Of a DNA stretch of 64,000 nt, positions 1 through 64,000 are shown in pieces. This DNA comes from Roseivivax marinus (lineage in GTDB: Bacteria > Pseudomonadota > Alphaproteobacteria > Rhodobacterales > Rhodobacteraceae), in contig NZ_FOAI01000005.1 in NCBI RefSeq assembly GCF_900109705.1, positions 124,001 through 188,000 of the forward strand. The letters run 5' to 3'. Each line of letters starts with the position of its first letter. Within the stretch, counting starts at the first letter, position 1. The notes under the pieces are model-generated. The model did not search any database, was not told where the DNA came from, and saw only the letters and a list, made by a program, of their open reading frames with translations. The translations under genes and the position numbers were made by a program.

Positions 1-1358
<1,358 letters not shown>

Positions 1359-1537
1359 TGCGCACCCCTGTCGTGGTCTCGCGCGCTCTTTAGGGCAGAG
1401 GGCGCGCGGGGGGAAGGGCAGAGGGCGCGCGCGCGTGAAATGCGGCGGGCGGGACAGGCTGCGCCGCGACGAGGTCGAATGCGGTCGCGGAGATGCGGGA
1501 ATTCATCGCTGGTTCGGGAGGGGGGAGCGCCAATGAT

Positions 1538-1701
1538 CCCGGCTGCGAGCGAAGCCTCCACGCGCACCGGCCTATTCGCCAGACCTTTTGCGCGGGAAGC
1601 CTACGTTGTGCCGCGCGCATCTTCCTGAGAGGGCACCTTGGCGAAGTCTCCCAGCGCTCGGTTGTCTTTCGGCGCTTTGCAATTTCTCGCAGACCACCGG
1701 G
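1538..1701 (+). ncRNA. Candidate structured RNA with a 6S-like rod fold
   Basis: No convincing reading frame covers 1359-1875. Within it I find nested helices: 1538-1542 with 1697-1701, 1543-1549 (CTGCGAG) with 1686-1692 (CTCGCAG), 1550-1555 with 1674-1679, 1575-1581 (TTCGCCA) with 1639-1645, and 1590-1595 (GCGCGG) with 1611-1616. Between the second and third sets lies a large two-sided internal loop (1556-1574 facing 1646-1673). A closing stem, a central bubble and a terminal stem of about 160 nt are the hallmark of 6S RNA. One pair in the 1550-1555 helix is G-U on the plus strand and would be C-A on the minus strand, so plus is favoured. No clear promoter or terminator is seen. The name 6S is inference. 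Confidence 0.35.
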
Positions 1702-1741
1702 CAATCGCCTGCGCCCTTCCAATGTCGAGCGCGGCTTGCGT

Positions 1742-1792
1742 CACTGTGCCCTCTCGCTGCCGAGGCGAGGGGGCGGCGCATGGGCACAGTCG
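1742..1792. other. Long inverted repeat in the purL upstream region
   Basis: ACTGTGCCC pairs perfectly with GGGCACAGT across an inner CTCGC/GCGAG hairpin. It lies in the same non-coding stretch as the 6S-like fold and just downstream of the DUF1127 terminator. It may be part of the same RNA or a separate element. No function is claimed. Confidence 0.35.
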
Positions 1793-1820
1793 ATCCGCAC
1801 TGAAAGGTCCGCATCACATG

Positions 1821-1847
1821 AAAAAAAGAGCCGCCCGCAGGCGGCTC
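1821..1847 (-). terminator. Rho-independent terminator of the DUF1127 gene
   Basis: Read leftwards, GAGCCGCC and GGCGGCTC form a perfect 8-bp stem with a 4-nt loop, followed by seven T. It starts 29 nt beyond the stop codon at 1876, the expected position for this gene's terminator. Confidence 0.88.
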
Positions 1848-1875
1848 AGGGGAAGAGGTTCCGGCAGGACAGGGA

Positions 1876-2103
1876 TCAGGCCTGCCAGAACTTACGGCGG
1901 GCTTCCGTCAAGGCAGTCCGCCGATCGAGGCCGATGTCGCGCAGCATGTGGTCGTCGAGATCGGCCAGCGCGATGCGTGTTCGGCGGCGTTCGGACCACT
2001 TGGTGAGCGTGACCGCCACCTTCAGCGCCAGAGCGGCTGAGGGTGCGAGCCGGGTCTGTCGGCCGAGAAAGGCCGTCTGCTGGAAGTGCGGGGCGGTCGT
2101 CAT
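1876..2103 (-). CDS. DUF1127 (YjiS-like) small protein
   Basis: This 75-residue basic protein starts at the ATG at 2103 and ends in a typical DUF1127 helix pair: residues 49-75 contain LADLDDHMLRDIGLDR and a final arginine-rich helix. Short DUF1127 proteins are abundant in Rhodobacterales and, where studied, have been linked to RNA turnover and phosphate or carbon metabolism through an RNA-binding arginine-rich domain. The role here is unknown. The gene is divergent from the MocR-type regulator at 2200, and the 96-bp gap carries repeated ATACAAT motifs, so the regulator may control both. A strong terminator follows. Confidence 0.85.
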   Translation of the reverse strand: MTTAPHFQQTAFLGRQTRLAPSAALALKVAVTLTKWSERRRTRIALADLDDHMLRDIGLDRRTALTEARRKFWQA

Positions 2104-2120
2104 CGGATGTTCCTTCGAAA

Positions 2121-2210
2121 ATTGTATTGACACAATATGGCTGATCGCCATACTGGAAAGATACAATCGAGGTTTAATCCGGTCGAGAGAAATATTGTCA
2201 TGGATACAAT
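2121..2210. promoter_or_regulatory. Candidate MocR operators: repeated ATACAAT motifs between divergent genes
   Basis: ATACAAT occurs on the plus strand at 2161-2167 and 2204-2210, and inverted (ATTGTAT) at 2121-2127. ACAATAT at 2132-2138 is mirrored by ATATTGT at 2192-2198. The two direct copies are 43 bp apart, about four helical turns. MocR/GabR regulators are known to bind two widely spaced direct hexamers, so these are good operator candidates for the adjacent regulator. Confidence 0.5.
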
Positions 2211-3600
2211 AAAGGCGGCCTATGACTCGGCGCCTCCAGCGGCGAAGTACCGGCGACTGGCTCACGCCTTGTGCGGGATGATTTCGGATGGCGGTTTGAC
2301 CGCCGGCGATCGCCTTCCGCCGGTGCGCGACCTTGCCTACGCTCTGGGGGTCACGCCGGGCACGGTTGCGCGCGCCTACGCCATCCTCACCGACGAGGGG
2401 TGGGCCGATGGCCAGGTGGGGCGGGGCACCTTCGTCGCCGCACCGGGCGCCGCCGAGCAGGGGGCAGAACCCGAATACCCGCCACGCAACGGCGCGCCGG
2501 ACGCCACCCGAATCGCGCTTTTCGGGCCCAGCGTGCCGGATATGGGACAGGTGGGCCTGATCAACGCCGCCTTCGCCCGCCTGGCCGATCGCCCCGCGGC
2601 GAACCTGCTGAACTACCCTTCGCGCGCAGGCTACGCCGCGGCCCGTGAGGCGGCGGTGCGCTGGCTGGGCGCGGCAGAACTTGGCCCGCTGCACCACGAG
2701 GACCTCGTCATGTGTCATGGAGGTCAGTCGGGCGTGTCGCTGGTTTTACAGACGGTGCTGCGGGGCGCGCGGCCCGTGGTGCTGGTCGAGGAGCTGTCCT
2801 ACCCGGGATTCCGGCGAGCCGCGGAGCTGATGCGCGCCGAGGTCGTCTCGGTCCCGATGGACGGCGAGGGATTGATCCCGGAGGCGCTGGACCGGATCGT
2901 CGCCGAAACCGGCGCCCAGGTGCTTTGTACCAGCCCGGAGGTGCACAATCCGACGGGCATTTGCACACCAGCGAACCGGCGCGAGGCCATCGCCCGGGTC
3001 GCCCGGCGACGCGGACTGCACGTGCTCGAGGACGATTGCTACCGCCTCGGAGGGCGGCGCGGCGCGACCTACCGCGCGCTCTTGCCCGATCTCGGCTGGT
3101 ACGTGGCCTCATTGTCGAAGGGGCTGACCCCGGCGCTTCGCATCGGCTTTGCGGTGGCGCCGCGCGCGGAGGCAGGTGCGTTGAGGCGTTCCGCCGAGCA
3201 CGGGTTCTTCGGACTGGCCCGCCCGCTGGCGGACCTCGTGGAGGACATGCTTCCGCGCGCCGATACCGCGGCGATGCTGACCGCGATCCGCGAGGAATTC
3301 GGCCGCTATGTGCGTGCGGCGGTCAACGCGCTCGGGGGGTTCGACCTGACCTGGCACGAGGAGGTGCCGTTCCTGTGGCTGCGGCTGCCCGAGGGCTGGC
3401 GCGCTGCGGCGTTCGTCCAGGCCGCCGAGGCGGAGGGGCTCCAGCTGCGTACCGCAGAGGACTTCGCCCTTCGCGACGGCTTCGCACCCCACGCGGTGCG
3501 GATCGCCGTCAACGCGCAGGTCTCGCTGGCGAGCTTCGAGGCCGGCATGCTGCGGCTCCGCGGCCTTCTCGACAATCCGCCGGAGCGCATCGCCGTATGA
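2200..3600 (+). CDS. MocR-family transcriptional regulator (GntR HTH fused to a PLP aminotransferase-like domain)
   Basis: From ATG 2200 the protein has 466 residues. An N-terminal GntR winged helix (about residues 15-80, with GDRLPPVRDLAYALGV and GRGTFV) is joined to a fold-type I aminotransferase domain (about 115-455). The PLP-binding lysine is K307 in SLSKGLTPALRIG. Such regulators sense PLP or a PLP adduct of an amine and act on a neighbouring operon. An upstream ATG at 2137 would add 21 residues, but one operator candidate overlaps the intervening DNA and the HTH begins soon after 2200, so 2200 is preferred. No enzyme gene is adjacent, only the divergent DUF1127 gene; the effector is unknown. 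Confidence 0.88.
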   Translation: MDTIKAAYDSAPPAAKYRRLAHALCGMISDGGLTAGDRLPPVRDLAYALGVTPGTVARAYAILTDEGWADGQVGRGTFVAAPGAAEQGAEPEYPPRNGAPDATRIALFGPSVPDMGQVGLINAAFARLADRPAANLLNYPSRAGYAAAREAAVRWLGAAELGPLHHEDLVMCHGGQSGVSLVLQTVLRGARPVVLVEELSYPGFRRAAELMRAEVVSVPMDGEGLIPEALDRIVAETGAQVLCTSPEVHNPTGICTPANRREAIARVARRRGLHVLEDDCYRLGGRRGATYRALLPDLGWYVASLSKGLTPALRIGFAVAPRAEAGALRRSAEHGFFGLARPLADLVEDMLPRADTAAMLTAIREEFGRYVRAAVNALGGFDLTWHEEVPFLWLRLPEGWRAAAFVQAAEAEGLQLRTAEDFALRDGFAPHAVRIAVNAQVSLASFEAGMLRLRGLLDNPPERIAV

Positions 3601-3669
3601 GGCATGGGGTATATTGATACCTATTTTGCAAGACATTGATGTGTAATGGAAAATTGCAGGAACCCGTGC

Positions 3670-3697
3670 TTGACCGTGTGCGCGCGATGTTTATAAC
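3670..3697 (+). promoter_or_regulatory. Promoter of rplM-rpsI
   Basis: TTGACC (3670-3675) and TATAAC (3692-3697) are separated by 16 bp, a near-consensus sigma-70-type promoter. It lies about 90 bp before rplM, as expected for a strongly expressed ribosomal operon. Confidence 0.72.
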
Positions 3698-3784
3698 CCG
3701 CCCATCGGATTTGCCGGGGACGCCGCCGCCGTGCGCGACGGCCCCCGCGAGACGCACACACGAAACACCAGGGGATACCCCGTC

Positions 3785-4249
3785 ATGAAAACCTTCTCTG
3801 CAACGCCTGCAGACATCGACAAGAAGTGGGTCGTCGTCGACGCCGAGGGCGTCGTCCTCGGCCGTCTCGCGTCGATCGTCGCGTCGCGTCTGCGTGGCAA
3901 GCACAAGCCGTCGTTCACGCCGCACATGGACATGGGCGACAACGTCATCGTCATCAACGCCGACAAGGTGCAGCTGACCGGCAAGAAGCGCCAGGAAAAC
4001 TTCTACTGGCACACCGGCCACCCGGGCGGCATCAAGGCGCGCACCAAGGAGCAGATCCTCGAGGGGGCGCACCCCGAGCGCGTCGTGTTCCAGGCTGTCA
4101 AGCGCATGCTGCCGGGCAACCGCCTGGCCAAGCAGCAGCTGACCAACCTGCGCATCTACGCCGGCGCGGAGCATCCGCACGAGGCGCAGTCGCCGGAGAC
4201 GCTCGACGTCAAGGGCATGAACTCCAAGAACACCCGGATGGCGAAATAA
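3785..4249 (+). CDS. rplM: 50S ribosomal protein L13
   Basis: The 154-residue product matches bacterial L13 along its length, including [16 protein letters not shown] near the N terminus and [19 protein letters not shown] near residue 115-133. L13 is an early-assembly protein of the large subunit and binds 23S rRNA. The reading frame extends upstream, but ATG 3785 matches the family's N terminus and follows the promoter at 3670-3697. rpsI begins 3 bp after the stop; this L13-S9 pair is conserved in bacteria. Confidence 0.97.
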
Positions 4250-4252
4250 ACC

Positions 4253-4744
4253 ATGGCAGACCAGATCAACTCCCTCGAAGAGCTGGGTGAAGCGGCGGGC
4301 GTCGAAGCCACGCCCGAGGCCGAGGCCCAGATCACCCGCGAACCGCAGCGCGACGAGTTCGGCCGCTCCTACGCGACCGGTCGCCGCAAGGACGCCACCG
4401 CGCGCGTCTGGATCAAGCCGGGCTCCGGCAAGGTCACCGTCAACGGCAAGCCGCTGAACGAGTACTTTGCACGCCCCGTGCTGCAGATGATCCTGAACCA
4501 GGCGTTCACCGTGTCGGGCACCGTCGACCAGTTCGACGTGATGGCGACCGTGAAGGGCGGCGGCCTCTCGGGCCAGGCCGGCGCGGTCAAGCACGGCATC
4601 AGCCGCGCGCTGCAGCTTTACGATCCCTCGCTGCGCCCCGCGCTGAAGGCGGCAGGCTTCCTGACCCGCGACAGCCGGACTGTCGAGCGCAAGAAGTACG
4701 GCCGCGCCAAGGCACGCCGCAGCTTCCAGTTCTCGAAGCGCTGA
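4253..4744 (+). CDS. rpsI: 30S ribosomal protein S9
   Basis: The 163-residue product carries the S9 core ([18 protein letters not shown] near residue 40, [19 protein letters not shown] near 103-121) and ends in the basic RRSFQFSKR tail that reaches the P-site tRNA. An N-terminal extension of about 37 acidic residues precedes the core, which is common in alphaproteobacterial S9. It is cotranscribed with rplM (3-bp gap) and followed by a strong terminator. Confidence 0.97.
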
Positions 4745-4783
4745 TACAGGCCGGGCCCTCGGCCCCGCCAGTGGAACAAATGC

Positions 4784-4819
4784 ACCGCCGCCCCCATCGG
4801 GGCGGCGGTTTTCTTTTTT
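4784..4819 (+). terminator. Rho-independent terminator of rplM-rpsI
   Basis: ACCGCCGCCCC (4784-4794) and GGGGCGGCGGT (4799-4809) form a perfect 11-bp stem with a 4-nt loop, followed by TTTCTTTTTT. It sits 40 nt after the rpsI stop. Confidence 0.93.
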
Positions 4820-4946
4820 CGAAGCGGTTTACGCGATGCCGAGGCGCGTTTCCCGCGCAGCGGAGAAACGGCGCGCTCAAGGGCAGGGACGCGCGGCGTG
4901 GTGACGGTCTTGTGCGTATCCGGGGATATCGCAATAGCGGCGAATC

Positions 4947-6074
4947 CTACCGGCGCAGACCGTCGTAGATCTCCTCCATCCGCGCGAGATGCGTGGCCAG
5001 CGAGAAGCGGCTCTCGGCATCGGCCCGGGCTGCTACGGTCATCGCGGCGGTGCGGTCCGGTTCGGACAGGAGGCGAACGCCTGCCTCCGCAAAGGCGCCC
5101 GCGTCGTCCGGCGGGGCGAGGAGCGCCGAGCGGCCGTGATCGAAGATCTCCGGTGTGCCGCCCTCGTCCGTGGCCACCACCGGAACGCCCGCGAAGGCGG
5201 CCTCGATCAGCGTACGGCCAAGCGCCTCGTGCCGCGCCGGCGCGATCAGAAGGTCGAGCCCGGCGAGATAGGGCGCGAACGGAAAGCGCGGGCCCATGAT
5301 CTGCACGCGGTCACCGAGCGGCCCGGCGGCGATGCGCGCCGCGACCGCGTCGGCGAGCGGCGGGCGGGCCTCTCCGAACATCGGAAAGACGGCGTCGGCG
5401 GGCAGGCCGGCCCCGGCCATGCGTTCGGCGATCTCGACGAACAGGAGCGGACGCTTCCGGTCGGTCAGGTTCGACACGAAGCCCACGACGGGACCGTCCC
5501 CGGTGGTGCCCATCTCGGTCCGGATCAGCGACCGCGAGGCGGCGGCGTCGTGCTCGGGCGGGGCGGTGAAGGGGTTGTAGACCACCTCGGCCTCGGCCCG
5601 CGCGGCGGGGGCGAAGCTCTCGCGCACGAAGCGGGACACCGCGATCAGGTGCGCGGCATCACGGGTGAAAACGGGCAGGTCGCGGCCGGGGCTGGGTGTC
5701 CGCTGGTGCCAGACGTGCGGTACACGCGCCGCGCGCGCGGCCACGCCCCAGGCGAGGTGCATTCGCTGGTCATGGGTGTGCACCACGTCGATCTTCAGCG
5801 CCCGCAACGTCGGCACGAGCGCGGCCGCCGCGGCTCGGATGCGCAGCGGTTGCCGCCAGCGCGGGCGTAACTTCGGCGGGTGGACGCGCGGCAGGGGCTG
5901 CGGCTCGATCCCCTCGCGCGCGAGATAGTCGGTGAGCAGACCATGTTCGTGCACGCCGACCACGACCTCGTGGCGCATGGGATCGAGAGCTTTGGCCAAC
6001 GTCAGCGACGAGACGTGCGAGCCGCCGACCGTGTCGCCCACATAGGGGAAGAGGATGCGCAGCGGGCGGCCCAA
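4947..6074 (-). CDS. GT4-type glycosyltransferase
   Basis: This 375-residue protein has a GT-B fold signature: an N-terminal Rossmann domain opening with ILFPYVGDTVGGSHV, and a C-terminal domain containing the EX7E motif in HEALGRTLIEAAFAGVPVV, followed by DEGGTPEI. Family 4 enzymes transfer sugars from nucleotide-sugar donors to lipid or glycan acceptors, usually for envelope polysaccharides or glycolipids. The acceptor here is unknown. The chosen start is a TTG at 6074, three bases after the TetR stop codon, because no ATG lies near the beginning of the conserved domain; translational coupling to the TetR gene is likely. Confidence 0.85.
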   Translation of the reverse strand: MGRPLRILFPYVGDTVGGSHVSSLTLAKALDPMRHEVVVGVHEHGLLTDYLAREGIEPQPLPRVHPPKLRPRWRQPLRIRAAAAALVPTLRALKIDVVHTHDQRMHLAWGVAARAARVPHVWHQRTPSPGRDLPVFTRDAAHLIAVSRFVRESFAPAARAEAEVVYNPFTAPPEHDAAASRSLIRTEMGTTGDGPVVGFVSNLTDRKRPLLFVEIAERMAGAGLPADAVFPMFGEARPPLADAVAARIAAGPLGDRVQIMGPRFPFAPYLAGLDLLIAPARHEALGRTLIEAAFAGVPVVATDEGGTPEIFDHGRSALLAPPDDAGAFAEAGVRLLSEPDRTAAMTVAARADAESRFSLATHLARMEEIYDGLRR

Positions 6075-6077
6075 GGC

Positions 6078-6695
6078 TCAGGTGTCCGGGGGCAGGAGGC
6101 CGAGGCCTCGCAGATAGACGCCGATCCCGGTCTCGAGCAGGTCTTCGGGCGGGTAGGGCGAGCGGTTGCCGGGCGAGTTGCGCGCGAACAGCTCGACCAC
6201 CCCGTGGCTCATCGCCCAGATGTGCGCCGAGAACATCGAACCAGGCGGGCGGCGGTCGGCGGGGATGTGCTGCGCGAGGTCGTCGGCCGCACGTTCAAGA
6301 ACCGACCAAGCCCGATGCGCGACCTGTGCAAGCTCGGGCGACCGGTTCACCGCCACGCCGCTTTCGAACATCGAGATGTAGTGGCCGGGATGCTCGCGCG
6401 CGAACGCGAGGTAGGCCCGTCCCGTGGCCTCGAACGCCGCGAGCGCCGAGGGCTGGCCGCTCTGGTATGCGCGCTCCATGACCTCGCAGAACATCTCGTA
6501 GCCCTGTCGCGCGGCTTCCGCGATCAGGTCCTCGCGCCCGTCGAAATGACGATAGACCGCGGCGGGGGTGACGCCCGCGCGCTTGGCGGCCTCGGACAGG
6601 GTGAAGCCTGCGGGGCCCTTCTCTTCGATCAGGACCAGTGCCGCGTCGACCAGCGCCTGCCGGAGATTGCCGTGATGGTAGCCGCGTTTGGGCAT
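6078..6695 (-). CDS. TetR/AcrR family transcriptional regulator
   Basis: With the start at ATG 6695 (MPKRGYHHGNLRQAL) the protein has 205 residues. A TetR HTH covers about residues 5-60 (AAKRAGVTPAAVYRHF), followed by a WHG-type ligand-binding domain ending in a short tail. The frame stays open to 6770, but a good promoter lies inside that extension (6746-6774), so 6695 is the better start. It is immediately upstream of the glycosyltransferase and probably in the same transcript. The ligand is unknown. Confidence 0.88.
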   Translation of the reverse strand: MPKRGYHHGNLRQALVDAALVLIEEKGPAGFTLSEAAKRAGVTPAAVYRHFDGREDLIAEAARQGYEMFCEVMERAYQSGQPSALAAFEATGRAYLAFAREHPGHYISMFESGVAVNRSPELAQVAHRAWSVLERAADDLAQHIPADRRPPGSMFSAHIWAMSHGVVELFARNSPGNRSPYPPEDLLETGIGVYLRGLGLLPPDT

Positions 6696-6745
6696 GATCT
6701 GAGCGAGGTCCGGGTCGGAGGAGGGAAGCGAAGGGCGTGCCGACC

Positions 6746-6774
6746 GATGTAGAATGTAAATCGTTTTCACGCAA
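6746..6774 (-). promoter_or_regulatory. Promoter of the TetR-glycosyltransferase operon
   Basis: Read leftwards, TTGCGT (6774-6769) and TACATC (6751-6746) are separated by exactly 17 bp. The position, about 50 bp before the ATG at 6695, fits transcription of the TetR gene and argues against the longer reading frame. Confidence 0.5.
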
Positions 6775-6801
6775 CGGCGCGGCCGCGCTCAACGGCCCGT
6801 C

Positions 6802-7776
6802 TCAGCGCAGTCCGGCCCGAGAGGCCGCCCGGTCGATGGCGGCGACGATGGCATCCGGTGCGACCTGGTGCGGCATGTGGCCGATCCCGTCGAGCACGGT
6901 CAGGCGCGCGTTCGGCAGTCGCTCGACCAGACGGCGTGAATGCACGTCGAGCGGCACGATTTCGTCCTCGTCGCCATGCACCAGCTCGACCGGGAGGTCG
7001 AGGCGCGGGTAGCGCTCGGACATCGATACGACATGCGGCCGAAGCGTATTCACCTGCCGCGCGTTGGCGCGCAGCGAGGCGGGGCGGAGCGTCAGGCCCG
7101 CGCCCACGTAGTCGAGATAACCCGCGGGCGCCGCCTGCGGGGCAAAGATCGACGAAACGGCCTCGTTGATGCGCTTCTCGCCCGCGGTGGCAGACAGGAT
7201 CGGGGCCAGAAGCGCGCCACCGACCGACGAGCCCAGCACCGCGTACTGCGCACCGAGGTCGCCCGGCCACGGCATCGTCGCGCCGGAGACCACGACCAGC
7301 GCCGAGGCGTCCTGTTCGAGGCCCCAGGCCATGGCGACCGCGCCGCCGTAGGAATGGCCCAGCACGATGGGGTTTTCCACGCCCAGTTGCGCCGCCGCGC
7401 GGGCAAGCATGTCGGCCTGGACGGCCGGGCTTTCGGCGTCGGTGTCGAAGGCGCCGCCGTAATTCTCGCTTGCGCGCTCGGTGTAGCCGAGGCCGGGACG
7501 GTCGAAGGCGATCACCCGGTAGCGGTCGGTCAGCCGGTCGGCCAGACGGAAGGTGAAGTCGCGCAGGTTGCCGCTGGCACCGTGGATCAGCACGAGGTCG
7601 GGACCCGAGCCCTCGATCCAGGCGTGGACGCGCTGTCCGTCGACCTCCACGAACTGACCGATCGGCGGCCAGCGCGCCTCGGCGCTGCCGGTTCGCGCCG
7701 TGGCGCCCCGGTCGGTGGCGGTGGCGCAGGCGGTGAGCGTCAGGGCCACGAGGCCGAGGACGAGCTTGAAGGTCAT
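6802..7776 (-). CDS. Alpha/beta-hydrolase lipoprotein
   Basis: The 324-residue protein begins with a lipoprotein signal: hydrophobic segment, then LTAC with Cys17 as the lipidation site. The mature part is an alpha/beta hydrolase with the oxyanion-hole motif LIHGASG (64-70), nucleophile Ser142 in GHSYGGA, an acidic residue in HGDEDE near 269-271 and catalytic His300 in GIGHMP. It is therefore a predicted membrane-anchored periplasmic esterase or lipase-like enzyme of unknown substrate. The start at 7776 is chosen because it places the signal peptide at the N terminus. It is 14 bp downstream of metA on the same strand and may be cotranscribed with it. Confidence 0.85.
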   Translation of the reverse strand: MTFKLVLGLVALTLTACATATDRGATARTGSAEARWPPIGQFVEVDGQRVHAWIEGSGPDLVLIHGASGNLRDFTFRLADRLTDRYRVIAFDRPGLGYTERASENYGGAFDTDAESPAVQADMLARAAAQLGVENPIVLGHSYGGAVAMAWGLEQDASALVVVSGATMPWPGDLGAQYAVLGSSVGGALLAPILSATAGEKRINEAVSSIFAPQAAPAGYLDYVGAGLTLRPASLRANARQVNTLRPHVVSMSERYPRLDLPVELVHGDEDEIVPLDVHSRRLVERLPNARLTVLDGIGHMPHQVAPDAIVAAIDRAASRAGLR

Positions 7777-7790
7777 GGACGCCTCGAAAA

Positions 7791-8717
7791 TCAGATATCG
7801 GTGCCGATCCGGCTGATGTCGTACGGCGTCTTGAGGTAGACCTCTCCGATCCAGTTGCCATAGAGCAGGTGCGCGTGGCTCCGCCACCGGTTCTGCGGCG
7901 GGCGCGAGGGATCATCGTCGGGATAGTAGTTGGCGGGCACCTCCACCGGCGTGCCGGCCGCCACGTCGCGGTCGTATTCCTCTTTCAACGTGCCGGAATC
8001 GTATTCCAGATGGTTGAAGATGTAGAGCGCGCGGTGGTCCGGGTCCTCGACCAACGCCGGGCCGGTCTCGTCGGCGTCGATCAGGATGGGCAAGCCCGCG
8101 GCCTCGATTTCCTCGCGCCGCAGCTCGGTCCAGCGCGAGACCGGCATCACCATGTCGTCGGCAAAGCCCCGGAGGTAGGGCGAGGCCGGTTCGAGCACGC
8201 GGTGGCGCACGCAGCCGAAGGCCTTGCGCTCGAGCAGGTGCTTGGGCACGCCGTGGAAGTGGTGGATCATCGCCATCCCGCCCCAGCACACGCCCATGGT
8301 CGACTGCACGTGGGTCTGGGTCCAGTCGAAGACCTGCGCCAGCTCGTCCCAGTAGGTGACATCGGAATAGTCGAGATGCTCGATCGGCGCGCCGGTGATG
8401 ATGAGGCCGTCGAACTTCTCGCCCGTGGCCGCGACGTCCGCGAACGGGCGATAGAAGCTCTCCATGTGGGTCGCGGCGGTGTTGCGCGTCTCGTGGCTGG
8501 TCATCCGGATCAGCGACAGCTCGATCTGAAGCGGCGTCGCGCCGATCAGGCGGGCGAACTGGTTCTCGGTCGCGATCTTCTTGGGCATCAGGTTGAGGAG
8601 CCCGATCCGCAGGGGGCGGATGTCCTGCTTGGCGGCCAGCTCCTCGGACATGACCATGACGCCCTCGCGGTTGAGGACGTCGAAGGCGGGCAGGTCGGCG
8701 GGGAGCTTGATCGGCAT
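7791..8717 (-). CDS. metA: Homoserine O-acyltransferase MetA, predicted acetyl-CoA type
   Basis: This 308-residue protein aligns along its length with Met[14 protein letters not shown] near 41-53, nucleophile Cys144 in GVCWGG, and the HLE dyad His236/Glu238. It activates homoserine by O-acylation in methionine synthesis. At the position equal to E. coli Gly111 this protein has Glu113 ([12 protein letters not shown]). Work on MetA specificity showed Glu here favours acetyl-CoA and Gly favours succinyl-CoA, so homoserine O-acetyltransferase activity is inferred despite the usual succinyltransferase label. Start ATG 8717 gives the family N terminus. I looked for a SAM-II riboswitch in the leader and did not find one. 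Confidence 0.95.
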
Positions 8718-8889
8718 TGGGTGTCCTGCGGGTGGAGGGCGCGAGCCGCAGAGATAGGACGATCGGTCCCGGGCCTCAAGCAGGGCGCGCGCACGGCCTG
8801 CAGCCGTGCCGCGGGCTTTGACCGAAGCGCGGCGCTGTGCTCTGCTCCGCGGCATCGCATTTCTAACGACACATTTCAGGACGGACACC

Positions 8890-9471
8890 ATGCACGGACA
8901 TTTCCTGTCTTTCTTCCTGCTTGCCTCCATGGCCATTCCCGCCGCCGCACAGGACGACGATCCTATGGCCTTCCAACGCTGCATCTGGCGCTGCCTCGCG
9001 GCGGAGGGGCCTGCCGACAACCCGGCCTATCACCAGTGCGTCGCGCGGGTCTGCGGCGACGAGCCGGGCACGGGCGGCGGCAACGCTTCAAGCAGCGGTG
9101 ATCCCACCAGGGCGTGGCAGGTCGGGCGGGCGCCGGACGGACGGGCCTATGCCGGCGTCGACGGCGTGCGAGGTCAGAGCGGGCTTTATTACTTCTGCGG
9201 CGACGGCGCGGGAACGCTGCGGGTCGTGGGCATCGACGGCGGCGAGCGGCGGTTGATCGTCGACGTGGACGGCCGGCAGTTCGACACCGGGTTCGAGCGC
9301 AGCGCGCAGGGCGACTTTCCCGAGGCGCGCATGGCCCCTTCGGACCCGCTCTTGCAGGCGCTGCAGTCGGGCAGCCGGGTCAAGGTCCTGAGCGACGAGC
9401 TGGGCGCGGTGGTCGACGCCACGCTTTCGGGATCGTCCCGCGCGCTCGGGCAGGTGATCTCGGGCTGCTAG
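8890..9471 (+). CDS. Secreted protein of unknown function with paired cysteines
   Basis: The 193-residue product starts at ATG 8890 with a signal peptide (hydrophobic core then PAAAQ, cleavage near residue 21). The first mature segment has CIWRC and CVARVC, four closely spaced cysteines that could form two disulfides linking a short helical hairpin. A Gly/Asn/Ser-rich linker follows, then a roughly 110-residue beta-rich region with another Cys and a C-terminal Cys. I do not recognise the family. It is divergent from metA and converges with the P-loop gene, sharing the CTAG that contains both stop codons. Confidence 0.75.
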
Positions 9472-10328
9472 TCCGCCGGAAGGGCGGCGGCGATCACCTC
9501 GTCGAAATCGGCGGCGTCCCGGACCCGGGCCATGTCCTCGGCCTCGACCGTGATGCCCCAGTTCCGGGCCATCGCCTCGTAGAGCGGCTGACGGTGGGCC
9601 AGTGCCTGCGCGTAGGTCCAGCGGATGAACGCGTCGGGGTCCACGGCGTCCTCGGCCACGCCCTCGGCGGCGACGTAGTCGCGCCATGCCCGGTCGAGGA
9701 AGTCGGGGCTATAGGCCATCGGCTTGGGCGCGCGGTCGAAGCGGCGGACGAGTTCCGCGGTATGGGCGTCCGAGCCGCGGATCCAGACCATCAGGCAGCG
9801 CTGCGAGAGGTCCGACAGGATCGGGTCCTCGGGGTCTTCGGGATCGACCCATTCGCAGATCGAGCCCCCGGTATCGCAGACGAAATGCGGATAGCCGTAG
9901 AGCGCCTCGGCCCGGTCGATGAAGTAGCCCGTGTCGAGCAGTGCGCGTTCCTCGGCGCGGGCAAAGCGGTCCTGCCGCCGGCGATAGGTGTCGATGTCGA
10001 GGCCGCCGCGCGCGGGGTCGCCGGGCTTGCCCAGGTAGGACGACACCGCACCGAGATTGTGGAACGTGATGTTCGAGCCGATGTAGATCGAGTCCGACAT
10101 CAGAAGGTCGCGCAGGAACGGCACCCGCATGGCTTCGGCCTTGGCGTTGTCGGTGATGTACTCGCCCATGTAGCGGGTGCCGATGCGGTAATCGATCGAG
10201 TAGTGAAACCAGCTGCCGCTCTCGCGCAGGATGTTGGAGACGTGGGTCTTTCCGAGCCCCGACATGGCGAAGAGCAGCACGCGCTTCTTCGGGGCGTCGC
10301 GCCAGGCGCGGGCGGTGGGGTAGATCAT
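9468..10328 (-). CDS. P-loop NTPase-like protein of unknown role
   Basis: This 286-residue cytosolic protein starts at ATG 10328 and has a Walker A-like motif AMSGLGKT at residues 21-28, followed by IL and an aromatic-rich HYSIDYRIGTRYMGEY segment. The rest is acidic and helical with no recognisable enzyme signature. Similar proteins are usually annotated only as ATPase in Rhodobacterales. The residues after the P-loop suggest a small-molecule kinase or sulfotransferase-like fold, but that is speculation. Its stop codon overlaps that of the convergent secreted-protein gene. Confidence 0.72.
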   Translation of the reverse strand: MIYPTARAWRDAPKKRVLLFAMSGLGKTHVSNILRESGSWFHYSIDYRIGTRYMGEYITDNAKAEAMRVPFLRDLLMSDSIYIGSNITFHNLGAVSSYLGKPGDPARGGLDIDTYRRRQDRFARAEERALLDTGYFIDRAEALYGYPHFVCDTGGSICEWVDPEDPEDPILSDLSQRCLMVWIRGSDAHTAELVRRFDRAPKPMAYSPDFLDRAWRDYVAAEGVAEDAVDPDAFIRWTYAQALAHRQPLYEAMARNWGITVEAEDMARVRDAADFDEVIAAALPAD

Positions 10329-10381
10329 GGCGCGCTCCGTCGGGATGGTCCGGCACTGGGTAGCCAGCGGCGCGGGCGGCG

Positions 10382-11299
10382 TCAAACGGCGCGCGCGGGC
10401 CTCCGGCGGAACAGTCGGCCGTCTAGGATCGCAAGCCCCAGTGCCAGAAGCCCGAAACCGCTCCAGGCGTTGGGGTCGAGCGTCTCGCCGCGGACGGTGG
10501 CGCCCAGCGTGATCGCCACCGGCGGGATCAGCAGCGTCACCAGAAGCAGCGTCCCCGCGCCAGCAAGGGCGAGGATGCGCCAGTAGAGCAGATAGGCGCA
10601 GGCCGTGGCGATCAGCGCGTAATAGCCCACCGCCAGCCACGTGTCGGGGGCGAGCGATATCGGAGGCGCGCCCTCGATCAGGATGGCGAGCGGCGCCATG
10701 ACGATGGTGGCGCCTGTCAGCATCCCCGCCGCGGCCACCTCGGGGCGCAGGTCCGAAAGCCATGCACGGCCCGCGGCCCCGGCAACAGCGTAGGACAGGG
10801 TGCCGACGATCACCGCAGCCTGCGCGAGGCTCTGGGCGTCGAGATCGGCCAGAGCCTGCCAGCCGATCGCGGTGGCCACGCCGGCAAAGCCCGTGGCGAC
10901 GCCGAGTGCCTTGCGGGTGCTCAGCCGCTCGTCCGAAAATACCAGCGCCGCCACAAGCACGCCCCAGATCGCGGTCGTCGCGTTGAGGATCGAGGTCAGT
11001 CCGGTGGTGATGTGCAACTGGCCCCACGCCATCAGCGAGAACGGAACCGCGTTGTTCAGGACTCCCATCACCAGGAAAGCGCCCCAGACGCGGGGGCTCC
11101 GGGGCACCGGCAGGCGGCGCCCGGCGACGTAGAGCCAGAGCGCCAGCGCGGCGGGGGCGACACGGTAGAGAACCGACGTCAGCGGCGCGATCTCGTCCAG
11201 CGCCGTGCGAATGGCAAGGAATGACGTGCCCCACACGAGCGCGAGCAGGATCAGCATGGCCCAGGCGCGGGCGGGGATGTCGGACGGAGCGGTGGTCAT
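10382..11299 (-). CDS. EamA/DMT-family transporter
   Basis: The 305-residue protein has about ten hydrophobic segments arranged as two EamA repeats (first half with VWGTSFLAIRTAL, second half with a matching aromatic/glycine pattern) and a basic C-terminal tail. DMT proteins in this family export amino acids or other small metabolites across the inner membrane. Start ATG 11299 is preferred over an upstream in-frame ATG because the first transmembrane segment begins 12 residues later. The substrate is unknown. Confidence 0.85.
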   Translation of the reverse strand: MTTAPSDIPARAWAMLILLALVWGTSFLAIRTALDEIAPLTSVLYRVAPAALALWLYVAGRRLPVPRSPRVWGAFLVMGVLNNAVPFSLMAWGQLHITTGLTSILNATTAIWGVLVAALVFSDERLSTRKALGVATGFAGVATAIGWQALADLDAQSLAQAAVIVGTLSYAVAGAAGRAWLSDLRPEVAAAGMLTGATIVMAPLAILIEGAPPISLAPDTWLAVGYYALIATACAYLLYWRILALAGAGTLLLVTLLIPPVAITLGATVRGETLDPNAWSGFGLLALGLAILDGRLFRRRPARAV

Positions 11300-11350
11300 G
11301 GCACCGGTATGCCCCTGGACGCGCGTTCGCGCGACCCGGAACCTGCGCAA

Positions 11351-11380
11351 AAGAAAACGGGGCGCCCGAAGGCGCCCCGC
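11351..11380 (-). terminator. Terminator of the FadL-type porin gene
   Basis: Read leftwards, CGGGGCGCC and GGCGCCCCG form a 9-bp stem closed by a stable TTCG tetraloop and followed by TTTTCTTT. It begins 30 nt after the stop at 11410. Confidence 0.88.
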
Positions 11381-11409
11381 TTTGTCCGTCTCGCGGCGTC
11401 GTGCGCCGA

Positions 11410-12711
11410 TCAGAAGGTATATTCCGCGCGCAGGCCGATGCCGACCGCGTGGTTGTCGTCGAACGTCGCGACCGGGCGGCCGGCGACTTCGGCTTCGGCA
11501 TCGCCGAGCCAGGAGTAGTTCACGCCGCCGGACACGGTGAGGCCGCCGTTGTTGTAGCGTCCTCCGAGGGTCAGGCCCCAGAGCCCGTCCGTCGGCCCGA
11601 GCGGCGAGACGAGGCCGCTGTCGCTCTCGGGTTCGTAGATCACGTTCATCGAGCCGGCGAAGGCCTTGGTGAACGCCCGGCCGACGCCGACCGAGTAGCG
11701 ATGTCCGTCCTCGAGGTTCACGAGGTCCGACCCGAGCGCGGTCGGCACCACGTTGACGGCCGAGAAGTCCGTCCAGCGATAGCTGGCCAGCAGCAGCGTG
11801 CCCGGCGCGATGCCGGTCTGGAAGTCGAGGTTCAGCGACGCGGGCGTCACGTAGTCGACCTCCGACTCGATGACGCGGCCGAGAAGACGCTCGGTCGTGT
11901 CGGCCTCGTGCTCGATCTCGAAGCTGTAGGTCGCGGCGAACCGCAGGGCGATGTCCGGAATCTCGTAGGCGGCGCCGATGATGTAGCCGGGCTGGGTGTC
12001 CTGCTCCATCTCGAACTGGTACCCGTCGGTGGCGGCGAAGCCCTGCGAGGTGTCCTGGAACGCCGCGCCAAGCGCCTGCGTGGTGCCGGCGCCGTAAGTG
12101 CCGTCGATCTGACCGGCGGCGGTGGGGCTGCCGGCGAGGGCCGCGCCGAGCGTCGAGCTGTCGAGAAGCGGCGCGCCGGGCGCGTTGGCCTGCGTTTGCT
12201 GGTTGAAGCCGCGGGTGGTCGCGGCGGTCGAGATCGCCTGGTTATAGGCGACACCGTTCAGATCGACGTCTGCGCGCACGCGCTCGGCCTTGATACCGGC
12301 GAAGACGCTGAAGCGGTCGGTCACGCGGTAGCGCCCGACGAACGTCAGCGCCTCGCTTTCCAGATCAGCGAAGGTGCCGCCGAGGTTGGTCGTCAGCGGG
12401 TTGTTGTCGTAATCGACGTTCACGCCGTAGGGCTCGTCGAAGATCAGCGCGTAGTTGAACTTTTCGTTCACCGCGTTGGTGTAGCTGAGCGTCGTGGTCG
12501 TGTAGCTTTCGGCGGGCTCATAGTCGGCGTCGAGGTCGTCGGTGCCGCTGACGCTCGGCTTCACGTAGCCGAAGCTGATCCCGGCCGTGTTGTCCTCGGC
12601 AAAGATCGGCAGGACGCTCTGGCCCGAGCGGTCGAGGCCCGCGGCCTGCGCGCCGCCTGCTGCGGCTAGCGTCAGCGCAAGCGCCGATGCGCCATAGCTC
12701 AGTCGTTTCAT
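11410..12711 (-). CDS. Outer-membrane transport protein of the OmpP1/FadL family
   Basis: The 433-residue protein starts at ATG 12711 with a signal peptide ending GGAQAAG (cleavage near residue 23). The mature protein is a predicted beta-barrel with alternating hydrophobic residues and ends in the aromatic EYTF typical of outer-membrane proteins. The N-terminal region (GLDRSGQSVLPIFAEDNTAG) resembles the hatch segment of FadL-type channels, which take up long-chain fatty acids and other hydrophobic compounds. An alanine/threonine/glutamine-rich loop occupies about residues 150-215. A strong terminator follows, and a 24-bp palindrome lies 60-85 bp upstream. Confidence 0.88.
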   Translation of the reverse strand: MKRLSYGASALALTLAAAGGAQAAGLDRSGQSVLPIFAEDNTAGISFGYVKPSVSGTDDLDADYEPAESYTTTTLSYTNAVNEKFNYALIFDEPYGVNVDYDNNPLTTNLGGTFADLESEALTFVGRYRVTDRFSVFAGIKAERVRADVDLNGVAYNQAISTAATTRGFNQQTQANAPGAPLLDSSTLGAALAGSPTAAGQIDGTYGAGTTQALGAAFQDTSQGFAATDGYQFEMEQDTQPGYIIGAAYEIPDIALRFAATYSFEIEHEADTTERLLGRVIESEVDYVTPASLNLDFQTGIAPGTLLLASYRWTDFSAVNVVPTALGSDLVNLEDGHRYSVGVGRAFTKAFAGSMNVIYEPESDSGLVSPLGPTDGLWGLTLGGRYNNGGLTVSGGVNYSWLGDAEAEVAGRPVATFDDNHAVGIGLRAEYTF

Positions 12712-12771
12712 TGGTGTTCCCCTCATCCCGACAGATGTCTCCTCTTAGGGGAAAGCTAGCGGGCGGATTGT

Positions 12772-12795
12772 CGCCGGGTCAATTTTGACCCGGCG
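12772..12795. promoter_or_regulatory. 24-bp palindrome upstream of the FadL-type gene
   Basis: CGCCGGGTCAA (12772-12782) and TTGACCCGGCG (12785-12795) are perfect 11-bp arms around TT. It lies between the DMT gene stop (12833) and the porin start (12711), both on the minus strand. It could be the operator of a regulator of the porin, or a hairpin ending the DMT transcript; there is no T-run on the minus side. Confidence 0.5.
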
Positions 12796-12832
12796 TCACA
12801 GCGACGTGACCCGCCGCTGCGTCACTATTAAA

Positions 12833-13717
12833 TCACAACTGCCGCTCTCGCCGGATGTTCAGATAGTTGGCCGAGAAAATGATCGCCGCGCCAAGGAAAA
12901 CCGCCGGCTCCAGCGGCTCCGAGTAAAGCGCCATGCCCAGCAGCGCGATCACGGGAAGCCGCGCGAAGTCGATGGGCATTACAACCGTGGCGGGTGCGAG
13001 CCGCAGCGCCGTGGTCAGACAGTAATGGGCCATCAGCCCAGCCGCGCCGATCACGCAAACCAGCGGCCAGGCCCCCGCGTCGGGCACGGCGATGTCGCCG
13101 TCGATACCGGCGCAGACAAGGCCGAATGCCGCCTGCATCGTCGTCAGCCAGAACAGGATCGAGGTGATCCCTTCGGTCCGGGTGAGCTTGCGGGTAAAGA
13201 CCGCCGAGCCAGCGAATCCCACAGCCGCGCCGGCCGCGGCCAGCAGGTTCGGATCGAAGGTCGCGGGCGACGGGCGGGCCACGATCAGGATGCCCACGAA
13301 ACCAGCGAGCCCCGCAAGCACCCGCGCACGCGTCAGCCGCTCTCCCAGCACCAGCGGCGACAGGAGCATCACCCACAGCGGCGAAGAGAACTCCACGGCG
13401 AACACTTGCGCCAGCGGTACCGTCGCCACCGCGTAGAACCACAGGTTCTGGCCCGCGAAATGACTGAGGTTGCGCACCGCGTGCAGACCCATGCGCTGCG
13501 CCCGGATCTGGCGGCGCGCACCAGTCAGGCTGCTGACCGTGAGCACCAGCGCGATGCCGATCAGCGATCGGTAGAGCATGATCTCGAACGTATCGAGATC
13601 GAGGCTGACCTCGCGCCCGGCGATCGCCATGGCCGAAAAGGACGCGATTGCGCCGGTCATCCAGAGCGCGGCTGTCACGGTGTCCGACCGCGGGGTAGGC
13701 AGGGAGGTGGTAGTCAT
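12833..13717 (-). CDS. EamA/DMT-family transporter
   Basis: The 294-residue protein has about ten transmembrane segments in two EamA repeats, with YRSLIGIALVL and NLWFYAVATVPLAQ in the first half, the latter typical of the RhaT/EamA group that exports metabolites. The exact start is uncertain: ATG 13717 and ATG 13726 are both in frame and neither has a strong ribosome binding site. The protein is not a close paralogue of the DMT protein at 10382. No substrate can be assigned. Confidence 0.84.
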   Translation of the reverse strand: MTTTSLPTPRSDTVTAALWMTGAIASFSAMAIAGREVSLDLDTFEIMLYRSLIGIALVLTVSSLTGARRQIRAQRMGLHAVRNLSHFAGQNLWFYAVATVPLAQVFAVEFSSPLWVMLLSPLVLGERLTRARVLAGLAGFVGILIVARPSPATFDPNLLAAAGAAVGFAGSAVFTRKLTRTEGITSILFWLTTMQAAFGLVCAGIDGDIAVPDAGAWPLVCVIGAAGLMAHYCLTTALRLAPATVVMPIDFARLPVIALLGMALYSEPLEPAVFLGAAIIFSANYLNIRRERQL

Positions 13718-13894
13718 GCGCGGCATGTGACGCGCACCGCCGTGGATTGGCAAGCAGCTGCTTGACCCGCGACGTTGCAGCGAAGCGCGTTTTGCGACGC
13801 GATAAGCCGCGACTCCCACAATAACAGAGGCTGCGCCGCTTCCGGTGTCTCTGCGGCCGCCGAATTACGTGCCGGGTTCGGAGGCCAAACCACA

Positions 13895-13930
13895 GAACGC
13901 CCCTGCGCCTGTTCGGCGCGGGGGCGCTGA
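13895..13930 (-). terminator. Hairpin downstream of guaA, possible terminator
   Basis: On the minus strand CGCCCCCGCGCC and GGCGCAGGGGCG can pair over 11-12 bp with one mismatch, about 25-60 nt past the guaA stop. Only a weak T-rich tail follows, so termination is uncertain. Confidence 0.4.
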
Positions 13931-13955
13931 TGCCGGTCGGGTCACTCCAGCCGGA

Positions 13956-15524
13956 TCACTCCCACTCGATGGTTCCCGGGGGCTTCGAGGTCACGTCGTA
14001 GGTCACCCGGTTGATGCCGCGCACTTCGTTGATGATGCGGGTCGCGGTCTCGCCCAGGAAGTCGTGGCTGAACGGATAGTAGTCCGCGGTCATGCCATCG
14101 ACCGAGGTCACCGCCCGCATGGCGCAGGCATAGTCGTAAGTGCGACCGTCGCCCATGACGCCCACGGTGCGGACGGGCAGCAGCGCCACGAAGGCCTGCC
14201 AGATCTCGTCGTAGAGGCCGTGCTTGCGGATCTGGTCGATGAAGACCGCATCCGCCTTGCGCAGGATGTCGAGCTTCTCCGGCGTGATCTCGCCCGGGCA
14301 GCGGATCGCGAGGCCGGGTCCCGGGAACGGGTGGCGGCCGATGAAGCTCTGCGGCAGGCCGAGTTCGCGACCGAGCGCGCGGACCTCGTCCTTGAAGAGC
14401 TCGCGCAGCGGCTCCACCAGCTTGAGGCCCATCTTCTCGGGCAGACCGCCGACATTGTGGTGCGACTTGATCGTGACCGACGGGCCGCCCGAGAAGCTGA
14501 CGCTCTCGATCACGTCCGGATACAGGGTGCCCTGCGCGAGGAAGGCCGCGCCCTCGATCTCGTTGGCGTGCTTCTGGAACACGTCGATGAAGAGCCGTCC
14601 GATAGTCTTGCGCTTGACCTCGGGGTCCGAGACGCCGGTCAGCTCGCCAAGGAACAGGTCGCGCTCGTCAGCGTGGATCAGCGGGATGTTGTAGTGGTCG
14701 CGGAACATGGTGATGACCTCGTCCGCCTCGCCCTGGCGCAGGAGGCCGTGGTCCACGAAGACGCAGGTCAGATTGTCGCCGATCGCCTCGTGGATCAGCA
14801 CCGCCGCGACCGAGCTGTCGACTCCGCCCGAAAGCCCGCAGATCACCTTGGCGTCGCCAACCTGGTCGCGGATCTTCTGGATCGCCTCCTCGCGGTAGGC
14901 GCCCATGGTCCAGTCGCCGGTAAAGCCGGCGTCCTTGACGAAGTTCTCGTAGAGCGTCCGGCCGTTCGGGGTGTGGTGCACCTCGGGGTGGAACTGCACC
15001 GCGTAGAAGCGCCGCTCGAGGTCCGCCGTCACCGCGTAGGGCGCGCCGGGAGAGGTCCCGTAGACCGCAAAGCCCGGCGCAAGCTTGGCGACGTGGTCGC
15101 CGTGGCTCATCCAGACCTGCTCGCGCCCGCTGCCGTCCATGAACCAGCCGGCGAGAAGGTCGATGCGCTCCTCGGTCGGCACGACCCAGGCGCGGCCGAA
15201 CTCGGCGGTGCCGTCGCCGCGCTCCACCTGTCCGCCGAGCATCTGCGTCATCACCTGCTGGCCGTAGCAGATGCCGAGTACCGGCACGCCCAGTTCGAAC
15301 ACCTTCTGCGGGGGGCGCGGGCTGTCGGCGTCGATCACCGAGGCCGGGCCGCCCGACAGGATCACCGCTTTCGGCGCCATTTCGTCGAGAAGCGCGTCGT
15401 CGACCTGCTGGAATGGATGGATTTCGCAGTAGACGTTCAGTTCGCGCAGCCGACGCGCGATCAGCTGCGTCACCTGGGAGCCGAAGTCGACGATGAGAAG
15501 GCGGTCGTGGGCGGTCTGGTCCAT
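13956..15524 (-). CDS. guaA: GMP synthase (glutamine-hydrolysing)
   Basis: The 522-residue protein has the full two-domain GuaA layout. The class I glutamine amidotransferase domain shows nucleophile Cys86 (GICYGQQ) with His179 and Glu181 (QFHPEVHH). The ATP pyrophosphatase domain has the SGGVDSS loop at 232-238 and a C-terminal dimerisation domain ending in KPPGTIEWE. It converts XMP to GMP in the cytosol. ATG 15524 matches the family start; seven upstream codons are in frame but not conserved. It forms a transcription unit of its own on the minus strand. Confidence 0.97.
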
Positions 15525-15614
15525 GGCCCGTGCCAGTAGAGCCAAGCCGCCGCGCGCGCAAGGGCACGCGATGCGCGCGCGGTAGATGCGCGCGCGGTAC
15601 GTGGGGGCTGCGTA

Positions 15615-15917
15615 TCAGCGAGCGCGAGCATCCTCGCGGGCCTGTCGGGCAATGCGGGTCTCGGCGATGATCGCCGACAGAAGCGCGACGTGCCGCGCCG
15701 CCGAATAGGCCGCGGCACCCGTGCGGCGCGCGGCGTCCATCGGCGCCTCTCGTTCCAGCAATTCGCCCAGCGGCGCCGCTCGGCTTGCGACTTCGCGTTC
15801 GCCGAGCAGACGATGCAGGTGGCGGTCACGGGCGTAGCTCTCGGAGCCGATCCGGGCCGCGCGGATCAGCAGGCGCGGGCGGCGGAGGGTGGTCGCGGAC
15901 AACAGGTGGTCGATCAT
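15615..15917 (-). CDS. DUF6477 family protein
   Basis: This 100-residue, arginine- and alanine-rich, probably helical protein starts at ATG 15917, preceded by AGGAGTGCCTTCC as a ribosome binding site. The pattern LRRPRLLIRAARIG near residues 11-24 and the C-terminal HVALLSAIIAETRIARQ match DUF6477 as I know it from Rhodobacterales. Function is unknown. It lies divergent from the DUF6456 HTH regulator, an arrangement I recall as common in this group, which suggests a shared function or control. Confidence 0.75.
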   Translation of the reverse strand: MIDHLLSATTLRRPRLLIRAARIGSESYARDRHLHRLLGEREVASRAAPLGELLEREAPMDAARRTGAAAYSAARHVALLSAIIAETRIARQAREDARAR

Positions 15918-16072
15918 GGAAGGCACTCCTCGAATGGTCGGACCTGAGCTTCCCACACCGTCAGCGTGTGTTGCGGACGTAGTCGAGCAAGCGTTCGGTG
16001 CATTTCCGATTGTTTGTAAATTAGAGGCAAAGATCACCTTTAACCTCAGCCGTTAACGCTCTGGTAATAATG

Positions 16073-16087
16073 GCAACCAATGGTTGC
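16073..16087. promoter_or_regulatory. 15-bp palindrome between DUF6477 and DUF6456 genes
   Basis: GCAACCA and TGGTTGC form perfect 7-bp arms around a single A. The site lies in the divergent intergenic region, 54 bp before ATG 16141. It is a plausible operator for the HTH protein encoded next to it, as autoregulation. Confidence 0.4.
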
Positions 16088-16140
16088 ATCGCATTGTGGA
16101 TAATCCTGTGGATGACTGCATAGGGTCGGGGGACACGAAC

Positions 16141-16599
16141 ATGGCATCCAGGCACAAGCCGCAGGACGGGGCGGACCTGCCGGACTGGGTTCCGGACGAT
16201 GCCCGAAACTACCTCGCGCATGTCGAGGGCGGCTGGTCGCTGCGGGCCCTGGCGCGCGAAACCGGCTGTCATGCCTCCACGGTCATGCGGCAGGTGCGGC
16301 GGATCGAGGTGCGGCGCGAGGACCCGCTGGTCGATGCGGCGCTCCGGGGTCTCGGAGCGCGGGTCGGGGCCGGGGATGGTGCACCGATGAGAAGGGCAGA
16401 TCAGGAGAACGACGTGGCACAGCACATACAGGACGCCCCGGCGACCGACACCGATCCCGCGGCGCTCGAACGCGACATCCACGAGGCGCTGCGCGCCCTT
16501 GCCGCGCCGGGCACGGTTCTGGCGGTGGCGCGCGACATGGATAAGGCGGTGGTCGTCACCGACGAAGGCGCAGACGGCGCCACGGACCGGCGGGGGTGA
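16141..16599 (+). CDS. DUF6456-type regulator, N-terminal half (HTH); frame broken at its 3' end
   Basis: The 152-codon frame starts at ATG 16141 after a GGGGG ribosome binding site and encodes a helix-turn-helix (about residues 15-60, with GGWSLRALARETGCHASTVMRQ), a linker and the start of a second domain ending DGATDRRG. Proteins of this kind are normally one chain of about 350-380 residues in Rhodobacterales. Here a stop is met within CGGGGGTGA, and the rest of the protein continues in the next frame at 16596. Either one G is missing from the G-run (deletion or sequencing error), or a -1 slip or coupled reinitiation joins the two parts. Confidence 0.7.
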   Translation: MASRHKPQDGADLPDWVPDDARNYLAHVEGGWSLRALARETGCHASTVMRQVRRIEVRREDPLVDAALRGLGARVGAGDGAPMRRADQENDVAQHIQDAPATDTDPAALERDIHEALRALAAPGTVLAVARDMDKAVVVTDEGADGATDRRG

Positions 16600-17264
16600 T
16601 CGAGGCGGCGACAGCACAGGCAATGGCGCTGCGGGGCTGGATCGCCTGCAACGCGCCCGGCCGGGTAAGCCGGTACCACATCACCGCGTCGGGGCGGGCG
16701 ACACTTGGCCGGCTGATGGCCGAGACCGAGAGCCGGCAGCGCGGCTTCGCAGACGCGCAGACGCCGTTCGACGCCGCCCCTCACGGCGCGCCTGTGGCGC
16801 TGCGTCCGGCGCGGGTTTCGGCCATCGAGACGCCCGTCGCTGCACTCGCCCGGCGCCGGGACAAGTCCGGACGCGCATTTCTCGACCGGGCGCTGGTGCG
16901 GGCGGCCGAGCGGTTGCGCGAGGATTACGAGATCGCGCGCCTCGGCCAAGTGGGCGATGCCGAGGTCGACGCGCTGGTGCAGGAGGCCGCCGATGCGTCA
17001 CTCCGCAAGGCGTCGGCCGGGGCCGAGGACCGCACCGGCCCGCAGGCGGCGCTGGCGCGGCTCGCCGCGGCGCTGGTCGACCTAGGGCCCGGACTCGGGG
17101 ACATGGCGCTGCGCTGCTGCTGCCGTCTCGAGGGGCTCGAGGCCGCCGAGCAGCGGATGGGATGGTCAGCGCGGTCGGGCAAGATCGTCCTGCGCATCGT
17201 GCTTCAGCGCCTGGCGCGTCACTACGAGGAGCAGGGCATCGACGGGCGCGGCCTGATTGGCTGA
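16596..17264 (+). CDS. DUF6456 domain protein, C-terminal half
   Basis: Reading from GTG 16596, 222 residues show the rest of the family: AQAMALRGWIACN and GRVSRYHIT near the start, then the DUF6456 domain (about 80-215) with PVAALARRRDKSGRAFL, DLGPGLGDMALRCCCRLEGLE and GWSARSGKIVLRIVLQRL. The GTG overlaps the stop of the upstream half (GTGA), so coupled translation is possible. Joining the two frames with one extra base gives a continuous sequence at the junction (DRRG then VIEAATAQAM), which points to a frame break in one original gene. Family function: putative DNA-binding regulator. Confidence 0.7.
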   Translation: MIEAATAQAMALRGWIACNAPGRVSRYHITASGRATLGRLMAETESRQRGFADAQTPFDAAPHGAPVALRPARVSAIETPVAALARRRDKSGRAFLDRALVRAAERLREDYEIARLGQVGDAEVDALVQEAADASLRKASAGAEDRTGPQAALARLAAALVDLGPGLGDMALRCCCRLEGLEAAEQRMGWSARSGKIVLRIVLQRLARHYEEQGIDGRGLIG

Positions 17265-17330
17265 GCGGGCGGCGTTCAATCGCGATAGCCTCCTCTTGCG
17301 GTTCTTGCCCTCGCGCGATTAACAGCCCTC

Positions 17331-18263
17331 ATGAAAGTTACCCTGCGCCAGCTGCACTATTTCGTCGCCCTTGCGGATGCCGCCCACTTCGGGCGCGCCG
17401 CCGCGCGCGCCAATGTCTCGCAGCCTGCGCTGTCGCTTCAGATCAAGGAACTGGAGGCGCAGCTTGGCGTCGATCTTGTCGATCGGCTGCCGCGCGGTGT
17501 GCGTCTGACACGCGCGGGGCAGGAGGTTCTGACCCGCGCGCGTCGCGTCCTTGCCGAGGTCGACGATCTCACCCAGGCGATCCGTTGGCGTGACGGCCTC
17601 TCGGGGCAACTTAACCTCGGTGTGATTCCGACGGTTGCGCCATACCTTCTGCCTGCCGCGCTCAGCCGCATCCGGGCCCGCGACCTGTCGCTCGAGCTTC
17701 GCGTGCGCGAGGCGCAGACCGCGCAGTTGGTCGAGGGCGTGCGCAGCGGACGGCTCGACGCCGCCCTCGTCGCGCTGCCGGTGCCCGACGACGGGCTGGT
17801 GGCGCATCCGCTGGTGGAAGATCGCTTCGTCCTCGCGGGGTCCGAACGACGGCTCGCGGCCTATGCCGACGCGCTGCCCGATCCGGCCTCGCTGCGCGCC
17901 GGGGAGTTGCTGCTGCTCGACGAGGGGCATTGCCTCGCCGATCAGGCGCTCGAGGTGTGCGGCCTGCCGGGGCGCGGGCAGGTGGATCTGGGCGCCTCGT
18001 CGCTGGCGACGCTCTGCGGCCTTGTCGCGGCCGGGTTCGGCCTGACCCTGCTGCCGGAACTCGCACTGCCGGTAGAGCGCGCGGCCGCCCCCGATCTCGG
18101 CCTTCTGCGCTTTGCAGGCACCGAGCCCGCGCGGCGGCTGGCGCTGGTGCGCCGCGATACATCACGCGATGACGGATGGGTCGGGGACCTGACCGGGCTG
18201 ATCGAGGAGGCGGCGGAGGACGTTTTGTCCCAGGCGCGTCAAATCTGCCCGCCGGGCGCATAG
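17331..18263 (+). CDS. oxyR: OxyR-type LysR regulator (hydrogen peroxide sensor)
   Basis: The 310-residue LysR protein has an N-terminal HTH (2-60, with FGRAAARANVSQPALSLQIKEL) and a periplasmic-binding-like effector domain. It keeps both OxyR redox cysteines: Cys201 in DEGHCLADQ and Cys210, nine residues apart like E. coli Cys199/Cys208, followed by SSLATLCGLVAAGFGLTLLPE. In OxyR these form a disulfide with peroxide and switch the regulator on. No katG or ahpC lies next to it, so its targets must be elsewhere. The HTH and the cysteine pair make the assignment strong. Confidence 0.9.
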   Translation: MKVTLRQLHYFVALADAAHFGRAAARANVSQPALSLQIKELEAQLGVDLVDRLPRGVRLTRAGQEVLTRARRVLAEVDDLTQAIRWRDGLSGQLNLGVIPTVAPYLLPAALSRIRARDLSLELRVREAQTAQLVEGVRSGRLDAALVALPVPDDGLVAHPLVEDRFVLAGSERRLAAYADALPDPASLRAGELLLLDEGHCLADQALEVCGLPGRGQVDLGASSLATLCGLVAAGFGLTLLPELALPVERAAAPDLGLLRFAGTEPARRLALVRRDTSRDDGWVGDLTGLIEEAAEDVLSQARQICPPGA

Positions 18264-18445
18264 CCTCCAACCGCTGCATCCTTCGATCGATCGACCGTCT
18301 GCGACGGCTTGCGGGGCGCGGACGGCGTTCCGTATCGGCGGCGCCGTGAGATGCAACCCCGACATGCAACGGCGCGCAGGGCTGGCAGAACCCTCCGTAA
18401 CGCCTTATCATTATGTGAAATGCTTAAGATTTAGGGCTCGTTCCC

Positions 18446-19408
18446 ATGCGCGATCTGAAGATCCCCGACCAGCGTCACCCCGAAAAGGCGCACCGTCCGG
18501 ACAACGCTCAGCCGAAGAAACCGTCCTGGATCCGTGTTAAGGCACCGGGCGGGCAGGGTTATGCCGAAACACGCAAGACAATGCGCGAGCACAACCTGAC
18601 CACGGTCTGCGAGGAAGCAGGGTGTCCGAACGTCGGCGAGTGCTGGAGCCAGGGTCACGCCACCATGATGATCATGGGCGAGATCTGCACCCGGGGCTGC
18701 ACCTTCTGCAACGTGGCCACCGGCCGGCCCGATGCGCTCGACGTGTTCGAGCCGGGGCGCGTGGCCGATGCGGTGCAGAAGCTCGGCCTGAACCATGTAG
18801 TCATCACCTCGGTGGACCGTGACGATCTCGAGGATGGCGGCGCCGAGCACTTTGCCCAGACCATCCGCGCGGTGCGCCACCGGTCGCCGGGCACCACGAT
18901 CGAGATCCTGACGCCGGACTTCCTGAAATGCGCGCCCTCGGTGCTCGAGACGGTGGTCGCGGCCAAGCCGGACGTCTTCAACCACAACTTGGAAACCGTT
19001 CCCGGTCTCTATCCGGAGGTGCGCCCCGGCGCGCGCTACTTCCACTCGCTGCGGCTGCTGCAACGGGTGAAGGAAATCGACCCGTCGATCTTCACCAAGT
19101 CCGGCATCATGGTCGGCCTCGGAGAGCAGCGTCCGCAGGTCCTGCAGGTCATGGACGACCTGCGCTCGGCAGACGTGGATTTCATGACGATCGGCCAGTA
19201 CCTTCAACCGTCCTCCAAGCATCACCGCATCGACACCTTCGTGACACCCGAGGAATTCGCGAGCTACGAGAAGGCCGCATTCGGCAAGGGCTTCCTGATG
19301 GTCTCGGCGACGCCGCTGACGCGGTCGTCTTACCATGCCGGCGACGACTTCGCCCGGCTGCGCGACGCGCGCGAGCGTCGGCTCGCCGCGGCGGCGACAT
19401 CGGCCTGA
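18446..19408 (+). CDS. lipA: Lipoyl synthase
   Basis: The 320-residue radical-SAM enzyme has the auxiliary-cluster cysteines C55, C60 and C66 ([14 protein letters not shown]), the radical-SAM triad C81-x3-C85-x2-C88 (CTRGCTFC) and the C-terminal RSSYHA serine motif that completes the auxiliary cluster. It inserts two sulfurs into octanoyl groups on lipoyl domains of 2-oxoacid dehydrogenases. The start is ATG 18446. The 180 bp upstream contain AT-rich DNA just before the gene, suggesting its own promoter. Confidence 0.97.
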
Positions 19409-19428
19409 GTTCGCACACGGGCGGGGCG

Positions 19429-20319
19429 TCACTCCCCGCCCGGCAGTGCCTTCAGATAGGCCGCCACCGCCTCACGGTCGGCGGCCTCAAGTTGGGCGAA
19501 GTTTTCCACGACCGCGACCATGTGCCCGCCGACGCTGTCGTAATCGGGGGTGAACCCCGATTCCAGATAGTAGGCGATGTCGGAGGCTGACCAGTCGAGG
19601 TCCTCTGGCCGCAAGGACGGTATGGTGCCTTCGCCGCTGGGGTTGGGCGCGCCGCCGAGCCAGCGGTCGATGTCGAGACCGCCGAGCGTGGTGCGGGGCG
19701 TGTGGCACTCACCGCAATGGGCGAGAGCTTCGACAAGGGTTCGTCCGCGCTCCAACTGCGGCTCTTCGGCCGGCGTGATCCAGTCGTCGTCGAGGTAAAG
19801 CGCCTTCCAGACGCCAATCGAGCGTCGGATCGAGAACGGGAAGGCGATCTCGTGGGCGGCACTCGGCGTCGGATCGGCCGGCAGGGTCTGCCAGAATGCC
19901 CAGAGGTCGGCGACGTCCTGATCCGCCATCCGCGTGTATGCGGCATAAGGGAAGGCCGGGTAGTAATGCGCCCCGTCGGGCGAGACGCCCTGCGTCACCG
20001 CGCCGGCGAAGTCGCCGATCTCCCACGCGCCGATGCCGTGCTCGGGATCGGTGGAGATGTTGGGCGCGACGAAGGTGCCGAAATCGGACGGGAAGCGCTG
20101 GCCGCCCGCGAGAACGCGCTTCGACTCGCCTTCGGCGTCCGGCGCATGGTGGCACGAGGCACAACCGGCGGCGACGAACACCGTCTCTCCCCGCTCGGGG
20201 TCGCCGCTCAGCGCCTCGAACCGGCCCGGCTCGGCGGGCGTCGTGCGGGTGATCCATAGACCCGCTGCGCCGGCGATCACCGCCAGCGCCACGAGCCCGA
20301 AAAGACCTGTCCGGATCAT
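19429..20319 (-). CDS. Di-haem c-type cytochrome
   Basis: The 296-residue protein has an N-terminal hydrophobic segment (4-22) that is either an uncleaved anchor or a signal peptide, then two haem c sites: CASCH (53-57) and CGECH (202-206). The spacing and flanks (NISTDPEHGIGAWE, DLWAFWQTLP, DIAYYLESGFTPD) resemble the cytochrome subunits of membrane alcohol, aldehyde or gluconate dehydrogenases, which usually have three haems; this one has two. It is a predicted periplasmic electron carrier. It overlaps the upstream cytochrome gene by ATGA, so both are made together. Confidence 0.88.
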   Translation of the reverse strand: MIRTGLFGLVALAVIAGAAGLWITRTTPAEPGRFEALSGDPERGETVFVAAGCASCHHAPDAEGESKRVLAGGQRFPSDFGTFVAPNISTDPEHGIGAWEIGDFAGAVTQGVSPDGAHYYPAFPYAAYTRMADQDVADLWAFWQTLPADPTPSAAHEIAFPFSIRRSIGVWKALYLDDDWITPAEEPQLERGRTLVEALAHCGECHTPRTTLGGLDIDRWLGGAPNPSGEGTIPSLRPEDLDWSASDIAYYLESGFTPDYDSVGGHMVAVVENFAQLEAADREAVAAYLKALPGGE

Positions 20320-20774
20320 TCAGACGCGCGATACTCGTCGTGGCAGGCCTTGCAGGCGTTGCCCACGGGGCCGAGCGCGGGCCCGAGCGCCTCGCGGCCG
20401 TCGCCGGCGACCTCCTGCAGGCCCGAAACCGCCTCGCCGAGATCGGCCCACTTCGAGCCCACGTCGTCGGTATTCTCCCAGATTGCGGGCAGGGCACGGG
20501 TGCCATCGATCGCCTCGGCGTCAGAACCCTCGGGGAACAGGATCAAAGGGTTGATCATGCTCACCGCGTGCAAGTTGTCCGCCGCCATTGTGGCCTGCTC
20601 GGCGTCGTATTCGGTGTCGCCCTTGGCCATGTCGCCGATGATCCCGAGGTTGATCGCGAGGATGCGGAACATGCCTTGGCGCGCCGTCAACACGTCCTCG
20701 AAATCGTCGTCCTGGGCGAGGGTGGGCGAGGCGATGGCGACGGCCGTGGCGGCGATGGCTGCGAGGCGGAACAT
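20316..20774 (-). CDS. Class II cytochrome c (c'/c556 type)
   Basis: The 152-residue protein has a signal peptide (cleavage near ASPTLA-Q, residue 20-21), a four-helix-bundle pattern and a C-terminal haem c motif CKACH at 141-145. The family splits into five-coordinate c' and six-coordinate c556. RQGMFRI puts a Met at residue 35 where c556 proteins have the axial Met, so a c556-like electron carrier is the better guess. It is the first gene of a two-gene operon with the di-haem cytochrome. Confidence 0.88.
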   Translation of the reverse strand: MFRLAAIAATAVAIASPTLAQDDDFEDVLTARQGMFRILAINLGIIGDMAKGDTEYDAEQATMAADNLHAVSMINPLILFPEGSDAEAIDGTRALPAIWENTDDVGSKWADLGEAVSGLQEVAGDGREALGPALGPVGNACKACHDEYRASE

Positions 20775-20887
20775 GAGGCGACTCCCTGTCGATTGATTTC
20801 CCTAGGGGAAGCCTACCCGAGCCGGGTTACGAGGCAATGACCGCGTGACGCGCTGAAGCGACATCGAAGCGGGGTCAGGTTAAGGGT

Positions 20888-20908
20888 GATAATCAGAAAT
20901 TCATTATC
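20888..20908. promoter_or_regulatory. Inverted repeat in AT-rich DNA upstream of the cytochrome operon
   Basis: GATAAT (20888-20893) and ATTATC (20903-20908) are separated by 9 bp in the only AT-rich patch of the 233-bp gap between the cytochrome operon and mmsB. It lies about 115-135 bp before ATG 20774. Promoter or operator function is plausible but unproven. Confidence 0.3.
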
Positions 20909-21007
20909 GGCAGATACTTAAATCCGGGACTTCACGCATCGGATGAGCTCTCTGGAGGTTACGCCGGGGCGTCCGTCACTCGAACGTGATCCCCGGCGCA
21001 GTCCCGA

Positions 21008-21880
21008 TCAGGCGCGCCCGCGGCCGGCGAAGCGCGGCAGCATGGCCGAGAAGTCGCGGCCCGCGCCATCCTCTTCCTCGACGAAGCGGCGGTAGAGATC
21101 GGCCGCGGCGGCCCCGAGCGGCGTGTCCGCGTCGGCGCCCTCGGCGGCCTGCATGGCGAGCCGCAGGTCTTTCAGCATCAGGTCGGCGGCGAAGCCCGGC
21201 TTGTAGTCGTTGTCTGCGGGCGAGGTCGGACCGACGCCCGGCGCCGGACAGTAGGTGTTCATCGACCACGACGAGCCCGATGAGGTCGACACGACGTCGA
21301 ACATGGCCTGCCGGTCGAGTCCGAGCTTGTCGGCCAGCGCGAAGGCCTCGCAGGTGCCGATCATCGTGATCCCGAGGATCATGTTGTTGCAGATCTTCGC
21401 GGCCTGACCGTTCCCCGAGGGGCCGCAATGCACCGCCTTGCGGCCCATGATGTCGAAGAGCGGCTTGGCGGTCTCGAAGCCTGCCTCGTCACCGCCGACC
21501 ATGAAGGTCAGCGTGCCGTCCGTGGCGCCGCCCACACCGCCCGAGACCGGCGCGTCGAGCGCCGAGAGACCCGCCGCCAACGCCTGCTCGGCCACCGCAC
21601 GGGCGCTGTCCACGTCCACGGTCGAGCAGTCGAGGAACACCGCACCTTGCTTCATCGCCGGCACGATCTCGTCGGCGACCGTGCGAAGGATCTTGCCGTT
21701 GGGCAGCATGGTGATGACCACCTCGGCCCCCTCAACCGCCTCGGTGGGGCTGTTCGCGGGCGTCACTCCGTCGATGACCACGCTCGCGGTGTCGAAGCCG
21801 ATCACCTCGTGGCCCGCGCGCGCGAGGTTGGCGGCCATCGGCCCGCCCATGTTGCCCAGACCGATGAACCCGATCTTCAT
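21008..21880 (-). CDS. mmsB: 3-Hydroxyisobutyrate dehydrogenase
   Basis: The 290-residue protein has an N-terminal NAD-binding Rossmann motif (FIGLGNMGGPMAANLARAGH), the substrate-binding DAPVSGGVGGA near residue 120 and catalytic Lys171 in GNGQAAKICNN, all diagnostic for HIBADH. It oxidises 3-hydroxyisobutyrate to methylmalonate semialdehyde in valine breakdown. Its ATG overlaps the stop of the upstream hydrolase gene (ATGA), and it is the last gene of the three-gene minus-strand operon. Confidence 0.95.
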   Translation of the reverse strand: MKIGFIGLGNMGGPMAANLARAGHEVIGFDTASVVIDGVTPANSPTEAVEGAEVVITMLPNGKILRTVADEIVPAMKQGAVFLDCSTVDVDSARAVAEQALAAGLSALDAPVSGGVGGATDGTLTFMVGGDEAGFETAKPLFDIMGRKAVHCGPSGNGQAAKICNNMILGITMIGTCEAFALADKLGLDRQAMFDVVSTSSGSSWSMNTYCPAPGVGPTSPADNDYKPGFAADLMLKDLRLAMQAAEGADADTPLGAAAADLYRRFVEEEDGAGRDFSAMLPRFAGRGRA

Positions 21881-22932
21881 GCCGTCTCTCCCAGGTCGTG
21901 AAAGTTGATCTCGTCCACCTCGAGCGGGCGGAACATCCGCGCCACGTCCGTCAGCGGCAGGCCGTCCACCTCGTGCCGCCAGCGCGGGCTCTTGTCCTTG
22001 TCGATCAGAAGCGCGCGCACGCCTTCGAGGAAATCCGCATGCTCGAGCGCGCGCGAGGTGAAACGGAATTCGAGGTCCAGCGCGCGGCGGATGTCCGCGC
22101 TGCCCGATTTCAGCCGGTGCAGCAACTCGAGCGTCGCGCCCATGGACAGCGGCGCGGAGGCCTCGACCTTGGCCAGCGTCTCGGCGGCAAACGCGCTGTC
22201 GTCGGTGCGCAGCGCGTTCACCACGTCGCGCAACGTCTCGCCGCCGCACGTCGCCTCGGCGTCGTTGAGCTTGTCGGGCAGGGTGGCCTTGGGGGCAGGC
22301 GCGGCGAATTCGGTGATGGCGGAAGGCTGGCCGCTCTCGCTGAGCTTCGCGATCGCCTCGGCCCATGCGTCGCGCGGCACGTACAGGTCGGCGAATCCGG
22401 CCCAGATCGCGTCGCCCGCGTCCATGCGCGCGCCGGTCAGCCCCAGCCACTCGCCCAGCCGGCCGGGCACCCGTGCCAGAAGAAGCGAGCCGCCCACGTC
22501 GGGCACCAGTCCGATGCCGCATTCCGGCATGGCGATCCGCGTGCTGTCGCAAACCACGCGGTGCGAGCCGTGACAGCCCACGCCAACGCCGCCGCCCATG
22601 ACGTAGCCCTGCATGAAGGACACCACGGCCTTGGGATACTCGGCGATAACCGCGTTCATGCGATACTCGTCGCGCCAGAAGTCCACGGCCGACTGGCCGC
22701 GCCCTTCCTGCGCCTCGCGGTAGACCCCGGCGATGTCGCCGCCCGCGCAGAAGGCCTTGTCCCCCTCGGCGTCGAGGATCACCAGCGCCACGTTCGGATC
22801 CTCGGCCCAGTCCAGCAGCGCCTGTTCGATCGCGAGGCACATGTCGTGGTCGAGGGCATTCAGCGCCGAGGGGCGGGTCAGCGTGATGCGGCCCGCGCGG
22901 CCTTCGGTGCGGACGGACACGTGGTCGCTCAT
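21877..22932 (-). CDS. 3-Hydroxyisobutyryl-CoA hydrolase
   Basis: The 351-residue crotonase-superfamily protein is longer than enoyl-CoA hydratases (about 260) and has the HIBYL-CoA hydrolase features FCAGGDIAGVYREA and SFMQGYVMGGGVGVGCHGSHRV for CoA and oxyanion binding, PECGIGLVPDVGG, and a C-terminal ECH_2 extension ending in EVDEINFHDL. It hydrolyses 3-hydroxyisobutyryl-CoA to free 3-hydroxyisobutyrate, which the next gene's product oxidises. It overlaps both neighbours by four bases. An enoyl-CoA hydratase role is less likely because of length and context. Confidence 0.92.
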   Translation of the reverse strand: MSDHVSVRTEGRAGRITLTRPSALNALDHDMCLAIEQALLDWAEDPNVALVILDAEGDKAFCAGGDIAGVYREAQEGRGQSAVDFWRDEYRMNAVIAEYPKAVVSFMQGYVMGGGVGVGCHGSHRVVCDSTRIAMPECGIGLVPDVGGSLLLARVPGRLGEWLGLTGARMDAGDAIWAGFADLYVPRDAWAEAIAKLSESGQPSAITEFAAPAPKATLPDKLNDAEATCGGETLRDVVNALRTDDSAFAAETLAKVEASAPLSMGATLELLHRLKSGSADIRRALDLEFRFTSRALEHADFLEGVRALLIDKDKSPRWRHEVDGLPLTDVARMFRPLEVDEINFHDLGETA

Positions 22933-24074
22933 GCGGCGGCCTCCAGCAGCTTGCGCGCCACGATCAGGCGCATGATTTCGTTGGTGCCTTCGAGGATCTC
23001 GTGCACACGCAGATCGCGGACGGTCTTTTCCACCCCGTAATCGGCGAGGTAGCCGTAACCGCCATGAAGCTGAAGGCAGGTGTTGGCGACGCGGCTGCCG
23101 ACCTCGGTGACGAAGGCCTTGGCCATCGCGCAGTGCTTGCCGGCGTCGTGACGTTTCGCATCGCAGGCCCAGGCCGCCTGACGCAGGAAGACCCGCGCGG
23201 CGGACAGCTGGATCTCCATGTCGGCAAGCTTGAACTGGAGAGCCTGGAACTGGTCGAGGGGGCGGCCGAAGGCCTGGCGTTCGCGCATGTAGACGAGGGT
23301 CGCGTCGAGCGCCGCTTGCGCGGCGCCGAGCGAGCAGGCTGCGATGTTCAGCCGGCCGCCGTCCAGCCCGGCCATGGCATAGCGAAAGCCCAGTCCCTCT
23401 TCGCCCAGCAGGTTCGCCGCCGGCACAACCGCGCCGTCGAGCTGCACGGCGCGCGTGGGCTGCGAACGCCAGCCCATCTTGTCCTCGAGCCCGCCGAAGC
23501 TCAGGCCCTCGGCGCCGTCCTCGACCAGCATCGCCGAGATGCCGTCGGGACCGTCGCCGCCGGTGCGGGCCATGACGATGTAGGCGTCGGAATACCCGCC
23601 GCCCGAGATGAACGCCTTGGTCCCCGACAGCTGCCAGCCGTCGTTGGTGCGGTCTGCGCGGGTCTTGAGGGCTGCCGCGTCCGATCCGGAGCCCGGCTCG
23701 GTCAGGCAGTAGGACAGCACCGTCTGCATCGCCACCGCGTCCGGCAGGAGACGGTCCTTCATCTCGGCGCTGCCGTGGCGGTCGATCATCGCCGCGCACA
23801 TGTTGTGGATCGACAGGAAAGCGGCGACCGAGGGGCAGGCCATGGACAACGCCTCGAAGATCAGCGTCCCCTCGAGCCGCCCGAGACCGGTGCCGCCCGC
23901 CTCTTCCGAAACGAAGATGCCGCCGAAGCCCAGTTCGGCCAGTTTCGGCCAGAGATCGCGGGGGATCGTGCCCTCGCGTTCCCAGTCCCGCGCATGGGGG
24001 GCGATCTCTGCGGCGCCGAAATCGCGCGCCATGTCGAAGATCGCGTCCTGTTCCTCGGTCGCCGCGAAATCCAT
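22929..24074 (-). CDS. Acyl-CoA dehydrogenase, probably isobutyryl-CoA dehydrogenase
   Basis: The 381-residue flavoprotein has the ACAD fold with YCLTEPGSGSDAAALKT for FAD/substrate binding, RQAFGRPLDQFQALQFKLADM, and the C-terminal HGGYGYLADYGVEKTVRDLR and HEILEGTNEIMR motifs. Its place at the head of an operon with 3-hydroxyisobutyryl-CoA hydrolase and dehydrogenase points to isobutyryl-CoA as substrate, giving methacrylyl-CoA. ATG 24074 is chosen over ATG 24080 because GGAGG lies 6 nt before it. The methacrylyl-CoA hydratase is not in the operon and must be elsewhere. Confidence 0.92.
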   Translation of the reverse strand: MDFAATEEQDAIFDMARDFGAAEIAPHARDWEREGTIPRDLWPKLAELGFGGIFVSEEAGGTGLGRLEGTLIFEALSMACPSVAAFLSIHNMCAAMIDRHGSAEMKDRLLPDAVAMQTVLSYCLTEPGSGSDAAALKTRADRTNDGWQLSGTKAFISGGGYSDAYIVMARTGGDGPDGISAMLVEDGAEGLSFGGLEDKMGWRSQPTRAVQLDGAVVPAANLLGEEGLGFRYAMAGLDGGRLNIAACSLGAAQAALDATLVYMRERQAFGRPLDQFQALQFKLADMEIQLSAARVFLRQAAWACDAKRHDAGKHCAMAKAFVTEVGSRVANTCLQLHGGYGYLADYGVEKTVRDLRVHEILEGTNEIMRLIVARKLLEAAA

Positions 24075-24287
24075 GTCCATCCTCCCGTCCTCGATCACGT
24101 TTGTTTCAGCCCCCGGCGCGGGACGCAAGCGGACACGGGGGCCGCCGGGCGGCTGCGTTGAAACATGGCGTGAGGCGCATGTGGCGAGCCTCCGCCTATT
24201 TCGGCGCAACGCGGAACGGACCGGTGCAGTCGGCGGTTCATCGGCATCCCGGCCACGCAAGGGGCCGCGCATATTGGAGGAAAGACC

Positions 24288-24989
24288 ATGACACGCACGA
24301 CCAAACGCAGCACGTCCGTTTTCGCCATCGCCGGTGCCCTCGCGGGCATGGGCCTCGTCTCGGCCGCCTCGGCGCAGACCACCGCGGATGTGGCGCCCGG
24401 CGAGGTGATCTGCTCGGACTACCTGCTGATGGACGAGCAGACCCAGGGCCGGATCGCGCTGCAACTGGTGGAGACCCCTGACGGCGTCGCCACCACGTCG
24501 GACATCGACGGTCCGGCCGCCGTGGGCACGGTCGAAGGTCTTCTGACCGCCTGCCGCGAGAACCCCGAGATGACCACCGCCGAGATCGCGGCCATGGTGT
24601 TCGGCACCGAAGACGAGGACGGTGTCAACGTGCTCGACCCGAACGGGTCGGAGACCGACACGAGCAACGACATCAATGCCGATGATGATGGATCGGACGA
24701 TGCGCCCGGCGACGACAGCATGACCGATGATGGCATGTCGGACAGCGATACTGCCGGCGCGGACACCGAAGTGGACGCGGATGTCGATGCGACCGCCGGC
24801 GACGTGGGCGTCGACGGGGCGGCTTCGGGCGACGCGTCCGACGCCGACGCCGGTGCGGATGCAGGCGCCGACGCGGGCGGTGCGGATGCCGGTGGTGATG
24901 CTGGCGGCGACGCCGGCGGCGATGCCGGTGGTTCCGACGGCGGCTCGGACGGCGGGTCCGACGGTGGTGATGGCGGCGACGACAGCTGA
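24288..24989 (+). CDS. Secreted HdeA-like protein with a long acidic, glycine-rich tail
   Basis: The 233-residue protein starts at ATG 24288 after GGAGG, with a signal peptide cleaved near ASAQ (residue 29-30). Residues 35-105 look HdeA-like: CSDYLLMDE at Cys42 and LLTACRENPE at Cys89, a 47-residue Cys spacing against 48 in E. coli HdeA. HdeA is a periplasmic acid-stress chaperone with one disulfide. The remaining 120 residues are almost only Asp, Gly, Ala and Ser, with DAGG-type repeats, very acidic and surely disordered. No basic counterpart is seen. Its place inside the valine-degradation block is unexplained. Confidence 0.8.
   Translation: MTRTTKRSTSVFAIAGALAGMGLVSAASAQTTADVAPGEVICSDYLLMDEQTQGRIALQLVETPDGVATTSDIDGPAAVGTVEGLLTACRENPEMTTAEIAAMVFGTEDEDGVNVLDPNGSETDTSNDINADDDGSDDAPGDDSMTDDGMSDSDTAGADTEVDADVDATAGDVGVDGAASGDASDADAGADAGADAGGADAGGDAGGDAGGDAGGSDGGSDGGSDGGDGGDDS
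24840..24985 (+). repeat. Tandem repeats coding the Asp/Gly/Ala tail
   Basis: Imperfect 6-12 bp units rich in GACGCCGGCG, GATGCCGGTG and GACGGCGGC encode repeated DAGAD, DAGG and SDGG. Such in-frame repeats tend to vary in length between strains, which would change tail length without breaking the frame. Confidence 0.65.
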
Positions 24990-25052
24990 CGCCGCCACCG
25001 GGAACTGGCGGGGGCACGCCGATCGGCCATGACCGGTAGGGCGAACCCCCGC

Positions 25053-25070
25053 CGTCACGGCGCCGTGACG
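25053..25070. other. 18-bp perfect palindrome with a nearby partial copy
   Basis: CGTCACGGCGCCGTGACG is a perfect 18-bp palindrome between the two HdeA-like genes; CGGCGCCGTG recurs at 25076-25085. As RNA it could cruciform or form a terminator-like stem after the first gene, but there is no T-run. Confidence 0.45.
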
Positions 25071-25107
25071 AAACGCGGCGCCGTGGCTGACGGTTCTTTC
25101 GTCAATC

Positions 25108-25122
25108 GGGACACGGTGTCCC
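25108..25122. promoter_or_regulatory. 15-bp palindrome just upstream of the second HdeA-like gene
   Basis: GGGACAC and GTGTCCC are perfect 7-bp arms around one G, 17 bp before ATG 25139 and abutting the ribosome binding site GAGGAG. It could be an operator or a 5' hairpin controlling translation. Confidence 0.4.
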
Positions 25123-25138
25123 GCACGAGGAGAACCAC

Positions 25139-25639
25139 ATGACCAATCGCACATTCGCCTTTGCCGCCGCGGGCCTTCTGGGCCTCGGCGCGACCGCCGC
25201 TTCGGCACAGACCAGCGGTTATGAAGATCTAACCTGCGCCCAGTTCCGGGGCCTCTCGACCCAGCAACAGGGTGAGGTTCTGGGTGGGGCGCCGAATATC
25301 GCGGCGGTGAACCAGTACTGCGATGCCAACACCGAGGGCATGGTGGCCGACGCCATGGCCGACGGGATGGAAAGCGGCACCGAGATCGGCGGGGCGATGG
25401 AAACCACCACCGACACCGACGACGAGACCGCCCTCGAGGAGCGTGAGACTTACACCGATGGCGATATCGGCGCGGGCACCGTGGCGAGCGACCCGGTCAG
25501 CAGCGATCAGGGCACCGGCACTGCGACGACTGGCACCGCAACCGGGACGACCAGTCAGCCGGTCTCACCCGGTTCGGTCGGCTCGGACAATGTCGCAAGC
25601 CCCGAGAGTGAGCTCGAAGGCGCCGACACCGGCGATTGA
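25139..25639 (+). CDS. Secreted protein, shortened HdeA-like domain with acidic Thr/Ser-rich tail
   Basis: The 166-residue product starts at ATG 25139 after GAGGAG, with a signal peptide ending ASAQ (residue 22-24). The next segment, LTCAQFRGLSTQQQGEV then NQYCDAN, keeps the CxxF...C pattern of HdeA-like proteins but with only 28 residues between cysteines. The C-terminal 100 residues are low-complexity and acidic (Thr, Gly, Ser, Asp). It is probably a diverged relative of the upstream gene's product; function unknown. A shared terminator-like hairpin follows at 25665. Confidence 0.75.
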   Translation: MTNRTFAFAAAGLLGLGATAASAQTSGYEDLTCAQFRGLSTQQQGEVLGGAPNIAAVNQYCDANTEGMVADAMADGMESGTEIGGAMETTTDTDDETALEERETYTDGDIGAGTVASDPVSSDQGTGTATTGTATGTTSQPVSPGSVGSDNVASPESELEGADTGD

Positions 25640-25659
25640 TCCGGCCACGACGCCAGCAG

Positions 25660-25690
25660 AAAAAACGGGCGGGGATTTCTCCCCGCCCGT
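25660..25690 (-). terminator. Rho-independent terminator of mmsA
   Basis: ACGGGCGGGGA (25665-25675) and TCCCCGCCCGT (25680-25690) form a perfect 11-bp stem. Read leftwards it is followed by a T-run (plus-strand A-run 25660-25665), placing it 40 nt past the mmsA stop. On the plus strand the tail is weak, but it could also end the HdeA-like transcript. Confidence 0.9.
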
Positions 25691-25729
25691 ATTCGTTTCC
25701 CAGGCCGATGCACGGTGGCAGCAGAAGCG

Positions 25730-27229
25730 TCAGTCCATGGCCTTGAAGTTGAACTCGCCGCCGTCCTTGATCCCCGAGAACCAGCGCGCGGTGACGGTCT
25801 TGGTCTTGGTGTAGAACCGGAAGGCGTCCGGGCCGTACTGGTTCAGGTCGCCGAAGGCCGACTTCTTCCAGCCGCCGAAGGTGTAGTAGCTCAGCGGCAC
25901 GGGGATCGGGAAGTTGATGCCCACCATGCCCACGTTGACCCGGTGCGCGAAGTCGCGCGCGGTGTCGCCGTCGGCGGTGAAGATCGCGGTGCCGTTGCCG
26001 TACTCATTGTCCATGGTGATCTTGAGCGCCTCGTCATAGGACGCCGCACGCACCTGGCAGAGCACCGGGCCGAAGATCTCTTCCTTGTAGATCGTCATGT
26101 CCGGCGACACGTGGTCGAAGTAGGACGGCCCGACGAAAAAGCCGTTCTCGTAGCCCTGGAGCTTGAAGTTCCGGCCGTCGACTGCGAGGTCCGCACCTTC
26201 CTCGACACCCTTGTTGACGAGGCCCTCGATCCGCTCCTTGGCGGCAGAGGTGATGACGGGGCCGTAGTCCACGTCGTCGCCCGCGGTGTAGGGGCCGACC
26301 TTGAGGTTCTCGACGCGGGGGATCAGCCGCTCGCGCAGGGCGTTGGCGGTTTCCTCACCCACCGGCACGGCCACCGAGATCGCCATGCAGCGTTCGCCCG
26401 CGGCGCCGAAGCCCGCGCCAACAAGCGCATCCGCGGCCTTGTCCATGTCCGCGTCGGGCATGATGATCATGTGGTTCTTCGCGCCGCCGAAGCACTGGGC
26501 GCGCTTGCCGTTGTTCGCGGCGCGGCCGTAGATGTATTGCGCGATCGGGGTCGAGCCGACGAAGCCCACCGCCTGCACGGTCTCGTCGTCGAGGATCGCG
26601 TCCACGACCTCCTTGTCGCCGTTGACCACCTGCAGCACGCCGTCGGGAAGCCCGGCTTCCTTCAGTAGTTCGGCCAGGCGCAGCGAGGTCGAAGGGCAGC
26701 GCTCGGACGGCTTGAGGATCATGGCGTTGCCGCAGGTCAGCGCCGGTGCCATTTTCCAAAGCGGGATCATTGCGGGGAAGTTGAACGGCGTGATGCCGGC
26801 CACGACGCCCAGCGGCTGGCGCATCGAGTAGAGGTCGATGCCGGGGCCGCCGTTGTCGGTGAACTCGCCCTTCAGCAGAGACGGTCCGCCCATGCAGACC
26901 TCGACGACCTCGAGACCGCGCTGAACGTCACCGCGCCCGTCGGGCAGGGTCTTGCCGTGCTCGCGGCTGACCAGCTCGGCCAGTTCGTCCATGTGCTCGT
27001 TGATGAGCTGGCCGAACTTCATCATCACCCGCGCGCGGCGCTGCGGGTTGGTGGCGCCCCAGGCTTTCTGGGCCTCGGCGGCCTTGGCCACGGCGGCGCG
27101 CAGTTCGTCGGCGGTCGCCAGCGGGACCTTTGCCTGCACTTCGCCGGTGGCGGGGTTGTAGATGTCGGCCATACGGCCCGACGAGCCCTTCACGTGCTGG
27201 CCGTCAATCCAGTGAGTCAGTTCCTGCAT
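25730..27229 (-). CDS. mmsA: Methylmalonate-semialdehyde dehydrogenase (CoA-acylating)
   Basis: The 499-residue aldehyde dehydrogenase-superfamily protein has TPFNFPAMIPLWKMAPALTCGN, Rossmann motif FVGSTPIAQYIY and catalytic Cys281 in AAGERCMA, the signature separating MMSDH from ordinary ALDHs. It converts methylmalonate semialdehyde to propionyl-CoA, the last step of valine degradation whose earlier enzymes are encoded at 21008-24074. AAGGAGGACCCC precedes ATG 27229. A terminator follows, and a LysR gene is divergent across a 90-bp gap. Confidence 0.96.
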   Translation of the reverse strand: MQELTHWIDGQHVKGSSGRMADIYNPATGEVQAKVPLATADELRAAVAKAAEAQKAWGATNPQRRARVMMKFGQLINEHMDELAELVSREHGKTLPDGRGDVQRGLEVVEVCMGGPSLLKGEFTDNGGPGIDLYSMRQPLGVVAGITPFNFPAMIPLWKMAPALTCGNAMILKPSERCPSTSLRLAELLKEAGLPDGVLQVVNGDKEVVDAILDDETVQAVGFVGSTPIAQYIYGRAANNGKRAQCFGGAKNHMIIMPDADMDKAADALVGAGFGAAGERCMAISVAVPVGEETANALRERLIPRVENLKVGPYTAGDDVDYGPVITSAAKERIEGLVNKGVEEGADLAVDGRNFKLQGYENGFFVGPSYFDHVSPDMTIYKEEIFGPVLCQVRAASYDEALKITMDNEYGNGTAIFTADGDTARDFAHRVNVGMVGINFPIPVPLSYYTFGGWKKSAFGDLNQYGPDAFRFYTKTKTVTARWFSGIKDGGEFNFKAMD

Positions 27230-27284
27230 GGGGTCCTCCTTCGGTTGCGCGGAGGATAGGCTTGCAATTTTGCGCGGGGAAGGG

Positions 27285-27307
27285 GCAATTCCTCAAAGAG
27301 GCTTTGC
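27285..27307. promoter_or_regulatory. Interrupted palindrome between mmsA and the LysR gene, probable LysR operator
   Basis: GCAA-N2-CCTC-AAA-GAGG-N2-TTGC is symmetric over 23 bp in a 90-bp divergent gap. LysR regulators bind dyads of about this size near divergent promoters, so this is a good candidate for control of mmsA and for autoregulation. Confidence 0.5.
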
Positions 27308-27319
27308 GAATTTATTGGT

Positions 27320-28222
27320 ATGGAGGGGCTCTTGGACTGGGATGACATGCGGATTTTCCTTGCCACCGCGCGCGGCGAAAGCCTGTCGGCCGCCGGACGG
27401 ACCCTCAGGCTCGATCCCGCGACGGTGGGGCGACGCGTGGCCCGGCTGGAGGCGGGCATGGGCGCGCCGCTTTTCGCAAAGTCGCCGCAGGGCTACGCGC
27501 TGACCGGCGCGGGCGAGCGGCTGATGCGCCACGCCGAGGCGGCCGAGCAGGCGATGCAGGCGGCCGCCGAGGCCGTCTCGGGCGGCGAGGAGGGGCTGTC
27601 GGGGCAGGTCAGGATCGGGGCGCCGGACGGCTGCGCGAACTTCGTGCTGCCGCAGGTGTGCGCGCGCCTGTCCGAGGAGAACCCCGACCTTGATCTTCAG
27701 GTGGTGGCGCTTCCGCGGGTGGTGAACCTTTCCAAGCGCGAGGCGGACATGGCGGTGGCGGTCTCGGCGCCGACGGCGGGGCGGCTCGCGGTCCAGAAGA
27801 TCACCGACTACCACCTGCACCTCGCGGCCACGCGCGACTACCTCGCCGCGCGACCGCCGGTGACCAGTCTCTCCGACCTGCGCGATCACCGCATCACCGG
27901 CTACATTCCCGACATGGTCTTCGACCGCGAGCTCGACTATCTCGCCGATCTCGGGATCGAGCGGGTGCATCTCGCCTCGAACTCGGTGGCGGTCCAGTTC
28001 CAGTGGCTGCGGCAGGGGGCGGGGCTCGGCATCGTGCACGACTTCGCCCTTTCCTCGGCGCCCGATCTCGTGCGCGTGCTGCCGGAGGCGGTGTCGCTGA
28101 CGCGCGCGTTCTACCTCGTTCGGCACGCGGACGATCGGCGCCTGACACGCATGACGCGACTGGCACAGGCACTTGCGGATGAAATCCGCCGGGAAGTTGC
28201 CCGACTCGAAGGTCGGAATTGA
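27320..28222 (+). CDS. LysR-family regulator, probable regulator of mmsA
   Basis: The 300-residue protein has an N-terminal LysR HTH (about 5-65, DMRIFLATARGESLSAAGRTLRL would read across the first helices) and a LysR substrate-binding domain (95-295). It is divergent from mmsA with an operator-like palindrome between, so regulation of valine degradation is inferred. The inducer might be a valine or methylmalonate-pathway intermediate. Start ATG 27320 lies close to the palindrome. Confidence 0.86.
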   Translation: MEGLLDWDDMRIFLATARGESLSAAGRTLRLDPATVGRRVARLEAGMGAPLFAKSPQGYALTGAGERLMRHAEAAEQAMQAAAEAVSGGEEGLSGQVRIGAPDGCANFVLPQVCARLSEENPDLDLQVVALPRVVNLSKREADMAVAVSAPTAGRLAVQKITDYHLHLAATRDYLAARPPVTSLSDLRDHRITGYIPDMVFDRELDYLADLGIERVHLASNSVAVQFQWLRQGAGLGIVHDFALSSAPDLVRVLPEAVSLTRAFYLVRHADDRRLTRMTRLAQALADEIRREVARLEGRN

Positions 28223-28285
28223 CAGAAGGGCCCCTGCTTGCCGACGCTGGACACATCCTATGCGCGACGGACGAGGAGGCCCTTC

Positions 28286-28723
28286 ATGCAGGTGCAGCAC
28301 ATTCTGAAGAACAAGGCGGATGACGGCGTGGTGACGGTGACGCCGGGCACAAGCCTGCACGCCGCCGCCAAGATTTTGGCCGAGCGGCGGATCGGCACGG
28401 TGATCGTGTCCGAGGACGGCATCACCCCGCAGGGCATCCTGTCGGAGCGCGACATCGTGCGCTGCCTGTCGGCCAAGGGGGCGTCATGCCTCGATGCGCC
28501 GGTCGAGGATCACATGACCCGCGATCTCAAGACCTGCGCGCGCAACGATGACGCCGTCGACGTGCTGGGCCGGATGACCGAGGGACGCTTCCGCCACATG
28601 CCCGTGGTCGAGGACGGCAAGCTCGTGGGGCTGATCACGATCGGCGACACCGTCAAGGCACGGCTGACCGAACTGGCGATGGAGAAGGACGCGCTCGAGG
28701 GGATGATCTCCAACACCTGGTAA
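28286..28723 (+). CDS. Tandem CBS-domain protein
   Basis: The 145-residue cytosolic protein consists of two CBS motifs (about 10-65 and 75-135), ending HMPVVEDGKLVGLITIGDTVKAR. Such stand-alone CBS pairs bind adenosyl nucleotides and often act as energy sensors or regulators of partner enzymes. ATG 28286 follows GAGGAGG, better than an in-frame ATG at 28238. The gene precedes coaD by about 90 bp. Its partner is unknown. Confidence 0.9.
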   Translation: MQVQHILKNKADDGVVTVTPGTSLHAAAKILAERRIGTVIVSEDGITPQGILSERDIVRCLSAKGASCLDAPVEDHMTRDLKTCARNDDAVDVLGRMTEGRFRHMPVVEDGKLVGLITIGDTVKARLTELAMEKDALEGMISNTW

Positions 28724-28815
28724 GGCGTCGGCGCCGGCCCGGGCCCGAACCGCTTGCATTCACCGACGCAATATTGTTGCGTGCGGCGAAGTATGCGCAG
28801 GGCAGGGAGGGCGCG

Positions 28816-29319
28816 ATGACCACCGGACTCTATCCCGGGACGTTCGATCCGATCACGCTCGGGCATATCGACATCATCCGGCGGGCCACGATCCTCGTGG
28901 ACAAGCTGGTCATCGGCGTCGCGATCAACCGGGACAAGGGCCCGCTCTTCGATCTTGATGAGCGGGTCGCAATGATCGAGCGCGAATGTGCCGCCTTGGC
29001 CGACGAGACCGGGACCGAGATCGTCGTCCACCCGTTCGAGAACCTGCTCATCGACTGCGCCCGCGACGTGGGCGCCCAGGTCATCGTGCGGGGCCTGCGC
29101 GCCGTCGCGGATTTCGAATACGAGTTCCAGATGGTCGGCATGAACCGCGCACTGGATCACTCGATCGAGACCGTCTTCCTCATGGCCGAGGCGCGCCACC
29201 AGGCCATCGCCTCCAAGCTCGTGAAGGAGATCGCGCGGCTGCGCGGGGACGTGGCGAACTTCGTCACGCCCGCCGTGCGCGAGGCGCTGGTCGAGAAGTT
29301 CTCTCAGACCGCGCCGTAG
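28816..29319 (+). CDS. coaD: Phosphopantetheine adenylyltransferase
   Basis: The 167-residue protein has the nucleotidyltransferase TGLYPGTFDPITLGHIDII motif at its N terminus and RGLRAVADFEYEFQM and LMAEARHQAIASKLVKEI further on. It transfers AMP from ATP to 4'-phosphopantetheine, the penultimate step of coenzyme A synthesis. ATG 28816 gives the family length of about 160-165. Its 3' end overlaps the convergent small DUF1127 gene by 16 bp. Confidence 0.96.
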   Translation: MTTGLYPGTFDPITLGHIDIIRRATILVDKLVIGVAINRDKGPLFDLDERVAMIERECAALADETGTEIVVHPFENLLIDCARDVGAQVIVRGLRAVADFEYEFQMVGMNRALDHSIETVFLMAEARHQAIASKLVKEIARLRGDVANFVTPAVREALVEKFSQTAP

Positions 29320-29456
29320 ACCGCGCGACGCGCCACGGCGCGCTCTGCGCCGGCGATGTCGAGATCCAGCGCCACGTCCAGGGGCAGGGACCGCAGCTCG
29401 CGCAGGGTCCGGCGATAGCTGGCATAGGACTTCAGGTTGGTGAACACGGTGCGCAT
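29304..29456 (-). CDS. Short DUF1127-like protein
   Basis: The 50-residue product starts at ATG 29456 and contains YRRTLRELRSLPLDVALDLDI, the helix pair of DUF1127 proteins, followed by an Arg-rich end. Its start is preceded by GGAGGCCCCC. It converges with coaD, overlapping its last 16 bases, so the two transcripts are partly antisense. Very short DUF1127 proteins are frequent in Rhodobacterales. Function is unknown, with an RNA-related role possible. Confidence 0.7.
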   Translation of the reverse strand: MRTVFTNLKSYASYRRTLRELRSLPLDVALDLDIAGAERAVARRAVYGAV

Positions 29457-29637
29457 GGGGGCCTCCGTCGCGTTTGTGTCGAACCTCCCTCGCCGCACCA
29501 GATGCGATGGATACGCGCGTCCCACAACGCCCCTCGATGTTCCACCGGGCATGTTCGCAGTGCATGGCGGCGCTAACGGAGCGTTAGGAGGTCGGGCGCT
29601 AATGTGACCGCAGGACCCTTTTGGCAGGAGAATCCTG

Positions 29638-29890
29638 ATGGACGGCACGACGCCCATCGCCACGACGAGCTTCGCTCGCGGCGACGCACCGACATGCATC
29701 CGATCACGGCCCGGAGGCGGCCACGCAGCCGGGCCGGGCCGACTTCGCCCGGGCCCTTGCCCGCGGCTCCGTGCAGGGCCTCGCGCTCGAGGCGCCCTTT
29801 CGCGCGCCACCGCCGGTCAGTCAGCAAACGCTGCCACCCGCGGGGCAGGGCTACGCCGCCGCGCGCGAGGCCATGCCCGGCGAACGGTAG
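29638..29890 (+). pseudogene. Small gene with a single-base frame break
   Basis: ATG 29638 follows AGGAG at 7 nt. The first 19 codons (opening MDGTTPIATTSFARGDAPT) have strong GC3 bias. From about 29690-29700 that bias moves one frame over, and the frame starting near 29696 runs with equally strong bias to TAG at 29888-29890, ending with GQGYAAAREAMPGER. No start codon exists in the second frame. Removing one base near 29695 gives a single 84-codon gene. It is either a recent +1 frameshift or a sequencing error. The product would be a small soluble protein of unknown family. Confidence 0.5.
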
Positions 29891-29910
29891 GGCCGTCGTC
29901 CCGATCCGTG

Positions 29911-29944
29911 GAAGAAGGAAAGGGGCGCGCCATTGGCACGCCCC
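29911..29944 (-). terminator. Terminator of gap
   Basis: Read leftwards, GGGGCGTGCC and GGCGCGCCCC pair over 10 bp (one G-U) around a 3-nt loop, then TTTCCTTCTT. It lies 37 nt after the gap stop at 29981. Confidence 0.82.
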
Positions 29945-29980
29945 CTTCCGAAATCCTGTATATCGCGCCCGGTGCGCGGT

Positions 29981-30982
<1,002 letters not shown>

Positions 30983-31092
30983 GCGATCTCTCCTCGGATG
31001 AAGTCCGGTCAGAATATGCGTCAGGTCGTTACCGCTAACAAGCGGATCGCTCCTCCGAGGTCAAGGTGACGGTGCCAGCGGCGGTGTCAAGC

Positions 31093-31236
31093 TCAGCGCC
31101 AGAAAGCGACCCAGTCGAGAAAGACGACCGCGCGCCGGGCGAGGAACAGCAGGTGATCGCCGTCCCAGACCGAGAGGTCGATGGCCGCGGCGGCTACGAT
31201 GGCGAGGCCGAGAGCGATGGCGATTGCATTGGTCAC
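31093..31236 (-). CDS. Microprotein upstream of gap, single transmembrane segment
   Basis: GTG 31236 opens a 47-codon frame with one hydrophobic helix (residues 4-20), an amphipathic middle with DGDHLLFLARRAVVFL and the C-terminal DWVAFWR. I recall very similar 45-50 residue proteins directly upstream of gap in other Rhodobacterales, ending in an almost identical D/EWxAFWR. No strong ribosome binding site is seen and no other start is in frame. It is a predicted inner-membrane peptide of unknown role, perhaps tied to the glycolytic gene it precedes. Confidence 0.62.
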   Translation of the reverse strand: MTNAIAIALGLAIVAAAAIDLSVWDGDHLLFLARRAVVFLDWVAFWR

Positions 31237-31322
31237 GGGAAGGCACGGGCCGGATGCTGTTGCGGGGTCATCCGGTCATGCCAGAGCGTGCGCGTTCTGT
31301 CCACGCGGGCAAGGGCTGGCGG

Positions 31323-32303
31323 TCAGACCTGCGCGAAGGCGAAGCGGCTGAACTGGCGATAGGTCTCGCCGGGAAAAAGGTCGACCTGCGCGCGCATTCC
31401 TTGGTTCGCGGCGTCCACCCAGGCCTGCGGCTCAAGCGCGACGCCTGCCCGCGGCCCGTAGCCGCGGCCGTCGAGGCCGGTGCCCGCGGACACGCGCAAT
31501 CCGCCGCCGTCATAGACCTGAAGGCCCGGCTCTGTGGTCTCGAGACGCATCTCGACGTCGCCCGCGCGCAGGATCGCGGCGGGGTGGGGGGCACCGCGTC
31601 GCTCTTCGGAGAGGCAGAAATTGTGGTCGATCCCTTCGGGCGGCATCGCCCCGCCGCGCAGGTCGAAGGGGGTGCCGGACACGTCCTGCGGCGGGCGGTC
31701 CGGGATCTGGCCTTCGTCCACCGCCTGGTAGCGGTCGGCATCCACGAAGAGCAGGTGATCGTCCGTCGTCGCCGCGCCGGAGAGGTTGAAGAACATGTGC
31801 GGTGCGAAGCTGCAGAGCGTTGGCGCGTCGGTGGTGGCGGTGATCTCCACCTCCAGTGCGGCGTCCACCAGCGCGTAGCGGACCTGCACGTCGAGCGCGC
31901 CGGGAAAGCCCATGTGCCCGTCGGCCAGGCGGTCGGCGAGGATGACATGGGCGGGGCCCGCCTCGACCAGGGTCCACAGCCGACGGCCTGACCCGTCGGC
32001 TCCGCCGTGCAGAGTGCGCTTGCCGCCCTCGTTCCGGTCGAATCGGTGCATCTCTCCGGCGATCTCCGCCTGCCCGTGGGCAATGCGGTTGGCCACGCGG
32101 CCGACGATGGCGCCGAGATAGGGAAAGCCCTCGGGGTAGGCCTGCGGGTCGTCGAGGCCGAGGATCAGCGGCCGGTCGACCCCGGCGAGGCGGAGGTCGC
32201 GAACCGAGGCGCCGAAGGTCACCACGCTCGCGCGGAGGGTGCCGTTGTCCAGCGTGACCGCCTTGATGATCCGTCCGTCCGGGGTCTCGCCCGCGTCGAT
32301 CAT
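31323..32303 (-). CDS. galM: Aldose 1-epimerase
   Basis: The 326-residue protein is a GalM-type beta-sandwich with GRVANRIAHGQAEI, HGGADGSGRRLW and LEPQAWVDAANQ near the C terminus, which carry the sugar-binding and catalytic residues. It converts beta- to alpha-aldose. It is encoded 19 bp after dgoK on the same strand, consistent with a galactose or sugar-acid catabolic unit. ATG 32303 matches the family start. Confidence 0.93.
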   Translation of the reverse strand: MIDAGETPDGRIIKAVTLDNGTLRASVVTFGASVRDLRLAGVDRPLILGLDDPQAYPEGFPYLGAIVGRVANRIAHGQAEIAGEMHRFDRNEGGKRTLHGGADGSGRRLWTLVEAGPAHVILADRLADGHMGFPGALDVQVRYALVDAALEVEITATTDAPTLCSFAPHMFFNLSGAATTDDHLLFVDADRYQAVDEGQIPDRPPQDVSGTPFDLRGGAMPPEGIDHNFCLSEERRGAPHPAAILRAGDVEMRLETTEPGLQVYDGGGLRVSAGTGLDGRGYGPRAGVALEPQAWVDAANQGMRAQVDLFPGETYRQFSRFAFAQV

Positions 32304-32322
32304 GACTCTTCTCCGGGGCCGG

Positions 32323-33222
32323 TCAGGCCCGTTCCAACAGCGTGCGCCGCGCCGCACCGAGACCGGCCAGCGTCATCGCCTCCCAGTCGCGCGACGTGGC
32401 CTGCACGCCCTGTTTCGCCAGCGCCGCCGAGTAGAGCTTCACCGGGTCCTCGACGCCGACGATGCGCACGGCCTGACCCAGCCAGTAGGGCTTGGCGGCG
32501 GCCAGTTCGACGCCGATGAGCAGGCCCCAGAGCCGTGCGCGCGCGGCTTCCGACGGCAGGTCGTCCAGCAGCGCCTCGGCACGCAGGCGGAACGCATCGG
32601 ATGCCAGCGCCGCCGGCGTCGACAGCCCGCGGTCCAGCCCGGCCTGGAACTCCGCCTCGTCCCAGCCCTCTTGCCCGACGCTCAGACGCAGGACGGATTG
32701 GGTGGACAACAGCTTGACCAGCTCGGCCGTCATGAAGGTTCGGAAGCTCACAACTTCGCCCGCGCTGATCTGGGCCCAGATCGTGTGCAGCCCGGGCAGG
32801 CAGACGATTCCGTCGAAATCCGGCTCTTCGGCCAGCACGCCCGAGATCCGGACCTCTTCGCCACGCATGACGTCGGCGGGCGAGGCCTGACTCATGCCTG
32901 GAAGGACGTGGACGGCGAGGCGCGGATCGCGCAGCTTGGGGCGCACGGCGATGGCAGCAGAGGGCGGAGCGGCGGGAACGGGGGCGTAGGGCGCCTCGAT
33001 CCAGCCCTGCCGGGCGCCCACCATGCCGCAGGCGATCACCGGCGTCGTGCGGTCCGTGGGGAGGCGGTTGCGCAGAAGGCCAAGCAGGGTCGGCTCGTAA
33101 TCCTCGGGAAGCAGCACGCCCATGCCCTGATCGCTGAGCATGGTGTTCAGAACGGTGCCGTCAGCCTCCATTTCCCAGAGTTGCAGATGCGTGGTTCCCC
33201 AATCCGCTGCAATCCAGTCCAT
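32323..33222 (-). CDS. dgoK: 2-Dehydro-3-deoxygalactonokinase
   Basis: The 299-residue protein begins IAADWGTTHLQLW, the phosphate-binding motif of DgoK, followed by SDQGMG and IACGMVGARQGW. It phosphorylates 2-dehydro-3-deoxygalactonate in the De Ley-Doudoroff route. The matching aldolase (dgoA) is not adjacent, but galM follows directly. ATG 33222 is preceded by GGAAGAAGG. Identification by family pattern is firm. Confidence 0.93.
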   Translation of the reverse strand: MDWIAADWGTTHLQLWEMEADGTVLNTMLSDQGMGVLLPEDYEPTLLGLLRNRLPTDRTTPVIACGMVGARQGWIEAPYAPVPAAPPSAAIAVRPKLRDPRLAVHVLPGMSQASPADVMRGEEVRISGVLAEEPDFDGIVCLPGLHTIWAQISAGEVVSFRTFMTAELVKLLSTQSVLRLSVGQEGWDEAEFQAGLDRGLSTPAALASDAFRLRAEALLDDLPSEAARARLWGLLIGVELAAAKPYWLGQAVRIVGVEDPVKLYSAALAKQGVQATSRDWEAMTLAGLGAARRTLLERA

Positions 33223-33320
33223 GTCGGCCCCTTCTTCCGATGTGGCGGCGGCCGCGCTTGGTCGAGTCGCGCGTGCCGGCTTCGTCAGGCCTATCGCGCC
33301 CGCCGCCGGGATGAAAGCAA

Positions 33321-34670
33321 TCAGACGATACCGTAGGAGCAGACCGCCCTTGCAACGTGGCGATAGCCCGCGACGTTCGCGCCCCGCCGATAGTCCGGCG
33401 ACGTGCCATCGGTGTCGGCCTCTTCGGCCACGGTGTCGTGGATGTCGCGCATGATGTTGCGCAGCGCCTCGTCCACCTGCTCGGCGGTCATGAAACGCCC
33501 CTGCGCGTTCTGGCTCATTTCGAGACCCGAGACCGCGACGCCGCCGGCGTTGGCGGCCTTGCCCGGGGCCTGAACGACGCCCGCGCGGTCGAGCTCGGCG
33601 ATGGCATCCGAGGTCAGCGGCATGTTCGCGCCCTCGGCCAGAAGCGTCACGCCGCTGTCGGCTACGGCCTTGGCGGCGTCGGCGTCCATTTCGTTCTGGG
33701 TGGCGCAGGGCAGGGCGATGTCGGCCTCGGTGCCCCAGGGCAGCGCCCCGTCCTTCCACTCGAGGCCGAACTCCGAGGGCGGGCTGGCGATGTCCTCGCC
33801 CACGGCCTTGCGCTCTTCGACCCACGCCACGGCGGCGCGGCTGAAGCCGTCCGGGGCATACAGCGTTCCGGACGTGTCCGACAGCGTGACCACGATACCG
33901 CCCTGGTCTATGGCCTTTTCGGCGGCATGGGTCGACACGTTGCCCTTGCCCGAGATCACGATGCGCTTGCCCTCGATGCTCTCGCCGGCGGCGTTCAACA
34001 TGCAGTCGACGAAGTAGACGAGGCCGTAGCCCGTGGCCTCGGTCCGCAGGATCGAGCCGCCGAAGGCCGGGCCCTTGCCGGTCAGCGCGCCGTGAAACAG
34101 GCCCTTCTGCCGCTTGTAGGCCCCGAAGAGCCAGCCGATCTCGCGCGTGCCGACGTTGATGTCGCCCGCGGGCACGTCCACGTCGGGGCCGATATGCGGG
34201 GCGAGCTCGGCCATGAAGGCCTGGCAGAACCGCATGACCTCGGCCTCCGATCGACCCGAGGGATCGAAGTCCGAGCCGCCCTTGGCGCCGCCCAGCGGAA
34301 GGCCGGTCAGGGCGTTCTTGAAGATCTGCTCGAAGGCCAGGAACTTGAGCACCGACGGCGTGACCGTGGGGTGAAAGCGCAGGCCGCCCTTGTAGGGACC
34401 GATCGCGTTCGACATCTGTACGCGCCAGCCGCGGTTGATCTGCACGGCCCCGTCATCGTCCTCCCATACGACGCGGAACTGGATCAGGCGGTCGGGCTCG
34501 GTCAGACGTTCGAGCACGCGGGCATCGGCATAGCCGGAATGGGCCTTCTCGACCGTGAGGACGTCGGCAGCGACCTCCTCGACGGCCTGCAGGAACTCGT
34601 CCTGCCCGGCATTGCGGTCGCGTACGTTCTGCATGAACTTTTCGACGAGGGCGTCGCGTCGGTCCATCAT
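33321..34670 (-). CDS. gdhA: Glutamate dehydrogenase (NADP type)
   Basis: The 449-residue enzyme has the length and motifs of the hexameric small GDH: GPYKGGLRFHP, LTGLPLGGAKGG with catalytic Lys130, and the Rossmann segment VISGKGNVSTHAAEK. It makes glutamate from 2-oxoglutarate and ammonia. ATG 34670 follows AAAGGAAA. The YitT-type membrane protein gene lies upstream on the same strand, about 84 bp away. Confidence 0.96.
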   Translation of the reverse strand: MMDRRDALVEKFMQNVRDRNAGQDEFLQAVEEVAADVLTVEKAHSGYADARVLERLTEPDRLIQFRVVWEDDDGAVQINRGWRVQMSNAIGPYKGGLRFHPTVTPSVLKFLAFEQIFKNALTGLPLGGAKGGSDFDPSGRSEAEVMRFCQAFMAELAPHIGPDVDVPAGDINVGTREIGWLFGAYKRQKGLFHGALTGKGPAFGGSILRTEATGYGLVYFVDCMLNAAGESIEGKRIVISGKGNVSTHAAEKAIDQGGIVVTLSDTSGTLYAPDGFSRAAVAWVEERKAVGEDIASPPSEFGLEWKDGALPWGTEADIALPCATQNEMDADAAKAVADSGVTLLAEGANMPLTSDAIAELDRAGVVQAPGKAANAGGVAVSGLEMSQNAQGRFMTAEQVDEALRNIMRDIHDTVAEEADTDGTSPDYRRGANVAGYRHVARAVCSYGIV

Positions 34671-34753
34671 CGTTTCCTTTCGTGTCCGGATGGCCGCGCG
34701 GGGAGGGGCGCGGCCGTCGACGGGCCAACGCGCGAGGCGGGGCCCGGGTCCGG

Positions 34754-35374
34754 TCACGATCGGGCGATGTATCGGTCGTTGCGGTGGTTTATCGTGATGA
34801 TGATGTTCAGGATGACCGCGCCGAACAGCGACCAGGCCACGATCTCCCAAGGGAAGAGGAAGAGCGCGATGGCGAAGACGCAGAGGTCGAAGGCGAGCTG
34901 CGTGTTGCCCGCCCTGATCCCGCGCGTGTCCTGAAGCCAGAGTGCCACGATCCCCACGCCGCCCAGCGTCGCGCCGTGGCGGAAGAGACCCAGAAGCCCC
35001 ATCCCGGCGCAAAGCCCGAACAGCGCGGCCCCCACGGCCGGGTGCAGAGGCTCGACCCTCAGCACCAGTGGCATGAGGTCCGCCATGGCCGACATCGACG
35101 TGACAGCGACGAAGTTCTTGACCGTGAAGCGCCAGCCCATCTGCCGGATCGCCAGCCAGTAGAATGGCAGGTTGAGAACGAAGAACGCGACGCCGAACGT
35201 GATGTTCGTGGGATAGGAGACCACCAGCGCGAGACCCGCGATCTGCCCCGTGATGAGGTCGGAGGCGCGTAGGAACTGGATCGAGAGCGCGACGAGCGTG
35301 CAGCCGATCATCATGCCCTGGATGTCCTCGGACAGGGTGTGACGGTCGGGCGGCGGCGTGTCGAGCAGGATCAT
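34754..35374 (-). CDS. YitT-family membrane protein
   Basis: The 206-residue protein has about five to six transmembrane helices with the DUF161-type features GLALVVSYPTNITFGVAFFVLNLPFYWLA split across two helices and GLFRHGATLGGVGIVALWLQD. Members are inner-membrane proteins of unknown substrate. Unlike full-length YitT of Bacillus it lacks the soluble C-terminal domain. Start ATG 35374. Confidence 0.85.
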   Translation of the reverse strand: MILLDTPPPDRHTLSEDIQGMMIGCTLVALSIQFLRASDLITGQIAGLALVVSYPTNITFGVAFFVLNLPFYWLAIRQMGWRFTVKNFVAVTSMSAMADLMPLVLRVEPLHPAVGAALFGLCAGMGLLGLFRHGATLGGVGIVALWLQDTRGIRAGNTQLAFDLCVFAIALFLFPWEIVAWSLFGAVILNIIITINHRNDRYIARS

Positions 35375-35475
35375 GCGGCAAGAATGACGCGGGCGCGCCG
35401 GGGTTCAAGGCATCGCGGTCGGTGACCTTGCGCCACGGGCGCGACGGCACGCCGGGCTGCCGCTTTGCTGGGCGG

Positions 35476-35502
35476 AGGGCGGCGGAACGCGAGCGCCGCC
35501 CT
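35476..35502. other. Hairpin between icd and the YitT gene
   Basis: AGGGCGGCG and CGCCGCCCT form a perfect 9-bp stem around a 9-nt loop, about 80 nt after the icd stop. There is no T-run on either strand. It could protect the icd mRNA 3' end. Confidence 0.4.
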
Positions 35503-35582
35503 GGTCATGGCCGTCCCCGGGGTGCCAGCTTCGGCGCAATCCGTGGCCCGGTCCCCGATACATCGGAACCGCGATCGCCGCC

Positions 35583-36797
35583 TCAGGCGCCGAGCGCGCG
35601 GTCGAGGTTCTCGTCCACCTTGTCGAGGAAACCTGTGGTGGTCAGCCAGCCCTGTTCGGGGCCGACGAGCAGCGCGAGGTCCTTGGTCATGTGACCTGCC
35701 TCGACGGTATCGACCACGACCTTCTCCAGCGTCTCGGCGAAACCGCGCAGCGCGGCGTTGTCGTCGAGCTTGGCACGATGCTTCAGCCCACCGGCCCAGG
35801 CGAAGATCGAGGCGACCGAGTTGGTCGACGTGGCCTCTCCGCGCTGGTGCTGGCGGTAGTGGCGGGTGACGGTGCCGTGGGCGGCCTCGGCCTCCACGAT
35901 GCGGCCGTCCGGGGTCATAAGCTGCGAGGCCATGAGCCCGAGCGAGCCGAAGCCCTGCGCCACGGTGTCGGACTGCACGTCGCCATCGTAGTTCTTCGTC
36001 GCCCAGACGAAGCCCCCGTTCCACTTCATCGCGCAGGCCACCATGTCGTCGATCAGGCGGTGCTGGTAGCCGATGCCCTTTGCCTCGAACCGCTGTCGGA
36101 ACTCGGCGTCGTAGACCTCCTGGAAGATGTCCATGAAGCGGCCGTCATAGGCCTTGAGGATGGTGTTCTTGGTCGACAGGTAGACCGGCCACCCGAGATC
36201 CAGCCCGTAGTTGAACGAGGCGCGCGCGAAGTCGCGGATCGAGTCGTCGAGGTTGTACATCCCCATGAACACGCCGGCGGACGGAGCGTCATAGACCTCG
36301 CGTTCGATGACCTCGCCGTCGTCGCCCACGAACTTCATGGTCAGCTTGCCCTTGCCGGGAAAGCGGAAGTCCGTCGCGCGATACTGGTCACCGAAGGCGT
36401 GGCGCCCGATGACGATGGGGCGCGTCCATCCGGGCACGAGCCGCGGCACGTTGCGGCAGATGATCGGCTGGCGGAAAACCACGCCGCCAAGGATGTTGCG
36501 GATCGTGCCGTTGGGCGAGCGCCACATCTTCTTGAGGCCGAATTCCTCGACCCGCGCCTCGTCGGGCGTGATGGTCGCGCATTTGACCGCGCATCCGACG
36601 TCGCGCGTCTTTTCCGCCGCCTCGACGGTGACCTGGTCTTCGGTGCGGTCCCGCTCCTCGATCCCGAGATCGTAGTAGAGCAGGTCGATGTCGAGATAGG
36701 GCAGGATCAGCTTGGTCTTGATGAAATCCCACATGATGCGGGTCATCTCGTCGCCGTCCATCTCGACGATGGGGTTCTCGACCTTGATCTTGGACAT
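35583..36797 (-). CDS. icd: NADP-dependent isocitrate dehydrogenase
   Basis: The 404-residue protein belongs to the eukaryote-like (type II) homodimeric IDH found in alphaproteobacteria: [14 protein letters not shown] at the N terminus, [12 protein letters not shown] for phosphorylation-site region and substrate binding, [13 protein letters not shown], and [18 protein letters not shown] for NADP. It oxidises isocitrate to 2-oxoglutarate in the TCA cycle. Start ATG 36797. It is transcribed alone, with AT-rich DNA upstream at about 36860-36900 as the likely promoter zone. Confidence 0.97.
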
Positions 36798-36969
36798 GCG
36801 CGGGGCTCCTTCGCGGACCGGGTGAGCTCGCCGCCGCTCTATCGCATGGGGGACGTTAAAGAAATATGTGTATGCGACAGTATACCGATTTTCCGCGTCA
36901 ATCTGCCCTCCGCGTCGGCCGCGTGCGCCGGCCTGCCCAAGGCGTGGGCAGGGTGCGCGCGCGAACCGC

Positions 36970-38187
36970 TCAGGCCGCGGCGGGGAGCGCGGCCTCGACC
37001 CGGCGCAGGTGCAGCATCAGCGTGACGGCGAGCGTCGCCTCGATCGCCATGGCCACCGACAGCGGCAGCGGGGTGCCGTCGAACATGAGGCCCACAGGGA
37101 TCGCAAGGATCACCGCGCCCACGGTCGCGCAGGCGCCGATCAGGCTGGCCGCGAGACCCGCGATGTGGCCGAGCGGCTCCATCGCGATGGCGTTGAGGTT
37201 GCCGATGCAGAGGCCGGCCATGAAGAACACCGTCGCCTGCCAGAACACGAAGGCCGCAAAGTAGGCCTGATCCGGGATCGACGCGAGGCTCAGGATCACC
37301 AGCGTGGTCGACGTCGCCGCCTGCACCACGAGGATCGAGGTCACGATCCGCCGCATCCCCACGCGCACCACGATGGACGCGTTGAGCAGGCTCGCCGTGC
37401 CCGCCGCCAGCGCCACGCCGCCAAACCAGAGCGGGAACTGGTCGCCGCGTCCGAAGGTCACGTCGTAGACCTGCTGCACCGACGACAGCATCGAGAACAT
37501 CATCCCAAAGGTCAGGACCTGCACCACGATCGAGATCCGCACCACCGGGTGCGAGAACATCTCTTGCGTGGCCGAGACCAGCGCGGCCGCCCGGAACGGG
37601 CGCCGCTGCTCGGGGGGATGAGTTTCGGGCAGGCGGATCATCAGCCACACCGCAGAGATTATCGAGAACACGACGAAGCTGCCGAAGACGCCGCGCCAGC
37701 CGGCGAACGAGATGATGACCGCGCCGAGGCTCGGCGCCAGCGCCGGCACCAGCGTGAAGACGATCATGACGAAGGACATGATCCGCGCCATCTCGCGTCC
37801 CGCCACGAGGTCGCGGATGATCGCCAGCGCCACCACGCGTGGACCGGCCGCGCCGAGGCCCTGCACCAGTCGCGCGGCCAGCAAGACCTCGAGCGTCTGC
37901 GCCCGCGCGGCGATGAGCGACGCGACGCAGTAAAGCACCGCGCCCGCGATCACGATGCGCTTGCGTCCGAAGCTGTCCGACAGTGGGCCGGTGAAGAAGG
38001 TGCCGATGCCCATCCCCAGAACGAAGACGGTCAGGATCAGCTGCGCCGCGTTGACGTTGTCGGGGGTCAGCGCGTCGGCGATCTCGGGCAGGGCGGGCAG
38101 CATCGAGTCGATCGAGAACGCGATGGTCGCGAACATCATCGCGATCAGGGCGATGAACTCGGCGCGGCGGATGGGGAGGGCGGACAT
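36970..38187 (-). CDS. MFS efflux protein of the Bcr/CflA family
   Basis: The 405-residue protein has twelve transmembrane segments and the MFS motif [17 protein letters not shown] between TM2 and TM3, plus [21 protein letters not shown], typical of Bcr/CflA drug exporters of the 12-TM DHA1 group. Substrate unknown. ATG 38187 gives a short cytosolic N terminus; fourteen upstream codons are in frame but have no clear role. It is a single-gene unit. Confidence 0.9.
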
Positions 38188-38331
38188 GAGACTTCTCTCG
38201 GACGGACGAATGCCCGGTTCAGGTAGCACCGCGCCCTTAAGGAAACCAGTCGGTATCCAGTGCGCTGGCGCACAGGAGCGCGGGCCGATCCGCTCGGAAC
38301 ATGCGCGCCGGGGAAGACGCGCAGCGCGGGC

Positions 38332-38979
38332 TCACTCGATCGCGCCGTCCCTGATCTCGGCGATCACCTTGGCCCAGAGCTCGGGCGGCTGCGCGCCCGG
38401 CACCGCGTGCTTTCCGCCGACGATGAAGGTCGGCGCGCCTGTCACGCCCATCTCGCGCGCGGCGGCATCGCGGTTCCGGATCTCCTCGATGTCGGCATCC
38501 GCCTCGAAGAGCCGCAGCACGAGAGAGGCGTCCAGCCCGATGCCGTCGGAGATGTCCGCCAGAACCTCCCGGTCGCCGATGTCGCGGCCTTCGCGGAAAT
38601 AGGCGCGGAAGATCGACGAGACCGCCGCCGCCTGACGCCCTTCGATGCCGGCCCAGTGGATCAGCCGATGCGCGTCGAGGGTGGAGGGTGTGCGCTCGAT
38701 CTTGTCCAGTTCCAGCGACAGCCCCGCGGCCTCGGCCTGCTCCACCACCTCGCGATAGGCGGCGAGCGCGGCCTCCTTGCCGCCGAACTTGGCCTCGAGA
38801 TACGCGCGGCGATCCATGCCCTCGGGTGGCATGTCCGGGTTGAGCATGAACGGATGCCAGGAGATCTCGAACGGGTGGTCCGGCGCTTGTTCCAGCGCGC
38901 GGTCGAGATGGGCCTTGCCGATGTAGCACCACGGGCAGATCGGGTCGGAGAGGATGTCGAGCTTCACGAGGTCGGGCAC
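38332..38979 (-). CDS. DsbA-family oxidoreductase of the FrnE type
   Basis: The 215-residue thioredoxin-fold protein has CPWC near its N terminus (DPICPWCYIGKA) and a helical insertion, ending VTGAPTFIVGGKHAVPGAQ with the cis-Pro. No signal peptide is present, so it is cytosolic, as for FrnE and 2-hydroxychromene-2-carboxylate isomerase relatives. FrnE proteins are dithiol isomerases or oxidoreductases linked to polyketide or oxidative-stress metabolism. No ATG is available; GTG 38979 or GTG 38967 can start it, and the first is chosen. Confidence 0.85.
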   Translation of the reverse strand: MPDLVKLDILSDPICPWCYIGKAHLDRALEQAPDHPFEISWHPFMLNPDMPPEGMDRRAYLEAKFGGKEAALAAYREVVEQAEAAGLSLELDKIERTPSTLDAHRLIHWAGIEGRQAAAVSSIFRAYFREGRDIGDREVLADISDGIGLDASLVLRLFEADADIEEIRNRDAAAREMGVTGAPTFIVGGKHAVPGAQPPELWAKVIAEIRDGAIE

Positions 38980-39007
38980 TTTCTGGTTTCCGGTTTGCCC
39001 GGCTCTA

Positions 39008-40558
39008 TCAGACCGGGCGCGCGGGTGCACCCCTCTCGCCCGTGGAATGTATCGGGTCGCGGAGCGCAGGGAGAGCCCGGCGCTGAAGCTTGCCGTTCGT
39101 GCTTTTGGGCAGGGCATCGCAGCGCACCCAGACTCGCGGGCACTTGTAGCGCGCGAGGCGTTCGGATGCGAAGGCGTGGAGCGCGGCGTCGTCCAGCGGC
39201 TCGGGGCCGGTCCAGAACGCACCGATGACGCGCACGCCGTCCTTCACCTCGACCTCCGCCGCGCCGACCTCGTCGATGCCGGGATGGGCCAGCAACGCCT
39301 CCTCGATCTCGAGCGGCGACACCCTCAGGCCGCCCGCGTTCATCAGGTCGTCCATGCGCCCGAGGTAGGTGATCGTGCCGTCGGCGGCCATCTGGCCCCG
39401 GTCGCCGGTCAGGAACCACGAGCCGTTCATCTTCTCGGCGGTGGCTTCGGGCGCATCGACATAACCCAGCATCAGGCCCGGGTCGGTGCGGTCCACGGCG
39501 ATCTCTCCGGGCGTATCGAGGGGCTCCGGTCCCTCGGGGCCGAGGATCGCGACGCGCCGCCCGTCCTGCGGTCGCCCGAGCGTGCCCGGCGCGGCGGGGC
39601 GGTCGGGCGCGGCAGAGATGAAGGTCGAGCATTCCGACATCCCGTAGGCCTCGTAGACCTCGGTGCCGGTGGCCGCGCGCCACGCATCGCGCAGCGCTTC
39701 GGGCATTTTTTCGCCCGCCGAGAGCCCATGCCGCAGCTTCGGAAGATCGAACGGCGCGTGCTTGAGCATCTGCCGGTAAACGCCCGGAGCAGCAGCAAAA
39801 AGCGTCGCCTCATGGCGCTTGAGAAGAAGCGGCAGCTGGGCCGGAGCAACGCCATCGGCGGGAATGATCGCGGTGGCGCCCGCGGCCCACGGATCCAGCA
39901 GGCCGGTGCCAAGCGTGAACGTCCAGTTGAACGCGCCCGCGTGGGCCAGCCGGTCGCTCGGTCGCAGGCCGTACCAGCCCTCGACCATCATCCGCCGCGC
40001 CCAGACCGCGCGGTGGGCATGGGCGACCGCGCGCGGAGAACCGGAGGTGCCGGAGGTCATCACGATGTAGGCAAGCCGGTTCGGATCGCCCATCACGATG
40101 CCGCCCTGCGGCCCGTCGCGCCACGCGACCATGTCCGAAGTGTCGTAGACCGGGCAGGCCAGGTCGGGGCAGGCGACCCTGGGGTCGCGCAGGACCGCCG
40201 ACGGGGCGAGGTGATCGGCGATCTTGGCAACCTCACGCTCGGTCAGCTGCGCCGAGGTCGGGACAGGCACGAGGTCGGCGGCGATCGCGCCGAGATAGGC
40301 GAGCGGGAACGCCACGTCGTTGCCGAGGCGCATGAGCACGCGCTCGCCGGGGCCGAGGCCCTGCGCGCGAAGACCGTGCGCGATACCGAGCACCGCGGCG
40401 CGCAGGCGCCCGTAGCTCCAGCGCTCGGCGCCGGTCGGGGCCACGATCGCCAGCGCGACCTTGTCGGGGTCGGCGGTGCCGGCCTCCAGCACGTGGGCGG
40501 TGAGGTTGAAGGGCGTGGGCACGGGCGGCGGCGGTCCGCCATCGAAGATCGCTTGCAT
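39008..40558 (-). CDS. AMP-forming acyl/aryl-CoA synthetase
   Basis: The 516-residue protein has the adenylate-forming motifs YIVMTSGTSGSPRAVAHAH (P-loop, near 167-185), YGMSECS, TGDRGQ and the C-terminal lysine in TNGKLQRRA. Its length and N-terminal pattern resemble benzoate-CoA or related ligases, but the substrate is unclear. It activates a carboxylic acid as acyl-AMP then acyl-CoA. It is divergent from the XRE-cupin regulator, which probably responds to the substrate or product. Confidence 0.9.
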   Translation of the reverse strand: MQAIFDGGPPPPVPTPFNLTAHVLEAGTADPDKVALAIVAPTGAERWSYGRLRAAVLGIAHGLRAQGLGPGERVLMRLGNDVAFPLAYLGAIAADLVPVPTSAQLTEREVAKIADHLAPSAVLRDPRVACPDLACPVYDTSDMVAWRDGPQGGIVMGDPNRLAYIVMTSGTSGSPRAVAHAHRAVWARRMMVEGWYGLRPSDRLAHAGAFNWTFTLGTGLLDPWAAGATAIIPADGVAPAQLPLLLKRHEATLFAAAPGVYRQMLKHAPFDLPKLRHGLSAGEKMPEALRDAWRAATGTEVYEAYGMSECSTFISAAPDRPAAPGTLGRPQDGRRVAILGPEGPEPLDTPGEIAVDRTDPGLMLGYVDAPEATAEKMNGSWFLTGDRGQMAADGTITYLGRMDDLMNAGGLRVSPLEIEEALLAHPGIDEVGAAEVEVKDGVRVIGAFWTGPEPLDDAALHAFASERLARYKCPRVWVRCDALPKSTNGKLQRRALPALRDPIHSTGERGAPARPV

Positions 40559-40623
40559 GGCCCCGACCTAGCCGCGCTGCGCCGCGTCTTGCAAGCGCCA
40601 CAAGCGCCGCCTAAGAGCGATCC

Positions 40624-41247
40624 ATGCCCGACCGCGACCCCAGAAGCCTGATCCGCATCGCCCGCGAAGGCGGCCTCGAAGAGGACGGCGCGCCCCTCGA
40701 TCTCGGCGCCCGCGTGCGCGAGCTCCGCAAGGCGCGCGACTGGACGCTGGAGCAGGCCGCGCGGCAGGCGGGGCTTGCGCGCTCGACCCTGTCGAAGATC
40801 GAGAACGGGCAGATGTCGCCGACCTACGACGCGCTCCGCAAGCTTGCCACGGGGTTGGAGATCTCGGTGCCGCAGCTCTTTACCCCGCCGACGCGGGACA
40901 AGGTGAACGGCCGGCTGTCGGTGACCAAGGAGGGCGCGGGCGTGGCGCAGGCCACCGCCACCTACGAGCACACGCTGCTGGCCGAGACGCTCACCAAGAA
41001 GCAGATGCTGCCCTACCGCGCCCGTGTCCGGGCCCGGTCGATGGACGAGTTCGACGGCTGGGTGCGCCACGACGGCGAGGAGTTCCTGTACGTCTTGACC
41101 GGCGCGGTGCGGCTTTACACCGAGTTCTACGAGCCGATCGAGATGCGCCGCGGCGACAGCGCCTATTACGACGCGACGATGGGACACAACGTGGTGTCGG
41201 TCAGCGAGGATGACGCAACGATCCTTTGGGTGACCTCGCTGGTCTGA
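40624..41247 (+). CDS. XRE-family regulator with cupin domain
   Basis: The 207-residue protein has an HTH_3 domain at about 25-85 (LRKARDWTLEQAARQAGLA then STLSKIENGQMSPTYDAL) and a C-terminal cupin_2 domain (about 125-205, FYEPIEMRRGDSAYYDA and GHNVVSV). This architecture is typical of regulators of amino-acid or aromatic metabolism that sense small ligands. It is divergent from the acyl-CoA synthetase across a 65-bp gap, so it probably controls that gene. Confidence 0.9.
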   Translation: MPDRDPRSLIRIAREGGLEEDGAPLDLGARVRELRKARDWTLEQAARQAGLARSTLSKIENGQMSPTYDALRKLATGLEISVPQLFTPPTRDKVNGRLSVTKEGAGVAQATATYEHTLLAETLTKKQMLPYRARVRARSMDEFDGWVRHDGEEFLYVLTGAVRLYTEFYEPIEMRRGDSAYYDATMGHNVVSVSEDDATILWVTSLV

Positions 41248-41283
41248 ACCGGGCCGTGACCGGGAAACGGTGCTCTGCCCCTC

Positions 41284-41306
41284 TTGGCCGCGGGTGCCGC
41301 GGCCAA
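41284..41306 (+). terminator. Hairpin downstream of the XRE-cupin gene
   Basis: TTGGCCGCGG and CCGCGGCCAA form a perfect 10-bp stem with a GTG loop, 36 nt after the stop. Only TTC follows, so this is a weak terminator or a 3' stabilising stem. The remaining 41307-41508 holds nothing I can call. Confidence 0.5.
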
Positions 41307-41508
41307 TTCACCCCGGAGTACTTTCGACGAGAAGAATGACGGGGCCACGTGCTGGCGGGCGGGGCATGTCGCCGCAAGGGGCGCTGGCCCTCCTGCGCCT
41401 GCGACGCAATTCGCCCCGCGGCAATCGTGCCCGGGAAGGGGCCGAGCCGGGCTGCCTGGGGCGTCGGTGGCGAGCATCGCCACGACTGGAGCCGGCCCCG
41501 GGGCCAGT

Positions 41509-43338
41509 TCAGCCGTCGTCCTCCCACCACCAGACGTCGGGGTGGAAGTTGATGAAGTCGCCGTAGATCGGGATGCGGTCGGGGAAGTGCAGCTCCTTCA
41601 CATGGGCGATGCGGCTTTCGCGCCATTGGTAGATCGGGATCACGTAGCGCCCCGCGGTCAGCACGCGGTCGAGAGCGCGGGTCGCTGCGGTGAAATCCTC
41701 GCGGCTCTCGGAGGTGAGGATCGTGTCGATCATCGCATCCACCGCCGGGCTTTGCACGCCCATCCAATTCATCGAGCCGGGCGTGTCCGCGGCGGCCGCG
41801 CCCCAGTAGAGCTTCTGCTCGTTTCCGGGGCTGAGCGACAGGCCGCGGGTGTAGAAGGTCATGTCGAAGTCGAACGCCTCGGTGCGGCGGTTGAACTGCG
41901 CGCGGTCGACGCGGCTGACGTCGACTTCGATTCCCATGCGCTCGAGCGCGGGCAGGTAGAGGTCGACGATGGTGCCGACGTCGGCCTCGGGGGTGGAGGT
42001 GGGCAGCAGGATCTCGAACGATACCGGGTGGCCCTGCGGGTCGAGCATGCGGCCCTGCTCGATCGTGTAGCCGGCCTCTTCCATCAGGCGCATGGCCGCG
42101 CGCAGGCCCTGGCGGTTCCGGGCCGAGCCGTCGCCCTCGGGCAGCGTATAACCCTCGAGCGTGCCCGGCGGCAGGTTGTCGGCATAGGGCTGCAGCAGTT
42201 GCGCGACCCGGCCCTCGGCGGGGTCATGCGTCATGCCGAGCTGCGAGTTCGAGAAGTAGGAGGTGATCCGCGGCTGGCGGCCGCCGGTCATGGTCTCGTT
42301 GATGAACTCGAAGTTGAAGGCCTGGATCATCGCCTCGCGCACGCGCCAGTCCGAGAACAGCGGATTGCGCGTGTTCATCACGAAGCCGGTGATTCCGGTG
42401 GGGCGCTTGTGGGGGATCTCGGACTTCACCACCTCGCCCGAGCGCACGGCGGGGAAGTCGTACTGCGTCTCCCAGGTTTCGGCGTTGGTCTCGCGGATCG
42501 AGTTGATCTGCCCGGCCTTGAACGCCTCGAAGAGCACCTGTGCGTCGGCGTAGAACTCCATCCGGATGGTGTCGAGATTGGCCTGGCCCTGCATGAACGG
42601 CAGGTCGCGGCCCCAGTAATCGGGGTTGCGGGTGAGCTCGACGAATCGGCCCGCCTCGAAATCGGTCACGGTGTAGGGCGCGGTGGCGATGGGGATCGTG
42701 TCGAGGCCCGACTGGGTGATGTCCTTGTCGTCCCATTGGGCCTTTTTCAGGATCGGCCGCAGCCCGATCAGCAGTGCCAGCTCGCGGTTCTCGGTGTTGA
42801 AGGTGAAGCGCACCGAGCGCGGGCCGGTCTGCTCCATGCTCTCTACCTGGCTCCAGGTGCCGAGGTAGCGCGGGTGTCCCTGCGTGCCGAGCGTCTCGTA
42901 GGACCACATCACGTCCTCGATCGTCACCGGCGTGCCGTCGGAAAACGCGGCCTCCTCGCGCAGTGTGAATTCGGTCCACGAGCGGTCGTCGGCCACCTCG
43001 ATCGATTCGGCGAGAAGGCCGTAAAGGGTGAAGGGCTCGTCGTACGAGCGGCCCATCAGGCTTTCATAGGTGAGAAAGCGCAGCTGCCAGGGTACCGACC
43101 CTTTCAGCACGTGCGGGTTCAGGCTGTCGAAACTGCCGACCTCGCCCACGACGATGCGTCCGCCCTTGGGGGCCTCAGGATTGGCGTAGGGCAGGGCCTC
43201 GAAGTCGGGGGGCAGGGCCGGTTCGCCATACATGGCAATGCCGTGCCGGGGCTCGGCCCGCGCCTCATGGGGTCCGAAGCCCAGCCCGAGGGCCGCTCCG
43301 AGGATCGCGATCGTGCGGAAAATCTGGGTGCGCGTCAC
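41509..43338 (-). CDS. Extracellular solute-binding protein, family 5 (oligopeptide/microcin-C type)
   Basis: The 609-residue protein starts at GTG 43338, with GGGGG 9 nt before it, and has a signal peptide ending EARAE (residue 26-28). SBP_bac_5 features include LTYESLMGRSYDEPFTLYGLLAES and DGTPVTIEDVMWSYETLG. The length and pattern are closest to the YejA type, which delivers oligopeptides to an ABC importer. No permease or ATPase genes follow, so the partner proteins must be encoded elsewhere. A TTG at 43404 is in frame but would misplace the signal peptide. Confidence 0.88.
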   Translation of the reverse strand: MTRTQIFRTIAILGAALGLGFGPHEARAEPRHGIAMYGEPALPPDFEALPYANPEAPKGGRIVVGEVGSFDSLNPHVLKGSVPWQLRFLTYESLMGRSYDEPFTLYGLLAESIEVADDRSWTEFTLREEAAFSDGTPVTIEDVMWSYETLGTQGHPRYLGTWSQVESMEQTGPRSVRFTFNTENRELALLIGLRPILKKAQWDDKDITQSGLDTIPIATAPYTVTDFEAGRFVELTRNPDYWGRDLPFMQGQANLDTIRMEFYADAQVLFEAFKAGQINSIRETNAETWETQYDFPAVRSGEVVKSEIPHKRPTGITGFVMNTRNPLFSDWRVREAMIQAFNFEFINETMTGGRQPRITSYFSNSQLGMTHDPAEGRVAQLLQPYADNLPPGTLEGYTLPEGDGSARNRQGLRAAMRLMEEAGYTIEQGRMLDPQGHPVSFEILLPTSTPEADVGTIVDLYLPALERMGIEVDVSRVDRAQFNRRTEAFDFDMTFYTRGLSLSPGNEQKLYWGAAAADTPGSMNWMGVQSPAVDAMIDTILTSESREDFTAATRALDRVLTAGRYVIPIYQWRESRIAHVKELHFPDRIPIYGDFINFHPDVWWWEDDG

Positions 43339-43413
43339 GGCGACAATCCCCCTCTGGCCCTGATTTGTGTCGGATTTTCTACGCCGCCTTTTCTTGGCAA
43401 TCAAACTTTTAGC

Positions 43414-43442
43414 TTGGCTTCCTGAGGTAGAGGGTCTATGTA
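43414..43442 (+). promoter_or_regulatory. Promoter of the small RNA candidate
   Basis: TTGGCT (43414-43419) and TATGTA (43437-43442) are separated by exactly 17 bp, a strong sigma-70-type pattern on the plus strand with no protein gene directly behind it. Transcription would begin at about 43449. Confidence 0.55.
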
Positions 43443-43448
43443 AGAAGC

Positions 43449-43524
43449 ACTGCTCGATAGGTTTCTTGCCTGTATGAAACCTGCCTCAATAACTGAACGC
43501 CGGCCTTGTGCCGGCGTTTTTTTT
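43449..43524 (+). ncRNA. Candidate small RNA (about 76 nt)
   Basis: A good promoter (43414-43442) is followed by a hairpin, AGGTTTC (43459-43465) with GAAACCT (43476-43482) and a 10-nt loop, then a textbook terminator, ACGCCGGC (43497-43504) with GCCGGCGT (43510-43517) and eight T. No gene lies upstream on the plus strand that this terminator could serve: the neighbour at 43338 is on the minus strand. The unit matches the build of a trans-acting sRNA. The hairpin loop TTGCCTGTAT and the single-stranded CTGCCTCAATAACTG between stems are possible pairing regions. I do not recognise the family. Confidence 0.6.
43497..43524 (+). terminator. Terminator of the small RNA candidate
   Basis: A perfect 8-bp GC-rich stem with a CTTGT loop and an 8-T tail on the plus strand. 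It is not the terminator of any protein gene. Confidence 0.88.
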
Positions 43525-43721
43525 GTCTCGAAGCGACGGTGCCCGTGTCATGGCGCAGACCGCGCCCGGTCGCAACCGGGGGGAATCGGGTAGGCGCGGT
43601 TGCACGGGGCGTGTGCGCGTCGGCTCGGAGCCGCGACGGAACCAATCCCCTGTCGCCGCTTGTTTTGCAGGTGCAGCGACCGCATGGTCGGCCGCGATCA
43701 CATTTTCAGGAGATCTTCGGG

Positions 43722-44501
43722 ATGACCCAATCGCTCAAGGGCAAGACCGCTATCGTCACCGGTTCGAATTCGGGAATCGGCCTCGGCGTGGCGCATGAGC
43801 TGGCGCGCGCGGGCGCGGACGTGGTGCTGAACTCGTTCACCGACCGCGAAGAGGACCACAAGCTGGCCGCGGACCTCGGCAAGGAGCACGGCGTGACCGC
43901 GCGGTACGTGAAGGCCGATCTCTCCAAGCCCGACGAGGCGCGCAACCTGGTGACCTCGGTGGGCGTCTGCGACATTCTCGTGAACAACGCCGGCATCCAG
44001 CACGTCGCACCGATCCAGGAGTTCCCGACCGAGAAGTGGGACGCGATCATCGCGATCATGCTGTCGGCCGCGTTCCACACCACCGCCGAGGCGCTGCCGC
44101 TCATGCGCAAGGCGGGCTGGGGCCGGGTGGTCAACATCGCTTCGGCGCACGGCCTGACCGCATCGCCCTACAAGGTGGCCTACATTTCGGCCAAGCACGG
44201 GCTCGTCGGCATGACCAAGACGGTGGCGCTGGAAACCGCGAAGGAGCCGATCACCGCGAACGCGATCTGTCCGGGCTACGTGAAGACGCCACTGGTCGAG
44301 TCGCAGATTCCCGACACCGCGAAGGAATACAACATGACCGAGGAGGAGGCGATCGAGAAGGTCATCCTCGACCGCCAACCCTCGAAGGAGTTCGCCACCG
44401 TCGAGCAACTCGGCGGCACGGCGGTGTTCCTGTGCTCGGACGCCGCGGCGCAGATCACCGGCACGACGATCAGCGTCGACGGCGGGTGGACGGCGCTCTG
44501 A
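43722..44501 (+). CDS. bdhA: 3-Hydroxybutyrate dehydrogenase
   Basis: The 259-residue SDR protein has [12 protein letters not shown] for [11 protein letters not shown], and catalytic Ser/Tyr/Lys in [13 protein letters not shown] and YISAKHG. The HVAPIQEFP and QHV features are those of D-beta-hydroxybutyrate dehydrogenases, which link polyhydroxybutyrate turnover to acetoacetate. ATG 43722 follows AGGAG. A GC-rich hairpin (44525-44541) with no T-run follows. Confidence 0.94.
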
Positions 44502-44524
44502 GCGCGGCCTATGCCCGAAACAAA

Positions 44525-44541
44525 GGGGCGGGCGGTCGTCC
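44525..44541 (+). terminator. Weak hairpin after bdhA
   Basis: AGGGGCGG and CCGCCCCT can pair around an inner GCGGTCGT. There is no T-run, so it may only be a 3' stem. rlmE starts about 35 nt later. Confidence 0.4.
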
Positions 44542-44574
44542 GCCCCTCTGCAAACGGGCGATGGAGGTGCCGCG

Positions 44575-45327
44575 ATGGCGAAGAAGCCGGGCGGGGGCAA
44601 AACCTCGGGGCGCGGACAGCGCGACCTCAAGGTCAAGGTCAAGACGGCGCGGGGGCGGCGGCTGTCCTCGACACGCTGGTTGCAGCGCCAGCTCAACGAC
44701 CCCTACGTCAAGCGCGCGCAGACGGAGGGGTACCGCGGGCGTGCGGCGTTCAAGATCCTCGAACTCGACGACAAGTACCGCTTCCTCGTGCCCGGTGCAC
44801 GGGTGGTGGACCTCGGCTGTGCCCCGGGCGGATGGTGCCAGGTCGCCGTCAAGCGGACCAACGCGCTCGGCGAGAAGTCGGGCAAGCTCGAGGGCCGCGT
44901 CCTCGGCGTCGACCTGCAGGAGGTGGAGCCGATCGCCGGCGCCGAGATCCACCAGCTCGACTTCCTCGCCGACGAGGCCGACGCGCAGGTCAAGGAATGG
45001 CTGGGCGGCAAGGCCGACGTGGTGATGTCGGACATGGCGGCCTCGTCCTCGGGGCACAAGCAGACCGACCACCTTCGGATCGTCGCGCTGTGCGAAGCGG
45101 CGGCGGAGTTCGCCTTCGACGTGCTGGAGGACGGCGGCACCTTCGTCGCCAAGGTTCTGGCCGGCGGGGCCGAGGGGTCGCTCCAGACCCTGCTCAAGCA
45201 GCGCTTCGACACGGTCGCCAACGTGAAGCCGCCGGCCTCGCGCGCCGATTCGTCGGAGAAGTTCGTGGTGGCGACCGGCTTCAGGGGGCGCGCCGCGAAC
45301 GATCCGGACGCGGAGGAGGAGGCGTGA
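44575..45327 (+). CDS. rlmE: 23S rRNA (uridine-2'-O)-methyltransferase RlmE
   Basis: The 250-residue FtsJ/RrmJ-family protein has SAM-binding [15 protein letters not shown] and the catalytic KDKE residues: Lys in RAAFKILE, Asp in VMSDMAAS, Lys in FVAKVL and Glu in SSEKFVVA. It methylates U2552 of 23S rRNA late in 50S assembly. GATGGAGG precedes ATG 44575. The N terminus is extended by a basic tail of about 30 residues. Confidence 0.95.
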
Positions 45328-45472
45328 ACGACGCCAAGCCGCGCGCCACGAAGGCCTGCGCGACGGCGGGCGTGAGCGGCTTGGCGCGTGGCCTTTCGGG
45401 CTGCCGCATGGCCTGCGTGGCAAGCGCGAAGAGCTTCGCGCGGCGCAGGGCGGTCTGGTCGGACGTGTCCAT
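45281..45472 (-). CDS. Possible small basic protein overlapping the rlmE 3' end
   Basis: ATG 45472, with GAAGG 7 nt upstream, opens 63 codons with very strong GC3 bias and a natural-looking sequence ([18 protein letters not shown] then proline/arginine-rich). It ends 46 bp inside rlmE on the opposite strand. The competing plus frame starts from the same CATG. Both may be real, or this is a shadow. The function is unknown. Confidence 0.28.
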
Positions 45473-45977
45473 GTCGGGGCCTTCGGTGGCTGGTGGAACC
45501 CGCGCAGGCTGGCAGTGCATTCCGGCCATCTCGGTTCGGTCCCGCGGCGCGCTTGCGGCAATCCTGTGCGCGTCCCTGGCCGCTTGTGGCGCCAGGGAGG
45601 AAGCACCGGCCGCTGCGACCGATCTGCGCGACGCATCGGCACCCGTCGGCGCGCAGGTTGACGTCACCGCCGCGCGCCTCGCCGGAGAGTGGCAGGTGGT
45701 GCAGGGACGGGGTGTGCCGCCGGGCGCGCGCGTGAGCTTCTCGCCCGACAGCCTGACCGTGGCAGGGCAGTCCTATCCGCTGACCGAAGAGGCGCCGGGC
45801 CGATTCCGCGCCGGTGGGCGGGCGCTCTGGGTGCACTGGCTCGACGCCGATGCGCGCACGGCGGCAATGGGCGATCCGGACGGCGCGTGGGTCTTCGTGA
45901 TCGACCGCACCGGCGCACCGGGCGAGCGTCTCGACGCCGCGCTCTCGATCCTCGACTGGTACGGTTACGCGCTCTGA
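45471..45977 (+). CDS. Predicted lipoprotein with a small lipocalin-like domain
   Basis: The frame encodes a lipoprotein: hydrophobic ALAAILCASLAAC with a lipobox Cys, then a mature part of about 130 residues with LAGEWQVVQGRGVPPG near its start and FVIDRTGAPGERLDAA then ILDWYGYAL at the end, which resemble the first strand and C-terminal helix of bacterial lipocalins. No ideal start exists. ATG 45471 gives a long n-region without a good ribosome binding site; GTG 45324, overlapping the rlmE stop, is further upstream. The stop overlaps the convergent betI gene by 13 bp. Confidence 0.6.
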   Translation: MSGPSVAGGTRAGWQCIPAISVRSRGALAAILCASLAACGAREEAPAAATDLRDASAPVGAQVDVTAARLAGEWQVVQGRGVPPGARVSFSPDSLTVAGQSYPLTEEAPGRFRAGGRALWVHWLDADARTAAMGDPDGAWVFVIDRTGAPGERLDAALSILDWYGYAL

Positions 45978-46552
45978 GCGGCCTCGGCGGCCGCGCGCTC
46001 GGTCGCCAGCGCGGCGCGCACCTCTTCCGCGGCAGGGGCCGCGTCCACTGCATCGCGGGTCAGGGCGAAGCGCAGGTAGATCCCATCGATCAGCGCCGCC
46101 ATCCGCCGCGCCGCGCACGGCGCCTCGTTCCCCAGAAGCGGCCGCAGATCGTGCACGAGGTTCGAGTGCAAGCGCCGGTGATAGAGCGCCAGCAGCCGTG
46201 CCGCCTCGTCCGAGGTCTGGGCCAGCACGTAAAAGTTCAGCCACGCTGCCACCGCGCCGTCGCGGAAGTGGCTTTCGGCAAAGCTCGCGCCGATGATCGC
46301 CTCGAGTCGTTCGGCCGGGGTGTCGGCGCCAGCCAACGCCGCGCGCACCTCGTCGCCGTAGTCGCGCAGGATCGCGCGCATGGCGGCGAGGAACAGCGCC
46401 TCCTTGTCGCCGAAGTAGTGGAAGGCGAGGCCCGGCGACACGCCCGCCCGCTTGGCGATCTTGCCCACCGTCACGCTCAGGGTGCCGGTCTCTCCGATCT
46501 CGCGGATGGTGGCGGCGATCAGGTCGCGCCGGCGCTGCACTTCTTTTCCCAT
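45965..46552 (-). CDS. betI: TetR-family choline regulator BetI
   Basis: The 195-residue protein matches BetI: HTH IAKRAGVSPGLAFHYFGDKEAL near 32-53 and the ligand-domain pattern AAWLNFYVLAQTSDEAARLL, RRLHSNLVHDLRPLL and AALIDGIYLRFAL. BetI represses choline uptake and oxidation genes and is relieved by choline. It is divergent from choWV over a 151-bp gap with a clear dyad. Unlike many relatives, betAB and choX are not next to it. Confidence 0.9.
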   Translation of the reverse strand: MGKEVQRRRDLIAATIREIGETGTLSVTVGKIAKRAGVSPGLAFHYFGDKEALFLAAMRAILRDYGDEVRAALAGADTPAERLEAIIGASFAESHFRDGAVAAWLNFYVLAQTSDEAARLLALYHRRLHSNLVHDLRPLLGNEAPCAARRMAALIDGIYLRFALTRDAVDAAPAAEEVRAALATERAAAEAAQSA

Positions 46553-46608
46553 GTCCTTGCGAACCTTGGTAACTTCCGGGTTGCTTGTCGCAGCCTATTC
46601 GATGTTTA

Positions 46609-46622
46609 ATTGACTGGTCAAT
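46609..46622. promoter_or_regulatory. BetI operator candidate
   Basis: ATTGAC-TG-GTCAAT is a 14-bp perfect dyad in the betI-choW gap. It matches the TTGA-N4-TCAA pattern I associate with BetI operators. It overlaps a TTGACC that could be the -35 box of betI. Confidence 0.65.
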
Positions 46623-46703
46623 CAATAATGACCGGATCTGGGTCGCCCCCGCCGGGGTGCGGCCTTCCGGCGTGATATAGCATCGGAAAGGGGGACGCAT
46701 CCC

Positions 46704-47543
46704 GTGCTGGACGTGCTGACAGAGTACAAGATTCCCGTGGGCGAGGTGGCCGAAACCATCTTCGACGGCATCCGCACCTATGGCGGCTGGGCGCTCGACC
46801 TGCTCGCCGCCGCGATGGAGTGGCTGATCGACAGCGTGCTGTGGCTGATGGAGACGCCGCACCCGTTCATCGTCATCGCCGTCTTCGTGGCCATCGCCTA
46901 CGCGCTGCAGCGCAGCTGGAAGGTCGCGCTGTTCACCGCGCTCGGCTTCCTGTTCATCATCAACCAGGACTACTGGGAAGAGACGCTGGAGAGCCTGACG
47001 CTCGTCCTGTCGGCCTGCGTCGTGTGCATGGGCATCGGCGTGCCGATCGGCATCGCCGCGGCGCACCGGCCCAAGCTCTACACCGCGATCCGGCCGGTCC
47101 TCGACCTGATGCAGACGCTGCCGACCTTCGTCTACCTGATCCCGGCGATCGTGTTCTTCGGCATCGGCATGGTGCCGGGTCTGATCGCCACGGTGATCTT
47201 CGTCGTGCCCGCGCCAATCCGCCTGACCTATCTCGGCGTGTCCTCCACCCCGCAGCCGCTGCTCGAGGCCGCGCGCGCCTTTGGCGCAACCGGCCGGCAG
47301 GTGTTGTGGAAGGTCGAACTCCCGAGCGCGTTCCCCCAGATCATGGCCGGGCTCAACCAGACCATCATGCTGTCGCTGTCGATGGTGGTGATCGCGGCGC
47401 TCGTCGGTGCCGATGGCCTCGGCGTGCCGGTCGTTCGTGCTCTGAACCAGGTGAACACCGCGCTCGGCTTCGAGAGCGGGATCGTCATCGTGGTCGTCGC
47501 CATCATGCTGGATCGCATCCTGAACGTGGGAGCCAAGAAATGA
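46704..47543 (+). CDS. choW: Choline/betaine ABC transporter permease
   Basis: The 279-residue inner-membrane protein has an N-terminal periplasmic/amphipathic segment, five to six transmembrane helices and the ProW-type EAA loop EAARAFGATGRQVLWKVELP for contact with the ATPase. GTG 46704 follows GGGGG. The gene overlaps choV by ATGA. With ChoV it forms the membrane part of a choline importer under BetI control. No substrate-binding gene is present in the window. Confidence 0.92.
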   Translation: MLDVLTEYKIPVGEVAETIFDGIRTYGGWALDLLAAAMEWLIDSVLWLMETPHPFIVIAVFVAIAYALQRSWKVALFTALGFLFIINQDYWEETLESLTLVLSACVVCMGIGVPIGIAAAHRPKLYTAIRPVLDLMQTLPTFVYLIPAIVFFGIGMVPGLIATVIFVVPAPIRLTYLGVSSTPQPLLEAARAFGATGRQVLWKVELPSAFPQIMAGLNQTIMLSLSMVVIAALVGADGLGVPVVRALNQVNTALGFESGIVIVVVAIMLDRILNVGAKK

Positions 47544-48580
47544 GCACCGCCGTCAAGATCGACAACGTTTCCATCGTCTTCGGAGATGAACCGAAATCCG
47601 CGCTGCCGCTCATGGATCGCGGCGAGGACCGGCCCGCCGTGCAGGAGAAGACCGGCCAGGTCCTGGGCGTCCACAATTGCTCGATCGACGTGGAAGAGGG
47701 CGAGATCCTCGTTCTCATGGGCCTCTCGGGGTCGGGCAAGTCGACGCTTCTGCGCGCGGTCAACGGGCTGAACCCGGTGGTGCGCGGCAAGGTCGAGGTG
47801 AACACCGGCTCCGAGATGATGGATGTCACCCACGCCTCGGACGAAGACCTGCGCTGGGTGCGCCTGAATCGCGTGGCCATGGTATTCCAGCAGTTCGGTC
47901 TGCTGCCGTGGCGCACCGTGCGCGAGAATGTCGGGCTGGGGCTCGAACTCGGCGGCATGGCCAAGGCCGAGCGCACCGAGCGCGTGGACCGCCAGCTGGG
48001 TCTCGTGGGGCTCGACGGCTGGGGCGACCGCAAGGTCGGAGAGCTTTCGGGCGGGATGCAGCAGCGCGTGGGTCTCGCGCGCGCGTTCGCCACCGATGCG
48101 CCCATCCTGCTCATGGACGAGCCGTTCTCGGCGCTGGATCCGTTGATCCGCACCAAACTTCAGGACGAGCTTCTCGAACTCCAGCGCGAGATGAAGAAGA
48201 CCATCATCTTCGTGAGCCATGACCTCGACGAGGCGTTCAAGATCGGCAACCGCATCGCCATCATGGAGGGCGGCCGAATTGTCCAGTGCGGACGTCCATC
48301 CGAGATTTATTCATCTCCATCAGACGATTACGTGGCAGAGTTCGTAGCGCACATGAACCCGCTCGGCGTGCTGACCGCGCGCGACGTGATGGGCGCGGCG
48401 GAGGGTCCGGCGCCCGAGGGCCGGGTGCCCGCCGACATGCCGGTCTCGGAGGTGATGTCGCGCCTTGGTGGCGGGGCGTCGGACCTTGGCGTCGAGGACC
48501 GCGGTGGCACCCTGATCGGGCGCATCACCGCGGGGGGGCTGGTACGTCGGCTCGCCGATCCGCAGGCGGCGCGCGAATAG
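47540..48580 (+). CDS. choV: Choline/betaine ABC transporter ATPase
   Basis: The 346-residue protein has Walker A GLSGSGKST, Q-loop VFQQFGLLPW, signature LSGGMQQR, Walker B ILLMDEPF and an H-loop in FVSHDLDEA, all in ProV/ChoV arrangement. A C-terminal region of about 80 residues is a shortened CBS-like regulatory part. It powers choline uptake. It starts inside choW's last codons (ATGA) and is the last gene of the operon. Confidence 0.93.
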   Translation: MSTAVKIDNVSIVFGDEPKSALPLMDRGEDRPAVQEKTGQVLGVHNCSIDVEEGEILVLMGLSGSGKSTLLRAVNGLNPVVRGKVEVNTGSEMMDVTHASDEDLRWVRLNRVAMVFQQFGLLPWRTVRENVGLGLELGGMAKAERTERVDRQLGLVGLDGWGDRKVGELSGGMQQRVGLARAFATDAPILLMDEPFSALDPLIRTKLQDELLELQREMKKTIIFVSHDLDEAFKIGNRIAIMEGGRIVQCGRPSEIYSSPSDDYVAEFVAHMNPLGVLTARDVMGAAEGPAPEGRVPADMPVSEVMSRLGGGASDLGVEDRGGTLIGRITAGGLVRRLADPQAARE

Positions 48581-48649
48581 GGATTCTCGTCGCGCGCCCA
48601 TCGGGTTAGGGTCCCTGCGAAACCTAAACGGGCAGGGACCTGAAACACG

Positions 48650-49522
48650 ATGCAGACCGTGGCCGCCGCCGTCACCATGGTGCGCGACGATCCCTTCTTC
48701 CTGGCAGCGTGGCTGCGCCATTACGGCGCGGCCTTCGGACTTGAGAACTGCTACGTCATCAATCACGGGCGGGGCGACGACGTCGCCCGCATGGCCGAAG
48801 GGGCGAACGTCGTCGGCATCCCGGGCGACGCGCACCGCAACTTCGACGGCAAGCGCTGGCGGCTGCTGAACGGCCTCGTGGACGGGCTTTCGGGCTACTA
48901 CGACTTCGTTGTAGTGGGCGATGTTGACGAGTTGGTGGTCGTCGATCCCGAGACCGGGCTCGGCCTTCTGGACTACCTCGCCGGGCTGAAGCGGCGGACG
49001 GTCTACACGCCGCTCGGCCTCGAAGTGGTGCACCGGACCGACCGCGAGCCCGAACCGATCGACAACACGATCCTCGGCCCGCGTCGGCACGTGCGCCTTG
49101 CGCCGCACTACTCGAAACCCTGCGTTCTGGGGCTCGGGGCCAAGATCGCGCGGGGCGGGCACTTCACCACGCATCCGCAACTGAACACGCCCGATGCGCT
49201 CTACCTTCTTCACCTGAAGTTCTGCGACTTCGCCAACTACGCCGCGACGATGGACCGTCGGAATGCCACCTCCGAGGCGACGGGGGCCGCGGTGCAGGAC
49301 GTGCAGATCGGGCGGCACTGGTTCGCAGAGGCCCGTGGCGAGGACCGCGCGGTCTTCGAGGCCTTCAAAGACATGGAGATGCGCGAGGGCTTCCGCCTCA
49401 ACTGGGTGCGGCGCAAGATGCACGAGACGTGGGTGCCGCGTGAGCATGGCCTTTGGCAGTTCGCGCGGCCCGACTACGCGCTGCAATATGTGTTGCCGGA
49501 GCGGTTCGTGGGGCTGGTCTGA
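48650..49522 (+). CDS. Glycosyltransferase family 2-like protein
   Basis: The 290-residue cytosolic protein begins VAAAVTMVRDDPFFLAAWLRHY and has a DxD-like metal site in VVGDVDELVVVDP, followed by an HFTTHPQ region, as in the GT2 and DUF23-like glycosyltransferases common in marine Rhodobacterales. Acceptor and donor are unknown. ATG 48650 is 70 bp after choV and probably has its own promoter. Confidence 0.8.
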   Translation: MQTVAAAVTMVRDDPFFLAAWLRHYGAAFGLENCYVINHGRGDDVARMAEGANVVGIPGDAHRNFDGKRWRLLNGLVDGLSGYYDFVVVGDVDELVVVDPETGLGLLDYLAGLKRRTVYTPLGLEVVHRTDREPEPIDNTILGPRRHVRLAPHYSKPCVLGLGAKIARGGHFTTHPQLNTPDALYLLHLKFCDFANYAATMDRRNATSEATGAAVQDVQIGRHWFAEARGEDRAVFEAFKDMEMREGFRLNWVRRKMHETWVPREHGLWQFARPDYALQYVLPERFVGLV

Positions 49523-49534
49523 CGTCCGGAGCCG

Positions 49535-50053
49535 TCAGCGCGACGAGACGAAGGCGACGTTATCGAAGTCGACGCCCACGGTCGCGCTGGCGGTCTGCAA
49601 CAGCGCGGAGGCGTGGGGATCGAGCAGGCCGAGTCCGACTTCCATGACCGAGGGCGGCGTGTAGGCCAGCGTCAGAGCCGCCGCGGCGCCGGTGAGAATT
49701 GCGCCGGAATTGCCGCGCCGGCCGCGACCGCGCAGAAGGACGCGGCCGAGATGCACGAGAATCGCCAGCGCCGACAGCACCAGCATCGCCGCGAGGCCGG
49801 CCATCACCAGCGTCTGGCTTTGCGCCGACAGGCTGCCTTGTCCGAGGCTGTCCTGCAGGTACTCGCGGTTTCGCGCCACGGAGGCGGCGACGTAGACCCA
49901 GCCGAAGCCGAGAAGGCTTCCGACGACCGGGCTGGGCCTGGCTTTCGTTCCGGCGCCAGCCGGACGGTGTCCGTGGCGCGCGAAATCGGGATCGAGCCGG
50001 CGGACCCGGTCCTCGAAGTCTGTCTGAGTCTGTTTTCGGATCGTGTACCGCAT
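49535..50053 (-). CDS. Membrane protein of unknown function
   Basis: The 172-residue protein has a basic, charged N-terminal 40 residues (DFEDRVRRLDPDFARHG) and two to three hydrophobic segments (about 44-60, 82-105 and 120-140). I do not recognise the family. A promoter (TTGTGC at 50085-50080, 16-bp spacer, TACTTA at 50063-50058) ends only 4 bp before ATG 50053, so the mRNA may be leaderless. Confidence 0.72.
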   Translation of the reverse strand: MRYTIRKQTQTDFEDRVRRLDPDFARHGHRPAGAGTKARPSPVVGSLLGFGWVYVAASVARNREYLQDSLGQGSLSAQSQTLVMAGLAAMLVLSALAILVHLGRVLLRGRGRRGNSGAILTGAAAALTLAYTPPSVMEVGLGLLDPHASALLQTASATVGVDFDNVAFVSSR

Positions 50054-50057
50054 TCGT

Positions 50058-50085
50058 TAAGTATTCCTTAGCGATTGTGGCACAA
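50058..50085 (-). promoter_or_regulatory. Promoter directly adjoining the start codon at 50053
   Basis: TTGTGC and TACTTA with a 16-bp spacer on the minus strand. Start of transcription is expected at or next to the ATG. Confidence 0.42.
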
Positions 50086-50180
50086 TCTGGGAGACATGCG
50101 GGCCGGTCTCGGGCGTCTCCTGAAAAGTGTATCGCCTGCGATCCATCGGCATGTCGCGCGGCTCGTCGCGCGACCGGGGC

Positions 50181-50217
50181 GTGACGCCCCGCGTGCCATG
50201 CCGGCGCGGGGCGTCAC
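50181..50217 (-). terminator. Perfect 13-bp hairpin after the M20 peptidase gene
   Basis: GTGACGCCCCGCG (50181-50193) and CGCGGGGCGTCAC (50205-50217) are perfectly paired, 12 nt past the stop at 50229. The stem is very stable but lacks a T-run, so it may end transcription inefficiently or protect the mRNA. Confidence 0.6.
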
Positions 50218-50228
50218 TGCCGGAGCCG

Positions 50229-51611
50229 TCAGGACCAGTCGAAGGCGTCGAGGATGCGCGCCCAGCTGCGCGCCCCGCGGTGAAAGCTCTCGAGGTCGTA
50301 TTTCTCGTTCGGCGAATGCAGCGCATCGTCGTCCTTGGCGAAGCCGATCAGCATGGCGTCGGTCCCGAGGATCTTCTTGAAGTGTCCCGCGACCGGGATC
50401 GATCCGCCCGAGCCCACGTAGGCGGCAGGCTCCGGCCACTCCTCGGACAGGGCCGTGCGCGCCTGCTCGAACGCGGGATGCGAGGTCGCCATGACCGAGG
50501 CTTGCGAATTGCCGTGGCCGTGGAACTCTGCGGTGCAGTCGGGCGGCAGCTGTTCCTGCACCCAGGCGCGGAAGCTTTCGCGGATGGCGTGCGGATCCTG
50601 GTCGCCGACAAGGCGGAAGCTGACCTTGGCGTGGGCCTCGGCCGGCAACACGGTCTTGAAGCCCGCACCGGTATAGCCGCCCCAGATGCCGTTGATTTCG
50701 CCCGTGGGCCGCGACCAGATCATCTCGAGAGCGGTGCGGTCGCGCTCGCCCGCGGGCTCGGACAGGCCGACATCTCCCAGGAAAGCCGAGTGATCGAAGC
50801 CGAGCGCGTCCCATTGCGCCTTCATCTCGGGGTCGAGCTCGGGCACGCCGTCGTAGAAGCCGGGCACCGTGACGCGGCCCTGATCGTCATGCAGGTTGCC
50901 CAGAATTTTCGTCAGCACCCGGATCGGGTTGCGCGACGGGCCGCCGTACATCCCCGAATGCAGGTCCTTCGACGGGCCCTTTACGGTGATCTGTTCGCCC
51001 AGAAGGCCCCGCAGCATGGTGACGATCGCGGGCGCGCGACTGTCGAACAGGCCCGTGTCGCAGATCAGGGCCACGTCGGCGCGCAGTTCCTCGGCCTTCT
51101 CCTCAAGGAAGGGCACCAGCGAAGGCGAGCCGGATTCCTCCTCGCCCTCGAAGAAGAAGGTGATGCGGCAGGGCATTCGCCCGGTCTCGGCATGGTAGGC
51201 GCGGCAGGCCTCCACGAAGGTCATCAGCTGGCCCTTGTCATCCGAGGCGCCGCGTGCGCGGATCACCTTGCCTTTTTCGGTGTCCTGCAGCTCGGGGTCG
51301 AACGGCCCGCGGTCCCAGAGCTCCAGCGGGTCGACCGGCTGCACGTCGTAGTGTCCGTAGAACAAGACATGCGGGCCGTCGCCGTCGACGTGACCCACCA
51401 CCATCGGGTGGCCCGGCGTCTCGCGCAGGCCGGCGTCGACGCCCATGCTCTTCAGGTCGGCGACGAGCCACTCGGCGGCCTTGCGGCAATCCGGGGCATA
51501 GGCCGGATCGGTGGAGATCGACGGGATGCGCAGCAGCTCGAACAACCGCTCGGTCGCGGCGGGCAGATCGGCGTCGAGGCGGGCGAGGACGGCATCGATC
51601 GACAAGGGCAT
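50229..51611 (-). CDS. M20-family metallopeptidase (dipeptidase)
   Basis: The 460-residue protein has the M20 zinc sites: His/Asp in FYGHYDVQPVDP, Glu pair in FFFEGEEESGSPSL, Asp in ALICDTGLF, and a distal His in the C-terminal half, plus the dimerisation domain with LHSGMYGGPSRNP. It resembles cytosolic dipeptidases of the ArgE/DapE/ACY1 superfamily, CNDP-like branch. ATG 51611 is used; AGGAG directly abuts it, so TTG 51605 (codon 3) cannot be ruled out. Confidence 0.92.
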   Translation of the reverse strand: MPLSIDAVLARLDADLPAATERLFELLRIPSISTDPAYAPDCRKAAEWLVADLKSMGVDAGLRETPGHPMVVGHVDGDGPHVLFYGHYDVQPVDPLELWDRGPFDPELQDTEKGKVIRARGASDDKGQLMTFVEACRAYHAETGRMPCRITFFFEGEEESGSPSLVPFLEEKAEELRADVALICDTGLFDSRAPAIVTMLRGLLGEQITVKGPSKDLHSGMYGGPSRNPIRVLTKILGNLHDDQGRVTVPGFYDGVPELDPEMKAQWDALGFDHSAFLGDVGLSEPAGERDRTALEMIWSRPTGEINGIWGGYTGAGFKTVLPAEAHAKVSFRLVGDQDPHAIRESFRAWVQEQLPPDCTAEFHGHGNSQASVMATSHPAFEQARTALSEEWPEPAAYVGSGGSIPVAGHFKKILGTDAMLIGFAKDDDALHSPNEKYDLESFHRGARSWARILDAFDWS

Positions 51612-51686
51612 CTCCTTTTCGGGGCAAAGGGGGAAGTCGGGCGCGACGGTATCAGCGCGGCCCCCGGTGTCCAGCCCGAGCCCCGC

Positions 51687-52016
51687 TCAGTGGCTGACGA
51701 TCGCCAGCCCGGCGAGAACCATGAGCCCGCCCATTGCCTGCCGCATCGAGAAGCCTTCGCCGATCCAGATCGCGTAGGCCAGAACCAGGACGGTCTCGAC
51801 CCCGATGATGGTTACGTAAAGCACCGATAGGGGAGTCGTCCGCATCAGGACAATTTCGCCCACGACGACCGCGACGAGACCCACCGCCAGGACCGCGGCG
51901 CCGGGACCCGCAACATGGTCGGAAACCAGCTTCATTCCGATGGTGGCGACCGCGTAGCCCACAGCCACGGTCAGCGTCAGCAGGACGGCCTGGGCGGGGG
52001 AGAGCGCAATCTGCAT
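51687..52016 (-). CDS. Small SMR/EamA-like transporter
   Basis: The 109-residue protein has four hydrophobic segments (about 6-25, 35-55, 60-80 and 88-107), matching the small multidrug resistance fold, with GMKLVSDH after TM1 and TTPLSVLYVTIIGVETVLV. A conserved SMR glutamate in TM1 is not obvious, so it may export something other than cations. Start ATG 52016. Confidence 0.75.
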   Translation of the reverse strand: MQIALSPAQAVLLTLTVAVGYAVATIGMKLVSDHVAGPGAAVLAVGLVAVVVGEIVLMRTTPLSVLYVTIIGVETVLVLAYAIWIGEGFSMRQAMGGLMVLAGLAIVSH

Positions 52017-52260
52017 GGCACGGGATGTCTCGAAGGTCGCCGGGACGGCGAGGGAAAAGGGCAGGGATCTTGGAAATGCGTAAAGTAATGGTCTTCCAGG
52101 ATCATTCCGCGGATCGCGACTCCGGCAAAGTCCGGAAAACCCGCCTTCCCGGAATATGTCAGCGGTGCCGGCGAAACGCGGGGTTGGCGTTCCGGCGCAA
52201 AGCATGGTTATATTCACATGTTTTGAGGCGTCCGAGTTTCCGATCGGCGTCACGCCAAGC

Positions 52261-52274
52261 ATGACCTAGGTCAA
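52261..52274. promoter_or_regulatory. FNR-type box upstream of hemA
   Basis: ATGACCTAGGTCAA differs from the FNR/FnrL pattern TTGAY-N4-RTCAA only at the first base. Its core TGACCTAGGTCA is a perfect 12-bp palindrome. It lies 135-148 bp before hemA. FnrL is known to control hemA in Rhodobacter by oxygen. Confidence 0.5.
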
Positions 52275-52307
52275 AGTTGCGACTAATGGTCATGGGGTAG
52301 GCGGTTG

Positions 52308-52331
52308 TTTGGATAGGCCGTGCTCTATATG
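52308..52331 (+). promoter_or_regulatory. hemA promoter candidate
   Basis: TATATG (52326-52331) is a good -10 box with GGTTGT-like DNA 15-17 bp upstream. It lies about 80 bp before GTG 52409. The rest of 52017-52260 holds no gene I can support. Confidence 0.4.
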
Positions 52332-52408
52332 CAGTCAGGACGCGGAAAATGGCCCCTCGGGGCTTGCGCGGGCCACGCGGCCGCGTGACGACAAGAAGGA
52401 GAAGTGGC

Positions 52409-53632
52409 GTGGACTACAGCGCGCAACTGGATCAGGCGATCGACCGACTTCACGAAGAAGGCCGCTATCGAACCTTCATCGACATCGAGCGGCGCCGCGG
52501 TCAGTTCCCCCACGCCACCTGGACCAAACCTGACGGAACCGAGATGCCGATCACCGTGTGGTGCGGCAACGATTACCTCGGCATGGGCCAGCACCCGGCC
52601 GTCCTCGCCGCCATGCACGAGGCGGTGGACGCCACCGGCGCAGGCTCGGGGGGGACGCGCAACATCTCCGGCACCACGGTTTACCACAAGCGGCTCGAGG
52701 CCGAGCTGGCCGATCTGCACCGTAAGGAAGCGGCGCTGGTCTTCACCTCGGCCTACATCGCCAACGACGCCACGCTGTCGACGCTCCCCAAGCTCTTTCC
52801 CGGGCTCATCATCTATTCCGACGCGCTGAACCACGCATCGATGATCGAGGGCGTGCGCCGAAACGGAGGTGCCAAGCGGATCTTCCGGCACAACGACGTG
52901 GCCCACCTGCGCGAGCTGCTCGAGGCCGACGATCCCGACGCGCCGAAGCTGATCGCGTTTGAATCGATCTACTCGATGGACGGCGATTTCGGCCCGATCG
53001 AGGCGATCTGCGACCTCGCCGACGAGTTCGGTGCGCTGACCTACATCGACGAGGTGCACGCCGTCGGCATGTACGGCCCCCGCGGCGCGGGCGTGGCCGA
53101 GCGCGACCGCCTGATGCACCGGCTCGACATCATCAACGGGACGCTCGCCAAGGCCTACGGAGTGATGGGCGGCTACATCGCCGCGTCCGAGAAAATGTGT
53201 GACGCAGTACGCTCCTACGCGCCGGGGTTCATCTTCACCACGTCGCTGCCGCCGGCCGTGGCGGCCGGCGCCGCGGCCTCGGTCGCGCACCTCAAGCGAG
53301 ATCAGGAACTGCGCGACAAGCATCAGGAGCGGGCAAAGATTCTGAAGACCCGTCTCAAGGGAATGGGCCTGCCGCTCATCGATCACGGCAGCCACATCGT
53401 GCCGGTGATCGTCGGCGATCCGGTTCATACCAAGGCGTTGTCGGACATGCTTCTGGACGGCTATGGCATCTACGTGCAGCCGATCAACTTCCCCACGGTG
53501 CCACGCGGCACCGAGCGCCTGCGCTTCACGCCGTCGCCGGTCCACGGGCCCGACGAGATGGATCGGCTGGTTCATGGGATGGATGAACTGTGGTCCCATT
53601 GTGCGCTGAATCGTGCCGAACTCAGCGCTTGA
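52409..53632 (+). CDS. hemA: 5-Aminolevulinate synthase
   Basis: The 407-residue protein has the same length and nearly the same sequence pattern as Rhodobacter Hem[41 protein letters not shown], and PLP lysine Lys248 in NGTLAKAYG. It condenses glycine with succinyl-CoA, the Shemin route to haem and tetrapyrroles. GTG 52409 follows AAGGAGA at 8 nt and gives the family N terminus MDYS. An FNR-like box upstream suggests oxygen control. Confidence 0.97.
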
Positions 53633-53771
53633 TCGCGCAAAGTGGTGCCCACACGGATTTTCCTGTGCTAACGTGATGTCAATAAGAGCGTGACTCGACT
53701 CGGGGAATGGAGTTCGAAGTCGCGCCTGGGACAGGCACGGGACACAGCACGGTGAGATCGGGGCAGCCGCT

Positions 53772-55472
53772 ATGAGAGTGCGGAACACTCGGCCGCAGCA
53801 TCAGGACGAGGTCGGCGAGACCCCGCGGGGTTTCGACGACTTCGCATTGCGTCTTGGCGACGTGATGCGCGGCGAACGCGCGACGATGGGGAAGTCGCTT
53901 CTCGACGTGCAGCGCGAATTGAGGATCAAGGCGAACTACATCGCCGCAATCGAGAATTGCGATCCGTCGGCATTCGACACGCCCGGATTCATCGCCGGGT
54001 ACGTACGATCCTATGCCCGCTATCTGGGCATGGACCCCGACCAGACCTTCCAGGCATTTTGCACCGAGAGCGGCTTTTCTGTCGCGCACGGCATGTCCGA
54101 GGAAGCGTCCGTGGTCCGCCGTCCGCGCGAACCGAAGGCGGCGACCGCCCCGAACGGTGGCGCGCGCGATCCGTTCAAGCAGCCGACGCTTCCTTTTGCG
54201 CCCGCAAATGACAGCATCCTCGGCCGGATCGAACCCGGCGCCGTGGGCTCCATGTTCGTGCTGATCGCGCTGATCGGCGGCATCGGCTTCGGCGGCTGGA
54301 CCGTTCTGCAGGAGGTGCAGCGCGTGCAGGTCACGCCCGTGGACCAGACGCCCGTGGTTCTGTCCGATCTCGATCCCGTCGCCGCCGCGCGCCCCACGAC
54401 GTCCGAGCCCGGCTCGGACGAGGACGTGGCCTCGGCCGGCGTCTTCAGCCCGCCGTCGAACGAGGCGCTGGACCGGCTCTATCGGCCGCAGGCGCTGGAC
54501 GTGCCGGTTCTCGTGGCGCGTGACGCCCCGATCTCGACGCTCGATCCCAGCCGGGTCGGCGCCTTCGCCGGACGGGGCGCGGCGCGCCTGCCGAACGTGC
54601 AGACCGCCAACGCCGCGGCCTCGGCGATCGAACAGACGCTGTCCGAGGTGCTGGGCACCGGCGAGGATCCCCGCGGCCCCGTCACCGGCCCGCGCGACGG
54701 CGTGACCATGATCGCCGTGCGCCCGGCCTGGGTGCGCGTGACCGACGGTTCGGGCGCGACCGTGTTCGAGCGTATCCTCAACGCGGGCGACACCTACGCG
54801 CCGCCCGCAGAGATCGAGAACCCGACGCTCCGCGTGGGCGAATCGAGCGCGGTCTATCTTGCCGCCGCCGGAGCGACCTACGGACCCGTCGGCCCGCGCG
54901 GTGCCGTGACCTCTGACGTGGCGCTGACGCCCGACGCGGTGACCGAGCGGTTCGAGCCGGCGACGCCCGGCGCGGACTCCGACCTCGCCCGGGTCATGGC
55001 CGACCTGAACCTCGATCGCGCGCGGCAGCCGCAGCCGCAGCAGGTGGTCGATGCCGACGATCCCGATCAGCCGCGGGGCCCCGCCGTGCAGGTGCTCGAG
55101 GACAGTGCGCCCGGCGTGACCATCCTCGCCACCGCCGAGACCTGGGTGCTGGTCCGCAACGCCAATGGCGGCCGTCTCTACGAGCAGGTGATGCAGGCCG
55201 GCGACAGCTACACCGTCCCGCCCACGGCCGAGCCGCCGACGATCCGGACCGGCAACGCCGGCGCGGTGTTCTTCGCGGTCGGCGGGCGCACTTACGGCCC
55301 CTATGGCGGTACCGGCTCCATCGCCGACAACCTCGCCCTCTCGGCGCAGCGCGTGACGGGCGAGATGTCCCCTGCGGATCCCGGGTCGAACGACGCGCTG
55401 GCCCGTGTCGTGGCCGAGCTGAACCTTCAGTCGGAAACGCCCGGCGGCAGCGACCAGCCCGCGCAGGAGTGA
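53772..55472 (+). CDS. RodZ-like HTH membrane protein with duplicated C-terminal domain
   Basis: The 566-residue protein has a HTH_25 domain (about 25-100, LLDVQRELRIKANYIAAIE then FIAGYVRSYARYLGMD), a single transmembrane helix (158-179) and a long periplasmic part. Two copies of the RodZ C-terminal DUF4115 domain follow, at about 310-418 and 448-556 (compare WVRVTDGSGATVFERILNAGDTY with WVLVRNANGGRLYEQVMQAGDSY, aligned piecewise). RodZ links MreB to the membrane. Standard RodZ has one such domain, so the duplication is notable. ispG follows 104 bp later, as in many bacteria. Confidence 0.85.
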   Translation: MRVRNTRPQHQDEVGETPRGFDDFALRLGDVMRGERATMGKSLLDVQRELRIKANYIAAIENCDPSAFDTPGFIAGYVRSYARYLGMDPDQTFQAFCTESGFSVAHGMSEEASVVRRPREPKAATAPNGGARDPFKQPTLPFAPANDSILGRIEPGAVGSMFVLIALIGGIGFGGWTVLQEVQRVQVTPVDQTPVVLSDLDPVAAARPTTSEPGSDEDVASAGVFSPPSNEALDRLYRPQALDVPVLVARDAPISTLDPSRVGAFAGRGAARLPNVQTANAAASAIEQTLSEVLGTGEDPRGPVTGPRDGVTMIAVRPAWVRVTDGSGATVFERILNAGDTYAPPAEIENPTLRVGESSAVYLAAAGATYGPVGPRGAVTSDVALTPDAVTERFEPATPGADSDLARVMADLNLDRARQPQPQQVVDADDPDQPRGPAVQVLEDSAPGVTILATAETWVLVRNANGGRLYEQVMQAGDSYTVPPTAEPPTIRTGNAGAVFFAVGGRTYGPYGGTGSIADNLALSAQRVTGEMSPADPGSNDALARVVAELNLQSETPGGSDQPAQE

Positions 55473-55576
55473 GCGCCGCCGCGGTTGAAGCGGCGCGCCC
55501 CCTCGTCTAGCTAGAGCCTCAAGGAACCGGCCGGGCGCGCCTGCGCGTGCCGGCCCACCGCTCGACGGAGGGCCCT

Positions 55577-56710
55577 ATGAGCCTCAACCACGTCCGCCCC
55601 TGGAAGAACATCTATCGCCGCACGTCGCGCCAGATCATGGTCGGCAACGTGCCCGTGGGGGGCGATGCGCCGATTTCGGTGCAGACCATGACGAACACCG
55701 CCACCACCGACGTCGCCGCCACCGTCGACCAGGTTCAGCGCGCGGCCGAGGCCGGCGCGGACATCGTGCGCGTGTCGGTCCCCGACGAGGCATCTTCGAA
55801 GGCGTTGAAGGAGATCGTGCGCGAGAGCCCGGTCCCGATCGTCGCGGACATCCACTTCCATTACCGGCGCGGGATCGAGGCGGCCGAGGCCGGTGCCGCC
55901 TGCCTTCGGATCAACCCGGGCAACATCGGGTCCGAGGACCGCGTGCGCGAGGTCATCGCGGCGGCGCGCGACCACGGCTGCTCCATGCGGATCGGGGTCA
56001 ACGCCGGCTCGCTCGAGCGGCATTTGCTGGAGAAGTACGGCGAGCCGTGCCCCGAGGCGATGGTCGAGTCGGGGCTCGAGCACATCCGCATTCTTCAGGA
56101 CAACGATTTCCACGAGTTCAAGATCTCGGTGAAGGCGTCCGACGTGTTCCTGTCGGCTGCGGCCTACCAGGGGATCGCGGACGCCACCGACGCGCCGATC
56201 CACCTCGGCATCACCGAGGCGGGCGGCCTAACCTCCGGGACGATCAAATCGGCCATCGGTCTCGGCAACCTCTTGTGGATGGGCATCGGGGACACGCTGC
56301 GCGTCTCGCTCTCGGCGGATCCGGTCGAGGAAGTGAAGGTCGGTTACGAGATCCTCAAGTCGCTCGGCCTGCGCCACCGCGGCGTGAACATCATCTCGTG
56401 CCCGTCCTGCGCGCGGCAGGGTTTCGACGTGATTGGGACGGTCGAAAAGCTGGAAGAGCGGCTGGAGCACATCAAGACGCCGATGTCGCTGTCGATCATC
56501 GGTTGCGTGGTGAACGGACCGGGCGAGGCGCTGATGACCGACGTGGGCTTCACCGGCGGAGGCGCGGGTCGCGGCATGGTCTACCTTGCGGGCAAGAAGT
56601 CGCATTCGATGTCGAACGACGAGATGATTGACCACATCGTCGAGCAGGTCGAAAAGCGGGCCGAGCAGATCGAGGCCGAGGAAAAGGTGGCGGGCGAAGC
56701 TGCGGAGTGA
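55577..56710 (+). CDS. ispG: 4-Hydroxy-3-methylbut-2-en-1-yl diphosphate synthase
   Basis: The 377-residue enzyme has the N-terminal TIM-barrel ([17 protein letters not shown]) and the C-terminal [4Fe-4S] domain with cysteines in ISCPSCARQ and [12 protein letters not shown]. It makes HMBPP in the MEP isoprenoid pathway. GGAGGGCCCT precedes ATG 55577. It follows the RodZ-like gene, a common gene order in Gram-negative bacteria. Confidence 0.96.
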
Positions 56711-56843
56711 TCCGTCGGGCTGGGTGGCCGGAGGCCGATGCAGGGGGCGCGCCTCTCTTCGCCATCGAACGTCCGTAAACCCAAGTCCCCGGCCGTTTGC
56801 CGAGGCAGACGCATTTTTCGCAGAGGCATTGCCCGGAAGGTGA

Positions 56844-56867
56844 AAGGCCGCCTGGACGGGCGGCCTT
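56844..56867 (-). terminator. Terminator of the thiol oxidoreductase operon
   Basis: Read leftwards, AAGGCCGCC and GGCGGCCTT pair over 9 bp around a 6-nt loop, followed by TTTC. It lies 3-27 nt after the stop at 56871. The T-run is short. Confidence 0.55.
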
Positions 56868-56870
56868 CAC

Positions 56871-57416
56871 TCACTCGTTCAAGTAGCTTTCCAACACCAT
56901 CGACGGCATATGTCCCCGGATCAGCTTGGAGCGGGTGACATAGGCCGGCATCATGTCGAAGGTCAGCCGTTCCAGCATGGCGCGGGCTTCGGCGTCGTCT
57001 GACACGTCGATCAGGTTGGCGCGCACGCCCATCTTCCCGGCCAGCGCGTCCAAATCAGCGCGCGCGGCGGCGCAGGTGTCGCAGTCCGCTTCGACGAACA
57101 GCACGATCTCGGGTACTGCGTCCTCCCGTCCCAGCGCGGGCCAGTCGGTCGAGAACAGCGATTCCGACTCGGCGGCGATGCGGTCCAGGTCGTTCGCGGC
57201 CTCCTCGGCGTAAAGCCCCTGGGCGATCTCGTTCAGCAGGGCCGGGGCGGGACCGACCGCCGGCGCCACGAGGTCCGGCTCGATGCGGAACAGCTCGCGC
57301 AGTTCCTCGCCCATGGCGGCCCGCGCCTCGAGCGTGTCGGGCACGGGACCATCTGCCGCGGCGGCTGCGGCAGGGGTCAGTCCGAGGATGCTCGCCGCCA
57401 GTGCGGCGCGGATCAT
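56871..57416 (-). CDS. Periplasmic thioredoxin-like protein with CDTC motif
   Basis: The 181-residue product has a signal peptide (hydrophobic, cleavage near AAAAADG, residue 20-22), a helical middle and a thioredoxin-fold core with FVEADCDTCAAARADLDALA, then MMPAYVTRSKLIRG carrying the cis-Pro. It overlaps the DsbA/ScsC-like gene upstream by ATGA, so the two are made together and may be a redox pair. It is not a known Dsb family member. Confidence 0.78.
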   Translation of the reverse strand: MIRAALAASILGLTPAAAAAADGPVPDTLEARAAMGEELRELFRIEPDLVAPAVGPAPALLNEIAQGLYAEEAANDLDRIAAESESLFSTDWPALGREDAVPEIVLFVEADCDTCAAARADLDALAGKMGVRANLIDVSDDAEARAMLERLTFDMMPAYVTRSKLIRGHMPSMVLESYLNE

Positions 57417-58174
57417 CCGGCCTCGCGTTCGTCGGCGACGATCTGGCGCATCTGGTCGAGGGTCACGTAGCCGCGCACCAGTTCGTCGCCCATGACGAAG
57501 GTGGGCGTGCCATTGATCTGCAGCGTCTGCGCCAGCGCACGGACCTCGGCGATCTCCTCGTCGATGTCGGGGCTGTTCATCTCGGTCATGATCGCGTCCG
57601 CGTTGAGCCCGAGGGTGTTCGCCATGCGCGTCAGCACCGGCTCGGTCGGATCGCCGCTCAGGGTCATGAGCGCGTCGTGCACCGACTTGTAGGCTTCGTC
57701 ACCCGCGACGCGGCGCGTGGCGATGGCGAAGCGCGAGGCCAGCGTCGAGGCCTCGCCGAGGATCGGGAACTCCTTCAGGACGAACCGGATGTTGCCGTCG
57801 CTCTCGACCAGCTCCTCGACCTCTTCCTTGGCCCGGCGGCAATAGCCGCAGCGGTAGTCCATGAACTCGACCACGGTGATGTCGCCGTCGGGGTTGCCGC
57901 CGACCCAGGAATAGCCGTCCTCGAAGATCGCTTCGGCGTTGTTCGCCACGAGATCGTTGTCGGCCTCGGCCTGCTGCGCCATCTGGCGCTGCTCGAGCGC
58001 ATCGACGGCCTCGAGGATGACCTCGGGGTTCTCCATCAGGTAGGCGCGCACCTCCGAGCGGAAGGCCTCGCGCTCGGCATCGCTCATGTCGGTGATGTCG
58101 AAGGCGAGGGCCTGCTGGGCCACGAGCGAGAGCCCGAGGGCCGCGCCGGCCAGGGCGGAGGTGCGTCGGATCAT
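57413..58174 (-). CDS. DsbA-family periplasmic oxidoreductase, ScsC/Com1-like
   Basis: The 253-residue protein has a signal peptide (to about LAFD, residue 24), an N-terminal helical stalk with EVRAYLMENPEVILEAVD (the segment that mediates trimerisation in ScsC-type proteins) and a DsbA domain with CGYC in FMDYRCGYCRRAK and cis-Pro in INGTPTFVMGD. It is likely a disulfide isomerase or oxidase in the periplasm. AAGGAGTTTTCC precedes ATG 58174. It is the first gene of the pair with the CDTC protein. Confidence 0.88.
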   Translation of the reverse strand: MIRRTSALAGAALGLSLVAQQALAFDITDMSDAEREAFRSEVRAYLMENPEVILEAVDALEQRQMAQQAEADNDLVANNAEAIFEDGYSWVGGNPDGDITVVEFMDYRCGYCRRAKEEVEELVESDGNIRFVLKEFPILGEASTLASRFAIATRRVAGDEAYKSVHDALMTLSGDPTEPVLTRMANTLGLNADAIMTEMNSPDIDEEIAEVRALAQTLQINGTPTFVMGDELVRGYVTLDQMRQIVADEREAG

Positions 58175-58324
58175 GGAAAACTCCTTGGGTCGGTCTGGTC
58201 CGCATGGTGCGGGCGCAAGGACAGATCGGCCCACGGGGGCCCTCGCCGGGGCCTCGGGACGGTGGTCATTGACCTTGCCCGCCGCGGAGATCACCTTCGC
58301 CGCCGCGAGCATAGAGAGGCGAAG

Positions 58325-59470
58325 ATGCGGAACTCAAGCCGGGGTGATGTCGATCCCTTCATTGTGATGGATGTGATGCAGGCGGCCTCCGCCGCGGAAG
58401 CGGCGGGGCGGTCGATCGTCCACATGGAGGTGGGTCAGCCCGGTACGCCCGCGCCCGCTGCCGCGCGCGACGCGCTGGCCGCCGCGCTGGAGGACGACGC
58501 GCTGGGATACACCGTGGCGCTCGGTCTGCCGGCGCTGCGCAAGCGGATCGCCCGGCTGTATGGCGAGTGGTACGGCGTCGACCTCGACCCGGCGCGCGTG
58601 GTGGTGACGCCGGGCTCGTCGGGGGCTTTCATCCTGGCCTTCTCGGCCTTCTTCGACGGGGGCGACACGGTCGCGCTCGGGCGGCCGGGCTACCCGTCCT
58701 ATCGCCAGATCCTGCGCGCGCTGGACCTCAAGGCGGTGGAGATCGAGGCATCGGAGGCGAACCGTTACCAGTTGGTGCCCGGCGACCTCGAGGGCGTGGA
58801 TTACGACGGCCTGATGATCGCGTCGCCCGCGAACCCCACCGGGACCATGCTTGGCAAACCGGCGCTCTCGGACCTGATCGGCGCGGCGCAGGGCCGGGGC
58901 GCGACCTTCGTGTCCGACGAGATCTATCACGGACTGCACTATGCCAACCGCGCCGTCTCGGCCCTGGAAGTGTCGGACGACGTCTGCGTCATCAACTCGT
59001 TCTCCAAGTATTTCTCGATGACCGGCTGGCGCGTGGGCTGGATGGTGGTGCCCGAGGCGAACCTTCGGCAGGTGGAGCGACTGGCGCAGAACCTCTTCAT
59101 CTGCGCGCCGCACGCGGCACAGGTGGCCGCGCTCGCGGCTTTAGACGCCACCGACGAACTGGAGGCCAACCGCGCGGTATATGCCCGCAATCGCCAACTG
59201 ATGCTCGACGGGTTGCCGAAGGCCGGCTTCGACCGGCTCGCGCCGCCGGACGGGGCATTCTACGTCTATGCGGATGTGTCGCACCTGACCGATGACAGCC
59301 GCGCCTTCGCGGCCGAGATTCTCGATCGAGCCGGTGTCGCGGTGACGCCGGGGCTCGACTTCGACCCCGAGCGGGGCGGCGGCACGCTGCGTTTTTCCTA
59401 CGCCCGCGCGACCGCCGACATCGAGGAGGGGCTGGAGCGGCTCGCCCGCTTCATGGCGGACCGCGGCTGA
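58325..59470 (+). CDS. PLP-dependent aminotransferase (class I/II)
   Basis: The 381-residue protein has the fold-type I pattern: GYTVALGLPALRKRIA, TPGSSGAFILAF, SPANPTGTML, and the PLP lysine in NSFSKYFSMTGWRVG, plus a C-terminal arginine in LRFSYARAT. It probably acts on an aromatic or branched amino acid, but the substrate cannot be told. GAGAGGCGA precedes ATG 58325. It is divergent from the dsb-like pair. Confidence 0.92.
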   Translation: MRNSSRGDVDPFIVMDVMQAASAAEAAGRSIVHMEVGQPGTPAPAAARDALAAALEDDALGYTVALGLPALRKRIARLYGEWYGVDLDPARVVVTPGSSGAFILAFSAFFDGGDTVALGRPGYPSYRQILRALDLKAVEIEASEANRYQLVPGDLEGVDYDGLMIASPANPTGTMLGKPALSDLIGAAQGRGATFVSDEIYHGLHYANRAVSALEVSDDVCVINSFSKYFSMTGWRVGWMVVPEANLRQVERLAQNLFICAPHAAQVAALAALDATDELEANRAVYARNRQLMLDGLPKAGFDRLAPPDGAFYVYADVSHLTDDSRAFAAEILDRAGVAVTPGLDFDPERGGGTLRFSYARATADIEEGLERLARFMADRG

Positions 59471-59576
59471 TCGGAGGCGCGCGGGGTTTCGCCGACGCGA
59501 AATCGTGATCGCTGCGAGGAAGGCCGACTCGGTGTACCTTTGGGGCAATCAAAAGAAGACCCCGAGGCAGAGCATC

Positions 59577-59720
59577 ATGTCCAACATCATCATTACCGTG
59601 GCGCTTGTCGCCGCGTTGGCCACGACCATGTGGGCGGCATCCCCTGCCGCAGCCCCCGAGGACCTCCCGCCGGTGCGCGGCGCGGCGATTCTGGGAAAGT
59701 CCGGCCCTTCCGGAGGGTGA
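59577..59720 (+). CDS. Small membrane or secreted peptide
   Basis: ATG 59577 opens 47 codons with one hydrophobic segment (residues 3-21) followed by a proline-rich stretch. The ribosome binding site is weak. It sits between the aminotransferase and the amidase. No family is recognised, and it may not be expressed. Confidence 0.4.
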   Translation: MSNIIITVALVAALATTMWAASPAAAPEDLPPVRGAAILGKSGPSGG

Positions 59721-59779
59721 TCCCGTCCCGCGTCTCGTGTAGGCTGGCGAAAAGACCAGAGGCTCGGGCAGGGCAGGCC

Positions 59780-61000
59780 ATGCGGCACATTCTACGACTG
59801 GCGGCGATCCTCGCCGCGACGCTGACGGCTGCGCCGGTCGCGGCGCAGGAGCTTGGCGGCCTGGCACGTCTCGACGCGAGCCGGAGCTATGCCCGCGACC
59901 TGCGCCCCGGCGGCGGCACCGAACTGCGGCTGGCGCTGAGCCAGGGTGTGCCGTGGCGTGTTTTCACGCTCGACGACCCGGCGCGGCTGGTGCTCGACTT
60001 CCGCGAGGTGGACTGGGCCGGTGTCGATCCTTCGACCTTGCTGCGCGGCGAGCGGGTGCAAGCGATCCGTGTCGGCCCCTACAGGCCGGGCTGGTCGCGG
60101 CTGACGGCGGACCTGTCGGGGCCGATGGAGGTGACTCGCGCGGATTTGCGGCTCGACGCGGCAAGCGCGGGCACGCTGACCGTGGCGCTGGAACCCACCG
60201 ACGACGAGACTTTCGCGGACCTCTCCGGCCCGCCACGAGACGCGCGCTGGGACCTGCCGGCCCCCGCGCGGACGGCGCCCGCGCCCGGCCCGGACGGTAT
60301 CCTGAAGGTGGTGCTCGATCCCGGTCACGGCGGCGTCGATCCGGGTGCCGAACATGGCGGCGCCACCGAGGCGCAGCTCATGCTGACCTTCGCGCGCGAG
60401 CTGAAGGAGATGCTGTTGCGCTCGGGCGGCTTCGACGTCGTGATGACCCGCGAGGCGGACGCCTTCGTCTCGCTCGAGGCACGGGTGGCGGCGGCCCACC
60501 GCGCCGGGGCGGACGTGTTCCTGTCGCTCCACGCGGATGCGATCGAGGAGGGCGTCGCCCGCGGCGCAACCGTCTACATGCTGGCCCGCGACGCGCAGGA
60601 CGCGGCCACGCGCGCGCTGGTCGAACGCCACGAGAGGGGCGAGATCCTGACAGGCGTGGATCTGTCCGAGGCCGACGATCACGTGGCGGACGTGCTCATG
60701 GACCTTGCGCGGCTCGACACCCAGCCGCGCAGCCGGGCCTTGGCCGAGGCGCTTGTGAGCGGTATCAAGGGCGCATCGGTGAACGTGCACAAGCACCCGA
60801 TCCGGCAGGCGGGGTTCTCGGTGCTCAAGGCGGCGGACATTCCCTCGGCGTTGATCGAGGTCGGGTTCCTGTCCACCGATGCGGAACTGGCCAACATGCT
60901 CGACCCCGAATGGCGGGCCGGGATGGCCGCAGGCATCCGTGACGGTTTGCGGGCCTGGGCCGCAGACGACGCCGCGCTGGCCGAACTTCGCCGGCGCTGA
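59780..61000 (+). CDS. amiC: N-acetylmuramoyl-L-alanine amidase
   Basis: The 406-residue protein has a signal peptide ending VAAQE (residue 21-23), an AMIN domain (about 28-140) and an amidase_3 catalytic domain (about 175-400) with zinc ligands in LDPGHGGVDPGAEHGG, LSLHADAIEEG and the catalytic ALIEVGFLS. It cleaves peptide stems from glycan strands for cell separation. ATG 59780 is used. PBP1A follows 129 bp downstream, an envelope pairing typical for the group. The gene symbol is by analogy. Confidence 0.93.
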   Translation: MRHILRLAAILAATLTAAPVAAQELGGLARLDASRSYARDLRPGGGTELRLALSQGVPWRVFTLDDPARLVLDFREVDWAGVDPSTLLRGERVQAIRVGPYRPGWSRLTADLSGPMEVTRADLRLDAASAGTLTVALEPTDDETFADLSGPPRDARWDLPAPARTAPAPGPDGILKVVLDPGHGGVDPGAEHGGATEAQLMLTFARELKEMLLRSGGFDVVMTREADAFVSLEARVAAAHRAGADVFLSLHADAIEEGVARGATVYMLARDAQDAATRALVERHERGEILTGVDLSEADDHVADVLMDLARLDTQPRSRALAEALVSGIKGASVNVHKHPIRQAGFSVLKAADIPSALIEVGFLSTDAELANMLDPEWRAGMAAGIRDGLRAWAADDAALAELRRR

Positions 61001-61069
61001 GGCGCCGGCAAGAAGCTGCCGACGCACTGCGCGGGCCCCGCCGGGGCCCGATGCGGACGAAGACGTGTT

Positions 61070-61098
61070 TTGACGCGACGCGGTGAGACGTTTATCGC
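61070..61098 (+). promoter_or_regulatory. Promoter of the PBP1A gene
   Basis: TTGACG (61070-61075) and TATCGC (61093-61098) with a 17-bp spacer, about 30 bp before ATG 61130. A GC-rich hairpin GGGCCCC/GGGGCCC lies upstream at about 61033-61049, possibly ending the amidase transcript. Confidence 0.5.
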
Positions 61099-61129
61099 GC
61101 CTTGACTTCATCCATGGGAGACAGACGCC

Positions 61130-63682
61130 ATGCTGCGTTTCATCATGTCCTTCTTCGGCGGCATCTTTTCGATGATCACGCTCGGCGTGGGCATGACGGC
61201 CCTGTCCATCGGCGCGATCTTCTGGGTCTACGGCCAGGACCTGCCGAGCCACGAGAGCCTCGCGCAGTACACGCCGCCGACGATCTCGCGGATCTACTCG
61301 GTCGAGGGCAAGATCATCGACGAGTTCGCGCAGGAGCGGCGTCTGTATACGCCCGCGAACGAGATCCCCGACATGGTGAAGCAGGCGTTCATCTCGGCCG
61401 AGGACAAGAACTTCTACCAGCACCAGGGCTACGACGCGCGCGGCATCGCCGCCGCGGCGGTCGACGCGGTACGCTCGCGCGGGCAAGACGTGCGCGGCGC
61501 CTCGACGATCACCCAGCAGGTGATGAAGAACTTCCTGCTGAGCGGTGACCGCCGGGCCGAGCGCAAGGTGAAGGAGATCATCCTCGCCACCCGCCTCGAA
61601 GAGACGCTGTCGAAGGACAAGATCCTCGAACTCTATCTGAACGAGATTTTCCTCGGGCAGAATTCGTACGGCGTCACCGCCGCGGCGCAGACCTACTTCA
61701 ACAAGTCGCTGTCCGAGCTCGAGGTCCAGGAGGCCGCCTTCCTCGCCTCGCTGCCCAAGGCGCCGTCCGACTACCACCCTGTGCGCAACCGCGACCGGGT
61801 GATGGCGCGCCGCAACTACGTGCTGCGCGAGATGTTCGAGAACGGCTACATCACGCAGGAAGCGATGCAGGAGGCGCTGAACGCGGACCTCGTGACCGTG
61901 CAGAACGGCGACATCGAGCCGTTCCAGGCCAGCCTGCCGCCGCGCGATTACTTCACCGACGAGATCCGGCGCCAGCTCTCCGAGGATTTCGGCGAGGGTG
62001 AATTCTTCTCGGGCGGTTTCTCGGTGCGCGCGACGCTCGATCCCGAAATGCAGGTCGAGGGCGCCAATGCCCTGCGCCGTGCGCTCGAGGATTACGACCG
62101 CTCGCGCGGTGTCTGGCGCGGCACCGGCGAACGCATCCCCGAGGAGAATCTGGGCACCGAGGCCGAGTGGCGCGCTGCGCTACGCGACGTGCAGGTGGCC
62201 CGCGACGTGGACCTCGAGAACCCCTGGCACCCCGCCGTGGTGCTCGAGGTCGGCTCGAGCGACGCGCGCATCGGCATCGAAGGCGTCGAGGAGGACGAGG
62301 ACGGCCACTGGATCCCCGCCGCCGACGTGCAGTGGGCCCGCAAGTGGAACCGCGAGACCGAACGGCTCGAAAGCCGCGCGTCGGTTGCGGGCGACCTGCT
62401 CGACGTGGGCGACGTTGTGCTCGTGCGCAAGATGACGTCGGACAGCGACGGCAGCTTCATCCGCTGGACCCTGCGGCAGGTGCCGGTGGTCGAGGGCGCA
62501 TTCATGGCGATGGACGTGAACACCGGCCGCGTGATCGCGATGCAGGGCGGCTTTTCCTACCAGCATTCGGTCTTCAACCGGGCGACGCAGGCGCAGCGCC
62601 AGCCGGGCTCGTCGTTCAAGCCGTTCGTCTACGCCTCCGCGCTCGACTCCGGATACTCTCCGGCGACGATCGTGGTGGACGCTCCGATCGAGATCAACAC
62701 GCCGCAGGGCGTGTGGCGGCCGAAGAACTCGTCGAACAAGTATTACGGTCCCACGCCGCTGCGCACGGGCATCGAGCAATCGCGCAACCTGATGACGATC
62801 CGCCTCGCGCAGGAGATCGGCATGTCCACCGTCGCGCGTTACGCCGAGCGGTTCGGCGTCTACGACGACATGGGCCTGCACCTCGCCAACGCGTTGGGGT
62901 CGGAGGAGACGACGCTCTACAAGATGGTGGCCGCCTACGCGATGTTCGCCAACGGCGGCGAACGGGTGGAGCCGACGCTCGTGGACCGCATTCAGGACCG
63001 CTACGGCAACACGGTCTATCGCCACGACAAGCGCGACTGCGTGAACTGCGACGACCCGAACCTCGTCACCGGTCTCGGGCCCCGCATCGTGTCCAACCGC
63101 GAGCGTATCATGGACCCCGTAACCGCCTACCAGCTGACCTCGATGATGCGTGGCGTGGTCGAGCGCGGCACCGCCGCGGGCGCCGTGAACCTCGGCGTGC
63201 CGACCGCGGGCAAGACCGGCACCACCAACGACGCCAAGGACGTGTGGTTCATCGGCTTCACCTCGAACATCGTGGCGGGCTGCTACATAGGCTACGACCA
63301 GCCGCGCACGCTGGGCCGGGGCGCCTACGGCTCGTCCATGTGCGGCCCGGTGTTCCAGTCGTTCATGACCAAGGCGGTGGCCAAGTACGGCGGCGGCGAG
63401 TTCAAGGTTCCGGAAGAGTGCCAGTTCATTAACATCGACCGCTTCTCGGGGTCGCGCCTCGGTTCGGGCGCCTCGGGCGGGAACGTGGTGTCGGAGTGCT
63501 TCCGCGCCGGCGAGGAGCCGATCTTCGGCATCCAGATGGACGGTGGCTGGGCCATGGGCTCGGGCTTCGACGTGATCCAGCCGGACGGCCGCGCCAAGCA
63601 GGTCACGACCTCGACGGGTCGCAAGGCGGTGGTCGGACCGAAGGCCAGCTTCGGAACCATGTCCTCGGGCGGTCTCTACTGA
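61130..63682 (+). CDS. mrcA: Penicillin-binding protein 1A
   Basis: The 850-residue bifunctional class A PBP has an N-terminal membrane anchor (about 7-35), a glycosyltransferase domain with catalytic Glu91 in ISAEDKNFY and TITQQVMKN, and a transpeptidase domain with Ser494-x-x-Lys497 (GSSFKP), SRN (QSRNLM) and KTGTTND. An OB-like insertion region lies between. It polymerises and cross-links peptidoglycan. It follows the amidase and precedes prfB, an order I recall in Rhodobacterales. Confidence 0.96.
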   Translation: MLRFIMSFFGGIFSMITLGVGMTALSIGAIFWVYGQDLPSHESLAQYTPPTISRIYSVEGKIIDEFAQERRLYTPANEIPDMVKQAFISAEDKNFYQHQGYDARGIAAAAVDAVRSRGQDVRGASTITQQVMKNFLLSGDRRAERKVKEIILATRLEETLSKDKILELYLNEIFLGQNSYGVTAAAQTYFNKSLSELEVQEAAFLASLPKAPSDYHPVRNRDRVMARRNYVLREMFENGYITQEAMQEALNADLVTVQNGDIEPFQASLPPRDYFTDEIRRQLSEDFGEGEFFSGGFSVRATLDPEMQVEGANALRRALEDYDRSRGVWRGTGERIPEENLGTEAEWRAALRDVQVARDVDLENPWHPAVVLEVGSSDARIGIEGVEEDEDGHWIPAADVQWARKWNRETERLESRASVAGDLLDVGDVVLVRKMTSDSDGSFIRWTLRQVPVVEGAFMAMDVNTGRVIAMQGGFSYQHSVFNRATQAQRQPGSSFKPFVYASALDSGYSPATIVVDAPIEINTPQGVWRPKNSSNKYYGPTPLRTGIEQSRNLMTIRLAQEIGMSTVARYAERFGVYDDMGLHLANALGSEETTLYKMVAAYAMFANGGERVEPTLVDRIQDRYGNTVYRHDKRDCVNCDDPNLVTGLGPRIVSNRERIMDPVTAYQLTSMMRGVVERGTAAGAVNLGVPTAGKTGTTNDAKDVWFIGFTSNIVAGCYIGYDQPRTLGRGAYGSSMCGPVFQSFMTKAVAKYGGGEFKVPEECQFINIDRFSGSRLGSGASGGNVVSECFRAGEEPIFGIQMDGGWAMGSGFDVIQPDGRAKQVTTSTGRKAVVGPKASFGTMSSGGLY

Positions 63683-63851
63683 CATCGCGCGGCCCGCGCC
63701 GGGGCGATCCCGGTCGGGCCGCGACGCACGGACGGGCGGGGCGCGACATCGCGCCGCCGGCTCACCCGCGCGGCCTGTGGCGCCCGGCTTGCCGCGTCGG
63801 CCCGGCTGGGCTATCACGCGCGCCAGTCCATCGACGGAACGGGAAGACAGA

Positions 63852-64000
63852 ATGCGGGCCGAGGCCGAACACAACGTTGCGCGGATCGAGAAGTCGCTGG
63901 AGCTTCTGGGCCAGCGTCTGAACTGGGAAACCGCCGAGCACCGGCTGGAAGAGTTCAACGCGCGCACCGAGGACCCGAACCTCTGGAACGACCCCGCCGC
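63852..64000 (+). CDS. prfB: Peptide chain release factor 2, N-terminal part (cut by window edge)
   Basis: ATG 63852 opens a frame that runs out of the window after 49 complete codons. RIEKSLELLGQRLNWETAEH and RLEEFNARTEDPNLWND match the start of RF2, aligned with E. coli LRGYLDYDAKKERLEEVNA. In E. coli a programmed frameshift lies at codon 26; here the frame is continuous across that place, so no autoregulatory frameshift is seen. The gene lies 169 bp after mrcA. Confidence 0.88.
   Translation, partial: MRAEAEHNVARIEKSLELLGQRLNWETAEHRLEEFNARTEDPNLWNDPA

Follow-up and report, generated by a model that had tools for sequence, protein, structure and literature searches.

A short stretch of the Roseivivax marinus genome raises the question of whether an orphan promoter, hairpin and terminator form a small RNA (sRNA) gene and, if so, which RNA it encodes and what that RNA acts on. 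The locus is part of a window of 64,000 nucleotides (nts), the whole stretch of DNA that was analysed (contig NZ_FOAI01000005.1, positions 124,001 to 188,000). A first-pass annotation had described it as a candidate new sRNA with its own promoter and terminator, possibly acting in nutrient or storage metabolism.

Anatomy and conservation of the locus

The features considered here are listed by window position, and both ends of the sRNA are predicted, the start from the promoter and the end from the terminator.

41509-43338, minus strand: divergent gene for a family-5 extracellular solute-binding protein (PF00496, 213.8 bits; the start codon at 43338 is our choice)
43401-43412, plus strand: conserved upstream element TCAAACTTTTAG, directly 5′ of the −35, seen in relatives and in the homologue set
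43413-43418, plus strand: −35, CTTGGC (CTTGGA in 78 and CTTGGC in 39 of 141 homologues)
43436-43441, plus strand: −10, TCTATG, after a 17-nt spacer (17 nts in 115 of 141 homologues)
43449-43524, plus strand: sRNA of 72-76 nts, proposed StsR orthologue
43450-43456, plus strand: putative pairing element 2, CTGCTCG, complementary to CGAGCAG of the dcw leader
43459-43482, plus strand: 5′ hairpin with arms AGGTTTC (43459-43465) and GAAACCT (43476-43482) and a 10-nt loop (43466-43475)
43467-43487, plus strand: putative pairing element 1 for the dcw/UpsM leader in the own genome (43467-43485 in relatives such as G002)
43495-43524, plus strand: intrinsic terminator, with the stem-loop at 43495-43519 and the T-run up to 43524
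43722-44501, plus strand: downstream gene bdhA, 3-hydroxybutyrate dehydrogenase (TIGR01963, 358.5 bits against a cut-off of 307)

The 17-nt spacing of the −35 and −10, the 7-bp hairpin arms and the terminator with its T-run, all pointed out in the first-pass annotation, were re-read in the sequence, and its placement of the unit between a solute-binding protein gene and bdhA was borne out by the PF00496 and TIGR01963 matches. Beyond bdhA, a gene for a BetI-type repressor (TIGR03384; 45965-46552, minus strand) is divergent from 46704-48580 (plus strand), which holds apparent ABC permease and ATPase genes as judged from translations alone.

Folding of 43439-43525 gave a z-score of −4.04. A sigma-70 scan of 41000-46000 returned no promoter, and the terminator scan found one terminator against a mean of 2.9 in shuffled sequences, fewer than expected by chance; the promoter and terminator signals by themselves are not beyond chance. 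It is because of its conservation, and not because of pattern scans, that we regard 43413-43524 (plus strand) as a real, separately transcribed sRNA gene, the transcript being predicted.

A sequence match was obtained in all 36 relatives of the same family (best E-values between 4.9e-62 and 5.4e-15), and the best match in 24 genomes of other families (E = 6.3e-5) covered the terminator part only. When up to three mismatches were allowed, a 30-nt core of the sRNA was present in 379 of 394 Rhodobacteraceae genomes (393 genera), and the reversed control pattern had no match among the rows listed. Five of the 15 genomes without a core match do hold a copy, which is diverged (G061, G134, G168, G424) or split into two parts, each at a contig end (G421); nothing convincing was found in the remaining 10, nine of which are at most 90% complete. 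Exact matches to a central 22 nts occurred in at least 118 stretches of the named collection, and the matches listed carry record titles of Rhodobacteraceae and of related Alphaproteobacteria.

For the anatomy, 160 loci were reduced to 142 with the core and enough flanking sequence, and these to 141 distinct homologues, including the window's own copy and 29 relatives. Although the 141 were picked by the central 22 nts alone, the 11 nts on its 5′ side and the 7 nts on its 3′ side were likewise invariant, so that the 40 nts from A43449 to A43488 are unchanged throughout. The linker that follows this block varies in length, and the terminator is a paired stem in all 141 homologues, with 48 different combinations of stem and loop. 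Since the arms of the 5′ hairpin never vary in this set, covariation is uninformative for that hairpin. A43449 lies 7 nts 3′ of the −10 in 132 of the 141 and is therefore the likely start, which would give an RNA of 72-76 nts. Conservation in close relatives, which the first-pass annotation had named as a check, was found in the 36 relatives and the 141 homologues, and the annotation was right about an orphan sRNA gene having its own promoter and terminator.

The same data bear on two readings in which no sRNA gene exists. A chance arrangement of promoter and terminator would agree with the chance-level outcome of the scans taken alone, but it is contradicted by the family-wide conservation and is hardly credible. 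A small protein gene could be imagined from a short frame beginning with the ATG at 43475, which sits inside the invariant block; this reading has next to no probability either, because the 40 nts are invariant including third codon positions and the length of the linker varies, both of which contradict a coding frame.

The region directly upstream of the −35 is also conserved. With up to one mismatch, TCAAACTTTTAGCTTGG was found as a single copy per genome in 16 of the 31 relatives searched, always at the sRNA promoter, and was absent from the other 15 (3 of the family and 12 others). CAAACTTTT is present in 109 of the 141 homologues, and the upstream element, searched with up to three mismatches, has one match within the window. 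As an observation in its own right, TCAAACTTTTAG before a −35 is practically unique to the sRNA promoter (once each in 16 of the 31 relatives).

Complementarity to the dcw leader

In many genomes a second site contains part of the sRNA core; it lies upstream of MraZ and on the opposite strand. A same-sense motif of the dcw leader was considered for this second copy and ruled out by the MraZ strands; the copy is antisense to the core, and therefore the dcw leader mRNA carries its complement. This complementarity and its position were read directly from the sequences. From 37 family genomes (G000-G036) 31 leaders were scored, the others being too short (G025), without the MraZ motif (G012, G029, G034, G036) or without a MraZ match (G030). 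The longest contiguous complement reached at least 12 nts in 27 of the 31 leaders and at least 14 nts in 24, and in those 27 it starts 220-266 nts before the KGR motif of MraZ. Ten leaders from other families had at most 9 nts, and shuffled leaders (60 for each) had means of 6.3-7.1 nts and a largest value of 12. The four family leaders below 12 nts were those of G016 (6), G022 (9), G023 (11) and G033 (11). Ten further family leaders were chosen for a missing or variant sRNA (10 of 12 loci had the motif), and the complement was at least 12 nts in seven of them and 7, 9 and 8 nts in G061, G134 and G165.

In the own genome, the predicted duplex consists of 12 bp, a 1-nt bulge and 9 bp (21 bp) with an energy of −50.3 kcal/mol, and co-folding of sRNA and leader gave −136.5 kcal/mol against −118.0 for the two RNAs apart. 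Across nine genomes of the genus, a 23-mer complement matched the sRNA gene itself and nothing else, and a 19-mer complement, with up to two mismatches, found the leader site in eight of the nine; the miss is G000, whose leader site has a 1-nt deletion. In G134 both the sRNA core and the leader are changed in such a way that most of the pairing is retained; its own duplex (−32.5 kcal/mol) is stronger than that with the standard core (−29.7) and was reached by none of 500 shuffles. This compensatory change is a single event and supports the leader contact without proving it. Taken from sequence comparison, the predicted contact through element 1 is well supported. A variant sRNA 5′ end in G061 with a 10-nt leader match was also considered as covariation and rejected; the match lies at an unusual place, 270 nts before KGR, and was reached by 5 of 3000 shuffles.

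G016 carries the exact sRNA core, yet it has no pairing site in the leader. In this genome (L187, L225) both MraZ and the leader are of another type, the leader lacking the site, and a site with three mismatches seen in L238 was not counted. Conservation of the core must therefore have additional reasons. Where leaders of the family were aligned, mraZ is preceded by an UpsM-like leader that has a terminator. A cobalamin riboswitch (RF00174, 113.8 bits; L189:2509-2699) is situated close to the dcw leader and mraZ of the own genome.

A second complementarity, likewise observed directly with its position, involves the 5′ end of the sRNA. Of the 31 family leaders, 28 contain the heptamer CGAGCAG, as against none of the 10 leaders from other families; among the ten further family leaders it is present in six and missing from four. 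It starts 44-62 nts downstream of element 1 in the leader, an order that fits antiparallel pairing, and it is paired in the predicted duplexes of G002, G006, G017 and G035. For the own genome, the predicted duplex joins the sRNA 5′ end to a site nearby, not to CGAGCAG, and the co-fold involves element 1 only and leaves CGAGCAG unpaired. For this reason element 1 is the stronger of the two, and the contact through element 2 is put forward as a proposal. The dcw leaders (e.g. L031, L189) have a highly conserved block around GCGAGCAGACATCCCCCCAGGTGGC, and the sRNA 5′ end accounts for its CGAGCAG part only.

The RNase E cut expected from Rhodobacter sphaeroides was placed 130 nts back from the leader terminator, the leader end being taken at a fixed offset from a conserved loop. 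So positioned, it falls between elements 1 and 2 in all 26 leaders with all anchors; five of the 31 were skipped since an anchor was lacking.

Probable identity of the small RNA

StsR of R. sphaeroides binds Hfq and is induced in stationary phase, by heat, by iron limitation and by singlet oxygen. Passages of three papers describe StsR of R. sphaeroides as a 72-nt sRNA that depends on RpoHI/RpoHII and pairs with UpsM and the dcw leader, thereby admitting RNase E (PMC8307010, PMC11354728, PMC8625941), and two others, in which it first appears under the name RSs0827, record its induction under iron limitation and late in singlet-oxygen stress (PMC3413700, PMC3688512). UpsM of R. sphaeroides is given in PMC5089854 as a 206-nt RNA arising from termination within the 268-nt dcw leader and converted by RNase E into a 130-nt fragment, a step that requires Hfq together with RpoHI or RpoHII or both. 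TTG and TAT promoter cores are given for RpoHI/RpoHII in PMC10673084.

The present RNA resembles StsR as an orphan sRNA with its own promoter and terminator and a predicted length of 72-76 nts against 72, and its promoter contains TTG and TAT cores, which are not diagnostic of RpoH. Predicted complementarity to the UpsM/dcw leader, seen in the own genome and in 27 of the 31 family leaders scored, is a further likeness. The proposed partner UpsM (formerly RSs0682) is itself the sRNA of the dcw 5′ leader, and differs from the present RNA in being leader-derived and at another locus. The points of difference from StsR are that the gene belongs to another genus and that the likeness is one of length, promoter cores and partner. 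In addition, rpoE mRNA, paired just after its start codon, is reportedly a target of StsR, and pairing with rpoE as a conserved target was unsupported in the four relatives analysed, where 15, 63, 38 and 101 of 200 shuffles reached the observed energy. The genomes searched with the RpoE protein did not include R. sphaeroides (best match 76%), and the core sequence was not found in the text of the open papers searched. Since the core is present in 379 of 394 family genomes, R. sphaeroides should have it.

In the comparison with Rfam that the first-pass annotation had proposed, the window gave no match at the gathering score of any family, and all sub-threshold matches were well short. Among them, SorX (RF02784) is a Rhodobacter sRNA that likewise has a hairpin and a terminator; its 24.1 bits fall short of the gathering score of 46.6 and it was rejected, and the title of a cited paper has SorX derived from a 3′ UTR. 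The alphaproteobacterial sRNA suhB/MmgR (RF00519), which is linked to storage granules and would fit a storage role beside bdhA, was rejected at 19 bits against 41. For 15 loci (10 with the sRNA and 5 with dcw leaders), the cobalamin riboswitch was the only family found.

Taken together, the gene is very probably an orthologue of StsR, and the sRNA is probably not a new family. The first-pass interpretation therefore stands as to the orphan sRNA gene, its neighbours and its conservation, and not as to novelty, since StsR, which the evidence favours, has been described before.

Two other identities compete with StsR. A different, undescribed sRNA of the Rhodobacteraceae that also pairs with the UpsM/dcw leader would be in keeping with the lack of support for rpoE pairing in the four relatives; we consider it improbable, because predicted length, promoter cores and partner all match StsR and two such RNAs sharing one partner would be needed. 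Still less probable is a regulatory element that acts on bdhA or the solute-binding protein gene and matches the leader by coincidence. The gene order is indeed conserved, both neighbours being present at 110 of 148 loci, but 17 loci retain the solute-binding gene and have no bdhA within 1.5 kb despite room for it, and 4 have neither neighbour (the other 17 reach a contig or locus end on one or both sides, or miss one neighbour). Moreover, the sRNA ends in its own terminator, and the leader match is both conserved and specific to the family. No tie of the sRNA to the regulation of either neighbour was found beyond this gene order, and the suggested role in nutrient or storage metabolism is likewise unsupported except by the conserved position beside bdhA; the predicted conserved partner is the dcw leader/UpsM.

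Proposed action on the division genes

With StsR as the most probable identity, the following course of events is proposed. Transcription from a stress or stationary-phase promoter would yield a short RNA that has a hairpin at its 5′ end and a terminator. This RNA would open its hairpin and base-pair with the dcw (mraZ) mRNA in the 5′ leader, a region that doubles as the sRNA UpsM. The first contact, element 1, would comprise the hairpin loop, the 3′ arm and the 3′ flank, forming 15-21 bp, and the second, element 2, would join the sRNA 5′ end by 7 bp to the leader site 44-62 nts further downstream. The leader segment between the contacts would loop out and is where cleavage by RNase E is expected, so that UpsM and the dcw mRNA would be destroyed and division would slow. 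Control by RpoHI/RpoHII, pairing of StsR with UpsM and the dcw leader, and cleavage by RNase E are carried over from the R. sphaeroides literature by analogy, and we infer the two-contact geometry and the same manner of working in R. marinus. On these grounds the sRNA probably slows cell division under stress.

An anonymous prediction has thereby become a regulator with a name, open to experimental test. How an sRNA can expose an RNase E site is predicted directly by the two-contact geometry; neither for this geometry nor for the breadth of conservation is novelty claimed, the literature search having covered open papers only. Annotation pipelines based on Rfam will miss this sRNA, because no family reaches its gathering score in the window or at the 10 homologous loci. 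Tentatively, and at somewhat less than even confidence, the RNA may be seen as a family-wide and nearly invariant brake on division, which clamps the dcw leader at two sites flanking the RNase E site, has further conserved RNA or protein partners and is driven by a promoter with a dedicated upstream element. If this is true, the invariance of 40 nts, kept in G016 in the absence of the leader site, would mean that conserved partners exist that are as yet undescribed. The link between StsR and dcw, worked out in one species, is suggested to be ancestral to most of the Rhodobacteraceae.
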